Part shown: positions 1-64,000 of the stretch, piece after piece
How the letters are laid out: each line of letters begins with the position of its first letter
Numbering within the stretch: the first letter of the stretch is position 1
Origin: Prochlorococcus sp. RS04
Lineage (GTDB): Bacteria > Cyanobacteriota > Cyanobacteriia > PCC-6307 > Cyanobiaceae
Assembly (NCBI RefSeq): GCF_001989455.1
Contig: NZ_CP018346.1
Span: 806,001-870,000, forward strand
DNA length: 64,000 nt
Reading direction: 5' to 3'
Position numbers and translations under genes: made by a program
Notes under the pieces: model-generated
Database searches by the model: none
What the model was told of the DNA's origin: nothing
What the model saw: only the letters and a program-made list of their open reading frames with translations

Positions 1-2
1 CC

Positions 3-1163
3 GCGATCAAGCCAGAAAATGAAGAATTTTCGTATTGCAAAGAAAAAAATTTATCAATAAAACATCGTTCAGAGATACTTGCGATGCTAATGCGCACTTA
101 TACGGCATTAGCGATAGCAGGCAGCCACGGAAAAACATCAACTAGTACATTTCTTTCTACGATACTTGAGTTATGCACGCGTAATTCTTCTTCAATAACT
201 GGAGGAATAATTCCTATTTACAACTCTAATTGTCATCTAGAAAATACAAAATACTTAGTAGCTGAAGTTGATGAATCTGATGGAACTATTAACAAATATA
301 AATCTGATATTGGAATAATCAATAACATTGATTTTGATCATTGCGATCACTTTTCTAATTTAAGTGAAGTCATATCTTCTTTTAAAAGTTTCGCTAAAAA
401 CTCTAAAAAATTATTACTTAATTTTGATTGTGAAACCTCAAGAAAAAATTTTTATTCTAATTGTAAGTGGTCAAACTCTACGGCTAAAAACGTAGCATAT
501 GCAATAATCCCGACTGAAATCAATTCAAAGTATACAATTGGAAAATATTATGAAAATGGAAATTTTATCAGTAATTTAAATATTCCAATTCCAGGACTAC
601 ACAATCTATCCAATATCACCGCAGCAATAGCAGCTTCCAGAATGATAGGAGTAGATTTTAAAGAAATTAAGAAAAATTTAAAATATTTGAAACTGCCAAA
701 AAAAAGATTTGAATTTAGAGGCCAAATAGATGAAAGAAATTTATATGATGATTATGCTCATCACCCAAACGAAATAAAAGAGACGATTAAATTAGGAAGA
801 TTATTTATTGAGCAAAAAAATAATAATGAATTTCAAAAAAATAGATTAGTTGCTTTATTTCAACCTCATAGATATTCTCGAGTAAAGCAATTTAATAAAG
901 AATTCGCTGAAGAATTATCAAAAGCAGATGTTATTTATGTGACAAGTATTTATGGAGCAGGAGAAGGAAACGAAGATAAAATTACTTCGAAAATTATTAC
1001 AGATTTGATTTATAAAAAAAATAAAAATGTTAGTTACATAAATAATTATTATGAAGTTTCAAAGAATTTTTACGAATTAACTCAAAAAGGGGATTTAATT
1101 TTGAATATGGGAGCTGGTGATTGTCATAATTTCTGGTCAATTTTAAATGAAAAAAATAATTAA
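3..1163 (+). CDS. murC: UDP-N-acetylmuramate--L-alanine ligase MurC (5' end outside window)
   Basis: Cytoplasmic ATP-dependent ligase that adds L-Ala to UDP-MurNAc in peptidoglycan precursor synthesis. The frame stays open from the left window edge through base 84, and the upstream residues (HRSEILAMLMR) belong to the family, so the ATG at 84 is internal and the N-terminal nucleotide-binding part is missing from the window. Visible are the ATP loop GSHGKTST, the Mur-ligase motif EVDESDG, the central-domain motif DDYAHHPNE, and the C-terminal motifs QPHRYSR and YGAGE. It is followed 16 bp later by murB, so the two probably form one wall-synthesis operon. Confidence 0.96.
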   Translation, partial: AIKPENEEFSYCKEKNLSIKHRSEILAMLMRTYTALAIAGSHGKTSTSTFLSTILELCTRNSSSITGGIIPIYNSNCHLENTKYLVAEVDESDGTINKYKSDIGIINNIDFDHCDHFSNLSEVISSFKSFAKNSKKLLLNFDCETSRKNFYSNCKWSNSTAKNVAYAIIPTEINSKYTIGKYYENGNFISNLNIPIPGLHNLSNITAAIAASRMIGVDFKEIKKNLKYLKLPKKRFEFRGQIDERNLYDDYAHHPNEIKETIKLGRLFIEQKNNNEFQKNRLVALFQPHRYSRVKQFNKEFAEELSKADVIYVTSIYGAGEGNEDKITSKIITDLIYKKNKNVSYINNYYEVSKNFYELTQKGDLILNMGAGDCHNFWSILNEKNN

Positions 1164-1179
1164 AATTAATAACTAATTT

Positions 1180-2073
1180 ATGAATAAAAAAATTTTTTCT
1201 GAAAACTGTAATTTAAGTAGTTATACAACTATAAAAGTGGGAGGAGTGGCTGAATATTTTGCTGAGCCAAGAAGTATTGAAGAACTTTCATATCTAATAA
1301 CATGGGCTAATTTAAATAAACAAAGATGTCAAATAATTGGCGCAGGTTCAAATCTTTTAATAAATAATATTTTTATAAAAGGCTTAGTTATTTGTACAAA
1401 AAAATTAAAATCACTAAAGATAGAAGCATATTCAGGAATTATTGAAGCGGAAGCAGGTGTAATGCTCCCAACATTATCTAATTTTCTTGCTAAAAATGGA
1501 TTACAAGGAGGGGAATGGGCTGTCGGAATTCCAGGAACATTAGGAGGAGCAATTTATATGAATGCTGGCACAGGTAATTTTTCGCTAGCAAAAAATCTTA
1601 TTTCCGTAAAAGTTATTAATAATAAAACTCTTGAAAAACTTGAAATTGAAAAAAAAGATATCAATTTTGAGTATAGATTTAGCTCTTTTCAAAGAAACGA
1701 TTTATCAATTATTAGTGCAAGATTACATTTTGAACCTAATGGAAATATAAAAAAATTAATTCATACAACCAAAAATAACCTTAAATTAAAAACAGAAACA
1801 CAACCATATCATCAACCAAGTTTTGGAAGTGTTTTTAAAAATCCTGAAAATAATTATGCTGCAAAAATAATTGATGATATGGGTTTAAAGGGATTTAAAA
1901 TTGGCGGTGCTGAAATTTCTACAATGCATTCAAATTTTATAATTAATACTTCTTCAGCAAGTTCAAAAGATATTTACGAATTAATAACAGTAATTCAACA
2001 AAAAGTACTACAAAACAAAGGGATTTATTTGCAACCAGAAGTAAGAATGATTGGTTTTGACTATCCTAACTAA
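1180..2073 (+). CDS. murB: UDP-N-acetylenolpyruvoylglucosamine reductase MurB
   Basis: FAD enzyme that uses NADPH to reduce UDP-GlcNAc-enolpyruvate to UDP-MurNAc, the step before MurC. At 297 aa it has the short (type II) MurB length. FAD-binding motifs GAGSNLL (about residues 55-61) and [15 protein letters not shown] (about 113-127) are clear. [17 protein letters not shown] (with the expected catalytic Ser) and the C-terminal PEVRMIG (catalytic Glu) are all present. It lies 16 bp after murC and 17 bp before ybaB on the same strand, giving a compact co-directional trio. Confidence 0.97.
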
Positions 2074-2090
2074 AGAAACGTTTTTACAAA

Positions 2091-2441
2091 ATGGCGGGTT
2101 TTGGACTTCCTAACTTTGGACAACTTACAGAAGCTTTTAAAAAAGCTAAACAAATTCAGCAAGATGCTCAAAAATTACAAGATGAACTTGAAAATATGGA
2201 GATTGAAGGCAAAAGTGATGATGAGATGATAAAAGTTTGGATAAGTGGCAACCAACTTCCTTTAAAGGTAGAAGTACAAGAAAATATTTTAAATGCAGAT
2301 AAAGAAAAAATAGAGCAAAACATTCTACAAGCTATTCAAAAAGCTCATGAATTATCAACCACAACTATGAAAGAAAGGATGAATGATTTGACTGGTGGAT
2401 TAAATCTTAATCTTCCTGGTTTTGAGAATAGTGACTCTTAG
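2091..2441 (+). CDS. YbaB/EbfC family nucleoid-associated protein
   Basis: Small 116-aa protein of the YbaB/EbfC family, known as DNA-binding dimers. The sequence shows the family pattern: a long amphipathic N-terminal helix ([28 protein letters not shown]), a central beta segment ([14 protein letters not shown]), and a C-terminal helix with [21 protein letters not shown]. It is the third gene after murC and murB, rather than in the dnaX-recR setting common in other bacteria. Its last 35 bp overlap the end of the convergent rsgA gene, so any terminator must lie inside coding sequence. Confidence 0.92.
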
Positions 2442-3324
2442 ACGACTCAATCATTTCTTTATAAAAAGAATATCTTTCGAAGGATTTATTTAAATTACAT
2501 CCCTCATCATTTAAATGTAAGCAGTTACGAAATTTACACTTAATTCCTTCTTCGATTACCTGTTTATATATTTCTGAATAAAGATTTGGTAACAACTTAA
2601 TATCAACCTCTAGGGGCTGCATGTTAAAACCTGGAGTATCCACAATGTAACTTTGATTCGACATAGAAAATAACTCAACATTTCGAGTAGTATTTTTTCC
2701 TCTCTTAATTTTATTGGAAACTGGAGAAGTGCTATTTTGAAGACCTGGAATAATCTTATTTAGCAAAGTAGTTTTGCCAACGCCTGAAGGGCCCATAAAA
2801 ATTGAACATTCTTTTTGCTTTAACTCGGCTAATAAATTTTTAAAACAATCAGATTTCTGTAAATTTAAAGTTATTACTTGGTAACCCCATTTCTCAAATT
2901 TATCAAGTAGATATGATCTTCTTTTATCAGAAATTAAATCACACTTTGTCAAAACTAATGAGACTTCAACTCCCATTGATTCTGCTGATATCAAAAACCT
3001 ATTAACTTGAGATAAATTTAACTCTGGTTCTTCAACGGAAAAAGTAACATATATGTTAGAAATATTTGCAACTGAGGGTCTAACTAAAAGATTTTTTCTT
3101 TTTTTTAGACTTGTTATCACTGCGCGTTTACTTTTAATATCAATTTTTTCAATCGCTACTTCGTCTCCAACATAAATTAATTGATCCTTGAAATTTATAG
3201 ACTTTTTAACCTTACATAAAAATTTCTCGCTATTTCCAGAGTTTTCTTGATTTTTTAAATCAACTAAAAAAAAATGATTAAATTTTTTTGTAACTAAACC
3301 TAAATATTTGCTGTTAATTTTCAT
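2407..3324 (-). CDS. rsgA: Ribosome small-subunit-dependent GTPase A (RsgA/YjeQ)
   Basis: Circularly permuted GTPase that helps late maturation of the 30S ribosomal subunit. The order of motifs is permuted as in the family: G4-like TKCDL (about residue 126) comes before the P-loop [13 protein letters not shown] (about 178-190) and the G3 motif DTPGF (about 228). An N-terminal OB-like region and a C-terminal zinc site (CKFRNCLH followed by C at NDEGC) complete it. It is the last gene of grpE-dnaJ-tusA-rsgA; its start overlaps tusA by 11 bp, indicating translational coupling. Its 3' end overlaps ybaB. Confidence 0.96.
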
Positions 3325-3544
3325 TCAATATTTTTATTTTTATAAATTTTTCATTTTCTTTAATTTGTTTAAAGAACCATCCCATCTCTCTTAAATTGTT
3401 TAATACCATTTCTTCTGGTTCACCTTTATCTAGTTCAACAATAAGTTGCTCATTTTTAGATAACTTCTCCAAAGCCAATTTAATTTTGACGACATTTAAA
3501 GGACATGGAACAGATTTAAGATCCAAATGCTTTATGGAAGTCAT
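3314..3544 (-). CDS. TusA/SirA-like sulfurtransferase-fold protein
   Basis: A 76-aa protein with the TusA/SirA fold signature: a beta strand then the Cys-Pro motif in [22 protein letters not shown], with the candidate persulfide-carrying Cys at about residue 14, and the closing [16 protein letters not shown] segment. E. coli TusA relays sulfur for tRNA 2-thiouridine; whether this homologue does so is inference. It is wedged between dnaJ (4-bp ATGA-type overlap) and rsgA (11-bp overlap), so the three are almost certainly co-transcribed. Confidence 0.9.
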
Positions 3545-4668
3545 GAAGATTCTTTACCAAATAATTTACTAAAAAGTCCACTACTGGAATTAATATTTTT
3601 ATCTGAATATTGAGAAGCTAAATCCTCTAAAAGCTCTCGTTCTGCGTCGGTTATACGAGTTGGTAATTTTACTTTTACTAAGACTTCATGATTTCCTCTC
3701 GCAACCGGGTTACCAAGTCTAGGTACTCCTTTATTCTCAAGAGAAAGAGTTGTATTTGGCTGCGTTCCACTTGGAATTTTTAAATTAACATCTCCATCGA
3801 CTGTAGTAATTTTTACAGTGTCACCTAAAATAGCCTGTAAATAACTTACTGCTATTTCTGAGTAAATAGTTACACCATCTCTTTTAAGTTTTGAATCATT
3901 CTTAACCTTTATAAAAACATAAAGATCTCCAGGTGGACCTCCTTTCAAACCAACATTTCCCTCGCCGGAAACTCTTAATTTAGTGCCAGTATCAACTCCT
4001 GCAGGAATGTTAATTCTTAATTTTTTTCTGACTTGCTTTACGCCATTGCCACCGCAAGTTACACATGGATCTGCAATTATCTGGCCAACACCATTACATG
4101 AAGGACATTCAGCTACTTGCGTGAAATTACCAAAAGGTGTTCTTGTAGCTCTTCTAACTTGTCCACTTCCACCACATGTTGAACATGTTTTGGGGCCGGT
4201 TCCTGGTTTTGCACCTGTTCCCCTACAGACTTCACATGTCTCCAAATGAGGAATTTTAATTTCTCTTTGTTGGCCAAAAATTGCATCTTTAAAGTCAACA
4301 TTAAGGTCATACCTTAGATCATCTCCTTGTTGAGGACCTCTTCTTTGTGTTCTTCCACCTTGGGGATTTTGCCCTCCAAAGCCATTGAAAAAAGTTTCAA
4401 ATAAATCTGCAAAGCCACCCATATCTCCCATATCAGGCATTCCAGCTGCACCCCCAAGGCCAGCCTCTCCAAATTGGTCATATCTTGCTCTAGTTTCAGG
4501 ATCAGCTAATGCTTCGTAAGCCTTACCAATTTCTTTAAATTTATCTTCCGCTCCAGGTTCTTTATTAACATCAGGATGGTATTGTCGTGCTAATTTTCTA
4601 TAAGCCCTTTTTAAGGTATCTGCATCAGCATCTCTTGAAACTCCAAGTATTTGGTAAAAATCAGCCAT
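3541..4668 (-). CDS. dnaJ: Chaperone protein DnaJ (type I J protein)
   Basis: Hsp40 co-chaperone that stimulates DnaK ATPase and delivers substrates. The 375-aa protein has all type I domains: J domain with the HPD motif (YHPDVNKE, about residues 30-37), a Gly-rich linker (about 72-112), four zinc-finger repeats of the CxxCxGxG kind ([32 protein letters not shown], about 147-210) and a C-terminal substrate-binding region. It follows grpE by 29 bp on the same strand, while dnaK is about 34 kb away in this window. Confidence 0.98.
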
Positions 4669-4697
4669 TAGATAATGCTCAAATAAGAATTTGGAAT

Positions 4698-5417
4698 TTA
4701 TACATCTTCAGAAGTATTTGCCTCTGAATTAACATCCCCTTCAACTGTATCCTGTTCTACTTCCTGTTGTGAATTTTGTTTGCCGGGTCCCATAGAAACC
4801 TTAACCAATGCATGTCTCAAAACCCTACCCTCTAGATGATATCCTCGCTGTAATTCTTCAATAATAAAATCCTCTTCTAACTCTTCACTAGGTTCTCTTA
4901 ATACAGCTTCATGCAAGTTTGGATCAAATTGCTGACCAACAACTCTCATGGGTGAAACTCCCTGTTGTTTTAAAACTTCTACTAATTGTTTATACAATCC
5001 TTGATAACTTCTATGAAGAGCTTGAGCTTCTTCACTTTCTGGTTTAAGTTGTTGTCTTGCTCTCTCAAAATTATCAACAATAGGTAGTATTGCAGTTAAA
5101 GTCTTTGAAACAAGTTGGGTTTTTAAATCGTCCTGATCCCTAGACTGCCTTTTTCTGAAATTATCAAAATCTGCTGAAATTCTTACATATTGATTTTTTA
5201 GTGTTTCATATTCTTTTTCTAATTGTTCTAATCTTGCATCATTATTTGAGATAGTATTTTTTAATTCTTCAGTATTTATTTCCTCCGTTTTTGGAGAAGA
5301 TAATTCATCAATTTCGGTAGTTAAATTTTGGGTAGATGATGTATCTTCAGGAGCATTATCCTGATTAGAATCATCATTTTCTTTATTATCAATATTGTCT
5401 GATTGATTTTCAATCAT
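4698..5417 (-). CDS. grpE: Nucleotide exchange factor GrpE
   Basis: GrpE promotes ADP release from DnaK. The ATG at 5417 (MIENQSDN) is preferred over an in-frame start at 5468, because the 17 extra upstream residues ([11 protein letters not shown]...) are hydrophobic and unlike the family. The protein (239 aa) has an acidic, disordered N-terminus (about 1-65), a long coiled-coil ([28 protein letters not shown]), and the GrpE beta domain with [14 protein letters not shown] and [16 protein letters not shown]. It leads the grpE-dnaJ-tusA-rsgA operon. Confidence 0.95.
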
Positions 5418-5491
5418 TTTTCTAAAATTTATTAGAACTATTGTCCAATAAAGTGATGCACAAAACAAGTTGCGGAAGGCCGCACAAATAT

Positions 5492-5986
5492 TTATTTAGG
5501 AACAAACCTTAAGGCTAATCCATTGTTGCAGTATCTTTTGCCAGTGGGAAGTGGCCCATCATTGAAGACATGTCCTTGATGACCTCCACACCTAGAGCAA
5601 TGATATTCGGTTCTAGGAACAATTAACTTGAAATCAACTTTTGTTTCTACTGATCCTTGAATTGAGTCCCAAAAACTTGGCCATCCTGTACCACTATCAA
5701 ATTTTTTATCTGAAGAAAAAAGCGGCAAATCGCATCCTGCACAGTGAAAAATCCCTTTCCTCTTCTCATTATTTAATTGGCTGCTAAAAGCTCTTTCAGT
5801 CCCTTCCTCTCTCAAAATATAATATGATTCCGGACTAAGCCTAGCCTTCCATTCATCTTTTGATAAATTCCAATCTTCTTTAGAAGGCAGTGAAGATGCT
5901 AATACTTGGATGGGATTAAAGATTTTTTTTAAGATTGACATGGTAGGAATTAGAATAAAAGTTCTTCTTGATAGAAATTGATTCAT
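5492..5986 (-). CDS. msrB: Peptide-methionine (R)-S-oxide reductase MsrB with possible Tat-type N-terminus
   Basis: Repairs oxidised methionine (R-sulfoxide) in proteins. The 164-aa protein carries two zinc CxxC pairs (Cys82/Cys85 in CAGC and Cys130/Cys133 in CSRC), the fold motif SGTGWPSFW, and the catalytic Cys153 in [11 protein letters not shown]. Ahead of the domain (which starts near DWNLSKDEW, residue 38) there is an N-terminal stretch with SRRTFIL, a twin-arginine, and a hydrophobic run. That resembles a Tat signal and suggests a lumenal or periplasmic enzyme; this is inference. Neighbours are grpE on the same strand and dusA divergent, only 22 bp away. Confidence 0.95.
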
Positions 5987-6008
5987 ATATTTAAATCACA
6001 AAAAAATA

Positions 6009-7013
6009 ATGGATTTCATTAAGCCTAATTCTATTAAAAATATTCATAAATTAAGTATTGCTCCAATGATGGATTGTACTGATAAGCACTTCAGAATGAT
6101 AATGAGAAAAATAAGTTCTCAAGCTCTTTTGTATACGGAAATGATTGTGGCCCAGAGTTTAGTTTTTACAAATAAAAAAGAAAATTTTCTAGATTTTAAT
6201 GACGAAGAACACCCGATATCAATTCAGTTTGGAGGAGACGACCCTAAAATCCTTAAAGAGGCAGCCCAAATGGCACAGGATTGGGGTTATGACGAAATAA
6301 ACTTTAATGTTGGTTGTCCTAGTCCAAGGGTCTGTTCTGGAAATTTTGGGGCTTCACTTATGAAAGAACCTGAAAAAGCTGCAAAATGTATAGAATCCTT
6401 AAAAAATAATTGCAACTTACCGGTTACGATCAAACACAGAATCGGTGTAGACAATGATGATAGTTTTACTAATTTGAATAATTTCGTAAGAATTATCGCA
6501 AATGCTGGTGCAGACAGATTTACAGTTCATGCGAGGAAAGCCATATTAAAAGGTCTAAATCCAAAACAAAATAGGAGCATACCACCACTAAATTATGAAG
6601 TAGTAAAAAAATTGAAAAAATCAAATCCAGAATTATTAATAGAAATCAATGGAGGTTTAACAAATATCGATGAATCACTAAAAGCCTTGAGTGATTTTGA
6701 TGGGGTCATGATTGGACGGTCAATTTATAAACATCCTTTGAGATGGGCTGAAATTGATCAAAAGATTTATGGAATTAATAAAAAACCCAATTCAGCTTCA
6801 AATATTATATTCTCCTTAATTCCATACATAGAAGCGCATTTAAACAATGGAGGAAAATCTTGGGATATTTGTAAACATCTTATAAATTTAGTTGAAGGTA
6901 TACCAAAAGCTAAAATTTGGAGAAATCAAATTACTAATAAATCTATAAAAAATGAATTAAATATTGAATATTTATTTAAATTAACGACATCACTTGAAGA
7001 AATGGGTTATTAA
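6009..7013 (+). CDS. dusA: tRNA-dihydrouridine synthase A
   Basis: FMN enzyme that reduces uridines in the tRNA D-loop. The 334-aa sequence has the Dus TIM-barrel motifs: SIAPMMDCTDKHFR at the start, ISIQFGGDDP, NFNVGCPSPRV with the catalytic Cys, the GASLMKEP segment, VTIKHRIGVD, and HARKAILKGLNPKQNRSIPPL, which is characteristic of the DusA subfamily. The C-terminal helical domain follows. Its TAA stop overlaps the stop of the convergent RRM gene through a shared TTAA (7010-7013). Confidence 0.95.
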   Translation: MDFIKPNSIKNIHKLSIAPMMDCTDKHFRMIMRKISSQALLYTEMIVAQSLVFTNKKENFLDFNDEEHPISIQFGGDDPKILKEAAQMAQDWGYDEINFNVGCPSPRVCSGNFGASLMKEPEKAAKCIESLKNNCNLPVTIKHRIGVDNDDSFTNLNNFVRIIANAGADRFTVHARKAILKGLNPKQNRSIPPLNYEVVKKLKKSNPELLIEINGGLTNIDESLKALSDFDGVMIGRSIYKHPLRWAEIDQKIYGINKKPNSASNIIFSLIPYIEAHLNNGGKSWDICKHLINLVEGIPKAKIWRNQITNKSIKNELNIEYLFKLTTSLEEMGY

Positions 7014-7618
7014 TTTGTCTCGTTTGAAGCATTGCTGTCATTGGACACGCCCCTTTTTCTTCTGATCCTACCATTTTCATATTCAGAATTATCAGAATTG
7101 CCATAGCTTCTGTCTTCCCAACCTTCTGCTCCAGAAGATTTATTAGCGTTAGAGTTATTAGATCCATTATTGCCGCCACCGTAGCCGCCGCCTCCATAAC
7201 CACCATTATTGCCGCCACCGTAGCCGCCGCCTCCATAACCACCATTATTGCCGCCACCGTAGCCGCCGCCTCCATAACCACCATTATTGCCACCACCGTA
7301 GCCGCCGCCTCCATAACCACCATTATTGCCACCACCGTAGCCGCCGCCTCTTCCTCCTCTACGAGACCCACCAGAACCTCTTGGCTCAGCTTTATTAATT
7401 CTCAATGGTCTACCCATAAGCTCCGTGCCTTGCAAACCATCAATAGCTGTTGACTCAGTCGCCTCATCTACCATTTCAATAAATGCAAATCCTCTTTTCC
7501 TTCCAGTATCTCTCTCCAATGGAAGAGAACAATTTTGAACCTGACCAAAAGGAGCAAACAACTGTATAACGTCTTCACGCTCTGCGCGGAACGGCAAATT
7601 GCCAACAAAAATACTCAC
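7010..7618 (-). CDS. Glycine-rich RRM RNA-binding protein (cyanobacterial Rbp type)
   Basis: The N-terminal RRM (residues 1-80) has RNP2 (IFVGNLPF, about 3-10) and RNP1 (KRGFAFIEM, about 41-49). It is followed by a Gly-rich tail of repeating GGYGGG/NNGGYGGG units (about 85-155) and a charged C-terminus. Cyanobacterial Rbps bind mRNA and many are cold-induced or involved in mRNA localisation; the target here is unknown. The tail is coded by a near-perfect 39-bp tandem repeat, with GC content far above the surrounding DNA. The gene is convergent with dusA. Confidence 0.95.
   Translation of the reverse strand: MSIFVGNLPFRAEREDVIQLFAPFGQVQNCSLPLERDTGRKRGFAFIEMVDEATESTAIDGLQGTELMGRPLRINKAEPRGSGGSRRGGRGGGYGGGNNGGYGGGGYGGGNNGGYGGGGYGGGNNGGYGGGGYGGGNNGGYGGGGYGGGNNGSNNSNANKSSGAEGWEDRSYGNSDNSEYENGRIRRKRGVSNDSNASNETN
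7172..7366 (-). repeat. 39-bp tandem repeat coding the Gly-rich tail of the RRM protein
   Basis: Four full 39-bp units (7172-7210, 7211-7249, 7250-7288, 7289-7327) and a partial fifth are almost identical; the later units differ mainly by G-to-A in the first codons on the + strand (gccgccacc versus gccaccacc). Each unit codes 13 residues of the Gly/Tyr/Asn pattern. Near-identity at nucleotide level indicates recent expansion or ongoing homogenisation, and copy number probably varies between strains. Confidence 0.93.
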
Positions 7619-7729
7619 TTTAAACTCAACAAAAAATTTTCTTATAAAAAACTACAATGAGTAGTCCCATATCGTTGCTCTGTTATTCTACTTCAAAGCA
7701 TACCCTTGTTGTAGAAAAATAATTGAGAT

Positions 7730-9109
7730 TCATAGTAACAACCTTTTTTGCCAATTATTTACCTCTTTTTCTACCTGAACAAAACCTGTACCACCTTCAC
7801 TATTTCTTGATTTAACGACATTAAGAGGTTTAAGATCCTTAAAAACATCCTCATCAAATTCGGGATGAAATTTTTTAAATTCCTCAATTTTGAGATGTTT
7901 AAATAACATTTTTCTCTCCAAGCAATATTTAACCATTTGACCAACAACTTGATAAGCAGTCCTAAAAGGAACATCTTTATCAACTAAGTAATCTGCCAAA
8001 TCAGTAGCATTAGAAAAGTCGTTTTCTACAGAATCAGATAGATTTTTAATATTAAATTCAATACCCTCATTTATTAAAATAGTCATTGCTTTAATACAAG
8101 AAGTTATTGTTTCTGAAGTATCAAATAATGGCTCTTTATCCTCTTGAAAATCCTTATTGTAAGAAAGTGGCACACCTTTAACCATCGTTAACAACGCCTG
8201 GAGATGTCCATACACTCTTCCTGTTTTACCTCTTATCAATTCTGGAACGTCAGGATTTTTTTTCTGCGGCATTAAGCTACTTCCTGTGGCACATTTATCT
8301 GTTAATTTTGCAAAAGAAAATTCATCAGTTACCCACAAAATTATTTCCTCTGAAATTTTACTCAAATGAGACATCAATATCGCAGATGCAGAAACAAACT
8401 CTATACAAAAGTCTCTATCACTTACTGCATCAATACTGTTTTTATAAATCTTTTTAAAACCCAATTCTGCGGCTGTAAAGTGCCTATCTATTTTTATTTT
8501 TGTTCCAGCTAATGCTGCTGCACCTAAGGGAGAAATGTTAACTCTTGAGCGTACTTCTTTATATCTTTCATGGTCTCTTTGGAGCATTTCTACATAAGCC
8601 AATAAATGATGAGCCAAAGACAATGGTTGAGCTCTTTGCATGTGGGTATATCCGGGAATTAAGGTATAAATATTGGATTTCGCAAGATTTAAGAAGGATT
8701 TTTGCAAATCGGTTATTAAAATTTCAATATTGTCAATCTCTTTTCTAAGCCACAATCTTATATCTGTACCAACTTGATCATTTCTACTTCTACCTGTGTG
8801 TAATTTTTTTCCAGTTTCACCAATTAAACTAATCAGCTTTTCTTCTATGCAATAATGAATATCTTCAGAAGGTGGACTAGGAGAAAATTTACCCTCCAAA
8901 TACTCTACTTTTATCAACTCTAATCCATTAATAATTTGCAAAGCTTCAGCAGAAGATAAAACTTTTGTTTTGCCAAGCATTTTCGCATGAGCAATCGAGC
9001 AATCTAAATCTTCTAAAATAAGTTTTCTATCGAAACCAATTGAGGCATTAAACTTTTCAATAAAAGGGTCAAGTGCATTATCAAACCTTTTACTCCAAAC
9101 TTTTGCCAT
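7730..9109 (-). CDS. argH: Argininosuccinate lyase
   Basis: Last step of arginine synthesis: argininosuccinate to arginine plus fumarate. The 459-aa protein has the fumarase/aspartase superfamily signature [12 protein letters not shown] (about residues 277-288), the active-site segments TGRSRNDQV and [10 protein letters not shown], and an N-terminus [20 protein letters not shown] typical of ArgH. The partner ArgG lies at 35585-36799, far from this gene, so the pair is not an operon. A 111-bp gap separates it from the RRM gene. Confidence 0.98.
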
Positions 9110-9171
9110 ATCAATTAGTTAAATTAGGTACCTCTAATAAAGCATTATTTTATATAAGTGACAAAAAATAT

Positions 9172-10515
9172 CTATTTCAATTGAAAAATAACCATTGAAG
9201 CATCATCTTCAAGATGTCTATTTTGCCCTGTAAAATCATCTAACTTTTTAAATATTTTATTTAAAATTTCTTGGGATGTATAAGATTGCTTGCATAATTT
9301 TGAAAGAATTTTAATTAATCTTTCTTCATCAAATCTTTGTCCTAAAGAGTTAGAAGTATCAATTACTCCATCTGTATAATAAAGAACTAAATCATTTTGA
9401 TTAAGCTTTATTTCACCACAGTGATATTCAGCATCTTTTTGTAGTCCAAGAACAAATCCTTTTGCGTCTAATTTAAAAATTTTCTGATCTGCACTTTTCC
9501 AAAGCAGAGGAGGATTATGGGCTGCATTAGCAAATCTCAATTTTTTAGTTCTAGGATCATAATCTGAGTAAAATAATGTCACAAATCTATGCGATTGATC
9601 TAAATCATTTAGTGCTAGTTGATTCAAATCGTGCAAAATTCTATCTGGAGGCAAACCTGTAAGAACCTCTGCACGAAGCATTCCTCTTAACATAGTCATT
9701 AAAAGACCGGCTGGAATCCCTTTACCCATGACGTCACCTATTACAAAAGCCCATCTTGATTTTTCTTTCCTTTTTTCAGAGATATTCGTCTTTAAGCACA
9801 TAAAGTCATAGTAATCTCCACCGAGCTGAAGAGCTGGTCTACAGTGCGCAGCCATGTCTATACCATGGATAATTGGACAATAATCGGGTAATAATTGAGA
9901 TTGAATTTCAGCACCAGTTGAAATTTCTCTATCTACATTTTCATGCTTTTTCTTTGTTTTTATTAAGTAGTGATTTTCTAATCCAACAGCTAGACAATTT
10001 TCAATAAAGTTAAAATTACTATCTTCAGTAATCGACCGTCTAGAAATATCTTCACTAAAAATATAAATAAATCCTCTACATTTGCCTCTAGATATTATTT
10101 TTTTTGTTTCAATTTTATATTTTTTAAATTTATTTTTTAAAGCATTTTCAAAAGTTAGAATTTCTTTTATTTTAAAATTTTTTGAAAAATGAAATTGATG
10201 CAAAAAAGAATGAATCTCTTCTTGAAATGTTAAATATTTATAATTAGCAGAAATTTTAATATTTTCATTCCATATCTCCCCCTCGTAATTTAAAGGCATA
10301 ATTAAAATTATATTCTCAGAAAAAATATGTTTAAAAATTAAGCATACATAATCCAGTAATTTATTTATATTGGAAAATGACTTTAAATAATATGCTAAGG
10401 AAGATGCAATTTCAGCAAATTTATATTTATTTTTTAGATTTACTTTAGAATCATTTTCTAAAAAATTTTGGATAAATTTATTCGAAAATATTTCTTCTTT
10501 TTGATTATTTGTCAA
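9172..10515 (-). CDS. PP2C-family (SpoIIE/RsbU-type) protein serine phosphatase
   Basis: The C-terminal ~245 residues form a SpoIIE/RsbU PPM phosphatase: QLLPDYCP, LGGDYYDF with the metal-binding Asp, FVIGDVMGKGIPAGLLMTMLRGML, FANAAHNPPLLW, LVLYYTDGVID and a closing DDASMVIF. The N-terminal ~190 residues look like a degenerate GAF-type sensor. Relatives dephosphorylate anti-sigma-factor antagonists; the partner here is not visible. The start codon is TTG at 10515 (no in-frame ATG nearby), so the exact N-terminus is uncertain. It lies 67 bp after ftsY. Confidence 0.9.
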   Translation of the reverse strand: MTNNQKEEIFSNKFIQNFLENDSKVNLKNKYKFAEIASSLAYYLKSFSNINKLLDYVCLIFKHIFSENIILIMPLNYEGEIWNENIKISANYKYLTFQEEIHSFLHQFHFSKNFKIKEILTFENALKNKFKKYKIETKKIISRGKCRGFIYIFSEDISRRSITEDSNFNFIENCLAVGLENHYLIKTKKKHENVDREISTGAEIQSQLLPDYCPIIHGIDMAAHCRPALQLGGDYYDFMCLKTNISEKRKEKSRWAFVIGDVMGKGIPAGLLMTMLRGMLRAEVLTGLPPDRILHDLNQLALNDLDQSHRFVTLFYSDYDPRTKKLRFANAAHNPPLLWKSADQKIFKLDAKGFVLGLQKDAEYHCGEIKLNQNDLVLYYTDGVIDTSNSLGQRFDEERLIKILSKLCKQSYTSQEILNKIFKKLDDFTGQNRHLEDDASMVIFQLK

Positions 10516-10582
10516 AACAAATCTATTAGATAAATATGTTTTAACATTAAATTTAAGTTTTTAAAAAAAATTAATTAAATAT

Positions 10583-11962
10583 TTATTTATCTGCAAGCAT
10601 AGCCTCTACAAATTCATAACTATTAAAAGGCCTCAAATCTTTTATACCTTCTCCAGCTCCAATAAACCTTATAGGCAAATTTACTTCTTCAGATACAGCT
10701 AAAGAGACACCTCCTCTAGAAGTGCCATCTAATTTAGTAATAATTGCTCCACTTAAATCTGCTGATTTAGCGAAACTTTTAGCTTGTTTTAAGCCATTTT
10801 GTCCCTGACTAGCATCTAAAACTAATAATGATTCAACAATTGCATCTGGGACTTTTTTATCAATAATTTTTTTTATTTTTGCTAATTCATCCATCAAATT
10901 ATTTTTTGTTTGTAATCTACCTGCTGTATCAACAAGTAATAAATCAACATTTCTTTTTTTTGCAGAATTAATTGCATCAAAAACTACAGCAGCTGGATCA
11001 GCATTTTTTGATTGATTAGATATAACGTCAACATTACTTCTGTCTCCCCACACTTTAAGTTGTTCTACTGCAGCCGCTCTAAAAGTATCAGCAGCAGCAA
11101 TCAAAGTTTTATAATTACTTCTTGATGACAAATATGCTAATTTTCCTAATGTAGTAGTCTTACCAACACCGTTAACTCCTACTAATAACCAGACATTTAA
11201 TTTACCCTTTTGGGGAACTAAAAGATCAGAGCCCGAATTTTTTATTGGTTTATCAATAATTAATTTTAATTCCTTCTTCAAGAATTTTATCCCTGCTTCT
11301 GCTCCAACGACTTCCTCGTTTAATTTTGTTCTAAGTGAACTTATAACTTTATCGGTTGAATCAATCCCTACATCAGCTCTTATTAATAGAGTCTCTAAAT
11401 CATCAAGAGATTCAGGAGTAAGAGGATCATCTCCCAATTTATCCAATAATTCAGTGACAAATCCTTTTCGGGTTTCTTCTAATCCTCTCCGTAATTTAGT
11501 TAACCAATCAATTTCGTCAATCGAAATTTGATTTATTTTTTTTCCTTGAGCAGCTAGTACCATTGCAGACCAAGTAAAATTATCATCAAATTCTCCTAAT
11601 TCAGGTTCAGCAATAGTTTTAGACTGACCAGCAATATTTTCTGTATTAGGAATATAAATCAATTCTTGCTTTTGCTCTTCCTGTTTCTCTAATTCTTGCT
11701 TTTGCTCTTCCTGTTTCTCTAATTCTTGCTTTTGCTCTTCCTGTTTCTCTAATTCTTGCTTTTGCTCTTCCTGTTTCTCTAATTCTTGCTTTTGCTCTTC
11801 CTGTTTCTCTAATTCTTGCTTTTGCTCTTCCTGTTTCTCTAATTCTTGCTTTTGCTCTTCCTGTTTCTCTAATTCTTGCTTTTGCTCTTCTTGTCGTTTT
11901 TTTAAAAGTGCATAAGCTTGTGCAGCCCATTCACGAGAATTATCAGAATCAGTATTAGTCAT
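10583..11962 (-). CDS. ftsY: Signal recognition particle receptor FtsY
   Basis: SRP receptor GTPase that docks ribosome-nascent chain complexes at the membrane. The NG domain occupies about residues 150-459: helical N domain, P-loop GVNGVGKTTTLGKLA, DTFRAAAVEQL, DTAGRLQTKNNLM and the TKLDGTSRGG specificity loop. In place of an ordinary acidic A domain it has seven perfect 10-residue repeats EEQKQELEKQ plus a partial eighth (about residues 25-100), predicted as a long charged coiled-coil. It lies between nusB and the phosphatase gene. Confidence 0.97.
   Translation of the reverse strand: MTNTDSDNSREWAAQAYALLKKRQEEQKQELEKQEEQKQELEKQEEQKQELEKQEEQKQELEKQEEQKQELEKQEEQKQELEKQEEQKQELEKQEEQKQELIYIPNTENIAGQSKTIAEPELGEFDDNFTWSAMVLAAQGKKINQISIDEIDWLTKLRRGLEETRKGFVTELLDKLGDDPLTPESLDDLETLLIRADVGIDSTDKVISSLRTKLNEEVVGAEAGIKFLKKELKLIIDKPIKNSGSDLLVPQKGKLNVWLLVGVNGVGKTTTLGKLAYLSSRSNYKTLIAAADTFRAAAVEQLKVWGDRSNVDVISNQSKNADPAAVVFDAINSAKKRNVDLLLVDTAGRLQTKNNLMDELAKIKKIIDKKVPDAIVESLLVLDASQGQNGLKQAKSFAKSADLSGAIITKLDGTSRGGVSLAVSEEVNLPIRFIGAGEGIKDLRPFNSYEFVEAMLADK
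11661..11891 (-). repeat. 30-bp tandem repeat in ftsY
   Basis: Seven consecutive identical 30-bp units run from 11661 to 11870, followed by a partial eighth to about 11891. Each unit codes EEQKQELEKQ in the N-terminal region of FtsY. There are no substitutions between the seven units, so they arose very recently or are kept uniform by recombination or slippage. Since 30 bp is a multiple of three, copy changes keep the frame. Confidence 0.96.
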
Positions 11963-12028
11963 TATTACCTATAGTTCGTAATTAAAATTTTCTAAATACT
12001 ATTTATTTATATCAAATAATTATGACAA

Positions 12029-12646
12029 TTAAATTGATTGTAATCTCCTTAAAACTCCATTAATAAATTTTCTTCCTTGCAAATCACTATATTTATTAGC
12101 CAAATTAACAGCCTCATCACAAGCAACAGCTACAGGTGTGTTCAAAAAATTGATATCAACGTAAGCAAGACGCAGAATATCCCTATCAATTCTTGGTAAT
12201 CTTTTTAATCTCCAGCCATCCATTACTTGATCAATATCAGAATCAATACTTTTAAGATTATTAACTATATTACAAATCCTTTGATTTACATCCTCTCTAA
12301 TATCTATTTGACCGCTAGAAACAATTAATTTTGGAAAGTCTAAAGTTACAGAGAGTGTATTCATTACGGTTTCAATTTTTGTAAGAGATTTTTTTAACTC
12401 ATCTCGAACATTTGAATAAGAGGAACCAACACCCTCTTGCAATTCACTATCTAATATTTTTTGTGAAGCATTTTCTAACTCTGACTCGCAATTATCTAAT
12501 TGCTCTCTGCAATGGTTTATTAGAGAATCCAAAGCAGATTCAAAAATTTCTTCTATCTGAAATTTATTTAATTTAAAATCACCTTTATCTTTTATAAGGC
12601 CAAGAGAAATTAAAGATAATTCTCTAGAAAGGGATCTATTATGCAT
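12029..12646 (-). CDS. nusB: Transcription antitermination factor NusB
   Basis: NusB binds boxA RNA with S10 (NusE) in antitermination of rRNA transcription. The C-terminal half has the conserved DGWRLKRLPRIDRDILRLAYVDI segment and the closing DEAVNLANKYSDLQGRKFINGVLRRL. The ATG at 12646 (MHNRSLSREL) is preferred over a TTG one codon upstream. At about 205 aa it exceeds the ~140 aa of E. coli NusB, with an added helical insertion (about residues 40-110) also seen in cyanobacterial members. It abuts DUF502 upstream. Confidence 0.95.
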   Translation of the reverse strand: MHNRSLSRELSLISLGLIKDKGDFKLNKFQIEEIFESALDSLINHCREQLDNCESELENASQKILDSELQEGVGSSYSNVRDELKKSLTKIETVMNTLSVTLDFPKLIVSSGQIDIREDVNQRICNIVNNLKSIDSDIDQVMDGWRLKRLPRIDRDILRLAYVDINFLNTPVAVACDEAVNLANKYSDLQGRKFINGVLRRLQSI

Positions 12647-12649
12647 CAA

Positions 12650-13384
12650 TTAAGAAGAAGTATTAGTGGAAGCTCGTAATTGAGAAAACAATTTTGAAAA
12701 TGTTGGATTTGTGGTGTTATTTTTCTCATCTGGATTAACTATCCCAGCAGAAATTATTGTTCTAAAAGCATCTTCAACAGAAATATCCAAATCCTTAACA
12801 GAAGACTCAGGAACAAGTGTATACCATCCAGTGGTTGGGTTTGGTGCTGTAGGAATAAAAACACTAAGTAACTTTTCTTCCAATTCTGGCTGTAGAGAAG
12901 GTCCTACATCTCCAGTTACAAAGCCTACACTATATAGTCCCTCACGAGGATATTCAACTAAAACAACTCGTCTAAATCTATTAGATTTATTACTTAAGAA
13001 AGTTTCTAGTAATTGTTTAAGAGTCTTATAGACCGCTCCAGCTACTGGAATTTTTGATAAAGTACCCTCGCCAAATTCTAACAACCATCTTCCTACAAAA
13101 TTTCTCGCCATTAAGCCTATAAGCAGAATAGCTAATAAAGGAACAGTTAAACCTAAAGTGAGATTAATTAAATCTTGTAATAAAGGATTTAAGTTAATAA
13201 AAGGATTAAGTTGTTTTGGGACTGAAGTAACTAACGTTAAAACAAATTTACTTACTAGTGATGACAGCCAGATTGTTGTTGCTAGTGGTATTACAACTAA
13301 CAACCCAGCAATAAGATCATTTTTAAGATCTTGTTGCAGCCTAGATCCTAGATTGGAATCTTGATTTTGATTAGATTCAACCAA
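12650..13384 (-). CDS. DUF502 family membrane protein
   Basis: A 244-aa protein of DUF502 (COG2928), function unknown. Two hydrophobic segments are visible: LIAGLLVVIPLATTIWLSSLV (about residues 25-45) and the LTVPLLAILLIGLMA region (about 78-93). The family motifs IPVAGAVYKTLKQLLET, VVLVEYPREGLYSVGFVTG and FIPTAPNPTTGWYTLVPES follow. The start is TTG at 13384. The gene ends directly against nusB, so the two are probably co-transcribed, reading away from a 144-bp divergent region shared with queG. Confidence 0.9.
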   Translation of the reverse strand: MVESNQNQDSNLGSRLQQDLKNDLIAGLLVVIPLATTIWLSSLVSKFVLTLVTSVPKQLNPFINLNPLLQDLINLTLGLTVPLLAILLIGLMARNFVGRWLLEFGEGTLSKIPVAGAVYKTLKQLLETFLSNKSNRFRRVVLVEYPREGLYSVGFVTGDVGPSLQPELEEKLLSVFIPTAPNPTTGWYTLVPESSVKDLDISVEDAFRTIISAGIVNPDEKNNTTNPTFSKLFSQLRASTNTSS

Positions 13385-13441
13385 AATAACGTTTTAACTA
13401 TATTAACTTTACTAATAATTTAACTGTTTTTACTAAGTTAG

Positions 13442-13464
13442 GATATATTTTTCTTAAATATATC
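13442..13464. promoter_or_regulatory. 9-bp perfect inverted repeat in the DUF502/queG divergent region
   Basis: GATATATTT and AAATATATC are perfect inverted copies separated by a 5-base spacer, within the 144-bp region between two divergent genes. It may be an operator or a short hairpin. The A/T-rich composition means chance occurrence is not negligible. Confidence 0.35.
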
Positions 13465-13528
13465 TATTTTATTTATAAGTTTATTCTCCAAAAATAACTT
13501 TTAAAAGAAATGCTTTAAAGAAAAAGAA

Positions 13529-14485
13529 ATGATGAATACGATTCAAGACAAAAAAGAAATAAGTAAAAAATTAAAAGAAAGAGCTATTTTTGAAGGTTTT
13601 ACAATTGCCGGAATAGCTTCAATACCAGGTAGTTCGCGCGTAAAATTAAGAACCAATGCATTAGAAAGATGGTTAGCAAATAACTATCATGGTGAAATGA
13701 AATGGATGGAAGCAGAAAAAAGAAAAAATATAGACTCACTTTTTGAGGATGCAAAAAGTGTTTTAAGCGTTGGATTTAATTACATTAATTCACAAAACAA
13801 CAACAATAATTTCCTCAAGGTTGCTAAATTTGGCCAAGGGGATGATTATCATAAAGTAATTCACAAAAAATTAAAGAATATTGGTAAATGGATCAACGTA
13901 GAAATCCCTGATTGCAAATGGAAAATATGTGTTGATACATCTCCACTTCTTGAAAAAGCATGGGCAGAGGAATCAGGTATTGGTTGGATAGGCAAAAATA
14001 GTAATTTAATAAGTAAAAAAAACGGTTCTTGGTTTACTTTGGGTTTTATGCTTCTCACAAAAGATTTAATGCCAGATAAACCTCATCAATCACTTTGTGG
14101 AAAATGTGATCTTTGTATCGAACATTGTCCAACAAAGGCAATCGTAGAACCATTTGTAATACAATCAGATCTTTGCATTGCCTATCACACAATAGAGAGC
14201 AGAAATAAAACTATTCCAAAGAAAATAAAAAAAAATTTAGGTGGCTGGGTTGCAGGATGTGATATTTGTCAAGACGTTTGTCCATGGAATAAATCAGTGG
14301 CATACAACAATAATTCTGAAACTACACCGAAAGAATGGATTAAAAATCTTAATATTGAGTCCCTAGATTGGGACGATAAAACATGGCAAGAAAATCTTAA
14401 AGGAACTACTTTGAAAAGAATTAAACCGTGGATGTGGAAAAGAAACATACAAGCAAATATAGAGAATAATAAAATTAAAATATGA
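13529..14485 (+). CDS. queG: Epoxyqueuosine reductase QueG
   Basis: Cobalamin- and Fe-S-dependent enzyme making queuosine from epoxyqueuosine in tRNA, the last pathway step. The 318-aa protein shows AEESGIGWIGKNSNLI in the B12-binding part and two [4Fe-4S] clusters: CGKCDLCIEHCPTKAI (about residues 190-205) and CDICQDVCPWN (about 246-256). The C-terminus is shorter than in E. coli QueG, lacking the HEAT-repeat extension. The stop overlaps the TPR gene start by 4 bp (ATGA). queC and queE in this window give the earlier steps. Confidence 0.95.
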   Translation: MMNTIQDKKEISKKLKERAIFEGFTIAGIASIPGSSRVKLRTNALERWLANNYHGEMKWMEAEKRKNIDSLFEDAKSVLSVGFNYINSQNNNNNFLKVAKFGQGDDYHKVIHKKLKNIGKWINVEIPDCKWKICVDTSPLLEKAWAEESGIGWIGKNSNLISKKNGSWFTLGFMLLTKDLMPDKPHQSLCGKCDLCIEHCPTKAIVEPFVIQSDLCIAYHTIESRNKTIPKKIKKNLGGWVAGCDICQDVCPWNKSVAYNNNSETTPKEWIKNLNIESLDWDDKTWQENLKGTTLKRIKPWMWKRNIQANIENNKIKI

Positions 14486-15345
14486 AGAAGTTTTTTAAAA
14501 AAACAATCTGGATCTCATTAATCTGCTTTTACTTTTTTCAAATAGAAAGAGTTCGAGCAATAGTTCCCTATTATTATTTGCCAACAATAAAAAATTTACA
14601 AAAGCAAAGTTTATATATTGGCAAAAATGCATATCAACTACTTTATTTTGGTCAATATAAAGACAGTCTTAACTTAGCCAAAGTAGCTGTAAAAATTAAT
14701 TCAAAAGATGAAAAACTATGGTTGATTTTGGCTGAAGCACAAATAGCTAACAAAAAATACAAAAACGCATTAAATTCTCTAAATAAAGCGGAACAGATCA
14801 ATTCAAATATTAGCGAAATATATTTTGCTAAAAGTAATGTTTATTTAAAAACTTCCGAAGAGACAAAAGCAAAAAATGCTTTAGAAAAAGGAATAAAGAT
14901 TGAGCCTAATAACCACAAAGCTATTTTTCAATTAGGAAATATTCTATTAATGGAAAAAAATTATTTGGGAGCTATCAAATTGTTTGATAAATCTATAAAA
15001 ATTAAACCTGATTTCTGGCAAGCAATCAATAACAAAGGTTTAGCTTATTTCGAGAGAAACAATATAAATCTCTCAATCAAACTTTTCGAAAGTGCAATCT
15101 CAATTGAAGAAAATGCTGAACCATTACTAGGCCTAGCCTCATGTATAAATATCAATGATAATAAATTAGCAATTCAATTAGCAAAAAAAGCTTTGGCTAA
15201 AGATCCCAAATATGTCAATTATGATTTTAGAAGAGAACAGTTATGGGGAGAAAAATTACAAGCCACTACGGAAATTCTTTTACAAAATGAACAACTAAGA
15301 AAAGATGTAATACTGGCAAAATCCAAAATAAATGAATCATCTTAG
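14482..15345 (+). CDS. Secreted or membrane-anchored TPR-repeat protein
   Basis: A 287-aa protein with a basic N-terminus and hydrophobic run (KKTIWISLICFYFF) ending at VRA, which looks like a signal peptide or anchor. It is followed by tandem tetratricopeptide repeats (about residues 55-210; for example KLWLILAEAQIANKKYKNAL, then KAIFQLGNILLMEKNYLGAI). TPRs act as protein-docking scaffolds; the partner is unknown. Translational coupling with queG by a 4-bp overlap probably reflects packing rather than shared function. Confidence 0.85.
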   Translation: MKKFFKKTIWISLICFYFFQIERVRAIVPYYYLPTIKNLQKQSLYIGKNAYQLLYFGQYKDSLNLAKVAVKINSKDEKLWLILAEAQIANKKYKNALNSLNKAEQINSNISEIYFAKSNVYLKTSEETKAKNALEKGIKIEPNNHKAIFQLGNILLMEKNYLGAIKLFDKSIKIKPDFWQAINNKGLAYFERNNINLSIKLFESAISIEENAEPLLGLASCININDNKLAIQLAKKALAKDPKYVNYDFRREQLWGEKLQATTEILLQNEQLRKDVILAKSKINESS

Positions 15346-15422
15346 TGTTCAATACTGGTAAATATTGTTTTACCTATTAGTCTTAATTTAGTTAATTAAT
15401 ATTTATTCAAGTTTGCGCTTTA

Positions 15423-17864
15423 ATGGATAAGAAAAACTTCACTTCCATCTCGCTTCAAGAAGAAATGCAACGTTCTTATTTGGAGTATGCGATGAGCGTC
15501 ATAGTTGGACGTGCGTTGCCTGATGCAAGAGATGGTCTTAAGCCTGTACAAAGAAGAATCATTTTTGCAATGTATGAATTAGGTTTAACTCCTGATAAAC
15601 CATTCAGAAAGTGTGCAAGAGTTGTTGGAGACGTACTTGGAAAATACCACCCTCATGGAGATCAAGCAGTTTACGATGCATTGGTAAAGCTAGTACAAAA
15701 TTTCTCAACTAAATATCCTACTCTTGATGGCCATGGAAATTTTGGATCTGTAGATAATGATCCGCCGGCAGCAATGAGATATACTGAGACCAGATTAGCT
15801 CCAATAGCTCATAAGGGATTTCTTGAAGAAATTGGATCAGAAACAGTAAACTTTTCAAATAACTTTGACGGTTCTCAAAAAGAACCAGATGTTCTTCCAG
15901 CCCAACTTCCATTTTTATTGTTGAACGGCTCATCAGGTATTGCTGTTGGGATGGCAACAAATATTCCCCCTCACAATCTAGGCGAAATTGTAGATGGTTT
16001 AGTTGCCTTAGTTAAAAATAAAGATATTAGTGATAAAAAACTTTCTAACATTATCAAAGGACCTGATTTTCCTACAGGTGGAGAATTAATTTATAGTCAA
16101 GCAATAGAAGAACTTTATCAAACTGGAAAAGGATCTATAACTATAAGAGGAGTTTTAAATACGGAAGAGGTAAATTTAGGCAAAGGGAAACATAAAAAAA
16201 ATGCAATAATCATTACGGAACTTCCTTACCAAATTAATAAAGCAGGTTGGATTGAAAAGCTCGCAGAACTTGTTAATTCAGGTAAGATTATTGGGATTTC
16301 TGATATTAGGGATGAGAGCGACAGAGATGGAATGAGAATTGTAATAGAACTAAAAAAAGATTCTAATTCTGAACTTGTTATTTCTAATTTATATAAGAAA
16401 ACAACTCTCCAAACAAACTTTGGTGCAATATTCTTAGCATTAATTGAAGGTAAACCTGTACAACTAAATCTGAAAAAATATCTCAACAATTTTCTTGAAT
16501 TTAGAGAAGAAACAATTAGAAAAAGAACTTTTTATTTTCTGAAAAACACTCTTGATAAACTAGAAATATCAGAAGGTTTATCTAAAGCTACAAAAAACAT
16601 AAAAAAAGTTATCACAATTATTGAAGAATCAGATAATTCTGTGCAAGCTAGATCAAAATTAATAGAAAATTTTTTCTTAAGTGAAAAACAGGCAAATTCT
16701 GTTTTGGATATGCCACTAAAAAAATTAACAAATCTAGAAAAAAATCAAATTGATAATGATATAAAAAATTTAGAAGAAAAAAAGAATTATTTTCAAAAAT
16801 TGTTGAACGAAAGAGAATTGTTACTTGAATTACTTATAGAAGAATTATTAGTATTAAAGAAAAAATACAACGTTATACGTAAAACAAAAATAATTAAAAA
16901 TATAAATCAAAATGAAGAATTAGAAACGCTTAATAATCAGATATTAGAAGACTTTATAAATAAAAAAACAAAATTATACGTAGACAATAGACTTTATTTG
17001 AAAAAGATGCTTTTAAGTAATTACAAGAAATCATTTGAGGTTGTAAATAAAATTATTGATAATAAAAATATTCAAAAATTTATATGTAATATTGAAAAAA
17101 ATATAAAATTAATTGGAATTACAAATACTGGAAAAGTATTTAACATTGATTGGGAATCAAGTATTAATAAAGACTATAAATTAGATAATAAAATTCTTGG
17201 AAATATTCATCCAAATGAAATAATAAATTTTCATTCAATTAAAAAAGAAACAAGAAATTATTTATGCATATTAAATTCAGATGGAAAATTTAAAAAAGTT
17301 TTATTTGACGAAGATATGATTAAAAGCAATAGATCTTTCACTATTACAAAATTAAAAAATAATTTAAAAACAATTGATTCTTTTATTTCTAATGAAAGCC
17401 AAGATTTAATAATATTAACCTCTATAGGAAGAATTTTTAAATTTAATTTATCAAATAAATTTTTAACACCAACTTCTAAACAATCCCAAGGATTGAAAAT
17501 TGCAAAACTTTTACCCTCAGAAAAAATCGTTTCTTGTTGTACATTTAATGATGGAGAAAATATTTTTTTAATATCTAAAAAAGGAAAAATCTTTTGCATA
17601 AATAGTAATGAAATTTACTGCTCATATGAATACAGTTTGGGATATTTGAATGAAAAAACCCAACTTAAAAACGATTACTTCCTCAAAATAATGGCCAGTA
17701 ACCATTACCTTGATATTGAAACTAATAAAAATAAATCTGCAAGATTAGACCTAAATAAATTAAATTTCAAATCCAATAAATCAAACTTTTTAATTGATTG
17801 TTTAAAATTAGATGATGATGAATACCTTGAAAATTGTTTCCGACTTGAAAATTTTCTCGACTAA
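15423..17864 (+). CDS. Type II DNA topoisomerase A subunit (GyrA/ParC-like) without an evident GyrA box
   Basis: DNA-cleaving subunit of a type IIA topoisomerase. Helix-turn-helix motifs [11 protein letters not shown] and [19 protein letters not shown], then the catalytic Tyr120 in PPAAMRYTE, place the breakage-reunion domain at 1-480. A coiled-coil (about 400-480) and a C-terminal beta-pinwheel (about 540-800) follow. The QRRGGKG-like GyrA box that lets gyrase wrap DNA is not seen in the first blade; the CTD is Lys/Asn/Ile-rich and divergent. It may thus be a ParC-like relaxase or decatenase subunit; a true gyrA would be elsewhere. Its stop overlaps purF's by 4 bp. Confidence 0.88.
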
Positions 17865-19321
17865 GATTTATATTCATTTTCAACCCAATTTAAGTACTCT
17901 TGATTTACTGTTCCAGTTACATAATCACCAGTAAAACAACTCATCTCTAAACCTTTAATAGGAGAATCACCAATTATGGATTTACGCAAACTTTCAACAC
18001 TTTGATAAACAAGGTTATCAATTTCAAGTTTATCTGCGATTTCACTTATTGTCCTATTATGAGCTATTAATTCATCTCTATTAGGCATATTAATTCCATA
18101 AACGTGAGGATAACGAACAGGAGGGGCTGCTGATGTAAAAAAAACTTTATTTGCTCCTGCATCTTTAGCCATCTGGACAATTTCTTTTGAAGTAGTACCT
18201 CTTACTATCGAGTCATCAACAATTAATACATTTTTATTTTTAAACTCTGCACTCATGGCATTCAATTTTTGCCTTACAGATTTCTTACGTTTCTGCTGAC
18301 CAGGCATTATAAATGTTCTGCCAACATATCTATTTTTAAAAAAACCTTCTCTATATTCTATCCCTAACTGTCTTGCAACTTGCATTGCCGCGGGTCGAGA
18401 AGAATCAGGAATGGGCATAACTACATCAATATCTCCAGAATTGATTGTTTCTTTTATTGTTTCTGCTAAGTAATCTCCCATCTTTAAACGAGCTTTATAA
18501 ACTGAAATTCCATTCATAATTGAATCTGGCCTAGCTAAGTAAACATATTCAAAAGCACAGGGAAATAACCTTGGATTTTCAGAACATTGCTTAGAAAAAA
18601 ACTCTCCATCAAGATTTATAAAAACAGCTTCTCCTGGATCTACATCTCTCACTACTTCATAATCATTATTCTCAAGTACTAAAGATTCGCTTGCAACCAT
18701 CCATTCTTCTTTTTTAGTGGTTAATGAAAATCTTTTTCCTATTACTAATGGCCTAATACCAAAAGGATCTCTAAATGCTAATAAACCATGTCCTGAAATT
18801 AACGCAATTGAAGCATATGACCCTTGAATTCTTTTATGTAAAGATTTGACCGCATTAAAAATAATATCAGGTTCTAATTCTTGATTATGAATTTGTTCTT
18901 GTAGTTCTGTGGCAAATACATTTAACAACATTTCAGTATCACTTGAAGAATTTGTATGCCGCTTGTCGACATTAAATAACTGTTTTTCTAAATCTCTTGT
19001 ATTAGTCAAATTTCCATTATGTATCAAAACAATTCCATAAGGAGCATTAACATAAAAAGGCTGTGCCTCTTCTACACTTTCTGCTGATCCCTTTGTTGCA
19101 TACCTAACATGACCTAATCCAATTTTGCCAATTAAATTCCTCATATCTCTAGTTCTATAAGCAGTATTAACCTGACCTTTAACCTTATGTATATGAAAAA
19201 CAGTATTTTCCATTGTTGCTATACCTGTTGAGTCTTGCCCTCTATGCTGCAAAAGCAAAAGACTATCGTAAATTTGTTGATTTACATCATTTGAAGAAAC
19301 GATTCCAACTATTCCGCACAT
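17861..19321 (-). CDS. purF: Amidophosphoribosyltransferase PurF
   Basis: First committed step of purine synthesis: PRPP plus glutamine to phosphoribosylamine. The class II glutaminase starts MCGIVGIV, so Cys2 is the nucleophile with almost no propeptide. [14 protein letters not shown] follows, and the PRPP site is [18 protein letters not shown] (about residues 357-374). Cys residues near FPCAF and [10 protein letters not shown] match the Fe-S ligands of Bacillus-type PurF. It follows purL by 47 bp and ends the dnaN-PRC-purL-purF run. Confidence 0.98.
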
Positions 19322-19368
19322 AAATTAATATCTTAAAATGATTAATAGTTGAGAAATTTTTTTCATAT

Positions 19369-21708
19369 TTAAAAATAATCTGAAATACTATTATTAAATT
19401 TTTCGGTTAATTCCTCAACCCTAATATTGCAAATATTTTTTTCGTTGATTTTTATTTTCAGCGAGTGACTAGATACGTATCCTATTTTTTTTACATAAAC
19501 ACTTGATGGAAAATTTTTTTTATTTTGTTTTAAATAATTAAACCATGCATTTTGTTTAATTTTACTAATTGAAAAAATAATTCTTGACCCCCCTTCCGCA
19601 AACAATAAATTATCAACTCTATTTAAATCTTTCTCTAATTCTATAGTTGCACCCCTTGCGGACAAAATACAAGACTCTGCTAAAGCTATAGCTAAACCTC
19701 CGTCGCTTATATCATGAGAAGAAACTACAAGACTGTTTAAAATCGCATTCCTTAAAAAATTCTGGCAAAACTTTTCATCCAGCAAATCTATTTTTGGAGG
19801 CCGACCTGTGATTTCTCCATGAAAATATTCCAGATAAGAACTAGCTGCAATTGTCATATCTGATTTATATGAACCAATTAACCAGATTTGATCTTCAATA
19901 TTTTTCCATTCACTACTAATAGCTTTTTCGACATTATCTAACCTACCAACCATTCCAATAACAGGAGTAGGATTAATAGGGGTAATTAGATTATCTTTAT
20001 TTTTAGATTCATTATATAAAGATACATTACCTCCTGTAACAGGAGTTTCTAAAGCTTTACAGGCTTCAGCAATTCCATTACATGAAGATGAAAGTTGCCA
20101 ATATCCTATTTCATTCTCAGGGGAAGAAAAATTTAAATTATTTGTAATTGCTACTGGTTCAGCACCAACACAACTAACATTTCTAGCGGACTCTGCAACG
20201 GCAGCGATAGATCCTCTAAAAGGATCAAGCGCAACCCATCTACTATTGCAATCAACTGAAGCAGCGACACCAGAAAATACTTTAGTTTTATTTTTTTTAT
20301 TTTGTTCCCTTAGTCTTACTACGGCTGCATCTGATTTTCCAGGTTTAAAAACTGTATTTGACTGAACTTGAGAGTCATATTGTTTAAAAATCCATCGTTT
20401 AGAAGCTATTGATGGATTAGAGAGTAGTTTTAAAATGATTTCGGAAAAAGAGAAATTCTTATTTTCCTTCAATGAAAATATTTTTTGATCATGAATTTCT
20501 GGCAAATCATTTTCTTTCCATTCCCATTTATTTAAAAGATCATCTGGTGGGTTATTAATCACATTGTGAAAATTTACTGGAGTATCATCAGATAAGGCAG
20601 CAGTAGGTATTTGGGCCACAATTTTATCTTTATGAGAAATAATTACCTCATTAGTTCCTATCACTTCACCAATAACACTGGCATATAATCCCCATTTATT
20701 AAATTTTTCAATAAGATCATTAATTTTTTTTTCTTTAACAACAAATAACATTCTTTCTTGCGATTCCGATAATAAATATTGGTATGAGGACATATCATCT
20801 TCTCTAGAAGGAACCAAATCTAAATCAATAGATATCCCTAAATTTCCATTTGCGGCCATTTCTGCGCTACTGCATGTTAAACCTGCAGCACCCATATCTT
20901 GAGCTGCAATTACATCCCCTGTCTTAAAAGCATCCAAACAAGCTTCAATAAGACTTTTCTCAACAAATGGATCACCTACCTGAACAGCAGGTCTATCATC
21001 CAATGAAGTTGTAGTTAATTCTGAACTAGCAAAACTAGCACCACCAACACCATCTCTGCCAGTTGTATTACCAACATATAACACTGGTGATCCTACGTTT
21101 TTAGCTCCAGAACAAACGATTTCCTCAGTCTCTAAGAGTCCTAAAGCCATAACATTCACTAGAGGATTTCCAGAGTAACTATCATCGAATTCAATTTCAC
21201 CTCCAACAGTCGGCACACCTACGCAATTCCCATAATGTGCAATACCGGATACAACACCTCGTAGTAAATCAACATTTGATGATTTATCAAGGTTGCCAAA
21301 TCTCAATGAATTCAAGACAGCGATTGGCCTTGCACCCATTGTGAATATATCTCTTAAAATTCCTCCTACACCTGTTGCTGCGCCTTGAAAAGGTTCAATA
21401 GCAGAAGGATGATTATGACTTTCTATTTTAAAAACAAGTTTTTGATTGTTTCCAACATCAATAACACCAGCATTTTCTCCAGGTCCAACTAAAACATTTT
21501 TACCTTTAGTGGGAAACTTAGATAGTAAAGGTTTTGAATTTCTATAACAACAATGTTCAGACCACATAACGCCAAACATGCCTAATTCCGTTCTGTTAGG
21601 TTTTCTCTTTAATCTTTTGCAAATTTCTTCATAATCATTAAGTGTTAAATTTTCAACTTGTAATGCTTCATTGAGATCATATCGATCATTATTTTCTTGA
21701 TTTATCAT
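19369..21708 (-). CDS. purL: Phosphoribosylformylglycinamidine synthase subunit PurL
   Basis: ATP-dependent conversion of FGAR to FGAM. The 779-aa length is that of the small PurL that works with separate PurS and PurQ, neither of which is in the window. Motifs include [43 protein letters not shown] (about residues 92-116), [18 protein letters not shown], and the second repeat's [12 protein letters not shown] and [17 protein letters not shown]. Four bases separate it from the upstream PRC gene. Confidence 0.98.
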
Positions 21709-21711
21709 TAT

Positions 21712-22419
21712 TTATATCCAAGGGTCATCTTCTTTTTTTTCACTAGAAGGTATATATGTTCTTTTATTATTATAAAAACTTTTTTCTTCAAAATCTAAGT
21801 TTTGGCTAATATCTTCATCTTCTTCAAGCCAATCCTCTAATCTGTTAGAAGCAATATTTTTCATGTCATCAAATCTATCAAAAATTTTTTTTCCTTTTTG
21901 CATAAATTCATTTTTAATACTTGATTTAATTAAAGATAAATCATCTAAAGAATTACTATCACAGAATACCAATCCCGGTTGTTGGTCATTGATATTATCA
22001 ATAGTTAATTTCCATCTACTAGAACCTGGAATCTTAGGATTAGATCTAGAAACTAAGTAATATTTAATTTTTCCCGTTTTAATTTCAAATAAAAAATCTG
22101 CAATCACTCCTATTTTTGATCCATTTATATTTATAAGATTAGCTTCTATTAAAGTTGGGAACCTATTTAAAGTTGCTAAATCCGAAATAGCTGGATCGCC
22201 TTTGACATAAATTTCATTATCTATTATTTGAGTGATTTGATTTAATCGCCAAACATTTCTTTTTAAATCAAAATTTGAAGGACGAGAGTACCATCCTAGA
22301 ATCCGGTGAACTGGAGGGTGCATCCAAACATTTTCACCATTTCCATAATTAAGGACCATATTGCCCTTAACATTATAATTTAGTAATTCACTTAATAAAA
22401 TTTCTTTTGGTAATTTCAA
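21712..22419 (-). CDS. PRC-barrel domain protein of the dnaN-purL operon
   Basis: A 235-aa protein with two PRC-barrel-like segments: about residues 1-70 (LLSELLNYNVKGNMVL through WRLNQI) and about 90-145 (EANLININGSKIGVIADFLFE followed by GKIKYYLVSRS). The C-terminal third is acidic and low-complexity, ending in EKKEDDPWI. PRC barrels occur in photosynthetic reaction-centre H subunits and in RimM; the role here is unknown. It sits one base after dnaN and four bases before purL, so it is co-transcribed with both. Confidence 0.85.
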   Translation of the reverse strand: MKLPKEILLSELLNYNVKGNMVLNYGNGENVWMHPPVHRILGWYSRPSNFDLKRNVWRLNQITQIIDNEIYVKGDPAISDLATLNRFPTLIEANLININGSKIGVIADFLFEIKTGKIKYYLVSRSNPKIPGSSRWKLTIDNINDQQPGLVFCDSNSLDDLSLIKSSIKNEFMQKGKKIFDRFDDMKNIASNRLEDWLEEDEDISQNLDFEEKSFYNNKRTYIPSSEKKEDDPWI

Positions 22420-22420
22420 A

Positions 22421-23578
22421 TTAAGAACGAACCTGCACAGGCATAACTAAATAAGTAAAAGAATTAAGATTATCTTCTGGCACAAAAACGGCTGGAGTAG
22501 TTGCAATATTACACTTTAAAAGTACGTTTTCAGAAGCAATCACTTTTAAACCTTCTAACAGATATCTTACGTTAAATGCAATATCAAAATTTTCTCCAGA
22601 GTAAGAAACAGGTATTGATTCATTTGCATTTCCAATATCTTGAGCATCTGCGCTGATTGAAGCTAAATCTTTATCATCTAATTTAATCTTTACAACACTA
22701 CTTTGCTGATCGGCTAAAACAGCAATTCTTTCTAATGCATCAATTAATTTTTTTGTATTAAAATTTAGAATTTTAGAAAAAGAATCAGGAATTAATTGTG
22801 AATAATTAGGATAAGTACCTTCTAAAGTTCTTGTAGTAATTATTTGATTAGTTGATATAAATACTACTTGTCCTTTGTCATAAAAAAGCTTAATTGAATT
22901 TTCTGAACTTCTCAAAGATACTAATTTTTCAATTTCTCTTAATGATCTAGTTGGGATAGTTACAGATAAATCATCAACATTTGAAGATAAGTTTTCTTTA
23001 TTTTCAATATGTTCTTCATTACCAATTAAAGCAACAGCCAATCTGTGGCCATCTGTAGAAGCAGACTCTAAATAATTTGGTTTGAAAGTAAAATTAACAC
23101 CTGTGAGTAGTTGCTTTGAATCATCATTACTGCTTGCAAAAATAGTGGATTTTAAGGCCTTTAAAAAAGAAATAGGATCAATATTCAAAGAAGTGCCGCT
23201 TTCAACAAATGGTAAATTAGGGTATTCATCAGAGGGTATCCCTTTTAGGTTAAAAGAACCTCTATCACTTTTTATTAGGATATTATCTGAATTCTCCTCT
23301 ACTTCTAGAGAAACAGGAGTTTCATTAGGTAGTTTGTTTACTATTTCTGATAAGAGTTTTGAAGGTATAGTTATAGCTCCACTATTTTTAACAGTTCCAT
23401 CAAAAGAAGTTTGAATTCCTAAATTCAAATCAAATCCTGTGACGCTAATTTTATTAGTGCCTTCATCAGCTGTTAAAAGTATGTTTGCAAGAATTGGATG
23501 CGTTGGCCTTGCAGCAACTGCCTTGCTTACTAGTTGTATAGCATTATTTAGTTCATTTTGATTACAAATAATTTCCAT
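22421..23578 (-). CDS. dnaN: DNA polymerase III beta (sliding clamp) subunit
   Basis: Ring-shaped processivity clamp. The 385-aa protein has three clamp repeats; motifs include VSKAVAARPTHPILANILL, IPSKLLSEIVNKLP, STDGHRLAVA, IPTRSLREIEKLV, and the C-terminal end FVPEDNLNSFTYLVMPVQVR with the typical YLVMPV. dnaA is not adjacent, as in other cyanobacteria of this group. The 335-bp region upstream, back to thrC, holds DnaA-box-like sequences. Confidence 0.98.
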   Translation of the reverse strand: MEIICNQNELNNAIQLVSKAVAARPTHPILANILLTADEGTNKISVTGFDLNLGIQTSFDGTVKNSGAITIPSKLLSEIVNKLPNETPVSLEVEENSDNILIKSDRGSFNLKGIPSDEYPNLPFVESGTSLNIDPISFLKALKSTIFASSNDDSKQLLTGVNFTFKPNYLESASTDGHRLAVALIGNEEHIENKENLSSNVDDLSVTIPTRSLREIEKLVSLRSSENSIKLFYDKGQVVFISTNQIITTRTLEGTYPNYSQLIPDSFSKILNFNTKKLIDALERIAVLADQQSSVVKIKLDDKDLASISADAQDIGNANESIPVSYSGENFDIAFNVRYLLEGLKVIASENVLLKCNIATTPAVFVPEDNLNSFTYLVMPVQVRS

Positions 23579-23702
23579 CAGAATTTGGAACTTTTTACAA
23601 ATACAATATACTTTTTTCGTAAATTAAATTCAATAAATTTATTTTTTACTCTTTTCTAATAAAAAAAATTAATAAAATAAAATCTTTAGTAGTAGTAGTT
23701 CT

Positions 23703-23720
23703 TGTGGAAACTGTGGAATT
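23703..23720 (-). promoter_or_regulatory. Pair of abutting DnaA-box-like sequences
   Basis: TGTGGAAAC and TGTGGAATT lie directly side by side on the + strand, that is two boxes of the TTTCCACA kind on the - strand with the same orientation. The first keeps the exact 8-base core TTTCCACA. They lie about 125 bp upstream of the dnaN start, inside the putative origin. Confidence 0.5.
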
Positions 23721-23884
23721 CTTAAATTAAACATCTTATTTATTTAGTTTATGAAGAAAAGAATATGTGTAAAAAATTTCTTAATTGTTGAATATTTTTT
23801 TCTTTTTTTTAAAATTTTAAATTTATTCAACAAATAGAATTTCTTGTTATATACTTTTCAACAAATGAGGTTTGTTTTTAACTG

Positions 23885-23893
23885 ATTTCCACA
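23885..23893 (+). promoter_or_regulatory. DnaA-box-like sequence near the end of thrC
   Basis: ATTTCCACA has the exact 8-base core TTTCCACA in opposite orientation to the pair at 23703-23720, so the two sites bracket the A/T-rich stretch between them. This is the arrangement expected around an unwinding element, but it has not been tested. Confidence 0.45.
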
Positions 23894-23913
23894 GACACTA
23901 TTTTTTTTGGATT

Positions 23914-25017
23914 TTAATATCCCAAGATTTTAGTTATATTTTTTAATGAAGGTTCTACATTTTTCCTAAAAATAGCATCATTATTTTCTATAGCGCAATT
24001 AGGATCTTTCAATCCATTTCCAGTTAGAACACAAACAATAGTCGATTCTTTTTGAATTCTATTTTTATTTTTAATTAGACCAGCAACAGATGCTGCACTG
24101 GCAGGTTCACAAAAAACCCCCTCTTTGGCGAGTATTTTATAAGCATCGATTATTTCTTCATCTGTAACTGACTGAAAATCTCCTTTACTCTCTTTTCTTA
24201 CTTTTTTTGCTTTTTCTCTATTTACAGGATTCCCAATTCTTATTGCAGTTGCAATTGTTTCTGGATCTTTAACTATTATATTTTTTACTAATGGAGCAGA
24301 GCCTTCGGATTGAAAACCCATCATTATTGGTAATTTCAGATTACTTTTTATTTTTGAATACTCTTTAAATCCCATCCAATAAGCAGTTATATTTCCCGCA
24401 TTACCCATTGGAATGCAAAGCCAATCAGGAGCATGACCTAAGTCATCAAATATTTCAAAAGCTGCCGTTTTTTGTCCTTGTATTCGATATGGATTAACAG
24501 AATTAACAAGTTCTATAGGATGTTCTGAGGATAAATCTCTGACAATTTCAAGAGCCATATCAAAGTTTCCATTAATAGATATTATTTCGGCGCCATACAT
24601 TAATGCTTGAGCAAGCTTTCCTTGTGCAACAAATCCTTCTGGGATTAAAACATAAGGTTTTAATCCTCCTCTTGAAGCATATGCAGCAGCAGCAGCAGAG
24701 GTGTTTCCAGTACTTGCACAAATTACTGCTTCACGGCCTTCTTCTTTTGCTTTGCTAATTGCCATAGTCATACCACGATCTTTAAAAGATCCTGTTGGAT
24801 TAAGGCCATCATATTTTAAAAAAACTTTTGTTCCGTTTCCAATTAAGTTGCTTATTGAATCGCTTAGAATTAGTGGAGTATTTCCTTCATTAAGGGAAAT
24901 AATAGGAGTTTTTTTTGTAACTGGTAGATATTGTTTATAAGCTTCTATTAGACCTGGCCACCTTTTTTTTCTGTAATTAATACGCAGTTTATTTTTGATT
25001 TTATTTAATAACAACAT
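23914..25017 (-). CDS. thrC: Threonine synthase
   Basis: PLP enzyme converting O-phosphohomoserine to threonine. The 367-aa protein is the short ThrC type. The PLP lysine is in [14 protein letters not shown] (about residues 73-86), [14 protein letters not shown] follows, and the phosphate-binding loop is [11 protein letters not shown]. The C-terminal [11 protein letters not shown] is conserved. The ATG at 25017 gives a basic N-terminal lead ([16 protein letters not shown]) usual for cyanobacterial ThrC. It follows the DUF1400 gene by 6 bp. Confidence 0.97.
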
Positions 25018-25023
25018 AATCGT

Positions 25024-25593
25024 TTAATTTGTTTTGATTTTTTCTAGAGGAGAATTAGTGAAAAAGGTTAATAATTCTGAAATCGATTCTACTTTATTCA
25101 TAACTTTGCTCAAAGCGCTTACATCTAAAATTACAGTTTTGGTTGGGTATCCTTCAAAAAAATTTATTAGATTTATTTTTCCATTCCCTATTTGAATTCC
25201 TTGAATTACGCTTGCTCTAAGGGCTAACATACCTGTTCTTTCATCAGTTGCTTTGGGTGGATGGATAATAGATGAAAGTCTTGTAAAAAAAACATTTCCT
25301 ATTTCAGAATATACTAGTTTGCTTGCGATAGTAATAGGAATCTCAAAATCTTTATTTAAAATTGTTCTAATTTCATTATCGGGAGAACCAGTTGCTTTCA
25401 AAATTCTTTCTAAATTTTTTGAGAGTTTACCCTCTTTAGCAAAAGTTTTTAAAGAATTTACTTTAATTGTTCTAGAAAATATGTTGTATGTGATTTTAAT
25501 TTCTTCTGCACTATTAACTTTTGGAATATTAAATAATGGAGAAATTACTAAAATAAAAAATATTTTAACTATTAATAATTTATTAAACTTCAT
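25024..25593 (-). CDS. DUF1400 family exported protein
   Basis: A 189-aa protein with an N-terminal signal-like segment (LLIVKIFFILVISPLF, predicted cleavage near VNS-AEE) followed by a DUF1400 domain: IKITYNIFSRTIKVNSLKTFAKEG, then FFTRLSSIIHPP and IQIGNGKINLINFFEGYPTKTV. In larger cyanobacterial proteins this domain precedes an alpha/beta hydrolase; here it stands alone. The function is unknown. Its ATG directly follows the stop of the ABC1 gene (TAA then ATG), so the two are coupled. Confidence 0.85.
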   Translation of the reverse strand: MKFNKLLIVKIFFILVISPLFNIPKVNSAEEIKITYNIFSRTIKVNSLKTFAKEGKLSKNLERILKATGSPDNEIRTILNKDFEIPITIASKLVYSEIGNVFFTRLSSIIHPPKATDERTGMLALRASVIQGIQIGNGKINLINFFEGYPTKTVILDVSALSKVMNKVESISELLTFFTNSPLEKIKTN

Positions 25594-27450
25594 TTAGATA
25601 TTTGCACCAGCAGCAATCTTAACAAGTCTTACTACTCCTTTTTCAGTTACTTTTTTTGCAATTTTTATACCCATTTCTTTTGTATAGGGCTCATTTATAA
25701 GTCTTGGAACTCTTTTTAGAAAAATGTCAATTGAATACCCGGGTACTTTTTGTAAAATCTCTAAAAAGTTTCTCAACGGTTCTACATACATTATAAGGTC
25801 ACTTAAGTTATTATTTTCGTTAATAGTATTTAATTTAATTGATTGTGGAAGATAGTTATTCAAACTTTTCAATATTTTTAGACTAAGTAAATCTATTTGA
25901 TTCGTTAAACCTTCAACTATCTCATTTCTAAGAAATCCTCCATTTGTAGAAAAAAGAAGATTTATAACTTCGTCTAAAAGTTTTTCCAAATCGAGATTTG
26001 TTTGCTTTGCAGCGTTAGCAAGAAGATCTTCTAAACGGTCCCATTTAAATTTTTTATTATCAAAAAGCATTTCTTTAAGGCTTTCCCTCAATTGTGGATC
26101 AGGGTCTTCCATCAATCTTCTCGCAAAATATGGATAAGCTGCGCCTAATATTTTGAAGTTTGGATCTACGCTTAAAGCTATTCCTTCTAATGTGAGTAAT
26201 GACCTAATTATAAGTGCATAATATGGGGGAAGTCTGAAAGGGAATTTATACATAACACCAGACATATCGTCTGTAACGCTCTTAAAATCCATTTTCGAAA
26301 CACCTTGTTCAACAGCGTTAATGAAAACATCTTGAAACGCCGGAACAATGGGCTCTAAATTAACTTCTTCTGATAAAAATCCCAATTTTACGAAATCTTG
26401 GGACAATTTATCGAAGTTTTTATTTACTAAATGTACGACTGCTTGAATTAATCCTGATCTAGACTCTCTGGAAACTTCGCTCATCATTCCAAAATCTAGA
26501 TAACATAATCTTCCATCTTCTAAGGCTAATAAATTTCCTGGATGTGGGTCTGCATGAAAAAAACCATGTTCTAAAAGTTGTTCTAAACTGCATTGCACCC
26601 CTATATCAATCATTTCATCAGGATTAATTCCTAATTTTTTTACGTTTTCTAAATTTGTTAATTTTGTACCTTCTATCCATTCCATTGCTAAAACTCTTCT
26701 TGAAGTTATTTCTTTATAAATCTTTGGTACGGCAATCATTTTGTTATGTTTATGCATATCTCTAAATTTTTCTGCATTTGCAGCTTCGTTTAGATAATCC
26801 ATTTCTTCAAAAACTCTTTTGCCTAATTCATCAATCAAAGCAACTAAATCACTTCTTATTAATCCGATGTTATTTTTGAGCCAATAAGCAATATTTCTAA
26901 CTATGTAGAGATCTAAGGTTATTTGTTCTCTTAAACCTGGCCGTTGTACTTTTATTGCAACTATTTCTTCGTTTTTTAATTTAGCTTTATGCACTTGCCC
27001 TAAAGAGGCAGCTGAAATTGGCTCTCTATCAATTTCTAAAAAAAGCTCATTTATTTTGTATCCTAAATCTTCTTCTATTAATTCCATGGCTTTTTCTCCA
27101 TCAAATCCAGGGAGTTGATCTTGCAATTCAGATAATTCTTCAAGAAGAATTCCTGGGATTATATCGGGTCTTGTAGATAAAGCTTGGCCTGCCTTAACAA
27201 ATGCAGGTCCAAGTTCTACCAATAAATTTGTTAATTCTCTTGCTCTACATCTTGCTTGTTGTTCATTTTTCAATCTCCCAGTTAATTTATCCCATCCAAC
27301 GGAGAAGATGTAAGCAAAAATGGGTATGAGCGTTTGCCAAAGTCTTTTTAAAAGTCTTTTAGGATTTTTTTTGTAAATTTTAGAAATTGTTTCCGGATCA
27401 TAATTTAATAGTCCAGATACTTCAATAAAATCAGTAAAATCTTCTTTCAT
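25594..27450 (-). CDS. ABC1/UbiB-family protein kinase-like protein
   Basis: Atypical kinase of the ABC1/ADCK/UbiB family, tied in other organisms to quinone metabolism and, in plastids, to plastoglobules. Motifs: KAGQALSTRPDIIP (the KxGQ motif), ASLGQVHKAKL (Ala-rich loop), VAIKVQRPGLREQI, DEMDYLNEAANAEKF, MEWIEGTKL, HGFFHADPHPGNLL, and LCYLDFGMMSEV (DFG). The C-terminal ~120 residues vary. The 618-aa length is typical of cyanobacterial copies. It is divergent from recN with a 68-bp gap. Confidence 0.93.
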   Translation of the reverse strand: MKEDFTDFIEVSGLLNYDPETISKIYKKNPKRLLKRLWQTLIPIFAYIFSVGWDKLTGRLKNEQQARCRARELTNLLVELGPAFVKAGQALSTRPDIIPGILLEELSELQDQLPGFDGEKAMELIEEDLGYKINELFLEIDREPISAASLGQVHKAKLKNEEIVAIKVQRPGLREQITLDLYIVRNIAYWLKNNIGLIRSDLVALIDELGKRVFEEMDYLNEAANAEKFRDMHKHNKMIAVPKIYKEITSRRVLAMEWIEGTKLTNLENVKKLGINPDEMIDIGVQCSLEQLLEHGFFHADPHPGNLLALEDGRLCYLDFGMMSEVSRESRSGLIQAVVHLVNKNFDKLSQDFVKLGFLSEEVNLEPIVPAFQDVFINAVEQGVSKMDFKSVTDDMSGVMYKFPFRLPPYYALIIRSLLTLEGIALSVDPNFKILGAAYPYFARRLMEDPDPQLRESLKEMLFDNKKFKWDRLEDLLANAAKQTNLDLEKLLDEVINLLFSTNGGFLRNEIVEGLTNQIDLLSLKILKSLNNYLPQSIKLNTINENNNLSDLIMYVEPLRNFLEILQKVPGYSIDIFLKRVPRLINEPYTKEMGIKIAKKVTEKGVVRLVKIAAGANI

Positions 27451-27518
27451 AACTTTATATATTTAAAACCTTTATTTTTTTAAAAAAGAAGTTAATTTTT
27501 TTATATGGAAGATTTATC

Positions 27519-29198
27519 ATGTTAATACAACTAAAAATAGAAAATATTGCCTTAATAGAAATTATAGAAATTAATTTTGAAAAAGGTTTGAATATCATAA
27601 CTGGGGATTCAGGTTCAGGAAAATCATTAATTTTGGATTCCCTTAATGCTTTATTTGGTGGAACTAATATACCTCTAAAACATTTAATACGTCCAGGAAA
27701 AGATTTTTGTGTTATTGAGGCAATATTTTCTTCTTCTTCCCAAGTTAATAATTGGTTAATTGGTAATGGTTTTGAAACAACTTCTTCAGAATTACAAATT
27801 AAAAGAAAATCTTATAAAAAAAACAATAAAATCTTATCCAAATATAGCCTTAATAATTTACCAATTAATAGACAATCATTAGAAAAATTAGGAGGATTTT
27901 TAATAGATTCTGCAGGTCAATCTGACACTTTCATTTTTGATTCTTTAGATAAGAGAAGATTAATTATTGATGACTTATGTTCCCAAGAATTTAGAGAGAC
28001 TAGCGAAAGAATAAAAAGTATATGGGGAGAAACTAAAGTTTTAAAAGGATTATTGGATGAAAAAATAGAATTTTCTAAGAATCAAGAAGAAAAAAACTTA
28101 GCAATTAAACACATGTTGAAGAGTTTAGAAGAAGCTGATTTAAGTTCCAGTGAAGAAATTTTAGAATTAGAGTTAGTAGAAAAAAAACTTGTAAATAATT
28201 TAGAAATTAATAATTCAATAAAATCATCATTAGAAAATTTAAATAATTTCAGTCATGATGAGCCGTCAGTAATTTCTTTCATAAATAAATCAATAAAGAT
28301 TTTAAATAAAACAGCAGATTTCGATTTAAAGATTCAAAAATTTAGAGAGAAGTTATTAAATATTCATGCTGATATTGACGATTTAATTTTTGATCTAAAC
28401 TCATATTTGCAAGAAATAGAAAATGATGAATCTAATCTTTCAGAAATACAAAAAAGATTATTCTTTTTAAAAAACTTAGAGAGAACTTTTTTATTGGACC
28501 TTACTCAATTAATTGAAAAGCGCGATCAATTAAAGACGTATTTTCAACAAAATGATCAAGGTAGTGATATTTCCAGGATTCAAGCTCAGATTGAGAATTT
28601 ACAAAGTAATTTAAATTCTTTATTTGTTATTCAATCTACTGAAAGAAAAAAAATTGCTAAACAGTTACAAAATTCAGTAATGTCGATTTTGAATAATCTA
28701 GGTTTAGAAAATGCAAATTTTTCAATTCAATTTTCTGAATGCAAGCCTTCTGGCGATGGAATTGACGATATAAATTTTTTGTTTTCGGCTAATCCTGATC
28801 AGAAGCTTGCTCCATTATCAAATGTTATTTCTGGCGGAGAAATGTCAAGATTTTTATTAGCTATTAAATCTAGTATTTCTAAACAACCTAATACTTTCTT
28901 TTTAGATGAAATTGATAGTGGTTTAAGTGGTAAATCTCTATTTTCTTTGGTTGAGCTTATAAAAGAAATTTCTAAAAATCAACAAGTCTTATGTATTACA
29001 CATCAGCCATTCCTAGCTGCTAGGGGATCAACTCATTTCAAAGTTAATAAAAACGTTATTAATGGAATAACTTATACCTCAATTGCAAAATTAACTACAA
29101 AAAATCAAAGAAAAAATGAACTAATAGAACTTATAGGTGGAGGTTCATGCGAAGTAAACGAATATGCTTCTAGACTTCTTGATCGCTCAGCTGCGTAG
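27519..29198 (+). CDS. recN: DNA repair protein RecN
   Basis: SMC-like ATPase for double-strand-break repair. Walker A GDSGSGKSLILDS (about residues 30-42), a long coiled-coil middle region (about 150-370), signature VISGGEMSRFLLAIK, Walker B FFLDEIDSGLSG, and CITHQPFLAARG near the end. The 559-aa length is normal. No LexA-type site (AGTAC...GTACT) was seen in the 68-bp upstream gap. It runs in the same direction as uvrA, 54 bp away. Confidence 0.96.
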   Translation: MLIQLKIENIALIEIIEINFEKGLNIITGDSGSGKSLILDSLNALFGGTNIPLKHLIRPGKDFCVIEAIFSSSSQVNNWLIGNGFETTSSELQIKRKSYKKNNKILSKYSLNNLPINRQSLEKLGGFLIDSAGQSDTFIFDSLDKRRLIIDDLCSQEFRETSERIKSIWGETKVLKGLLDEKIEFSKNQEEKNLAIKHMLKSLEEADLSSSEEILELELVEKKLVNNLEINNSIKSSLENLNNFSHDEPSVISFINKSIKILNKTADFDLKIQKFREKLLNIHADIDDLIFDLNSYLQEIENDESNLSEIQKRLFFLKNLERTFLLDLTQLIEKRDQLKTYFQQNDQGSDISRIQAQIENLQSNLNSLFVIQSTERKKIAKQLQNSVMSILNNLGLENANFSIQFSECKPSGDGIDDINFLFSANPDQKLAPLSNVISGGEMSRFLLAIKSSISKQPNTFFLDEIDSGLSGKSLFSLVELIKEISKNQQVLCITHQPFLAARGSTHFKVNKNVINGITYTSIAKLTTKNQRKNELIELIGGGSCEVNEYASRLLDRSAA

Positions 29199-29215
29199 AA
29201 TAAAAAAAATTCTAC

Positions 29216-29221
29216 TATAAT
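29216..29221 (+). promoter_or_regulatory. Candidate -10 box for uvrA
   Basis: A perfect TATAAT lies 31 bp before the uvrA ATG, in a run of A and T bases. No clear -35 element is visible. The flanking A-tract and T-tract (29201-29228) could also form a weak stem that ends recN transcripts. Confidence 0.35.
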
Positions 29222-29252
29222 AGTTTTTTTAAATCATAATTTAGATTTAAAC

Positions 29253-32156
29253 ATGGTTAATAAAGTTGATAGTAGTTTTGGAGAAGATAACTCAATTAAT
29301 ATTAGAGGAGCTCGTCAGCATAATTTAAAAAATATCGATCTTTCTCTACCTCGGAATAAATTTATAGTGTTTACAGGTGTGAGTGGAAGTGGTAAAAGTT
29401 CTCTGGCCTTTGATACTATTTTTGCTGAAGGTCAAAGAAGATATGTTGAGAGTCTTTCTGCATATGCAAGGCAATTTCTGGGTCAAGTAGATAAACCAGA
29501 TGTTGACAATATTGAAGGTTTATCACCTGCTATTTCAATTGATCAAAAATCTACAAGTCATAATCCTCGATCAACAGTTGGAACAGTAACAGAAATACAA
29601 GATTATTTAAGATTATTGTTTGGTCGCGCTGGTGAGCCGCATTGTCACCACTGCGGGATTCCAATTGCGCCTCAAACAATTGATGAAATGGTGGATCAAA
29701 TTCTTCTTTTACCAGAAGGAACAAGGTACCAATTGTTGGCTCCTGTTGTAAGAGGTAAGAAAGGAACACATACAAAATTAATAAGCGGATTAGCTGCTGA
29801 AGGATTTGCTAGGGTAAGAATCAATGGAGAGGTAAGAGAACTTGCTGATAGTATTGAATTAGATAAAAATCAAATTCATAACATAGAGGTAGTAGTTGAT
29901 AGATTAATTGCAAGAGAAGGAATACAAGAAAGATTAAATGATTCACTACAAACTTGTCTCAAAAGAGGCGATGGCTTAGCAATAGTAGAAGTTGTTCCAA
30001 AAAAAGGAGAAAATTTACCTTCTAACTTAGAGAGAGAAAAACTCTACTCAGAAAATTATGCATGTCCTGTACATGGCTCTATTGTGGAAGAACTTTCTCC
30101 TAGATTATTTTCTTTTAATAGCCCATATGGTGCCTGCCCAGATTGTCATGGTATCGGTTATTTAAAAAAATTTACTGAAGATAGAGTTATACCTGATAAA
30201 ACATTGCCTGTTTATGCTGCAATAGCTCCTTGGAGTGAGAAAGACAATACTTATTACTTCTCTTTACTTTATTCTGTAGGTCAAGCTTATGGTTTTGAAT
30301 TAAAAACTCCTTGGAAAAATTTAAGTGATTTGCAAAAACAAGTTCTACTTTTGGGATCAGATAAACCAATATTAATTCAAGCTGATAGTCGTTTTAAAAC
30401 TTCTAGTGGTTTTGAAAGACCTTTTGAGGGAATTTTACCAATTCTAGAAAGGCAATTGAATGAAGCCAATGGAGAATCAGTTAAACAAAAATTAGAAAAG
30501 TATCTAGAATTAGTTCCCTGTAAGACATGTTCTGGAAAAAGATTAAGACCTGAGGCTTTGGCAGTGAAACTTGGTCCATACAAAATTACTGACTTAACTT
30601 CTATAAGCGTTTCTGAAACCCTAAATCATGTAGAGCGCATCATGGGTTTAGGTAAGACAAAGAAAGAAAATATATCTTTATCAGAAAAACAAAAGCAGAT
30701 AGGTGAATTGGTTTTAAAAGAGATTCGTTTACGTTTGAAGTTTTTAATTAATGTAGGTTTAGATTATTTGACTTTAGATAGACCAGCTATGACTTTGTCT
30801 GGTGGTGAGGCTCAGCGTATTAGATTGGCTACACAAATAGGTGCAGGTCTTACTGGCGTTTTATATGTATTAGATGAACCAAGTATTGGTTTGCATCAGA
30901 GAGATAATGACAGATTATTAGAAACATTAAAAAGCTTAAGAGACTTGGGAAATACTTTAGTTGTCGTTGAACATGATGAAGATACTATGAAATCTGCAGA
31001 TTATTTAGTAGATATTGGCCCAGGAGCAGGTGTTTATGGTGGGGAAATTATCGCTAAAGGATCTTATCAAGATGTCTTAAATTCAGAAAAGTCATTAACT
31101 GGAGCTTATCTCAGTGGAAGGAAATCGATTCCTACTCCAAAAGAACGTAGATCATCTGTAAAAAAAAGTTTAATTTTAAATAATTGCTCTAAAAACAATT
31201 TAAAAAATATTTCTGTTGAATTTCCTTTAGGAAGATTAGTTTCTGTAACTGGTGTGAGTGGAAGTGGGAAGAGCACTTTGATAAATGAATTACTTCATCC
31301 TGCATTATGTCATTCTCTAGGATTAAAAGTCCCTTTTCCTCAAGGTGTAAAAGAGTTAAAGGGTATAAAGGCAATTGATAAAGTTATCGTTATAGATCAA
31401 TCTCCAATAGGAAGAACTCCACGATCAAATCCTGCTACTTATACTGGTGCTTTTGATCCTATAAGACAGATATTTACTGCCACAGTTGAAGCAAAAGCAA
31501 GAGGTTATCAGGCTGGTCAATTTAGCTTTAATGTGAAAGGAGGAAGATGCGAAGCTTGTAAAGGTCAGGGAGTGAATGTAATTGAAATGAATTTTTTACC
31601 TGATGTTTATGTTCAATGTGAAGTATGTAAAGGAGCTCGTTTTAATAGGGAAACTCTTCAGGTGAAATATAAAGGTTTCAATATATCTGATGTCTTAGAG
31701 ATGACTGTTGAACAAGCTGCAGAAACTTTCTCTGCAATACCTCAAGCTGCTGATAGATTATCTACATTGGTAGATGTCGGTTTAGGATATGTCAAATTAG
31801 GTCAACCAGCCCCTACATTATCTGGTGGAGAGGCTCAAAGGGTTAAGTTGGCTACGGAATTGTCCAAAAGGGCTACTGGAAAAACTTTATATTTGATTGA
31901 TGAACCAACTACAGGATTAAGTTTTTATGATGTTCATAAATTAATGGATGTGATACAACGTTTGGTAGATAAAGGCAATTCAGTAATTGTTATTGAACAT
32001 AATTTAGATGTTATTAGATGTTCAGATTGGATTATCGATTTAGGACCTGATGGAGGGGATAAAGGAGGAGAAATCATTGCAGAAGGTATTCCAGAGGATG
32101 TAGCTAAAAATCCTATAAGTCATACAGCAAAATATCTTAAAAAGGTCTTAATTTAA
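29253..32156 (+). CDS. uvrA: Excinuclease ABC subunit A
   Basis: DNA damage recognition ATPase of nucleotide excision repair. The 967-aa protein has two ABC modules: Walker A GVSGSGKSSLAFDT (about residues 42-55) and GVSGSGKSTLINELL (about 665-680); signatures LSGGEAQRIRLATQIG and LSGGEAQRVKLATELS; and Zn-binding Cys clusters HCHHCG, CPDCHG with CKTCSGKR, and CEACKGQGVN with CEVCKGARF. All key parts are intact. It follows recN, giving a rightward DNA-repair pair. Confidence 0.98.
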   Translation: MVNKVDSSFGEDNSINIRGARQHNLKNIDLSLPRNKFIVFTGVSGSGKSSLAFDTIFAEGQRRYVESLSAYARQFLGQVDKPDVDNIEGLSPAISIDQKSTSHNPRSTVGTVTEIQDYLRLLFGRAGEPHCHHCGIPIAPQTIDEMVDQILLLPEGTRYQLLAPVVRGKKGTHTKLISGLAAEGFARVRINGEVRELADSIELDKNQIHNIEVVVDRLIAREGIQERLNDSLQTCLKRGDGLAIVEVVPKKGENLPSNLEREKLYSENYACPVHGSIVEELSPRLFSFNSPYGACPDCHGIGYLKKFTEDRVIPDKTLPVYAAIAPWSEKDNTYYFSLLYSVGQAYGFELKTPWKNLSDLQKQVLLLGSDKPILIQADSRFKTSSGFERPFEGILPILERQLNEANGESVKQKLEKYLELVPCKTCSGKRLRPEALAVKLGPYKITDLTSISVSETLNHVERIMGLGKTKKENISLSEKQKQIGELVLKEIRLRLKFLINVGLDYLTLDRPAMTLSGGEAQRIRLATQIGAGLTGVLYVLDEPSIGLHQRDNDRLLETLKSLRDLGNTLVVVEHDEDTMKSADYLVDIGPGAGVYGGEIIAKGSYQDVLNSEKSLTGAYLSGRKSIPTPKERRSSVKKSLILNNCSKNNLKNISVEFPLGRLVSVTGVSGSGKSTLINELLHPALCHSLGLKVPFPQGVKELKGIKAIDKVIVIDQSPIGRTPRSNPATYTGAFDPIRQIFTATVEAKARGYQAGQFSFNVKGGRCEACKGQGVNVIEMNFLPDVYVQCEVCKGARFNRETLQVKYKGFNISDVLEMTVEQAAETFSAIPQAADRLSTLVDVGLGYVKLGQPAPTLSGGEAQRVKLATELSKRATGKTLYLIDEPTTGLSFYDVHKLMDVIQRLVDKGNSVIVIEHNLDVIRCSDWIIDLGPDGGDKGGEIIAEGIPEDVAKNPISHTAKYLKKVLI

Positions 32157-32197
32157 AAAATACTTGTTGTATTTCTTTGTATTTTTAATTATCTGAA

Positions 32198-32266
32198 TAA
32201 AACGAAAGTCTTCTTTTGAGGAGCATTATTTCAGTGTTCATCTGCTTTTATAAAACTTTCGTTTTA
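32198..32266 (+). ncRNA. Possible structured RNA or leader with a perfect 12-bp stem, between uvrA and the sucrose synthase-type gene
   Basis: TAAAACGAAAGT (32198-32209) and ACTTTCGTTTTA (32255-32266) are perfect inverted copies flanking a 45-base interior that has a possible inner stem (GAGCA with TGTTC). The stem contains CG pairs, which stand out in this A/T-rich gap of 202 bp. It lies about 93 bp before the downstream ATG. It could be a small RNA, an mRNA leader structure, or a uvrA transcript end. No match to a named Yfr RNA was recognised. Confidence 0.4.
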
Positions 32267-32344
32267 AATAAATTTTAAAAATCATAATGCTTTCTTAATA
32301 TTTTCTTTGCAAATTTCAGCTTATTTGTATTAGAGGGCTTGAAC

Positions 32345-32350
32345 GGAGGA
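32345..32350 (+). promoter_or_regulatory. Strong ribosome binding site of the SPS-like gene
   Basis: GGAGGA sits 8 bases ahead of the ATG at 32359. Good Shine-Dalgarno sequences are infrequent in this window, so this one helps fix the start. Confidence 0.7.
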
Positions 32351-32358
32351 TTTGCTGA

Positions 32359-33768
32359 ATGAGGTTTAAATTTTTACATTTACATTTGCATGGTCTTATA
32401 CGCTCTAAAAATCTTGAATTAGGTAGGGATGCAGATACAGGAGGGCAAACACAATACGTATTAGAGTTAATTAAAAGTCTGGCAAATACTTCAGAAGTTG
32501 ATCAAGTAGATTTAGTGACTCGTTTAATTAACGACCCTAAAGTAGATCATGAGTATTCTCAAAAAGAAGAGTTTGTAGAACCTGGAGTTAGAATTTTAAG
32601 ATTCAAATTTGGACCTAATAAATATATAAGAAAGGAATTGTTTTGGCCTTATTTAGATCATTTAACTGAAAAACTGATTTCTTACTATAAAAAAAACAAA
32701 AAGCCTAATTTCATTCATGCACACTATGCAGATGCTGGTTATGTAGGAGTTAAACTAAGTAAATCCCTAAATGTTCCTCTTATTTTTACTGGTCATTCTC
32801 TAGGAAGAGAGAAAAAAAGGAAATTGCTTGATACTGGTTTAAAAAATAATCAAATAGAAAAACTTTATTCTATAAGTAAAAGAATTGAGGCAGAAGAAAA
32901 AGCATTGAAATCTGCAGATATTGTCGTTACAAGCACTAAACAAGAGTCAATTTATCAATATTCCCAATATTCTTCTTTTTCACCTCATAAAGCTAAAGTT
33001 ATTCCACCTGGTGTTGATCATAATAAATTTCACCATATTCACTCGACAACAGAGACAGCTGAAATTGATAACATGATGAAACCTTTTCTCAAGGATTCTT
33101 CCAAACCTCCATTTTTGACTATTTCTAGAGCTGTACGAAGAAAAAATATTCCATCTTTGATTGAAGCTTATGGAAGATCTGAAAAATTAAAAAGAAAAAC
33201 TAATTTAATTTTGATTTTAGGTTGTAGAGATAGTACTTCAAAACTTGACCCTCAACAAAAAGATGTTTTCAATAATATTTTTGAAACAATTGATAAATAC
33301 AATTTGTATGGAAAGGTAGCTTATCCAAAAAAACATCTTCCAAATCAGATCCCTGCTTTATATAGGTGGGCTGCTAGCAGAGGCGGCGTATTTGTAAATC
33401 CAGCTTTAACAGAGCCTTTTGGTTTAACTCTTCTTGAAGCTTCTTCATGTGGATTACCAATAATATCAACAAATGATGGAGGGCCTAAAGAAATTCGTTC
33501 AAAATGTGAAAATGGACTTCTAGTTGATGTTACTGATATTGATGAGTTGAAAGTTATTCTTGAAAAAGGAATATCAAATAATAATCAGTGGAAAATATGG
33601 AGCAGAAATGGAATTGAGGGTGTTAACAGGCACTTTAGTTGGAACACTCATGTACGCAATTATTTATCAGTACTTACTAAAGAATTTTCAAGTTCAACTA
33701 GTTATTCTTCATCTGACATTAAACAAAGTTGTTTAAAAGGGACTTCCTCACTTATAAAACCCCATTGA
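32359..33768 (+). CDS. Sucrose-phosphate synthase-like glycosyltransferase (GT4), lacking a phosphatase domain
   Basis: The N-terminus FLHLHLHGLIRSKNLELGRDADTGGQTQYVLEL is the sucrose synthase/SPS signature. A Rossmann B-domain follows with TISRAVRRKNIPSLIEAYG (about residues 254-272), and the retaining GT4 E-x7-E motif EPFGLTLLE is at about 352-360. Known SPS makes sucrose-6-phosphate from UDP-glucose and fructose-6-phosphate. At 469 aa there is no C-terminal SPP-like phosphatase domain, as found in ~700-aa cyanobacterial SPS. A strong Shine-Dalgarno GGAGGA (32345-32350) lies 8 bp before the ATG. Other GT4 specificities cannot be excluded. Confidence 0.85.
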   Translation: MRFKFLHLHLHGLIRSKNLELGRDADTGGQTQYVLELIKSLANTSEVDQVDLVTRLINDPKVDHEYSQKEEFVEPGVRILRFKFGPNKYIRKELFWPYLDHLTEKLISYYKKNKKPNFIHAHYADAGYVGVKLSKSLNVPLIFTGHSLGREKKRKLLDTGLKNNQIEKLYSISKRIEAEEKALKSADIVVTSTKQESIYQYSQYSSFSPHKAKVIPPGVDHNKFHHIHSTTETAEIDNMMKPFLKDSSKPPFLTISRAVRRKNIPSLIEAYGRSEKLKRKTNLILILGCRDSTSKLDPQQKDVFNNIFETIDKYNLYGKVAYPKKHLPNQIPALYRWAASRGGVFVNPALTEPFGLTLLEASSCGLPIISTNDGGPKEIRSKCENGLLVDVTDIDELKVILEKGISNNNQWKIWSRNGIEGVNRHFSWNTHVRNYLSVLTKEFSSSTSYSSSDIKQSCLKGTSSLIKPH

Positions 33769-33947
33769 TCAAAAACCTCAGGATCAGGGTGAAGAATTAG
33801 TTGATTATTTTGAGTTTTCTTTAGTTTAAAGCCCTTCTTAGATAGTTTTTTCATTAAGTTAGCGGTTTCTTCAAATCTTGATGCCATTGCATCAAGACTT
33901 GAGCAGTCACTTGTTAACCCATTATCTTTCCATGTAAAAAAATTCAT
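33702..33947 (-). CDS. Small conserved cyanobacterial protein of unknown function
   Basis: An 81-aa soluble protein: FFTWKDNGLTSDCSSLDAMASRFEE, then a Lys-rich helix (LMKKLSKKGFKLKK) and a C-terminal HPDPEVFDQWGFISEEVP. I recall similar short proteins (with the HPDP...WGFVSEE pattern) in marine Synechococcus, so it is probably real, but no function is known to me. The last 67 bp overlap the 3' end of the convergent SPS-like gene. It lies 10 bp after mraY's end, read in the other sense: mraY precedes... on the complementary strand at 33958-35034 and this gene follows it. Confidence 0.75.
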   Translation of the reverse strand: MNFFTWKDNGLTSDCSSLDAMASRFEETANLMKKLSKKGFKLKKTQNNQLILHPDPEVFDQWGFISEEVPFKQLCLMSDEE

Positions 33948-33957
33948 AACAAATTTT

Positions 33958-35034
33958 TCAAAGATTGATTTTTAAAACTATACCTAAAATTACGAGTAAA
34001 ATGTTGATTTTCCAAAAATTTTCTACTATTTTTTGTTCTTTCACTCCTTTAAGTTCAAAGTGGTGGTGTAGTGGAGTCATTAAAAAAATGCGTTTACCTC
34101 TATGAAATAATTTTTTTGTAATTTTAAAAAACCCTACTTGAATTATTACTGATAACGATTCAATAATAAATATTCCTGAGAAAATAGATAAGGTAAAAAT
34201 GCTATTGGTTAGTAACGCTATAGAACCCAAAATTGCTCCTATACTTAGAGATCCGGTGTCACCCATAAATATTTTTGCAGGATAACTATTGTACTTTAGA
34301 AAACCTAAGCATATGCCTGACATCGAAAAACATAAGATGCTAAAAACAATAAGTTCTTGTTGTTCTTTCAGTAATATTTCTGTTCCTAATCCATAAAAGA
34401 TAATCCCACTGCATCCAGCCGCTAATCCATCTAGTCCATCAGTCAAATTTACTGAATTACTTATGCCCACTAGTACTAAAAAAGAAACTGGCAATATGAA
34501 AATATTCATATTTATTCCCCAGGAGTCAGAAATTGTTATTAAGGGACTGATTAAATTTTTTTCGTAGGCTAACAATATAAAAATTATTGAGATGACACTT
34601 TGTAAGAATAATTTCTCTTTCGTTTTTAAACCTGTGTTCTCTTTTTTTTTAATGCTTAAAAAATCATCTAAAAAACCTATAACAAAGAAACTAAAAATAT
34701 TAAGTAATAAAAGATTTAATTTTAGAGAACCTAAATTGATAGTTATTATTAAAAGTAAAATTAAAAAAGGGACAATAATAAAAATTCCACCCATGGTTGG
34801 AGTATCGCTTTTTTTAAAGTGATTAGCTGGGCCTTCATTCCTAATATTTTGAAGTAAATTAAATTTTTTGATAATCTTTATACCATTTTTCGTTGTAAAA
34901 ACAGAAATAAAGAAAAATAATATGTAAACTCCTGTAAAAATAAAATTATTAAAAAAATAGGAGGTAATTATTAAAGCAAAAGTAATTAATATAAATAAAG
35001 ATTCAAATTTTAACTTTTTAATCTTCCCAATCAT
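33958..35034 (-). CDS. mraY: Phospho-N-acetylmuramoyl-pentapeptide-transferase MraY
   Basis: Integral membrane enzyme forming lipid I from UDP-MurNAc-pentapeptide and undecaprenyl phosphate. About ten hydrophobic segments span the 358 aa. Family motifs are KSDTPTMGGIFI (about residues 74-85), FLDDFL with the Asp pair, NLTDGLDGLAAG (about 197-208), FMGDTGSLSIGA, and the C-terminal LMTPLHHHFELKG. It overlaps the DUF3134 gene by 17 bp and is not linked to the other mur genes of the window. Confidence 0.97.
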   Translation of the reverse strand: MIGKIKKLKFESLFILITFALIITSYFFNNFIFTGVYILFFFISVFTTKNGIKIIKKFNLLQNIRNEGPANHFKKSDTPTMGGIFIIVPFLILLLIITINLGSLKLNLLLLNIFSFFVIGFLDDFLSIKKKENTGLKTKEKLFLQSVISIIFILLAYEKNLISPLITISDSWGINMNIFILPVSFLVLVGISNSVNLTDGLDGLAAGCSGIIFYGLGTEILLKEQQELIVFSILCFSMSGICLGFLKYNSYPAKIFMGDTGSLSIGAILGSIALLTNSIFTLSIFSGIFIIESLSVIIQVGFFKITKKLFHRGKRIFLMTPLHHHFELKGVKEQKIVENFWKINILLVILGIVLKINL

Positions 35035-35299
35035 CTTCTAATGAAGGATCTTCTTCAGTTTTATAATCTTCCTTTTCCCCCATTAGCGCTGAAAGTTCTT
35101 CTTCCTCAATTGTACTAATCTCTTGGGAATCTCCATCTTTTTCTGCAACGAGTCTACCTGTATTTTCAAGCCAAGATAGTAGATCAGGCTCCTCTCTTAA
35201 TGGCAACACAGGAGCTGGATCATCTCTGTGGTAGCAAGTTAAAGCTGGATTGACTTCAGAAATATCGTCTAATCTAAGTTTTAGTTTGTTTGAATCCAT
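35018..35299 (-). CDS. DUF3134 family small acidic protein
   Basis: A 93-aa protein matching cyanobacterial DUF3134: LDDISEVNPALTCYHRDDPAPVLPLREEPDLLSWLENTGRLVAE, followed by a strongly acidic tail ending EDDWED. Function unknown. It is upstream of mraY with a 17-bp overlap, so the two are likely transcribed together from the 53-bp gap shared with the divergent small membrane protein. Confidence 0.88.
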   Translation of the reverse strand: MDSNKLKLRLDDISEVNPALTCYHRDDPAPVLPLREEPDLLSWLENTGRLVAEKDGDSQEISTIEEEELSALMGEKEDYKTEEDPSLEDDWED

Positions 35300-35352
35300 T
35301 ATATATTATGTTCTATATATAAGATAATACATAATGATGCATACTAAAAACT

Positions 35353-35547
35353 TTGTTTGATAAAGGAAATTTAAAATACTTTTTTATCTGGCTAATTTCA
35401 TTGTTGCTGTCTGGATTATTAAAACTTATTGGATATTTGAATCCCGATGTTTTAATAATTAATAACTTTCTTCTCTTATTACTAGTTTTTGGTCCAGCTC
35501 TTTTAGTTACAATAGTATTAGTTTTTAATAAGTTTTCAAATTCTTAA
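35353..35547 (+). CDS. Small two-helix membrane protein (TTG start)
   Basis: A 64-aa reading frame with two hydrophobic segments (about residues 8-28, YFFIWLISLLLSGLLKLIG, and about 37-58, FLLLLLVFGPALLVTIVLVF) joined by a short NPDV loop. No ATG exists in frame: an in-frame TGA lies at 35335 and TTG at 35353 is the only common start. The position before argG and the clean membrane pattern support a real gene, but no function is recognised and there is no clear Shine-Dalgarno. Confidence 0.6.
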   Translation: MFDKGNLKYFFIWLISLLLSGLLKLIGYLNPDVLIINNFLLLLLVFGPALLVTIVLVFNKFSNS

Positions 35548-35584
35548 TTACGTCAAAAAATTTAAATTTATGGAGCAAATTTAG

Positions 35585-36799
35585 ATGCAGCAGGTAAAAA
35601 AAGTTGTACTAGCTTATTCTGGTGGCGTAGATACGAGCGTTTGTATTCCATATTTAAAGAATGAATATGGAGTTTCAGAAGTGGTTACTTTTGTAGCAGA
35701 TCTTGGTCAAGGTGAGGATTTAGAACTTATTAGGCAAAAAGCTTTAAACTCTGGTGCATCTCAATCAATTGTTGGCAACTTAGTTAATAGTTTTGTTGAG
35801 AGATACGCTTTTCCAGCCATTAGAGCAAACGCATTATATTTAGATAAATATCCCTTATCTACTGCTCTTGCTAGGCCTTTAATTGCCGAAAATCTTGTAA
35901 ATATTGCTCGAGAGTTTAATGCTGATGGAGTGGCTCATGGATGCACTGGTAAAGGGAATGATCAAGTTCGATTTGATTTAGCAATAAATGCTTTAGGTCC
36001 TGATTTAAAAATAATTACTCCCGCAAGGAAATGGAATATGAGCAGGGAAGAGGCAATAGTGTACGGAGAAAAGTTTGGTATTCCTGCACCAGTATCAAAA
36101 AAATCACCATATTCAATAGATGTTAATTTACTTGGTAGGAGTATTGAAGCAGGTATATTAGAAGACCCAATGCAAGAAGCACCTGAGGATATATTTTCGA
36201 TGACATCATCTATTGAGGATTCACCTGATTCTCCTCAAGAAGTAGAAATTGTTTTCAAAAATGGGTTTCCTGTTGGAATTAATGATGAATCTCTATCTCC
36301 CGTAGAGATTATTAAAAAAGCTAATGTTCTCGCAGGAGAGCATGGTTTTGGAAGAATTGATATGATTGAAGACCGAGTAGTAGGAATTAAAAGTAGAGAG
36401 ATTTACGAAACACCAGGCCTCTTGCTTTTAATCAAAGCTCACAAAGAATTAGAAAGCATTACGTTAAATCCAGACGTTGTCGACTTTAAAGGAATAGTTG
36501 AAAAAAAATGGGGTCAATTAGTTTATCAAGGTTTTTGGTTTGGACCTCTTAAAGAAAGTTTAGATGCATTTATATCGTCTACTCAAACTGCAGTTAATGG
36601 AAGAGTAAAGATTAGACTTCATAAGGGGAACGCAATAGTAATCGGTAGAATGTCGGAAAATCATTCACTTTACAGGGAAGATTTGGTAACTTACGGCAAA
36701 GATGATGTTTTTAATCATTCTTTAGCAGAGGGTTTTATTTATATGTGGGGTATGTCTAATAAAATTTGGGCTGAGTTAAATTCAAAAACAAAAGATTAA
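35585..36799 (+). CDS. argG: Argininosuccinate synthase
   Basis: Condenses citrulline and aspartate with ATP in arginine synthesis; ArgH (7730-9109) completes it. The 404-aa protein has the N-type PP-loop [10 protein letters not shown] (about residues 10-19), [16 protein letters not shown] (about 118-133), and [21 protein letters not shown]. The gap after the small membrane protein is 37 bp. It ends 3 bp from the convergent rpsF. Confidence 0.98.
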
Positions 36800-36802
36800 C
36801 AT

Positions 36803-37264
36803 TTAAGATTCTGCATTTTCTTTAGTTTCAGCTTCATCTTTGCTTGAATTTGATGAATCTGCACTTGCTACTGGTTCTTTTTCTTTAGTTTCAACTTTCG
36901 CATCTGGATTATCTTTATTCTCTGTTGCAGATGTATTTTTATTCGAAGGTCTTGGGGTTGGTAAAGGGCCCTCTTGTTTAACAGTCATGTATCTAATAAC
37001 ATCCTCACTTAGTCTCATTGCTTTTTCAATTTTGAAGATATGTTGCCCATCACCTTGATGACTTAGTTGTACGTAAATACCTTCTCTATGTTTTGCTATT
37101 TGATAGGCTAATCTTCTCTTGCCTCTCATTTGACTATCAAGAATAGTACCGCCAAATTCTTCTAAAAGCTTGTTGTATTTATCAATGTGATTAGTTACTT
37201 CATCTTCCGCAATGTCTGGGCGGAGGATATACATGGTTTCGTAATAAGATTGTTGATCGTTCAT
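36803..37264 (-). CDS. rpsF: 30S ribosomal protein S6 with a long acidic C-terminal tail
   Basis: S6 binds the 16S rRNA central domain with S18. The ATG at 37264 ([16 protein letters not shown]) is preferred over a TTG four codons upstream. The S6 fold covers about residues 6-97 ([44 protein letters not shown]). It continues into about 55 residues of Ser/Asn/Glu/Lys-rich disordered tail after GPLPTPRP, beyond the core length of ~100 aa. Tails of this kind are common in cyanobacterial S6. Confidence 0.96.
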
Positions 37265-37320
37265 AGTTTCAGACAAGGTCTTTGGCTCATGAATTGATGT
37301 GATGAGCGTCTGTTCATTAC

Positions 37321-37338
37321 TTACGATACATTACGATA
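37321..37338 (-). promoter_or_regulatory. Tandem TATCGTAA repeat upstream of rpsF
   Basis: TTACGATA occurs at 37321-37328 and again at 37331-37338 on the + strand, that is TATCGTAA twice at a 10-bp period on the coding strand of rpsF, about 57-74 bp before its ATG. One-helical-turn spacing is typical of dimer or tandem protein binding. No known regulator motif is recognised. Confidence 0.3.
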
Positions 37339-37367
37339 GGCAATTTATTGATAAGTAGGATCAATTT

Positions 37368-38228
37368 TTAAAGATATTTTTTTAGTGCGTCATTCATTAC
37401 ATGAAAAGGTACTTCTAAACCATTTGTCCAAAATGATAATGATTTTATTCCTTGGGCAACAAGCATTTCTAAACCATCTATAGTCATGCATCCTTTTTTG
37501 GCGCAAAATTTCAATAAAGTAGTTGGGGCAGGATTGTATATTAAATCGTAAACAATTGTTTGCGAGTTAAGAGATTTCCAAAATGCTTCGCCATATGGAA
37601 TTACATTATTTTCATATTTAGTGGTTTTCATCCCTGCTGGTGTTGTATTTACAATCAAATCTGCTTCACGAATTAAAATTTGAGCTTGATCATCACTATT
37701 CAAAAAACCCTGCAGTTGAATTTGATTATCAAAGTTTTTTATTAATTCATCTAGTGATGATTTGTTACGTGATATTACTGAAATTGTTGAAAGATTTAAA
37801 TTTATTAAACCTTGAATAACAGATCTTGCTGCACCCCCGGAGCCAAGAACTATTGATTTTTTCTTTGCTAAGTTGAAATTTTTTAATGGATAAATAAATC
37901 CTTCTACATCAGTATTAGTTGCGCTCCATTGTTTTTCAGAATTTAATTTCAGGGTATTAATTGCTTTAAGTTTGTTAGCAATAGGGGAGATTTCACTACA
38001 AAGGTTAAATACTTTTTCTTTGTGTGGAATTGTAATGTTTAAACCTTTGCAATTAATCTTTTTAAAAGAAGTAAGAACTAATTCTAGATCTTCATCTTTA
38101 CAGGGTACAGCAATATAAATTAAATCTAAGCCTAAATATTGAAGGGCAGCATTTTGCATAATTGGGGACAATGAATGGCTTACTGGATTGCCAATTAATG
38201 CGATGAAAGATGTCTTACTTGAAATCAT
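37368..38228 (-). CDS. aroE: Shikimate dehydrogenase AroE
   Basis: NADP-dependent reduction of 3-dehydroshikimate. The ATG at 38228 (MISSKTSFIALIGNPVSHSLSP) is preferred over an upstream in-frame start at 38273 because the catalytic domain begins right there. Motifs: NPVSHSLSPIMQNA (substrate loop), GLNITIPHKEKV (catalytic Lys), TNTDVEGF, and the NADP loop VLGSGGAARSV. DAHP synthase (46284-47351) supplies an earlier step of the same pathway. The end lies 91 bp before rpsF. Confidence 0.96.
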   Translation of the reverse strand: MISSKTSFIALIGNPVSHSLSPIMQNAALQYLGLDLIYIAVPCKDEDLELVLTSFKKINCKGLNITIPHKEKVFNLCSEISPIANKLKAINTLKLNSEKQWSATNTDVEGFIYPLKNFNLAKKKSIVLGSGGAARSVIQGLINLNLSTISVISRNKSSLDELIKNFDNQIQLQGFLNSDDQAQILIREADLIVNTTPAGMKTTKYENNVIPYGEAFWKSLNSQTIVYDLIYNPAPTTLLKFCAKKGCMTIDGLEMLVAQGIKSLSFWTNGLEVPFHVMNDALKKYL

Positions 38229-38263
38229 GTTTAGAATTTTAACCCTAAAAGTAATGGTCTGTT

Positions 38264-38279
38264 CGGGAACCACACCCCG
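38264..38279. promoter_or_regulatory. GC-rich CGGG/CCCG hairpin in the aroE-dnaK divergent region
   Basis: CGGG (38264-38267) and CCCG (38276-38279) can pair around an 8-base loop. The local run of G and C is exceptional in this A/T-rich gap of 117 bp between divergent aroE and dnaK. It could be an operator or part of the dnaK leader; no CIRCE/HrcA element was seen. Confidence 0.25.
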
Positions 38280-38345
38280 TCTTTGAGTAACAATAATGAC
38301 GACAATGACCGATTATGGAGAATAACAAATATAAAGAATTTACCC

Positions 38346-40253
38346 ATGGGTAAGGTAGTAGGAATTGATTTAGGAACAACAAATAGTTGTGTCGCCGTAA
38401 TGGAAGGTGGTAAGCCTACTGTAATAGCAAATGCTGAGGGTTTCAGAACTACTCCATCAGTTGTTGCATATACAAAAAATCAAGATCAGCTTGTTGGGCA
38501 AATTGCAAAACGACAAGCTGTAATGAACCCTGAAAATACTTTTTATTCTGCAAAACGTTTTGTTGGTAGAAGAGTTGATGAAGTTAATGAAGAATCTAAA
38601 GAAGTTAGTTATTCTGTTGAAAAATCTGGTTCTAGTGTCAAATTAAAATGTCCTATTTTGGATAAACAGTTTTCTCCTGAAGAGGTGAGTTCTCAGGTTT
38701 TAAGAAAGTTAGCAGATGATGCAGGTAAATATCTTGGTGACAAAGTTACACAGGCTGTAATTACAGTTCCAGCTTATTTTAATGATTCCCAAAGACAGGC
38801 TACGAAAGATGCTGGAAAGATTGCAGGTTTAGAAGTTCTTAGAATCGTTAATGAGCCAACTGCTGCGGCTTTAGCATATGGTTTGGATAAAGAAAATGAA
38901 AAAATTCTTGTTTTTGATTTAGGTGGAGGTACATTTGACGTTTCAGTTATTGAAGCTGGTGATGGAGTAACTGAAGTTCTATCTACATCTGGAGATACAC
39001 ATTTAGGTGGTGATGATTTTGATAGATGCATCGTAGACCACTTAGCCAATACTTTTAAATCTAATGAGGGAATTGATCTCAGACAAGATAAGCAAGCTTT
39101 GCAAAGATTGACTGAAGCTGCAGAAAAGGCAAAAATAGAGCTCTCAAATGCCACGCAAAGTGAAATAAATTTACCTTTTATCACAGCGACGCCTGAAGGG
39201 CCAAAACATTTGGATTTGAACCTTACTAGAGCAAAGTTCGAGGAATTAGCAGCTTCTTTAATTGATAGGTGTAAGACCCCAGTTGAGAGAGCTATAAGTG
39301 ATGCAAAAATTTCTACTAGTGAAATTGATGAAGTTGTTATGGTTGGAGGCTCATCTAGAATTCCTGCTGTTTTAGATTTAGTTAAAAAAATAATTGGTAA
39401 AGAACCAAATCAAACTGTTAATCCTGATGAAGTAGTAGCTGTTGGAGCTGCAATTCAGGGAGGAGTTTTAGCAGGAGAAGTTAAAGATATTTTGTTGCTC
39501 GACGTTACTCCACTTTCTCTAGGTGTAGAGACTTTAGGGGGAGTAATGACAAAAATGATAAATCGAAATACTACAGTACCCACGAAGAAATCTGAAACAT
39601 ATTCAACTGCTGTAGATGGTCAAACAAATGTTGAAATACACGTTTTACAAGGTGAAAGAGAAATGGCTTCTGATAATAAAAGCTTAGGAACTTTTAGATT
39701 GGATGGTATACCTTCAGCACCAAGAGGCGTTCCGCAAATTGAAGTTACATTTGATATCGATGCAAACGGTATTCTTAGTGTTACTGCTAAAGATAAAGGA
39801 AGCGGTAAAGAACAAAGTATTTCTATTACTGGTGCTTCCACTCTATCTGATAATGAGGTAGAAAAAATGGTCAAAGATGCTGAATCAAATGCATCTGCAG
39901 ATAAAGAAAAAAGAGAAAAAATCGATTTAAAAAATCAAGCTGAAACACTTGTCTACCAGACAGAAAAGCAACTTGGTGAATTAGGAGACAAAATTGATGC
40001 TGCAGCAAAGTCTAAAGTTGAAGAAAAAAGTAATGCTTTAAAAGAAGCAACTTCAAAAGAAGATTATGAATCAATGAAAAAACTTCTTGAAGAACTTCAG
40101 CAAGAACTTTATGCAGTTGGTTCATCTGTTTATCAGCAACCAGGTAATCAGCCACCATCACCTGGCGCTGCCGGCGGTCCTGATCAGAGTGATTCAAGCG
40201 AAAAAGGTGGAGATGATGTAATTGATGCAGACTTTACTGAAACAAAAGATTAA
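38346..40253 (+). CDS. dnaK: Chaperone protein DnaK
   Basis: Hsp70. The start [20 protein letters not shown] at 38346 is preferred over an in-frame TTG at 38283, whose 21 extra residues are unlike the family. The ATPase domain (about 1-385) has [25 protein letters not shown] and [12 protein letters not shown]; the linker is [13 protein letters not shown]. The C-terminus is acidic, ending [12 protein letters not shown]. The 635-aa size and N-terminus fit the cyanobacterial DnaK2 class, which is inference. grpE and dnaJ are 33 kb away. Its stop overlaps the convergent oxidoreductase by 4 bp. Confidence 0.97.
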
Positions 40254-41332
40254 TAAAGGTAATTTTTAATTTCATTAGCAACCCATTTAGAACAAGCCGG
40301 AGCCAGTAAAATTCCATTTTTATAAAAACCTGTACATATAATTAGCCCATCTTCAAGGTTTTTCATTATTGGTGAAGGTTCACCATCTGGCCTTGACCTT
40401 ATTCCAAACCATTTTTTAGAAATTTTTCCTTTCATCAGCCAATTTGGTTTTTTATCGAGAAAATTTGTAAGTTTTTCGAATGTATTTTCTTCTGGCTTAG
40501 TACTATATTCATCAGTTGATCCAATAATTAGCTTATTGTTTGATTTTGGAATTATATTTTTACCATTTATGTTGAATTGTTTTGGCAGCGATAATAAATC
40601 AACTTCTGCATCATTTATCTCAATTTCTATAGCTTGACCTAAAACAGGTTTTAATTTGATGTTGTGAGATAGGCTACCTATTAAATCAATCGCTTTTAGT
40701 GAATTACATAAAATAACCATGTCAGATTTGATGTTTTTATTATTCCTTGTTGTAGAAATCCATTGATTGTTTGATTTTTTTATTTTTATTATTTCTTCTC
40801 GCAAATAATTTACTTTTTTATCTTTTAGATATTGATTTAATGTTTGAAGTAAAGAAAGAGGATTTATTCTTCCATCTTTGAACGAGATCATTCCTTTTAT
40901 ATTTGTTGTTTGGAAGGCTTTATTAATATTTTTGATAAATATTGAGTGTCTTTCTAAAATTCGCAAGTTTTGATCATTATTTTCATAAACAAATTTCTCT
41001 AATTTTCTAAACTTTTCTTTATCTGTAGTTAGTTGTATTAATGGTTTTTCGATATTTAATTCACAATTAAATTTTTGAAGGAATGTAATCCATTGTGGCC
41101 ATAATTCAATGCTTTGTTTCCTGAGATCCCAGCTTCTACCTCTTCTTTTTTGATACATATTACCCATTAGTAAGCCTAAAGCTGCATTGCTACTATTTTG
41201 GTGTTGAGCTGGATCTATTATCGTTACATGGAAACCTAATTCTGATAATTCTAAGGCGTTAAATTTTCCAATAATCCCTGATCCAACAATAACTATGTGT
41301 CCTTTTTTAAAATTTTCTTTTAAGCTTTTCAT
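40250..41332 (-). CDS. FAD-dependent oxidoreductase of the D-amino-acid/glycine oxidase family
   Basis: The Rossmann FAD motif [21 protein letters not shown] (about residues 13-33) opens a 360-aa DAO-fold protein, with C-terminal [16 protein letters not shown] and [19 protein letters not shown] typical of glycine oxidase-like (ThiO) members. ThiO makes the iminoglycine used for the thiamine thiazole; no thi gene is adjacent, so the substrate is unproven. It is convergent with dnaK, sharing stop-codon bases. Confidence 0.85.
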
Positions 41333-41380
41333 TGATATATTAGATATACTTGCTTATTTGACTTAATAGTTAAAGATTTT

Positions 41381-42235
41381 TTGGAACATCCTTCAATTAT
41401 ATTCAAAATTGTTTGTCCCGATCGTCCTGGTCTTGTAAGTCTACTTACAAGTTGGATTTCAAATTATGGTGGCAACATAAAACATTCTGATCATCATACA
41501 GATCAAGATGCAGGATTATTTCTTAGTCGAATTGAATGGAATAGTAACAATGAATTTATTAATAGAGATGAAATTTATAAAGAATTTGAAAAAATTGCAG
41601 ATGAAGTAAATGGAAAATTTAACGTAAATTATTCAGATGAAATTCCAAATGTTGCTATTTTCGTGAGTAAACAAAATCATTGTTTGATTGATTTACTTTG
41701 GCGAGTAAGAAATGGAGAACTCAAAATGAAAGTCCCGTTAATAATTTCAAATCATTCTGATCTTGAAATTATTGCAAATGACTTTAATGCAAAATTTGTT
41801 CATATAGATACCTTTAAAACTGATAAATCTATTGTTGAAGATCAATTTTTACATTTACTAAAAGAATATGAAATTGATCTCGTTGTATTAGCTAAATATA
41901 TGCAAATTTTGAGTGACTCTTTTTTAAAAAAGTTTTCTTCAATAATAAATATTCATCATTCTTTCTTACCTGCATTTAAGGGCGGGCAACCATATCATCG
42001 AGCTTGGAAGAGAGGCGTTAAATTAATCGGTGCTACAGCTCACTATGTTACTGAAGATCTTGATGAAGGACCGATAATTGAGCAATGCACAGTTAATGTA
42101 AGTCATAGGGATGAAGTTGACGATTTGATTAGAAAAGGAAGAGATATTGAAAGAATAGCTTTAGCAAGAGCAGTTAGATTACATCTGAATCATCAAGTAT
42201 TTGTTTATAACAGCAAAACTGCTGTTTTTGATTGA
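41381..42235 (+). CDS. purU: Formyltetrahydrofolate deformylase PurU
   Basis: Hydrolyses 10-formyl-THF to formate and THF. The N-terminal ACT domain (about 1-75: CPDRPGLVSLLTSWISNYGGNI) is followed by the formyl-transferase fold (about 90-284) with VVLAKYMQILS, IINIHHSFLPAFKGGQPYHRAWKRG (catalytic His-Ser loop) and LDEGPIIEQ. The start is TTG at 41381; an in-frame TGA is at 41333 and no ATG lies between. It is divergent from the oxidoreductase by 48 bp and convergent on clcA with a 9-bp gap. Confidence 0.95.
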   Translation: MEHPSIIFKIVCPDRPGLVSLLTSWISNYGGNIKHSDHHTDQDAGLFLSRIEWNSNNEFINRDEIYKEFEKIADEVNGKFNVNYSDEIPNVAIFVSKQNHCLIDLLWRVRNGELKMKVPLIISNHSDLEIIANDFNAKFVHIDTFKTDKSIVEDQFLHLLKEYEIDLVVLAKYMQILSDSFLKKFSSIINIHHSFLPAFKGGQPYHRAWKRGVKLIGATAHYVTEDLDEGPIIEQCTVNVSHRDEVDDLIRKGRDIERIALARAVRLHLNHQVFVYNSKTAVFD

Positions 42236-42244
42236 AGATAGTTT

Positions 42245-43603
42245 TTAGTCTTCTAATTCTATTTGTATTTGTCTTTCATAAATTGATTCTTCATTAAAAA
42301 CTCTTGCTATCAAGAAACTGGCAATGCAGCTGATTAACACAGGTTTCATTATTAATAAATTTTTTGTTAAAGCGAAAGCTAAAAACATTGCGGTAATTGG
42401 TGTTCGCGAACATCCTGCTACGAAAGCTCCCATTCCCGCAAAAATGTATGTACTTGGCGCATGTCCTGTCGCAATTTCCACCCAGCTCCCCATTATTAGT
42501 CCAATTGACCCACCTAAAGTAAGCATTGGATAGAACAAACCTCCAGGAGCTCCAGATGCTGCAGCTAAGCCTGTCGTGATAAATAATACTAAAACTGCTA
42601 ATAAAGCAATTCCAATACTTGTATTTTGTTCAGCTATTATTTTCTGTAATTCATCTAAATTATGAAATGTACTGGGTAAACAAGAGTAGATGCTTCCTAA
42701 AATAAGTCCACAAATACTCATTTTTAAAATAAATTTATTTTTATACCACTTTTTGCCAAGATTTTGCATCAACAAAACATATCTGCTGTACAATTCTGCA
42801 AATATTCCAATAATTATTCCTAGTAAAACTAAGTAGATAAAATCTACAGGTAAGAAAAAAACTGATGGGTCATATTCTTTTTGAATCAAAAATCCGAGGT
42901 TAAAATCAAACCCTCCTGCTTTAGGATCTAAGCCTAAGGCTTGAATAATATCAGCAGATGAATCTGCAATGAAAGTTGTAATTACTACTAATAGCAAAAT
43001 TACTGGTCTTGCAGAGTTTAATAACTCTTCTATTGCATAGATAAACCCTCCTAATGGAGCGCTAAATACTGCAGCTATTCCAGCACCACCCCCTGCTGCT
43101 ACTATTACTCTTCTAAAAGCTGTGGGAGCTTTGAGCCACTTGGCCATTTGCCAAGCTACTGATCCTCCCATTTGAACGGATGGACCTTCTGGACCCAAAG
43201 GGAATCCACTACCAATCGCAATAATTCCTGATATTAGCTTTACTAAGCCTACTTTTAAATTCATTGGAACTTTTTTATGTCTTAAAAAACCCATGATTTG
43301 ACTAACTCCTGAACCTTTTGCAGCAGGTGCTATATTTTTGATCAAATATCCTGCAATAGCTCCTCCTAGAGCTCCAAAAATAGGTAAGACCGCAATAGAT
43401 GGGAATTGGTCTAATAATGCTAATCTCCAATTATTAATAAAATAGATTCCAGTTTTAAAAGATATGCTTGTAATTGAGGCTCCTAAACCTGTTAATAAGA
43501 GCGAAAATGCAACGACTAGAGATCTTTGTTTTAATAATTTTTTGATGCTACGAGATGAATTATTACTTGTTTTTTGAATATTATCTTTTATAAAGTTTGG
43601 CAT
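42245..43603 (-). CDS. CLC-type chloride channel or H+/Cl- exchanger
   Basis: A 452-aa membrane protein with the CLC hallmarks: GSGVSQIMG (selectivity loop), GPEGPSVQMGGSVA (the GxEGP gating Glu present), FIYAIEELL, and GAPGGLFYPMLTLGG. About a dozen hydrophobic segments are visible. Retention of the gating Glu fits an exchanger rather than an open channel. There is no C-terminal CBS pair. It follows acnB by 9 bp. Confidence 0.93.
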   Translation of the reverse strand: MPNFIKDNIQKTSNNSSRSIKKLLKQRSLVVAFSLLLTGLGASITSISFKTGIYFINNWRLALLDQFPSIAVLPIFGALGGAIAGYLIKNIAPAAKGSGVSQIMGFLRHKKVPMNLKVGLVKLISGIIAIGSGFPLGPEGPSVQMGGSVAWQMAKWLKAPTAFRRVIVAAGGGAGIAAVFSAPLGGFIYAIEELLNSARPVILLLVVITTFIADSSADIIQALGLDPKAGGFDFNLGFLIQKEYDPSVFFLPVDFIYLVLLGIIIGIFAELYSRYVLLMQNLGKKWYKNKFILKMSICGLILGSIYSCLPSTFHNLDELQKIIAEQNTSIGIALLAVLVLFITTGLAAASGAPGGLFYPMLTLGGSIGLIMGSWVEIATGHAPSTYIFAGMGAFVAGCSRTPITAMFLAFALTKNLLIMKPVLISCIASFLIARVFNEESIYERQIQIELED

Positions 43604-43612
43604 AGTCCATGA

Positions 43613-46186
43613 TTACTTTGTCAAGCTGAAATCGTTTATTTCATCAAATTGAAGATAGCGATAAAGTTCATCTGAATATGGATTAATTTTATTTTTAGTA
43701 ATATCCTGATATTCCTCAACTTCAGGTATTTTGCCAAGCAGTGCGCAAACTGCTGCTAATTCAGCGCTGCCTAAAAAGACTTGTGCATTCTTGCCAAGTC
43801 TATTGTCAAAATTTCTTGTACTAGTAGAAAATACTACGGAACCTTCATCTACTCTGGCTTGATTTCCCATACATAAAGAACAGCCCGGTAACTCTAACCT
43901 TGCACCACAATCTTCAAAAATTTTATAGTAACCTTCAGCTTTTAGAGTTTCTTCATCCATCTTTGTTGGTGGACAAATCCATAATTTAGCTTTTAAATTT
44001 TGTACTCCTTCAAGAACTTTTGCAGCTGCTCTGTAATGACCAATATTTGTCATGCAAGAACCTATAAAAACCTCGTCAATATTTGTATTTGCAACATCAG
44101 TGATTTCTTTTACATTATCTGGATCATTAGGGCAAGCAACTATAGGTTGTGTTACTTTTGCTAAATCAATTTCAATGATTTCTTCATACTGAGCGTTTGA
44201 ATCTGGTTGAATTAATGATGGTTTGTTTAACCAATTTTTCATATCATTTATTCTTCTTGAAATCGATTTTGAATCTTCATAATTACTCTCGATCATTTTT
44301 TCTAGTAGGCAAATATTACTTTTTAAATATTCTTGAACAGTTTCTTGGGATAAAAGTATTGTGCTACCTGCGCATGAGCGTTCTGCAGTAGCATCAGTAA
44401 GTTCAAAAGCCTGTTCAAGTTTTAGGTTTGGTAATCCTTCAATTTCCATAATTTTCCCGTTGAATATATTTTTCTTATTTGCTTTTTCAACAGTTAAGAG
44501 TCCTTTTTTAATTGCGAAGAGAGGGATTGCATTTACTAAATCTCTAAGAGTGATTCCTGGTAATAATTCTCCCTTAAATTTAATCAGCACAGATTCTGGC
44601 ATATTTAATGGCATTGATCCTATTGCAGCGGCAAAGGCAACAATGCCCGAGCCTCCAGGAAATGAAATGCCAAGAGGAAATCTAGTATGACTATCTCCGC
44701 CAGTGCCAACAGTATCTGGGAGAAGCATTCTATTAAGCCAGCTATGAATTATGCCGTCTCCAGGCTTAAGAGCTACTCCACCTCTTTGAGATATAAAATC
44801 AGGTAATTCTTTATGGGTAACTAGATCTACTGGTTTAGGATACGCAGCTGTATGACAAAAACTTTGCATCACTAAATCTGCAGTAAATCCTAAACAAGCT
44901 AGTTCTTTTAGTTCATCTCTAGTCATTGGCCCAGTAGTATCTTGACTACCAACTGTGGTCATAATCGGTTCACAGGTCATTCCTGGCCTTACTCCCTCTA
45001 AACCGCATGCCTTGCCCACTATTTTTTGAGCTTGAGTAAAGCCGGCATTACTTTCTGTTGGATTTTGTGGTCTAGTAAATATTTCACTTGGTTGATAATC
45101 TAATTTGTTTCTAATTTTGTCCGTAAGAGATCTTCCAATCATAAGATTTATTCTTCCTCCAGCTTGAATTTCATCAGTAAGAGTTGATGGATACAACTCG
45201 AATTTGCTTATTAATTCTTCAGTATTTGAATCTTTTTCAATTTTTTTAATAATGCCTTTATAAGGATATATTTTAATAACATCTCCTGTTTTCATTTGAG
45301 ATACATCAGCTTCTATAGGTAAAGCTCCTGAATCTTGTGCAGTATTGAAGAAAATTGGGGCTATTTTGCTGCCAATTATTATTCCACCTGTTTTTTTGTT
45401 GGGAACAAAAGCGATATCTTCTCCTATATGCCAAATGAGTGAATTAATAGCAGATTTTCTAGAACTCCCTGTTCCAACAACATCTCCAACATAAGCTATT
45501 GGTAAATTTTGTTTTTTTAAATTATCAAGAATCTTTAGTCCATCTGGTTTTTTAAATTCCAACATAGCTAATGCATGCATTGGAATATCCGGGCGTGTTG
45601 TTGCATGTACAGCTGGAGATAAGTCGTCTGTGTTTGTCTCACCGTCAACTTTAAATACTAAACAAGTAATCTCTTTCTCCAGAACTTTTTTATTTATGAA
45701 CCATTCTGCATTTGCCCAACTATTTACAACTTCTTTTGCATAAATATTACTGTGAGATAATTCATGAATTTCATTAGCCGAATCGTAAACAAGAATAATA
45801 TTTTTTAAAACTTCTGCCGCTTTTTTTGCGAGTAAACTATTTTCTCCTTTAAGGATTTCAACCAAAGAATTTACATTGTATCCGCCTATCATTGTTCCTA
45901 GTATTTCAATTGCTTTTTCGGGATTAATTGATTTGCAATATTTTTCGGAATTAACAATAGCCGTAAGCCAGCTTGCTTTTACGTAAGCAGCCTCATCAAC
46001 TCCTGGGGGTACTCTATTTATTAGTAAATCAAGTAAATAAGATGAATCGTAAGTACTATCTTGTTCTAATAATTTTGTAATACAATTTGTTTGTTCAGCA
46101 TTTAAAGGTAAAGGTGGTATACCTTTGGCAGCTCTTTCAGCTACATGATCTGCATAATCTTTTAGCAATGTTTCCAAATTCTTCAT
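43613..46186 (-). CDS. acnB: Aconitate hydratase B
   Basis: [4Fe-4S] enzyme for citrate-isocitrate isomerisation. The AcnB layout is clear in 857 aa: an N-terminal HEAT-like domain (about 1-160), a swivelling domain placed N-terminally (EITCLVFKVDGETNTDDLSPAVHA), then the catalytic domains with HSWLNRMLLPDTVGTGGDSHTRFP and the cluster Cys in FIGSCMTNIGHYRAAAKV plus CSLCMGNQ. It likely feeds 2-oxoglutarate for ammonia assimilation. It is divergent from DAHP synthase over a 97-bp gap. Confidence 0.98.
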   Translation of the reverse strand: MKNLETLLKDYADHVAERAAKGIPPLPLNAEQTNCITKLLEQDSTYDSSYLLDLLINRVPPGVDEAAYVKASWLTAIVNSEKYCKSINPEKAIEILGTMIGGYNVNSLVEILKGENSLLAKKAAEVLKNIILVYDSANEIHELSHSNIYAKEVVNSWANAEWFINKKVLEKEITCLVFKVDGETNTDDLSPAVHATTRPDIPMHALAMLEFKKPDGLKILDNLKKQNLPIAYVGDVVGTGSSRKSAINSLIWHIGEDIAFVPNKKTGGIIIGSKIAPIFFNTAQDSGALPIEADVSQMKTGDVIKIYPYKGIIKKIEKDSNTEELISKFELYPSTLTDEIQAGGRINLMIGRSLTDKIRNKLDYQPSEIFTRPQNPTESNAGFTQAQKIVGKACGLEGVRPGMTCEPIMTTVGSQDTTGPMTRDELKELACLGFTADLVMQSFCHTAAYPKPVDLVTHKELPDFISQRGGVALKPGDGIIHSWLNRMLLPDTVGTGGDSHTRFPLGISFPGGSGIVAFAAAIGSMPLNMPESVLIKFKGELLPGITLRDLVNAIPLFAIKKGLLTVEKANKKNIFNGKIMEIEGLPNLKLEQAFELTDATAERSCAGSTILLSQETVQEYLKSNICLLEKMIESNYEDSKSISRRINDMKNWLNKPSLIQPDSNAQYEEIIEIDLAKVTQPIVACPNDPDNVKEITDVANTNIDEVFIGSCMTNIGHYRAAAKVLEGVQNLKAKLWICPPTKMDEETLKAEGYYKIFEDCGARLELPGCSLCMGNQARVDEGSVVFSTSTRNFDNRLGKNAQVFLGSAELAAVCALLGKIPEVEEYQDITKNKINPYSDELYRYLQFDEINDFSLTK

Positions 46187-46283
46187 TAGTAAGGTTTAAT
46201 GCCTAATCTATTGTTATTTTTAATATTGAAAAGGAGAGTATTCATAAATGCTTTTTTAAATATTCAAACTTCTTAATTAATCA

Positions 46284-47351
46284 ATGACGACATCTTCAAA
46301 TAATTCAGCTTTAGAAAAGACATCAGATTTACATGTTCTTGAAACACGTCCATTAATACCTCCAAGCAGATTACATAATGATATACCCTTAGATCACGAC
46401 TCTGCTAATACAGTATCTAAAACAAGAAGATCGATACAAAATATTTTGCATCATAATGATCAGAAGCTTTTAGTCATTGTGGGTCCATGTTCAATTCATG
46501 ATCTTGAGGCGGCAAAGGAATATTCAAAATATATTCAAAAATTCCGAGAAATGTATAACGATAAATTAGAAATAATTATGAGAGTATATTTTGAAAAACC
46601 AAGAACAACTATTGGTTGGAAGGGATTGATAAATGATCCTCATCTAGATGATTCTTATGATATTAATACTGGTTTAAGAAGGGCAAGAAGTTTGCTTGCA
46701 TATTTAGCAACTCGAGGCATACCTTCTGCTACAGAATTACTAGATCCAATTGTTCCTCAATACATTGCCGATTTAATAAGTTGGACAGCCATAGGTGCGC
46801 GGACCACAGAAAGTCAAACTCATAGAGAAATGGCATCAGGATTATCAATGCCTATAGGCTTTAAAAATGGAACGGATGGTTCTTTTACTACTGCAATTAA
46901 TGCAATGCAGTCAGCTTCAAAATCCCATCACTTCTTAGGTGTAAATGAAAATGGAATGGCTTCTATAGTTAATACTACAGGAAATCCAGATGGACATATA
47001 GTTTTAAGGGGCGGTTCAAAAGGCCCAAATTTTGAAAGTGATCATGTACAAAGAATTTCAGCGGAATTGAGGCAGTGTAATCTTCCCCATAAAGTGATGA
47101 TTGATTGTAGTCATGGAAATTCCAATAAAGATTTCCGAAAACAGTCAGAAGTGCTAAAAAATGTAGCTTCTCAAATTAGTAATGGTGAAAAAAATATTTT
47201 AGGAGTTATGCTTGAAAGTCATTTGAAGGAAGGAAATCAAAAACTTTTAAAAAAAGAAGATCTCCAGTTTGGTAGAAGCATTACAGATGCATGTATAGAT
47301 ATAGAAATAACAAAGGAATTAATCGCTATTTTATACGATTCACTTAGCTAG
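46284..47351 (+). CDS. 3-deoxy-7-phosphoheptulonate (DAHP) synthase, class I
   Basis: Entry step of the shikimate pathway from PEP and erythrose-4-phosphate. The AroF/G/H-type class I protein (355 aa) has VIVGPCSIHDLEAAKEY, FEKPRTTIGWKGLINDPHLD, GARTTESQTHREMASGLSMPIGFKNGTDG and VMIDCSHGNSNKDF. Which feedback specificity applies (Phe, Tyr or Trp) cannot be told. The last 8 bp overlap the convergent kinase gene. Confidence 0.97.
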   Translation: MTTSSNNSALEKTSDLHVLETRPLIPPSRLHNDIPLDHDSANTVSKTRRSIQNILHHNDQKLLVIVGPCSIHDLEAAKEYSKYIQKFREMYNDKLEIIMRVYFEKPRTTIGWKGLINDPHLDDSYDINTGLRRARSLLAYLATRGIPSATELLDPIVPQYIADLISWTAIGARTTESQTHREMASGLSMPIGFKNGTDGSFTTAINAMQSASKSHHFLGVNENGMASIVNTTGNPDGHIVLRGGSKGPNFESDHVQRISAELRQCNLPHKVMIDCSHGNSNKDFRKQSEVLKNVASQISNGEKNILGVMLESHLKEGNQKLLKKEDLQFGRSITDACIDIEITKELIAILYDSLS

Positions 47352-47985
47352 TTATTAAAAAATTAAAAAATAATGCTGAAGAGATTGGAACTATGAAATT
47401 ATCTATTCCTAGAATACTAAATTGTTCGAGCAAAGTCGCAATAAAAGCTATTGTAAAATAATTTAAATTTAGACTATTTTGTTGAGAATATCCTATTGAG
47501 CAAGTTACTATCAAACTTGTTAAAAACATTGTTATGGTTCCATATAAAGATTTTTTTTGTTCAAAAAAAATCCAACTCTTTGAGTTAAAGCTTTTTCCTA
47601 TTAATCCAGCTAATCCATCACCAAAAGTCATTATGAAAAATCCACTAATTAGTGCATATGGATCTTTATCCCAGAAAAGATAAATCAAAATAAATAAACT
47701 TAGACAATAAAATAATGTCCCATAACTTTTTCTCTCAACATCCTCAATTGTTGGAAATAATTTATAGTTGTAATTGGTGAAAACCATTAATGCAACAATT
47801 CCCGTAAAAATTAGAGCAGAGTTTTGATTAATTTTTAAAAATTGAGCAATTGGTATTAAAGGACCTATTCCAATATGTATTATTTTTCTGACTATTTCTT
47901 TGTTATCTTCATTATATTTTTTAAAAACTATTGAAATTAAAAAAATTAAAAATAAATATAATAAAATTACAGTAAATTTTATCAA
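47344..47985 (-). CDS. Phytol/dolichol kinase-like membrane protein (VTE5/slr1652 family)
   Basis: A 213-aa protein with about six or seven membrane segments and the polyprenol-kinase motifs RKIIHIGIGPLIP (about residues 33-45), FFIMTFGDGLAGLIGKSF (about 118-135) and EQKKSLYGTITMF. Homologues (VTE5 in plants, slr1652 in Synechocystis) phosphorylate phytol for salvage into tocopherol or chlorophyll side chains; dolichol kinases share the fold. The start is TTG at 47985, 5 bp after the sigma factor stop, so the two are co-transcribed. Confidence 0.85.
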   Translation of the reverse strand: MIKFTVILLYLFLIFLISIVFKKYNEDNKEIVRKIIHIGIGPLIPIAQFLKINQNSALIFTGIVALMVFTNYNYKLFPTIEDVERKSYGTLFYCLSLFILIYLFWDKDPYALISGFFIMTFGDGLAGLIGKSFNSKSWIFFEQKKSLYGTITMFLTSLIVTCSIGYSQQNSLNLNYFTIAFIATLLEQFSILGIDNFIVPISSALFFNFLITS

Positions 47986-47990
47986 TTTGG

Positions 47991-49010
47991 TTAAGCTGCT
48001 TTTTGATGAGTTGTCATTACTCGAAGCTTTAATATTGCTTTAGCTTCTAGTTGCCTTACCCTTTCTCGCGAAACATTAATTTGTCTTCCTATTTCTGCGA
48101 GTGTTAATGGTTCTTCACCATCTAGCCCAAATCTGAGCCTCATGATTTTTTGCTCTCTTTCATTTAATTGGGAAAGCCAAGTTCCTAAATGCTCTTTTTG
48201 AATAGTTCTATCCATACCTTCCATAGGCTCTTCACAGTTTGGATCAGGTATGAGTTCACCAAGTGTACTTCTGTCTTCTTCCCCTCTTGCATGTGCATCT
48301 AGGGAGGCGCAGGGAGCACTTTGAGAAATTAAATCTTCTAAATCTTTTTGATCAATTCCCATCTCAGTTGCCATTTCCAATCTTGTAGGTTGTCTGCCAA
48401 ATTTGTGTGATAATTCTCTGGAGACTCTTCTCATTTTGGATAGTTTTTCACTTATGTGAATAGGCAAACGAATGGTTCTAGCACTGTTATCAATTGCCCT
48501 CGTCATTCCTTGTCTAATCCACCAATAAGCATAAGTTGAGAATTTATATCCCATAGCAGGATCAAATTTATCTACGGCTCTTTCAAGTCCAATAGCTCCT
48601 TCCTGGACAAGATCTAATAATTCAAGCCCTTGGTTTTGGTATTTTTTTGCAACTGAGACAACGAGCCTTAGATTAGCTGCCATCATTCTATCTCTTGCTC
48701 TTTTGCCAATCTTAATTTGATAAAGATTTCGTTGGGTTCTATCAGTTTCAGGAATTTGTAGCAACTTTTTCATGTTTTGAACATGATGAGCTAACTCTAT
48801 TTCTTCTGCTGGAGTCAAAAGAGGTACTCTTCCAATGCTACTTAAGTAATAGCCAATAGAATCTGAAGCGAGTCTGCCAGATTTTTTTTGGCTTTGTTTT
48901 GCCGTAAGACTGGATTTCGATTTGCGAGATTTGCCCGCAGTGTTTGGTAATCTTGGCTCATCAAAATTATTATCTGAAGAGCTTTTCGCAGATTCCAGAG
49001 GGATCCCCAT
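47991..49010 (-). CDS. RNA polymerase sigma-70 family factor (group 2)
   Basis: Promoter-recognition factor with region 1.2 (DSIGYYLSSIGRVPLLTPAEEIELAHHVQ), region 2 (MAANLRLVVSVAKKYQNQGLELLDLVQEGAIGLERAVDKFDP, then GYKFSTYAYWWIRQGMTRAI), region 3 and the region 4.2 helix-turn-helix (LTLAEIGRQINVSRERVRQLEAKAILKLR). The N-terminus before about residue 45 is short and disordered, so this is not the primary RpoD, which has a longer region 1.1. A strong AGGAGG (49019-49024) lies 8 bases before the chosen ATG; a GTG at 49013 is an alternative. Confidence 0.95.
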   Translation of the reverse strand: MGIPLESAKSSSDNNFDEPRLPNTAGKSRKSKSSLTAKQSQKKSGRLASDSIGYYLSSIGRVPLLTPAEEIELAHHVQNMKKLLQIPETDRTQRNLYQIKIGKRARDRMMAANLRLVVSVAKKYQNQGLELLDLVQEGAIGLERAVDKFDPAMGYKFSTYAYWWIRQGMTRAIDNSARTIRLPIHISEKLSKMRRVSRELSHKFGRQPTRLEMATEMGIDQKDLEDLISQSAPCASLDAHARGEEDRSTLGELIPDPNCEEPMEGMDRTIQKEHLGTWLSQLNEREQKIMRLRFGLDGEEPLTLAEIGRQINVSRERVRQLEAKAILKLRVMTTHQKAA

Positions 49011-49018
49011 CACCCTGG

Positions 49019-49024
49019 CCTCCT
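49019..49024 (-). promoter_or_regulatory. Strong ribosome binding site of the sigma factor gene
   Basis: A perfect AGGAGG on the minus strand, 8 bases before the ATG at 49010 and 5 before the GTG at 49013. The spacing favours the ATG. Such a complete Shine-Dalgarno is uncommon in this window and implies efficient initiation. Confidence 0.75.
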
Positions 49025-49218
49025 AAATAATGGATTTTTTAAAAAGCTAGCACTGAAATTGAAATAAAAACTACTTTTACGTTGAAATTTTAAAGACAAA
49101 AAATTTTTTTTTAAAGCTTATTTCTTGAAATCCATTGATATGAAATGATTTTATAAAAAATAAAAAAAATTTAAAATATTAAGTATTTTTATAAATGTTG
49201 TAAAAATCAATATTAATT

Positions 49219-51297
49219 TTATTTTTCTATGAGGTCAATTTGCGAACGATTATGCGATGAATCTAATTCATATTTCGAATATGAACCATCATCTTTCATT
49301 ATCCAAGAAAAGTAATTATCTTTAATGTAAGTTTGCAAAAGCGTGTATATTTTAGATTTCAATTCATAATCCTCTATAGGAGTAACAGCTTCTATTCTTC
49401 TATCAAGATTTCTTCTCATCCAATCTGCACTCCCTATAAAAACCTCATTATCCCCGTTATTACAAAACCAAAAAATTCTTGAGTGTTCTAGAAAATGGCC
49501 AATAATGCTTATAACTTTAATATTTTCACTTAAATTTTTTCTTTGGGGATATAGGCAACAAATACCTCTTATGATTAGGCTAATTTTTACACCCGAGTCT
49601 GAAGCTAAATAAAGCAGTTTAATTATTTCTGGGTCTACTAAAGAATTCATTTTTGCGATTATTTCGGCTTTTTTGCCTTCCTTTGCATTTTTAATTTCTC
49701 TCTTTATCAGAAATATAAATTTCTCTCGCATCGATGAGGGAGAAACTAATAACTTTTGATAACTTTTTTGTTTAGAGAAACCAGATAAGTAGTTAAATAA
49801 CTCAAGTAAATCAGATGCAATATCAGGATCCGTTGAAAGTAATCCTAAATCTGTATAAAACTTTGAAGTATTAGAGTTATAATTTCCTGTTCCAATATGG
49901 AAATAATTCCTTAATCGTCCTTTCTCTTTTCTTACTGTTATGGCAATTTTTGTATGTGTTTTAAATCCGATGATTCCATATACAACATGAATGCCAGCTT
50001 GTTCAAGTTGTTTGGCCCATTGAATATTATTGTCTTCATCAAATCTTGCTTTTAGTTCAACAAGAGTCATTACTTCTTTACCATTCTCTGCAGCTCTCAT
50101 TAAAGCTGCAATTATAGGGGAATCTTGGGAAACTCGATATAAAGTAATTTTTATAGCCATTACAAGTGGATCATCAGCTGCTCTGTTTATAAATTCTTCA
50201 ACTGAAGTTTTAAATAGGTCATAGGGATGATGAAGCAGAATATTTTTTTTCCTAAGTATCTTGAAAATAGAATTAGGGTTTTTGTTTGAAGGCAAATCTA
50301 AATGTTTTAATTCTGGGTGAGTTTTTCCAATTAGTAGATTTTCTTTTAAATCATCTCTATCAATTTTTGTAAGCTGATTTAAATCGTCTAGGCCTAATAA
50401 ACTTTTGCAAAAGTATATATATTCTTTCTGTATTTCGATACTTTCAATAAGTAACTTTAGAATATTTTCTGGCATATCTGACTCCACTTCTAATCTAACT
50501 ACGTCTCCACCTAATCTTCTTTTTTGCAAACTTTGTTCAACAGCTAAAAGTAGATCATCAGCTTCAAGTTCTTTTAATTCTAAATCTGCATCTCTTGTCA
50601 CTCTAAAAAAAGAGTAATTTATACATTCCATTCCGTTAAATAAAGTATTTATATTATTCCCAATTAAATCTTCAACACTTATGAAATAGTGAGAACTTTC
50701 ATCACTAAGTTGAGTAATTTCATTGGGAATTCTTATAAATCGGGGTATATTTTTTGTTGGTATTTTTACTCTGACAAACTGATTTTTAGAATTCTCCTCA
50801 TCCTTTATTAAAGCTGCTAAATTTAGACTTAAATTACTTATAAAAGGAAATGGATGTGCCGGATCAACAACTAATGGAGTTAATAAAGGGAAAATAGATG
50901 TTGTAAAGAGGTTATTACACCAATTTCTTTGATTATCACTTAGGTCCTTATATTTTTTTAAAATTACACCTTTTTCTTTTAATTCATTTTTTAATTCATT
51001 ATTTACATAGTTTTCTTGGAGAATAGTTAACTTCTTTATTTCATTATTGATTTTTTTTAATTGCTCTTTAGGGGTAAGTCCGTCAATACTTTTTTTAGTA
51101 ATTTCTGCTTCAACTTGAGCCTTTAATGAAGCTACTCTTACCATAAAAAATTCATCTAGGTTATTACTAAAAATTGAACAAAATTTTACTTTGTCTAAGA
51201 TTTTGTACTCCTTTTCCATTCCAGTAAGGAGAACTCTTTTATTAAATTCAATCCAACTTAATTCTCTATTAATAAAAACATTAGCCTGGGGTTTCAT
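49219..51297 (-). CDS. ppk: Polyphosphate kinase 1
   Basis: Reversible polyphosphate synthesis from ATP. The 692-aa protein has the N-terminal VFINRELSWIEFNKRVL, HPYDLFKTSVEEFINRAADDP, ITLYRVSQDSP, the catalytic His loop NYFHIGTGNYN (about residues 450-460), and the second conserved His in GHFLEHSRIFWF (about 585-596), plus SADWMRRNLDRRIE. It overlaps the upstream MFS gene by 4 bp (ATGA). The 208-bp stretch between it and the sigma factor gene holds no gene and no clear terminator that I can see. Confidence 0.97.
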   Translation of the reverse strand: MKPQANVFINRELSWIEFNKRVLLTGMEKEYKILDKVKFCSIFSNNLDEFFMVRVASLKAQVEAEITKKSIDGLTPKEQLKKINNEIKKLTILQENYVNNELKNELKEKGVILKKYKDLSDNQRNWCNNLFTTSIFPLLTPLVVDPAHPFPFISNLSLNLAALIKDEENSKNQFVRVKIPTKNIPRFIRIPNEITQLSDESSHYFISVEDLIGNNINTLFNGMECINYSFFRVTRDADLELKELEADDLLLAVEQSLQKRRLGGDVVRLEVESDMPENILKLLIESIEIQKEYIYFCKSLLGLDDLNQLTKIDRDDLKENLLIGKTHPELKHLDLPSNKNPNSIFKILRKKNILLHHPYDLFKTSVEEFINRAADDPLVMAIKITLYRVSQDSPIIAALMRAAENGKEVMTLVELKARFDEDNNIQWAKQLEQAGIHVVYGIIGFKTHTKIAITVRKEKGRLRNYFHIGTGNYNSNTSKFYTDLGLLSTDPDIASDLLELFNYLSGFSKQKSYQKLLVSPSSMREKFIFLIKREIKNAKEGKKAEIIAKMNSLVDPEIIKLLYLASDSGVKISLIIRGICCLYPQRKNLSENIKVISIIGHFLEHSRIFWFCNNGDNEVFIGSADWMRRNLDRRIEAVTPIEDYELKSKIYTLLQTYIKDNYFSWIMKDDGSYSKYELDSSHNRSQIDLIEK

Positions 51298-52586
51298 TTC
51301 AATACTTTTGATTTTTGATTATTAAAAGAATTATTACTTTTACCCTCTGCAATAAGGTATATCATGAAAAGCAAGATAACGGAACCAGCTATAAAAGGAG
51401 ATTTAGGACCAAAACTATCATAAACCCTTCCTGCCATTGCAATTCCTAGAACCCCCCCAAGACTCTGTAGACCCTGAAGATTACTTAAAATTGATCCTTG
51501 TTTATCAATGTCTAATTTCTTTGATATTAGTGCTCTTAAGGTGGGCGTAATTAATCCTGCCCCAACGGCTAAAAATGATACAGCTGAATAAATATTAATT
51601 GTCGCATTTTCTTTTGGAGCAGTTATTAAAAGAGCACATGCTACAAGAATGAAGCCTGATCCGATAAGTGTTAATCGCATTTCTCCAAATTGTTTTACAA
51701 GAGGCCCAATCAGTCCTCCCTGAACGACAATTGCAATTATTCCTACTACAACAAGAGTTCCACTTGATGCTTTTGTCGTCCAGTTTAAAGATTCTTGAAG
51801 GAAGAATATAAGTATATTGGTCAATCCAGTAAAAGCAATAAAGTAAATAAAAAAAGCTAATGATAATTTTTTAATCTTTTCTTCTTTGAAAACTGTAAAT
51901 AGGTTTTTTAAAGGATTTTTTATAAAAGGTTTTGATTTATTTGAGTCACTATTAGGCTTGGTTTCCGGTAAGTAAAAAAATACAAGGAGGAAATTTATTA
52001 TTGGAATGATTGAGGCTATCAAAACTGGAATAATAAAATTATTATTTGTATTTTTGGCAAAAATAACAACAAAAATATTACCTAAGAAAAAACTTAAACC
52101 AAAAGCTACACCAATAAGTCCAAATGTTTTTGCTCTTTTTTCAGGGCTTGAAATATCTGCAAGAATTGTTGTTGCAGTAGCTGCAGTTCCCCCACTTAAA
52201 CCGTCAATTAGTCTTGCTAAAAATAATAAAAATAAAGGGATAGAGGCTATTGAATTTGACCAATTAAATAGAACCGTAAAAGATAATATTGATATTCCTA
52301 TGACTGAACCAGTAATACAAAAAAGAGTGACAGGTCTTCTTCCATATCTATCGCTCATAAGTCCTATAAAAGGAGAAGCTGTAAATTGAGCTAATTGGTA
52401 AGTGCATGATAATAAACCATATGTACTTGCTTTAGAATCAAAAAGTAAAACAAAGGAGGGTAATATAGGTAGTAGTATGCTTTCACTTAAACGATCATTG
52501 AGAAGAGTAATAAAGGCACTAAGTAGAGTAAATTTTTTATTTGGTTTTAATAAACTTTCTTTCACAATATTTACCTTCATTACCAT
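51294..52586 (-). CDS. Major facilitator superfamily transporter
   Basis: A 430-aa protein with 12 hydrophobic segments. The loop 2-3 signature GLMSDRYGRRPVTL (about residues 75-88) and LARLIDGLSGGTAATATTILADISSPEKRAKTFGLIG after it are typical of drug-efflux type MFS (DHA1-like). The substrate is unknown. It is coupled to ppk by a 4-bp overlap and its start is only about 24 bp from the divergent cobA, so their promoters must overlap. Confidence 0.9.
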   Translation of the reverse strand: MVMKVNIVKESLLKPNKKFTLLSAFITLLNDRLSESILLPILPSFVLLFDSKASTYGLLSCTYQLAQFTASPFIGLMSDRYGRRPVTLFCITGSVIGISILSFTVLFNWSNSIASIPLFLLFLARLIDGLSGGTAATATTILADISSPEKRAKTFGLIGVAFGLSFFLGNIFVVIFAKNTNNNFIIPVLIASIIPIINFLLVFFYLPETKPNSDSNKSKPFIKNPLKNLFTVFKEEKIKKLSLAFFIYFIAFTGLTNILIFFLQESLNWTTKASSGTLVVVGIIAIVVQGGLIGPLVKQFGEMRLTLIGSGFILVACALLITAPKENATINIYSAVSFLAVGAGLITPTLRALISKKLDIDKQGSILSNLQGLQSLGGVLGIAMAGRVYDSFGPKSPFIAGSVILLFMIYLIAEGKSNNSFNNQKSKVLK

Positions 52587-52610
52587 TAACTTCTACTACC
52601 ATACTTGTTA

Positions 52611-53426
52611 ATGGAGATTATTGTGCCCGGCATTGTTTATTTAGTTGGAGCAGGTCCTGGTGACCCTGAGCTTCTAACTCTAAAAGCTTTACGCCTAATA
52701 AAAAATTGTGATGCATTAGTACATGATGCTTTGATCCCGGATGAAATAACAAAAGAGGCAGGAAAACATACAGAAATTTTCCATGTAGGTAAAAGAGCTG
52801 GAAAGTGTTCTGTACCTCAGAATGAAACTAATGCTCTTATTTTGAAATTGGCAAAAGAAGGCAAAAATGTTGTACGGCTTAAAGGGGGAGACCCATTCGT
52901 TTTTTCTAGAGGTGGTGAAGAGGTATCGATTTTAGAAAAAAATGGAATTTCAGTTGAAATAGTTCCTGGTATTACTTCTGGAATAGCTGCCCCTACATAT
53001 TTTGGTATTCCACTAACCCATAGAGATGCTGCGAGTTCCGTAACTTTCGTCACTGGACATGAGCGTGTAGATAAGGAAAAAAAGACAGTGAATTGGAGAG
53101 ATTTAGCTAAAGCATCAGATAGCTTAGTAATTTTTATGGGTATAAAAAATATTGAATTTATTGTGGAAGAATTAATTCTAGGTGGTTTAGATAAGAGTAC
53201 TAAATGCGCTGTTATTCAAGAAGCTACTTTAAAAAATCAAAAATGTTTGATAGAGAAATTAGATAATCTTCCAGATAAAATCAAAGATAAAGAATTTTTA
53301 GCTCCATCAATTATCATTATTGGAAAAATTGTTGAATTTAAGGTTAATAACAATATAACTAAAGTATCTGATGTCTATTTACCAGATATTAATAAAGTTC
53401 AACTATATAATAAATCCCAAAAGTAA
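52611..53426 (+). CDS. cobA: Uroporphyrinogen-III C-methyltransferase (CobA type)
   Basis: SAM-dependent double methylation of uroporphyrinogen III to precorrin-2, the branch to sirohaem and cobalamin. Motifs: VGAGPGDPELLTLKALRLI (about residues 10-28), VRLKGGDPFVFSRGGEEV (about 87-104), VPGITSGIAAPTYFGIPLTHR. The ATG at 52611 is chosen; a TTG two codons upstream and GTG at 52623 are alternatives. There is no CysG or HemD fusion. Sirohaem for nitrite/sulfite reductase and B12 for QueG are plausible uses. Its 3' end overlaps the convergent pabC by 28 bp. Confidence 0.95.
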   Translation: MEIIVPGIVYLVGAGPGDPELLTLKALRLIKNCDALVHDALIPDEITKEAGKHTEIFHVGKRAGKCSVPQNETNALILKLAKEGKNVVRLKGGDPFVFSRGGEEVSILEKNGISVEIVPGITSGIAAPTYFGIPLTHRDAASSVTFVTGHERVDKEKKTVNWRDLAKASDSLVIFMGIKNIEFIVEELILGGLDKSTKCAVIQEATLKNQKCLIEKLDNLPDKIKDKEFLAPSIIIIGKIVEFKVNNNITKVSDVYLPDINKVQLYNKSQK

Positions 53427-54226
53427 ATTGGATCGAATTTAGGTTTAAGCTTTAAATCATCAACTTGATAAATTTGTCTGCAAGATAAGCTATTAATTGC
53501 AACTACTATGTCATCATTTTGAAATTCTGGAGGAATAAATTCTTCTTTTACAATTTTCAATTTTAAAGCTTGAGAAACCATAATTCCCTCTAAACAGCCG
53601 CTCTCTTTTCTAGGAGTTATCCATTGATTATTTCTTTTAATTAGAAGATTAAATGTACTTCCACAACAAAGTTCACCTGAGGTATTCAAAAGGATAGAAT
53701 CATCAAATGATTTTTCATTAGCTTCTGTCAAAACTTGTATTGCCTGATTATATGAAAATGTTTTGCATTTACTTATAAGACTGAATTCATTTATTTTTTC
53801 CTTTTGACTAATGCAAACGTTTATCGGATTAAAATTTGGTTTGATTCTATAAAACTCAAGCCATAAATTGTCCAAATTTTTTGTCTCTAAAGTGCTATCA
53901 ATTCTTAGTGTTCGACCTTCATTAGTTCCTCGACTATAGTTTATTCTTACTGAAGCAAATTGATCATTTTTAAGCGATAACTTTTTAATTCCATCGTGAA
54001 TAAGTTGTCTCAAAGTTAATTTATTTATTTTGAGGTTAATATTTAAAATCTTGCTACTTTTTTCTAATCTTTTCAGATGTTCATCAAAAAGAATAGGTTT
54101 GTTTTCTTTTATCAAGATGGTTTCAAATATACCATCAGCAAATTTTAATCCTCTATTATTAGCAGCAATAAATATTCTATCAATATCCAACCATTGATCC
54201 TTGTGCCAGCCTAATGTTTCAATCAT
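53399..54226 (-). CDS. Aminotransferase class IV, probable aminodeoxychorismate lyase (PabC-like)
   Basis: PLP fold-type IV protein, 275 aa: RGLKFADGIFETILI (N-terminal motif), EHLKRLEKSSKILNI, RINYSRGTNEGRTLR, KTFSYNQAIQVLTEA with the PLP-linked Lys in KTFSYN, LLNTSGELCCGSTFNLLIKRN, and GCLEGIMVSQALK. The pabB neighbour, coupled by a 4-bp overlap, favours aminodeoxychorismate lyase (pABA plus pyruvate) over branched-chain or D-amino acid aminotransferase. The assignment rests on context. Confidence 0.85.
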   Translation of the reverse strand: MIETLGWHKDQWLDIDRIFIAANNRGLKFADGIFETILIKENKPILFDEHLKRLEKSSKILNINLKINKLTLRQLIHDGIKKLSLKNDQFASVRINYSRGTNEGRTLRIDSTLETKNLDNLWLEFYRIKPNFNPINVCISQKEKINEFSLISKCKTFSYNQAIQVLTEANEKSFDDSILLNTSGELCCGSTFNLLIKRNNQWITPRKESGCLEGIMVSQALKLKIVKEEFIPPEFQNDDIVVAINSLSCRQIYQVDDLKLKPKFDPIYFWDLLYS

Positions 54227-55527
54227 TTTAGTGAATCAATTAATGGTAAAAGTTTCCACTTTAGTTCATCAGTTTCCTCCTCCGGGTCTGAGTCAATAAC
54301 TATTCCGCAACCAGCATATATATTGATTTTTTTGTCTTTAATTAAAAATGATCTTATTAGTATATTGCTGTCAAACTCTCCATTCCAATCAAGCTTCAAA
54401 AATGAGCCACAGTATGGTCCGCGTTCACATTTTTCTAATTCAAAAAGTCTCTGGCATGATCTTAATTTAGGTGCTCCAGTTATAGAGCCCCCAGGCCAAC
54501 AAGCTTTTAGTAAATCAATCCAGTTCGTGTCTTTTTTTAATTTGCCTCTGATTACTGAAGTTAGATGATGAACTTTTAAGAAACTTTCAAGTTTTAATAT
54601 TTCTGGCACCATAATACTTCCTGTTTCGCAAACTTTACTTAAATCATTTCTTATTAGGTCAACAATCATAATATTTTCGGCTCTATCTTTCTCGTTAGTT
54701 ATTAAATCGATAGCATTAAGTGCGTCTTGATTTAAATCTTTATCTCTGGATCTAGTTCCTTTGATAGGTCTTGATTCTACAAAATTTTTATTATCTATTT
54801 TTAAAAATCTTTCTGGCGAGGTAGATAATACAGCCTCTTTATAATTATTATTTATTATTATTCCTCCAAAGGGAGCTCTTAATTTTTTTCTTATTTTCAA
54901 ATAAATATCCAGAGGATTATAGTTTTTGGAAGATTCAATTTCGCATTTAGTTGTTAGGTTTGCTTGAAATATATCTCCTAAGGAAATTAATTTTTTCAAT
55001 TTTAAAATATTTTTCTGAAATTTTTCAGCCATTTCGTCCAAATTTATTTTTGAAAAATCAAAATTCAACTTTGTTTTAATAATATTTTCTTCTTCGATAT
55101 TGTTGATTATGTTTTTATAATTCATCAGTTCAGATGAGTTTGTGCCTTCGATAATTATTTCTTTTTTTATTAGATTACATTTAATGATTGGATCATATGA
55201 TGCAATCCATAAAGTTGCCATATTAGATTTTTTCCATGGGTTTTTTGGTTCTATGTAAACTCCAGCTTCATAACTTAACCATCCGATCCAAAATCCTTTT
55301 TCAATATTTCTTAAATTGTTAAATGGATTATTAGTTTTGTCTAAGTTATTGATATCTCTTGATTGGATTATTTTTTTAGGTTTAATTCCTATTATTGACC
55401 ATTCCCCATTTTCTTTGCCATCGCTGTCTAGCCAAGCTAATCCTTTATCTCCAAATTTTTTTGTTAGATGATGCGTAATCAGTGCTGGATCTATCCATTT
55501 TTCTAGAATTATTTTTTTTATTTTCAT
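54223..55527 (-). CDS. Aminodeoxychorismate synthase component I (PabB-like, chorismate-binding)
   Basis: Chorismate-utilising enzyme: the C-terminal domain has LKKLISLGDIFQANLTTKCEIE, SPERFLKIDNKNFVESRPIKGTRSRDKDLNQD, MIVDLIRNDLSKVCETGS, VHHLTSVIRGKL and WPGGSITGAPKLRSCQ (about residues 340-355). In the PabB and TrpE family, the context with pabC favours pABA synthesis for folate. The glutamine amidotransferase (PabA/TrpG) is not in the window. Overlaps of 4 bp couple it to pabC and to queC. Confidence 0.9.
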   Translation of the reverse strand: MKIKKIILEKWIDPALITHHLTKKFGDKGLAWLDSDGKENGEWSIIGIKPKKIIQSRDINNLDKTNNPFNNLRNIEKGFWIGWLSYEAGVYIEPKNPWKKSNMATLWIASYDPIIKCNLIKKEIIIEGTNSSELMNYKNIINNIEEENIIKTKLNFDFSKINLDEMAEKFQKNILKLKKLISLGDIFQANLTTKCEIESSKNYNPLDIYLKIRKKLRAPFGGIIINNNYKEAVLSTSPERFLKIDNKNFVESRPIKGTRSRDKDLNQDALNAIDLITNEKDRAENIMIVDLIRNDLSKVCETGSIMVPEILKLESFLKVHHLTSVIRGKLKKDTNWIDLLKACWPGGSITGAPKLRSCQRLFELEKCERGPYCGSFLKLDWNGEFDSNILIRSFLIKDKKINIYAGCGIVIDSDPEEETDELKWKLLPLIDSLK

Positions 55528-56198
55528 TTTTTATTATTGTTATTAAGCCATTTTTCATAAGCAGCATTTCTAATTCTGCAGCTATCACACTTACCGCATG
55601 GTTTTGAATTACCCGAATAACAACTCCATGTTTTATCTAAAGGGACATGATTATCAAAAGCTAATTTAATAATTTCCTCTTTATTTAAATCTAATAGTGG
55701 TGTCCAAAGTTTTATTGGATTATTTTCTCTTCCTCTTTTATTGGCTAAATCTGCTAACTCTTGAAATTTTTTAATGTAGTCAGGTCTGCAATCTGGATAA
55801 CCAGAATAATCTAGTGCATTAACTCCTAATCCTATAAAATCAGCATCTATTGCTTCGGCATAACTTAGGGCAACGGAAATAAATATAGTATTTCTCCCAG
55901 GAACATAAGTATTAGGAATTTTATTATTTTGTACTCCTTCTATTGGAATATTTTTTTGAGTATCAGTTAATGACGAGCCTCCCCATAAAGATAAGTCAAG
56001 CTTAATGATTTTAAATTCTTCGATATCAAAGTGTTTTGCAATTATTGATGCAGAATTTAATTCTTTTTTATGACGTTGACCGTAGTCAAATGAAAGACCA
56101 AAAATTTTAGCTTCGGATTTTTTGGCGATACCAGTAACTGTAGAAGAATCTAAACCTCCAGATAATAAAACTACTATCGATTTATTTTTAATAGTCAT
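55524..56198 (-). CDS. queC: 7-cyano-7-deazaguanine synthase QueC
   Basis: ATP-dependent amidation and dehydration of CDG to preQ0 in queuosine synthesis. PP-loop LLSGGLDSSTVTGIA (about residues 11-25), DYGQRHKKEL, NTYVPGRNTIFISVALSYAEA, and the zinc site TWSCYSGNSKPCGKCDSCRIRN at the end. It follows queE by 6 bp and precedes pabB with a 4-bp overlap. Confidence 0.97.
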   Translation of the reverse strand: MTIKNKSIVVLLSGGLDSSTVTGIAKKSEAKIFGLSFDYGQRHKKELNSASIIAKHFDIEEFKIIKLDLSLWGGSSLTDTQKNIPIEGVQNNKIPNTYVPGRNTIFISVALSYAEAIDADFIGLGVNALDYSGYPDCRPDYIKKFQELADLANKRGRENNPIKLWTPLLDLNKEEIIKLAFDNHVPLDKTWSCYSGNSKPCGKCDSCRIRNAAYEKWLNNNNKK

Positions 56199-56204
56199 AT
56201 GTTT

Positions 56205-56882
56205 TTAATTAATTTTTAAGTATTTGTGAGTTTGAAGGCTCAATTTCCAATCGGGGTTATTTTTTACGAAATCAATAGCAAGAGAAAAACCATTCGCATT
56301 GTTCCATGCTGGCTGTAAATAAAAAATTTTATCTTCTTTTTTTAAGCCATCTTCGCTTTTATAGAGTTGATATTGTTTTAAAGTTTCTTTTTTTATTTGA
56401 ATAGCAAATTCAATATCTTCTATTTCATTTATGATTATTTTGATCTCATTACAGTGTTTTAAAAAATAATTTTTTGGAGGTGAGTGTCTTTTAGGAGATA
56501 AAGTAATCCAGTCATAGCTTCCTGATATCGAATTAACTCCACTTGTCTCAATATGAATCTTCATTGGCTTTTGTTCTTCTCCCATTGTCATTTTTTTTAT
56601 AGCTTTGCAAAAATTATCCAAGTTATGTTGTAAAGGTTCTCCACCTGTAATGACGCAAAAAGATGCTCCTTTTTTTCTGGCAATTTTTATGCGATCTATT
56701 ATTTTTTCAATTGATATAGAAGGGTGTTTTTTCTCGTCCCATGAATTCTTGGTATCGCACCACGAACATCCAACTTTGCATCCGGCTAATCTTACAAAAA
56801 AAGCACTTTTTCCAGCGTGATAACCTTCACCTTGTAATGAATGAAATTGTTCGACTAAGGGTAAAAAATTTGTCATTTTCAT
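56205..56882 (-). CDS. queE: 7-carboxy-7-deazaguanine synthase QueE (radical SAM)
   Basis: Radical SAM enzyme converting CPH4 to 7-carboxy-7-deazaguanine. N-terminal VEQFHSLQGEGYHAGKSAFFVRLAGCKVGCSWCDTKNSW with the CxxxCxxC cluster (about residues 30-37), then FCVITGGEPLQHNLDNF and IHIETSGVNSI. The 225-aa length is normal. Immediately upstream of queC, so steps are coupled. An alternative ATG lies two codons in. Confidence 0.95.
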   Translation of the reverse strand: MKMTNFLPLVEQFHSLQGEGYHAGKSAFFVRLAGCKVGCSWCDTKNSWDEKKHPSISIEKIIDRIKIARKKGASFCVITGGEPLQHNLDNFCKAIKKMTMGEEQKPMKIHIETSGVNSISGSYDWITLSPKRHSPPKNYFLKHCNEIKIIINEIEDIEFAIQIKKETLKQYQLYKSEDGLKKEDKIFYLQPAWNNANGFSLAIDFVKNNPDWKLSLQTHKYLKIN

Positions 56883-56900
56883 TCAAAAAAATAAAGAATA

Positions 56901-58511
56901 TTAATTTGATTGAGTTAACTTATCTTGAGAGGCTTTTATTAATCCTTTAAATAAAGGATGAGGTTTGCCAGGTCTTGATAAAAACTCAGGATGATATTGA
57001 CAGGCTAAGAAGTATGGATGATTTTCTAACTCAATTAACTCAACTAATCTGCCATCTGGTGATGTACCACTAATTTTGTATCCAGAATCTAAAAAACTTT
57101 GTTTGTAGTAATTATTAAATTCGTATCTATGCCGATGTCTCTCATAAATAACATCCTCATCATATAAGTTTTTCCCAGTTGTATTTTTTGTCAGTCTACA
57201 TGGATAAACTCCAAGTCTCATTGTCCCACCTAAATCAACTACATCTTCCTGTTCTGGTAATAAATGTATCACTGGATTTGGAGTGTTTGGGTCTAGTTCT
57301 GAACTAGATGCATCTGGAAGATTAGCTACATTCCTGGCCCATTCTATAACTGCACATTGCATGCCAAGGCACAAACCTAAAAAGGGAATTTTATTTTCTC
57401 TTGCGAATTTTATAGCCGAAATTTTTCCATTTACTCCTCTATTGCCAAATCCCCCGGGTACGACAATTGCATCAACTTCATTTAAGTAAGTTTCTGCTGA
57501 ATTTTTTTCTATCATTTCAGCACTTACCCAATGTAAATCTAATAAAGCCCTTTGTTCAATGCATGCATGTCTTAAAGCTTCAACAACGGATAAATATGCA
57601 TCTCCAAGTTCAATATATTTGCCTACAAGTGCAACTTTTATTGGATCTCCAGGATTTCTTAGGTTGTGTATTAGTTGCTCCCAATTTTTCAAATCACATT
57701 TTTTATCTTCAAGGTCTAAATACTTCAAGGTTTCTTTGCATAAACCTTCTTTTTTTAAAGAAAGAGGTACAGAATATATACTGTCTGCGTCTAAAGCTTC
57801 AATTACAGAGTTGATATTGACACCGCAAAAACCACTAAGCTTTTTTTTAAGAGCTTCATTGATAGATTTATCACTTCGGCATACAAGTAAATCTGGCTGA
57901 ATTCCAATTGATCTTAATTCTTTCACTGAATGTTGTGTTGGTTTAGTTTTTATTTCCCCAGAGGTTTTGATGTAAGGAAGTAATGTTACGTGTATGTATG
58001 CAACATCGTTCCTATTGACATCATTTTTGAATTCTCTTATTGCCTCTAAAAAAGGTAGAGATTCAATATCACCAACTGTTCCACCAATTTCAGTAATAAT
58101 AATATCTGCATTGCTGTTAGCGGCTACTCTATGAATCCTTTCTCTAATTTCTCCCGTTATGTGAGGTATAACTTGCACAGTTCCACCGTTATAATTACCT
58201 CTTCTTTCTTTATTAATAACTGCTTGATAAATAGATCCCGTAGTCACACTATTTAACCTAGTCATTGCAGTATCAGTAAATCTCTCATAGTGACCTAAAT
58301 CTAGATCGGTTTCAGCCCCATCTTCGGTTACAAATACTTCTCCATGTTGAAAAGGGCTCATTGTTCCTGGATCAACATTTAGATATGGATCTAGTTTTAA
58401 TATTGAAACACTATATCCCCTAGATTTTAATAATCTTCCTAAGCTTGCAGCTACAATCCCTTTACCAATGCTAGAAACTACTCCTCCGGTGACAAATACA
58501 AATTTTGACAT
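56901..58511 (-). CDS. pyrG: CTP synthase
   Basis: UTP plus glutamine plus ATP to CTP. The 536-aa protein has the synthase domain ([25 protein letters not shown], then [41 protein letters not shown]) and a C-terminal class I glutaminase with [15 protein letters not shown] (nucleophile Cys, about residue 386) and [11 protein letters not shown]. It runs in the queE direction with an 18-bp gap. Confidence 0.98.
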
Positions 58512-58586
58512 TAAATATTTTTAATTAAGCACAGCCTCCTTATATTTTATTTAAACAAAAAACTTTTAGAACATCCATATATATTC

Positions 58587-60383
58587 TTATTCATCAATTG
58601 TTATTTCAATATCTAATTCTTTTAATTGTGATTCAGAGACATTGGAAGGTGCATTTGTGAGAAGACATTTTGCTTGTTGATTTTTTGGAAACGCAATGGT
58701 TTCTCTGATTGAATCTGCACCAATGATCAGCATGGTAATACGATCCAATCCAAACGCTATTCCACCATGAGGAGGAGCCCCCATTTCTAAGGCTTCTATT
58801 AAAAATCCAAATTTTTCATCAATCTCTTTATCAGTAAGTCCTACCGTTTTTAGAACCTGTCTTTGTAAGTTCGCCTCATGAATACGTAAAGAGCCACCTC
58901 CTAACTCCAATCCATTAAGAACTAAGTCATAAGCATTTGCTGTAGAGCTCTCAATTTCTTTTTTCAAGTTTTCAGAATCTTTAGATTTTATATTTTTTGG
59001 AGAACAAAAAGGATGATGTAAAGCTTCATATCTATTTTCATCTTCATTTCTCTCAAACATAGGGAAGTCAGTTACCCATAAGAAATTCCATTTGCTTTTA
59101 TCTATGAGATTTAATTCTTTTGCGATATATTGTCTAACCCTATCTAATGACTGATTGACAATTTGTTTATCTCCAGCTCCTAAGAGGATTAAGTCTCCAT
59201 CTTTTGCTTCTGTGATTTTTAAAATATCAGCTATATGCTCTTCACTTAAATTATTTTTAATTGCCCCAATAGTCTCAAGCTCATCTCCTTTGACCCTTAT
59301 AAAGGCTAAACCACCAGCTCCTGCGTCTTGAGCTACTTTGAAGATGTCACCTCCCGGTTTAATTCTTACGTTGCTAATACTTGAATTGCCTCCTTTGACT
59401 GTTATGGATTTTATATACCCTCCAGACTTAATTGCCTTGGTGAAAATATTAAATCCAATATTACCTAATACTCCTCCTAAATCTTTCAATAACATTTGAT
59501 ATCTAGTATCTGGTCTATCAGTACCGTAATTATCCATTGCTTCCTGCCATGTCATTCTTGGAAAAGCATTATTAAAATTAATATTTAACACTTCTTTCCA
59601 TATTTTTTTTATGAGACTTTCATTAAAAGAAATTATTTCTTCTTCACTAATAAAGCTCATCTCAATATCTAATTGAGTAAACTCTGGCTGTCTATCTGCC
59701 CTTAAGTCTTCATCACGGAAACATTTTGCGATTTGATAATACTTATCTAAGCCCCCAACCATTAAAAGTTGTTTAAAGAGTTGTGGGGATTGAGGTAAAG
59801 CAAAAAATTCTCCATTTGAAAGACGTGCAGGAACAAGAAAATCGCGAGCCCCTTCAGGAGTTGACTTTGTAAGTAATGGGGTCTCTACTTCTGTAAATCC
59901 AAAATTATCAAGAAATTCTCTAGCAACTTTAATAATCTTATGTCTTGTTTTTAAATTTTTTAGTAATTTTCCCCTTCTTAAATCAAGGTATCTATATTTT
60001 AATCTGAGTTCCTCTTTTGTATTTTCATAATCATGTATAGATACTGGAAAAGGTAAGTTGTTTTTAATTTGGTTGAGAATTTGCAAATCTTTAACCTTAA
60101 GCTCTAACTCTCCAGTACTTAAATTTGTATTTATGGAATCTTTGGGCCTTTCATTAATAATTCCGCTGACCATTATTACTGTTTCATTTCTTAGAGTTTC
60201 TGCCTGTTTAAATAGATCTGCACCATCATCGGGGTTAATTGTTATTTGTAGGAATCCACTATGGTCTCTTAAATCAATAAAAATTACACCACCATGATCT
60301 CTTCTTCTATCTACCCATCCGCATAAATTAACTAATTTACCAATATCTGTATTATTGAGTTCTTCACAAATTTTGTTTCTCAT
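58587..60383 (-). CDS. aspS: Aspartyl-tRNA synthetase
   Basis: Class II synthetase, 598 aa. N-terminal OB fold ([30 protein letters not shown]), motif 1-2 region ([50 protein letters not shown]), the bacterial insertion domain (about 290-420), and motif 3 [16 protein letters not shown]. Whether it is discriminating or charges Asn-tRNA too cannot be decided from sequence alone. A 75-bp gap separates it from pyrG. Confidence 0.97.
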
Positions 60384-60438
60384 CTAAGTATGGTTTATTT
60401 ATCAATAACTTATAATAATTCTTTAAGGGTAAATTTAG

Positions 60439-61551
60439 TTAATAATTCTTTTTATAAAACGCTCTTTTTGTTATAACCCCGTTGAATTTTTTGCCTCTTA
60501 TTAATATTTCAACTTCATTATTTATTAAGGCATGCGAAGTATTGATGTATGCAAAAGCAATAGCTTGTTGTTTAGTTGGAGACCAACTGCCGCTAGTGAT
60601 AGTTCCAATATTCTCATCACCTTTAAGCACTGCGCACCCTTTTCTTCCTATTGCTTTACCTTTTATAGAGAGACCAACTAACTTTTTTTGAATGCCTAAT
60701 CTTGACTGCTCTTCAAGAACTCTTCTGCCAATGAATTCGTGATTATTTTCTAGATGTACTAGCCATCCTAACCCTGCTTCATATGGAGAAGTTTCTTCAT
60801 TTATGTCTTGGCCATAAAGATGCATGCCTGCTTCAAGTCTGAGAGTGTCTCTAGCTCCTAAACCACAAGGTGAAACATTTTTGGAAATTGAGAAATCCCA
60901 TAAATTAATTGCTGCTTTTTTAGATAAAAGTATTTCTAGACCATTTTCTCCTGTATATCCTGTCTTGGAAACAAAGATTTTTTCTTTAGGCGAAATATGT
61001 TCAAAAATTTTATATTCGCATCCAAAGTTAGGGATATGTGATATCGAAGATTCAATCCATTCTTCAAATAAATCAAAAGAGTTTTTTCCCTGTAGTGCTA
61101 AAAGTACTTTGTCTTTTTTAAAGTTTGTTATCAAAATTTCAGACATATTTAAATTATTTGTTATCCACAGAAAATCTTCTTCATATCTGCTTGCATTAAC
61201 TATTAACAATAATTCTGATATGTCATTTTCTTGTATACCGAGGTCATAAATTATTAAGTCATCTATTATTCCTCCTTTATCATTGAGCATTACTGTATAA
61301 AGCCCCTGACCTTCAGAAAAGGAGTATAAATTAGTAGGAAAAAGTTTTTGAATATAATCCTTTGGATTGATTCCCTTGATAGAAATCACACCCATGTGAG
61401 AAATATCAAATATTCCTGCTGAATATCTAACTGATTCATGCTCTTTAATTAATCCTGAAAATGATATGGGCATTTCCCAACCTGCAAAATCCACTAATTT
61501 TGCATTGGATTCAACATATTTTGAATAAAGAGGACTTTTTAGCAAATCCAT
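60439..61551 (-). CDS. gcvT: Aminomethyltransferase GcvT (glycine cleavage T protein)
   Basis: Transfers the methylene group of lipoyl-bound glycine to THF. The 370-aa protein shows [13 protein letters not shown] at the start, [35 protein letters not shown] (about residues 234-250), and [18 protein letters not shown]. GcvP and GcvH are not in the window. It lies between aspS and speB in a leftward run. Confidence 0.96.
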
Positions 61552-61601
61552 GAAATATTTAGTTTCTATTTAGTATTTCTACACTTTAGTTTAGAAATTT
61601 T

Positions 61602-62483
61602 TTATTGCATATTTTCTAATGACAAAATTAAGCTTCTAAGTACTTTGGCTGCAACTATGCTACTTACTCCGCTTCTATCAATTTCTGGAGATAATTCCAC
61701 AATATCTGATCCCACGATTCTAAGGTCTTTTAAAGTTTTAAGTATCTCTTCAAAATCATTCCAAAAAAATCCTCCCGGTTCTGGAGTGCCCGTCCCTGCT
61801 ACTAAACTGGGATCAAACCAATCTAAATCTATTGTTAAATAGATTGGAGACTTAGCGTATGGAAGAAGAGCTTCTTTTAACTCATATGCATTTTCGCCTG
61901 GACAAAAGTTAACTAATTGGTTGTTATTATGCATAATTTCAAATTCATCCTTAGTCCCACTTCTAATTCCTACTTGCAAAATTTTCTTTTCAGGTAGCAC
62001 TTCTAAGCATCTTTTCATAGTACAAGCATGACTATGTTCATTTCCTATATATGATTCTCTTAAATCTGCATGAGCATCAAGTTGAACTAATATCAAATCT
62101 GGATATTTTTTTACTAATGCTTCAATTGCACCTCTTGTAATAGAGTGTTCGCCGCCAAGCATAATAGGACTAAGGCGTTTACTAATTAAATAATTTGTTG
62201 CTGATTTAACCGATTCAATAACGGACTTTGAGTCATTTTTATCAATTAGTATTGATCCAAAATCAACATACATAATATCCTCTAAATCTTTTTTTATTTT
62301 TGGACAATATGTTTCTAAACAATTACTGACTTGTCTAATTGCTTCTGGACCAAATCTCGCTCCTGGTTTAAACGAACATGTCCCGTCATAATTAACTCCA
62401 AATATACCAATTGAGCAATTCTCAGGACTTCTTTTTGCTCCCATATAAATTGCATTTTCGTTATCAAATAAATTTTTTGTCAT
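61602..62483 (-). CDS. speB: Agmatinase/ureohydrolase SpeB
   Basis: Mn2+ ureohydrolase giving putrescine and urea from agmatine. Metal motifs: MLGGEHSITRGAIEAL (His), LVQLDAHADLR, SHACTMKR, and LTIDLDWFDPSLVAGTGTPEPGGF. The 293-aa length fits. It directly precedes speE (same strand; one base between them), so putrescine formed would feed spermidine synthesis. Guanidino substrates other than agmatine are possible in cyanobacterial members. Confidence 0.92.
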   Translation of the reverse strand: MTKNLFDNENAIYMGAKRSPENCSIGIFGVNYDGTCSFKPGARFGPEAIRQVSNCLETYCPKIKKDLEDIMYVDFGSILIDKNDSKSVIESVKSATNYLISKRLSPIMLGGEHSITRGAIEALVKKYPDLILVQLDAHADLRESYIGNEHSHACTMKRCLEVLPEKKILQVGIRSGTKDEFEIMHNNNQLVNFCPGENAYELKEALLPYAKSPIYLTIDLDWFDPSLVAGTGTPEPGGFFWNDFEEILKTLKDLRIVGSDIVELSPEIDRSGVSSIVAAKVLRSLILSLENMQ

Positions 62484-62484
62484 C

Positions 62485-63336
62485 TTATGAATCTAGTTCT
62501 TTTACAATTTTATTTGGCATCATTTTGAATGCTGCATTTTGAAAATTTAAATTCCAAATTTCACATCCTTTTTCTATTTTTACTACTTCATCATAATTTT
62601 GTTTTGACAAATTTAGATCTTCTGAAGAAGCAAATGTCCAACTCCAAATACCGCTTGGATATATAGGCACAAAGGAATACATAGTTTCAGAAACTTTAAA
62701 TATGTGTTTTAGGGTTTTCAAAATATTTATGTGAATATTTTTGAAGGATTCAGGAGATTCGCTTTGCGTTGCTAATATCCCCCTTGGTGAAAGTATTCTT
62801 TTACATTCTTTATAAAAAGAATCTGAAAATAATAAATTTGAAAATTCTGAAGGATCTGAACAATCTATAAATATAACGTCGTAAAAATTATCTCTTGTTT
62901 TTTTTACCCATTTAACGCCATCATCAACATGTATTTCTAATCTTTTGTCATTCCATGCTTCACCTCCAATTTCTTTTAGAAATTTTTTAGATATTTTGAT
63001 TACTTCCTCATCAATTTCTACTAGATCAATTTTTGATATTTGAGAATATTTAACGCATTCTCTTACAGTACCACCGTCACCACCGCCAATAATTAGAACA
63101 TTAGGTTTTTCGTCAATGCTACTTAATGCAGGATGCACAAGACACTCATGATAATATTTCTCGTCTTTTAATGATGTCATCCAGCAACCATCTAACATTA
63201 AAGCTTTACCATAATATTCATTTTCAATAACAATAATTTCTTGATATTTTGAGGTTTTTTTAATTAGAATTTTCCCATTTAGCCCGAATCTAGAGCCTTT
63301 ATGATGTTCATCTATCCATGTTGTAATATTTGTCAT
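62485..63336 (-). CDS. speE: Spermidine synthase (polyamine aminopropyltransferase)
   Basis: Transfers aminopropyl from decarboxylated SAM to putrescine. The 283-aa protein has TTWIDEHHKGSRFGLNGKI, QEIIVIENEYYGKALMLDG, ECLVHPALSS, NVLIIGGGDGGTVREC (about residues 79-94), VDDGVKWVKKT and DVIFIDCSDPSEFS. It overlaps mazG's end by 4 bp and stands next to speB, forming a polyamine pair. Product size specificity cannot be proven by sequence. Confidence 0.93.
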   Translation of the reverse strand: MTNITTWIDEHHKGSRFGLNGKILIKKTSKYQEIIVIENEYYGKALMLDGCWMTSLKDEKYYHECLVHPALSSIDEKPNVLIIGGGDGGTVRECVKYSQISKIDLVEIDEEVIKISKKFLKEIGGEAWNDKRLEIHVDDGVKWVKKTRDNFYDVIFIDCSDPSEFSNLLFSDSFYKECKRILSPRGILATQSESPESFKNIHINILKTLKHIFKVSETMYSFVPIYPSGIWSWTFASSEDLNLSKQNYDEVVKIEKGCEIWNLNFQNAAFKMMPNKIVKELDS

Positions 63337-64000
63337 TTGTTTTTAGGAATTTTTCCCGCTAGTTTTTGTTTGGCTATTTGCCAAAGCCTTTGAAAGTCTT
63401 TAGGAGTTTGTTTTTTAATATTATCTCCTGCATGCTCTTCGACGATTGAAAATCTGTCTAAAAATTTTATATTAGTTTTTTGAAGAGCTGATTCAGGATT
63501 AATCTTTAAAAAGTTTGAGAGATTAAGAAGAGTAAAGTATATATCCCCAAATTCATTTTTTATCTCTGAATCATTTTTACTTTTAATTGCTTCCTTTAAT
63601 TCATTAATCTCTTCTTCTAACTTGTTAAAAATCTCATCAGTACTTTCCCACTTGAAACCATGTTCTTTAACAATATTGGTGATTTTATCTGTTCCAACCG
63701 TTGGCGGTAAATTTTTAATTTTTAAATTTAAGTTTCTACTAATTGAAGATTTCATATGAGGTGCTTCTTTTTCTAAATTTTTTATACTTACCCAAATCTG
63801 TTGTGATTGTTTTAATGATACTTTTTCTTTTTTGTTAAAAATATATGGATGTCTATTAATAATTTTCTTGTTAAGTTTTTTTATAACATCATTTAGTGCA
63901 AATTCTTTTTCTTCGTAACCGATTTCAGCATGAAGCATTACTTGTAATAAAATATCTCCTAACTCCTCACATATATTATCTGCATTTTTTTCATATATCG
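63333..64000 (-). CDS. mazG: MazG-type nucleoside triphosphate pyrophosphohydrolase (5' end outside window)
   Basis: The frame stays open to the right window edge, with CEELGDILLQVMLHAEI reading across 63938-63990 as the first MazG metal-binding motif, so the ATG at 63938 is internal and the gene is truncated by the window. The second MazG module is also present (FKWESTDEIFNKLEEEINELKEAIKS, then EIKNEFGDIYFTLLNLSNFLK). The C-terminal KFLDRFSIVEEHA follows. MazG hydrolyses NTPs (including damaged or stringent-response nucleotides). It overlaps speE by 4 bp. Confidence 0.93.
   Translation of the reverse strand, partial: IYEKNADNICEELGDILLQVMLHAEIGYEEKEFALNDVIKKLNKKIINRHPYIFNKKEKVSLKQSQQIWVSIKNLEKEAPHMKSSISRNLNLKIKNLPPTVGTDKITNIVKEHGFKWESTDEIFNKLEEEINELKEAIKSKNDSEIKNEFGDIYFTLLNLSNFLKINPESALQKTNIKFLDRFSIVEEHAGDNIKKQTPKDFQRLWQIAKQKLAGKIPKNK

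Follow-up and report, generated by a model that had tools for sequence, protein, structure and literature searches.

Locus and flanking genes

The genome of Prochlorococcus sp. RS04 was available as a single contig of 1,656,222 bp, and the window, the whole stretch of DNA analysed, was a piece of 64,000 bp taken from it (bases 806,001-870,000; 68.8% A+T). The region under study was the intergenic gap bounded by the start of dnaN and the stop of thrC, both genes lying on the minus strand (Table 1). In a sequence-only reading of the same DNA this gap had been described as the only one longer than 300 bp; this is correct provided that the 93-aa ORF at 35018-35299 is genuine, failing which the gap at 35035-35584 is longer. 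Searches of the window with Rfam (gathering threshold) and ARAGORN gave zero matches. DnaA is encoded by the genome, with a single PF00308 match at 320,448-320,930, approximately 509 kb from the gap, and dnaA is accordingly not adjacent, as that reading had stated.

According to DoriC, cyanobacterial origins usually adjoin dnaN and carry boxes of the type TTTTCCACA (PMC6323995); the gap, which adjoins dnaN, agrees with this neighbour rule. Prochlorococcus origins were found by GC skew and were validated as lying between the genes for threonine synthase and DNA polymerase III beta, close to DnaA boxes (PMC2836286). The flanking genes, the side, the nearby DnaA boxes and the use of skew as a locator are all shared with the origin described there, and no essential difference from the available part of that description was noted, the trio and the box-by-box anatomy being additional here. 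The location of the origin is already known for the genus and is regarded as ordinary because it has been published for Prochlorococcus. The concern that gene-based origin finders might miss the gap was unfounded, given the dnaN neighbour rule in DoriC (PMC6323995) and the thrC-dnaN origins in print (PMC2836286). The origin of Synechococcus elongatus, given in the sequence-only reading as adjoining dnaN, was placed there experimentally, as cited in PMC7198777.

Table 1. Features of the thrC-dnaN region (positions in the window)
Feature	Position	Strand	Description
thrC-dnaN gap, very probable oriC	23579..23913	.	335 bp, 81.5% A+T; genome positions 829,579-829,913
dnaN, DNA polymerase III beta clamp	22421..23578	-	named from the sequence-only reading and relatives
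thrC, threonine synthase	23914..25017	-	named from the sequence-only reading and PMC2836286
DnaA box A, first of tandem pair	23712..23720	-	AATTCCACA, 2 mismatches
DnaA box B, second of tandem pair	23703..23711	-	GTTTCCACA, 1 mismatch
DnaA box 3	23766..23774	-	TTTTACACA, 1 mismatch
DnaA box 4, weak	23786..23794	-	TATTCAACA, 2 mismatches
DnaA box 5, weak	23824..23832	+	TATTCAACA, 2 mismatches
DnaA box 6	23855..23863	+	TTTTCAACA, 1 mismatch
DnaA box 7	23885..23893	+	ATTTCCACA, 1 mismatch; 6/9 columns invariant in 42 relatives
Spacer AGAA	23699..23702	-	4 nt, 1/4 G+C; eroded relative to the G+C-rich spacer of module-bearing loci in other cyanobacterial families
DnaA-trio, 3'-GAT-5' x4	23687..23698	+	CTACTACTACTA on the minus strand; 3-4 perfect trios in 42/42 relatives
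Probable melting site	23633..23682	.	94.0% A+T, between trio and dnaN; proposed role

DnaA boxes

Box-like sites were counted by pattern matching against TTTTCCACA and compared with dinucleotide shuffles of the gap. Four sites one mismatch from this sequence were found (boxes B, 3, 6 and 7) where 0.23 would be expected; a count of four was reached in 0/2,000 shuffles. With up to two mismatches allowed there were ten sites against 2.93 expected (1/2,000 shuffles). The exact core TTTCCACA occurred twice against 0.013 expected (1/2,000 shuffles), at 23703-23710 (-) and 23886-23893 (+), the two copies being in opposite orientation; exact TTTTCCACA was found nowhere in the gap. Seven of the ten sites with two mismatches or fewer were counted as boxes, following the sequence-only reading, and conservation was measured for those seven; the sites at 23593, 23752 and 23768 were left out of that measure, the last of them overlapping a counted box. 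The seven box-like sites, the four with one mismatch and the two oppositely oriented exact cores claimed in that reading were thereby confirmed.

Outside the gap, 335-bp stretches in the 504 kb sampled (the window and 22 stretches of the genome) held at most three boxes with one mismatch or fewer. Enrichment was absent from the window as a whole (25 matches with one mismatch or fewer against 36 expected) and from the genome, in which 27 exact copies of TTTTCCACA were found against 24 of the reversed control. Since TTTTCCACA is not enriched genome-wide, the evidence lies in the clustering of the boxes, and genome-wide counts of the exact sequence were rejected as an origin locator. Two of the 27 exact copies were located on the same strand at 14096-14104 and 14433-14441, 337 bp apart and within the ORF at 13529-14485; their occurrence there is probably due to chance.

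Putative unwinding module

In the direction of dnaN, box A is followed by the abutting box B (together 23703-23720), the four nucleotides AGAA, and then CTACTACTACTA. In the rule published for finding the basal unwinding system (BUS), a box has no more than two mismatches (its tandem partner no more than four), the spacer does not exceed 16 bp, and three or more trios of the form 3'-NAN-5' are required (PMC8287927). The tandem boxes of the gap are one and two mismatches from TTTTCCACA, the spacer is 4 bp long, and 3'-GAT-5' is repeated four times. The usual G+C richness of the spacer, which is outside the BUS rule, is lacking here (1/4). As judged from its sequence, the putative opening element of the gap matches this known bacterial type. 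The DnaA-trio module, which the sequence-only reading did not contain, is the central part of this probable origin.

When the module was scored, the score at dnaN was at least 27, as against 23 or less in 451 other pieces of the RS04 genome. A strict pattern (CCACA, 2-8 bases, three CTA) was found in 37/61 genus genomes, all listed places being just upstream of dnaN, with positions matched to the dnaN rows by eye; the reversed control of this pattern gave 7 occurrences in total across the genus genomes. Three CTA alone are unremarkable: the sampled part of the genome has further copies at 176, 251 and 1,013 kb.

The segment at 23633-23682 was among the weakest 0.1% of the 50-bp stretches of the window, with six other tracts weaker still. 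The A/T tract between the outer boxes (23775-23854; 87.5% A+T) was considered as a melting site and rejected, being poorer in A+T and stabler than the tract on the trio side. The site of opening is indicated by the trio, which faces the A+T tract toward dnaN; that tract is the likely melting site, and the A/T tract flanked by the exact cores probably is not.

The dnaN neighbour, the DnaA boxes and the trios are common to this gap and to the S. elongatus origin and its BUS, as described in PMC7198777 and PMC8287927; in contrast to S. elongatus, RS04 has degenerate boxes, exact TTTTCCACA being missing from the gap, and its spacer is the A+T-rich AGAA. With the Bacillus subtilis origin (boxes 6/7 and trios, PMC8287927) the gap shares tandem boxes, a short spacer and 3'-GAT-5' trios by the opening site; it differs in that dnaA is not beside the origin and the boxes are of the cyanobacterial type TTTTCCACA.

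Conservation within the genus

Sixty-one genomes of the genus were searched and a dnaN match was found in 47, of which 42 were examined over the complete gap. Left out were L046, L050, L056 and L057, in which the contig starts inside the gap, and G046, with a partial dnaN. In all 42 relatives thrC was upstream and the gap measured 335-357 bp; gene order and the seven box positions were also kept in 42/42, and the conservation proposed as a check in the sequence-only reading was therefore present. The mean modal frequency was 0.933 in box and trio columns and 0.791 in the rest of the gap, with none of 334 mask shifts as high, while the conservation of the five boxes outside the tandem pair was reached by 1/334 shifts; these figures serve as description and not as probability because the relatives are not independent.

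Tandem boxes, four nucleotides and a trio were present in 42/42 gaps, with four perfect trios in 32 and three in 10, and 0-2 of the 4 spacer positions were G or C in every one. The module was also found in 79/79 of the dnaN-closest named loci with enough upstream DNA, drawn from the best 80 of 196 candidates (78 Prochlorococcus and 2 "uncultured Synechococcaceae"; L177 was dropped for its short upstream DNA). The 42- and 79-locus counts are not independent, since the samples overlap; both were scored on a fixed 9-9-4 layout, and free alignment gave the same layout. Several relatives' records open so that dnaN begins at base 139-205. Circular records are customarily opened at the putative origin (PMC7198777), and such starts near dnaN reflect the opinion of the depositors and no measurement.

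Nucleotide skew

The sequence was read continuously at 786-890 kb (104 kb) and sampled over the rest of the genome. Raw GC skew was negative in 9/9 sampled stretches at 200-806 kb and positive in 7/8 at 870-1,428 kb. Within the contiguous part the raw cumulative minimum was located at 870,425, approximately 40 kb from the gap; over the first 40 kb to the right of the gap the raw skew was still slightly negative (-0.018), and the minus strand there holds 23 of 31 long ORFs. Raw skew misleads here because gene orientation dominates the curve. Within the window its minimum falls at the right end, and it was rejected as an origin locator.

The correction consisted in subtracting, for every codon position, the mean skew of the coding strand. 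With gene strand removed in this way, the cumulative skew reached its minimum at 827,976, and a single change point was best placed at 828,151, approximately 1.4-1.9 kb from the gap. The GC-skew check suggested in the sequence-only reading thus came out in favour of the gap for the corrected turn, approximately 1.5 kb away, and against it for the raw local minimum. The residual skew was negative in 7/8 sampled stretches at 200-765 kb and positive in 7/7 at 911-1,428 kb; it was weak, 3 of those 15 stretches (331, 414 and 994 kb) being one standard error or less from zero. In the part that runs from 1,490 kb across position 0 to 186 kb, it differed from zero by no more than about 1.5 standard errors in all five sampled stretches; the terminus may lie within this part. 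A bi-directional linear coverage gradient has been described in wild Prochlorococcus ecotypes (PMC9589681).

Identity of the gap

The box cluster, the corrected skew turn, the conservation in 42/42 relatives and the DnaA-trio beside the tandem boxes support the proposal of the sequence-only reading that this gap is oriC. It is very probably the chromosomal origin of RS04, a Prochlorococcus of the high-light type, with the basal unwinding system as its basis. Points on the other side are the raw skew minimum 40 kb off, the weak residual skew, the missing exact TTTTCCACA, the eroded spacer and the distant dnaA.

The box-like sites might be chance words in A+T-rich DNA, as the composition of the window and the missing window-wide and genome-wide enrichment would allow, but the shuffles of the gap never gave four near-perfect boxes and the sites are conserved in place across 42 relatives; this reading is scarcely credible. 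An origin near but outside the gap, for example at about 870 kb, where the raw cumulative skew of the 786-890 kb segment is lowest, is extremely improbable. That minimum disappears after correction for gene orientation, and neither a four-box cluster nor a box-trio module was found in the stretches sampled there (L012 and the right end of the window), sites beyond the continuously read 786-890 kb being covered by sampling.

It is also very unlikely that the gap is mainly a control region of dnaN, in which box-bound DnaA regulates dnaN transcription while replication starts elsewhere. The dnaN promoter must sit in the gap, which holds promoter-like matches, and some cyanobacteria replicate independently of DnaA and oriC (PMC7198777). 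A promoter, however, needs no trio in fixed register with tandem boxes, as is seen in 42/42 relatives; a control region would leave the corrected skew turn about 1.5 kb away unexplained, and the S. elongatus oriC near dnaN is an experimental one (cited in PMC7198777). The control of dnaN and the role of origin are compatible and can both reside in the gap. A promoter and terminator scan of 23400-24100 gave 7 promoter-like sites, as against 4.1 ± 1.8 in shuffles, and no terminator. One promoter-like sequence, TTGAAT-17-TATATT at 23633-23605 on the minus strand, is situated between the A+T tract and dnaN in a block conserved among closer relatives, and may be the dnaN promoter.

With the gap taken as oriC, the anatomy of the origin is fixed for a very abundant photosynthetic organism, and the base-level positions of the opening element are usable for metagenomic growth estimates and for attempts at replicating vectors.

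DnaA protein and proposed mechanism

The DnaA of this genome could be aligned along its length (residues 6-456; 411 bits) with a DnaA of solved structure, PDB 8btg, which we take to be the B. subtilis protein. The sequence DHTTV, presumably the DnaA motif of that name, is kept in this alignment. By count on the same alignment, it also keeps the residues corresponding to two positions that PMC8287927 names for B. subtilis DnaA, Ile190 in single-strand binding and Arg264 as the arginine finger. Purified DnaA of S. elongatus and of others separates in vitro the strands of scaffolds bearing its own boxes and trios, both being required (PMC8287927).

In the mechanism proposed for the gap, DnaA would bind the boxes in double-stranded form, chiefly at the tandem pair A/B, and a DnaA filament would extend from this pair onto the plus strand along the four 3'-GAT-5' trios, parting the strands. 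Opening would take place in the tract of 94% A+T on the dnaN side of the trio, and helicase would be loaded there. The outer boxes 5-7, which are in opposite orientation, presumably help to gather or order DnaA. DnaA binding, unwinding, helicase loading and firing at the gap are what we infer from this arrangement.

The module in other genera and families

From the remainder of the family outside the genus, 23 of 24 members were aligned (G316 was left out). The module was in register in 22/23 dnaN-upstream regions from these sister genera by free alignment, L134 being unaligned in the module. Of the four trios the first alone was intact in 22/22 aligned loci, and the middle adenine was missing in at least one of the four in 17/22 (16/22 when the fourth trio is disregarded). 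The G+C content of the locus was 0.32-0.34 in the five loci keeping all four adenines and 0.46-0.66 in those losing at least one. Deviant trios, with CGA, CGG or CAA replacing CTA, were observed upstream of dnaN in L087-L090, L092-L095, L097-L101 and L130-L133.

It is quite possible, if somewhat short of probable, that the opening module has drifted in opposite directions among the picocyanobacteria, following the base composition of the genome, with its register unchanged. In Prochlorococcus the G+C of the spacer would be largely gone and three to four perfect trios kept, and the G+C-richer sister genera would retain more of the spacer and have between one and three of the four trios without the middle adenine that is supposed to be conserved (e.g. 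3'-GAT GCT GCC-5'). Should origins with deviant trios prove to fire normally, a requirement for three middle adenines would be too stringent, and a single proximal trio or two might be enough; deviant trios were already suspected by Pelliciari et al. (PMC8287927). A+T-rich Prochlorococcus and its G+C-richer relatives constitute a natural test of which trio positions matter. In a limited literature search neither the Prochlorococcus trio nor the deviant trios of its relatives were found in print; the supplement of PMC8287927 and DoriC entries may list them. The eroded G+C spacer and the adenine loss in sister genera may be mildly new.

Outside the family, 27 loci were examined, one per family, from 284 of 291 genomes with a dnaN match. 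Since 17 of these 27 loci were without the module, it is not universal upstream of dnaN across the phylum. L110, a cyanobacterium belonging to another family, carried two exact tandem copies of TTTTCCACA upstream of dnaN with no trio run after them. The module was present at a score of at least 25 in 9/27 loci, and L122, with a box pitch of 8 bases, was recognized by eye as a tenth. The spacer held 3-4 G or C of 4 in the nine other-family loci with the module; L102, a member of another cyanobacterial family, combines two exact boxes with the spacer GCCC, as against the degenerate boxes and AGAA of RS04.
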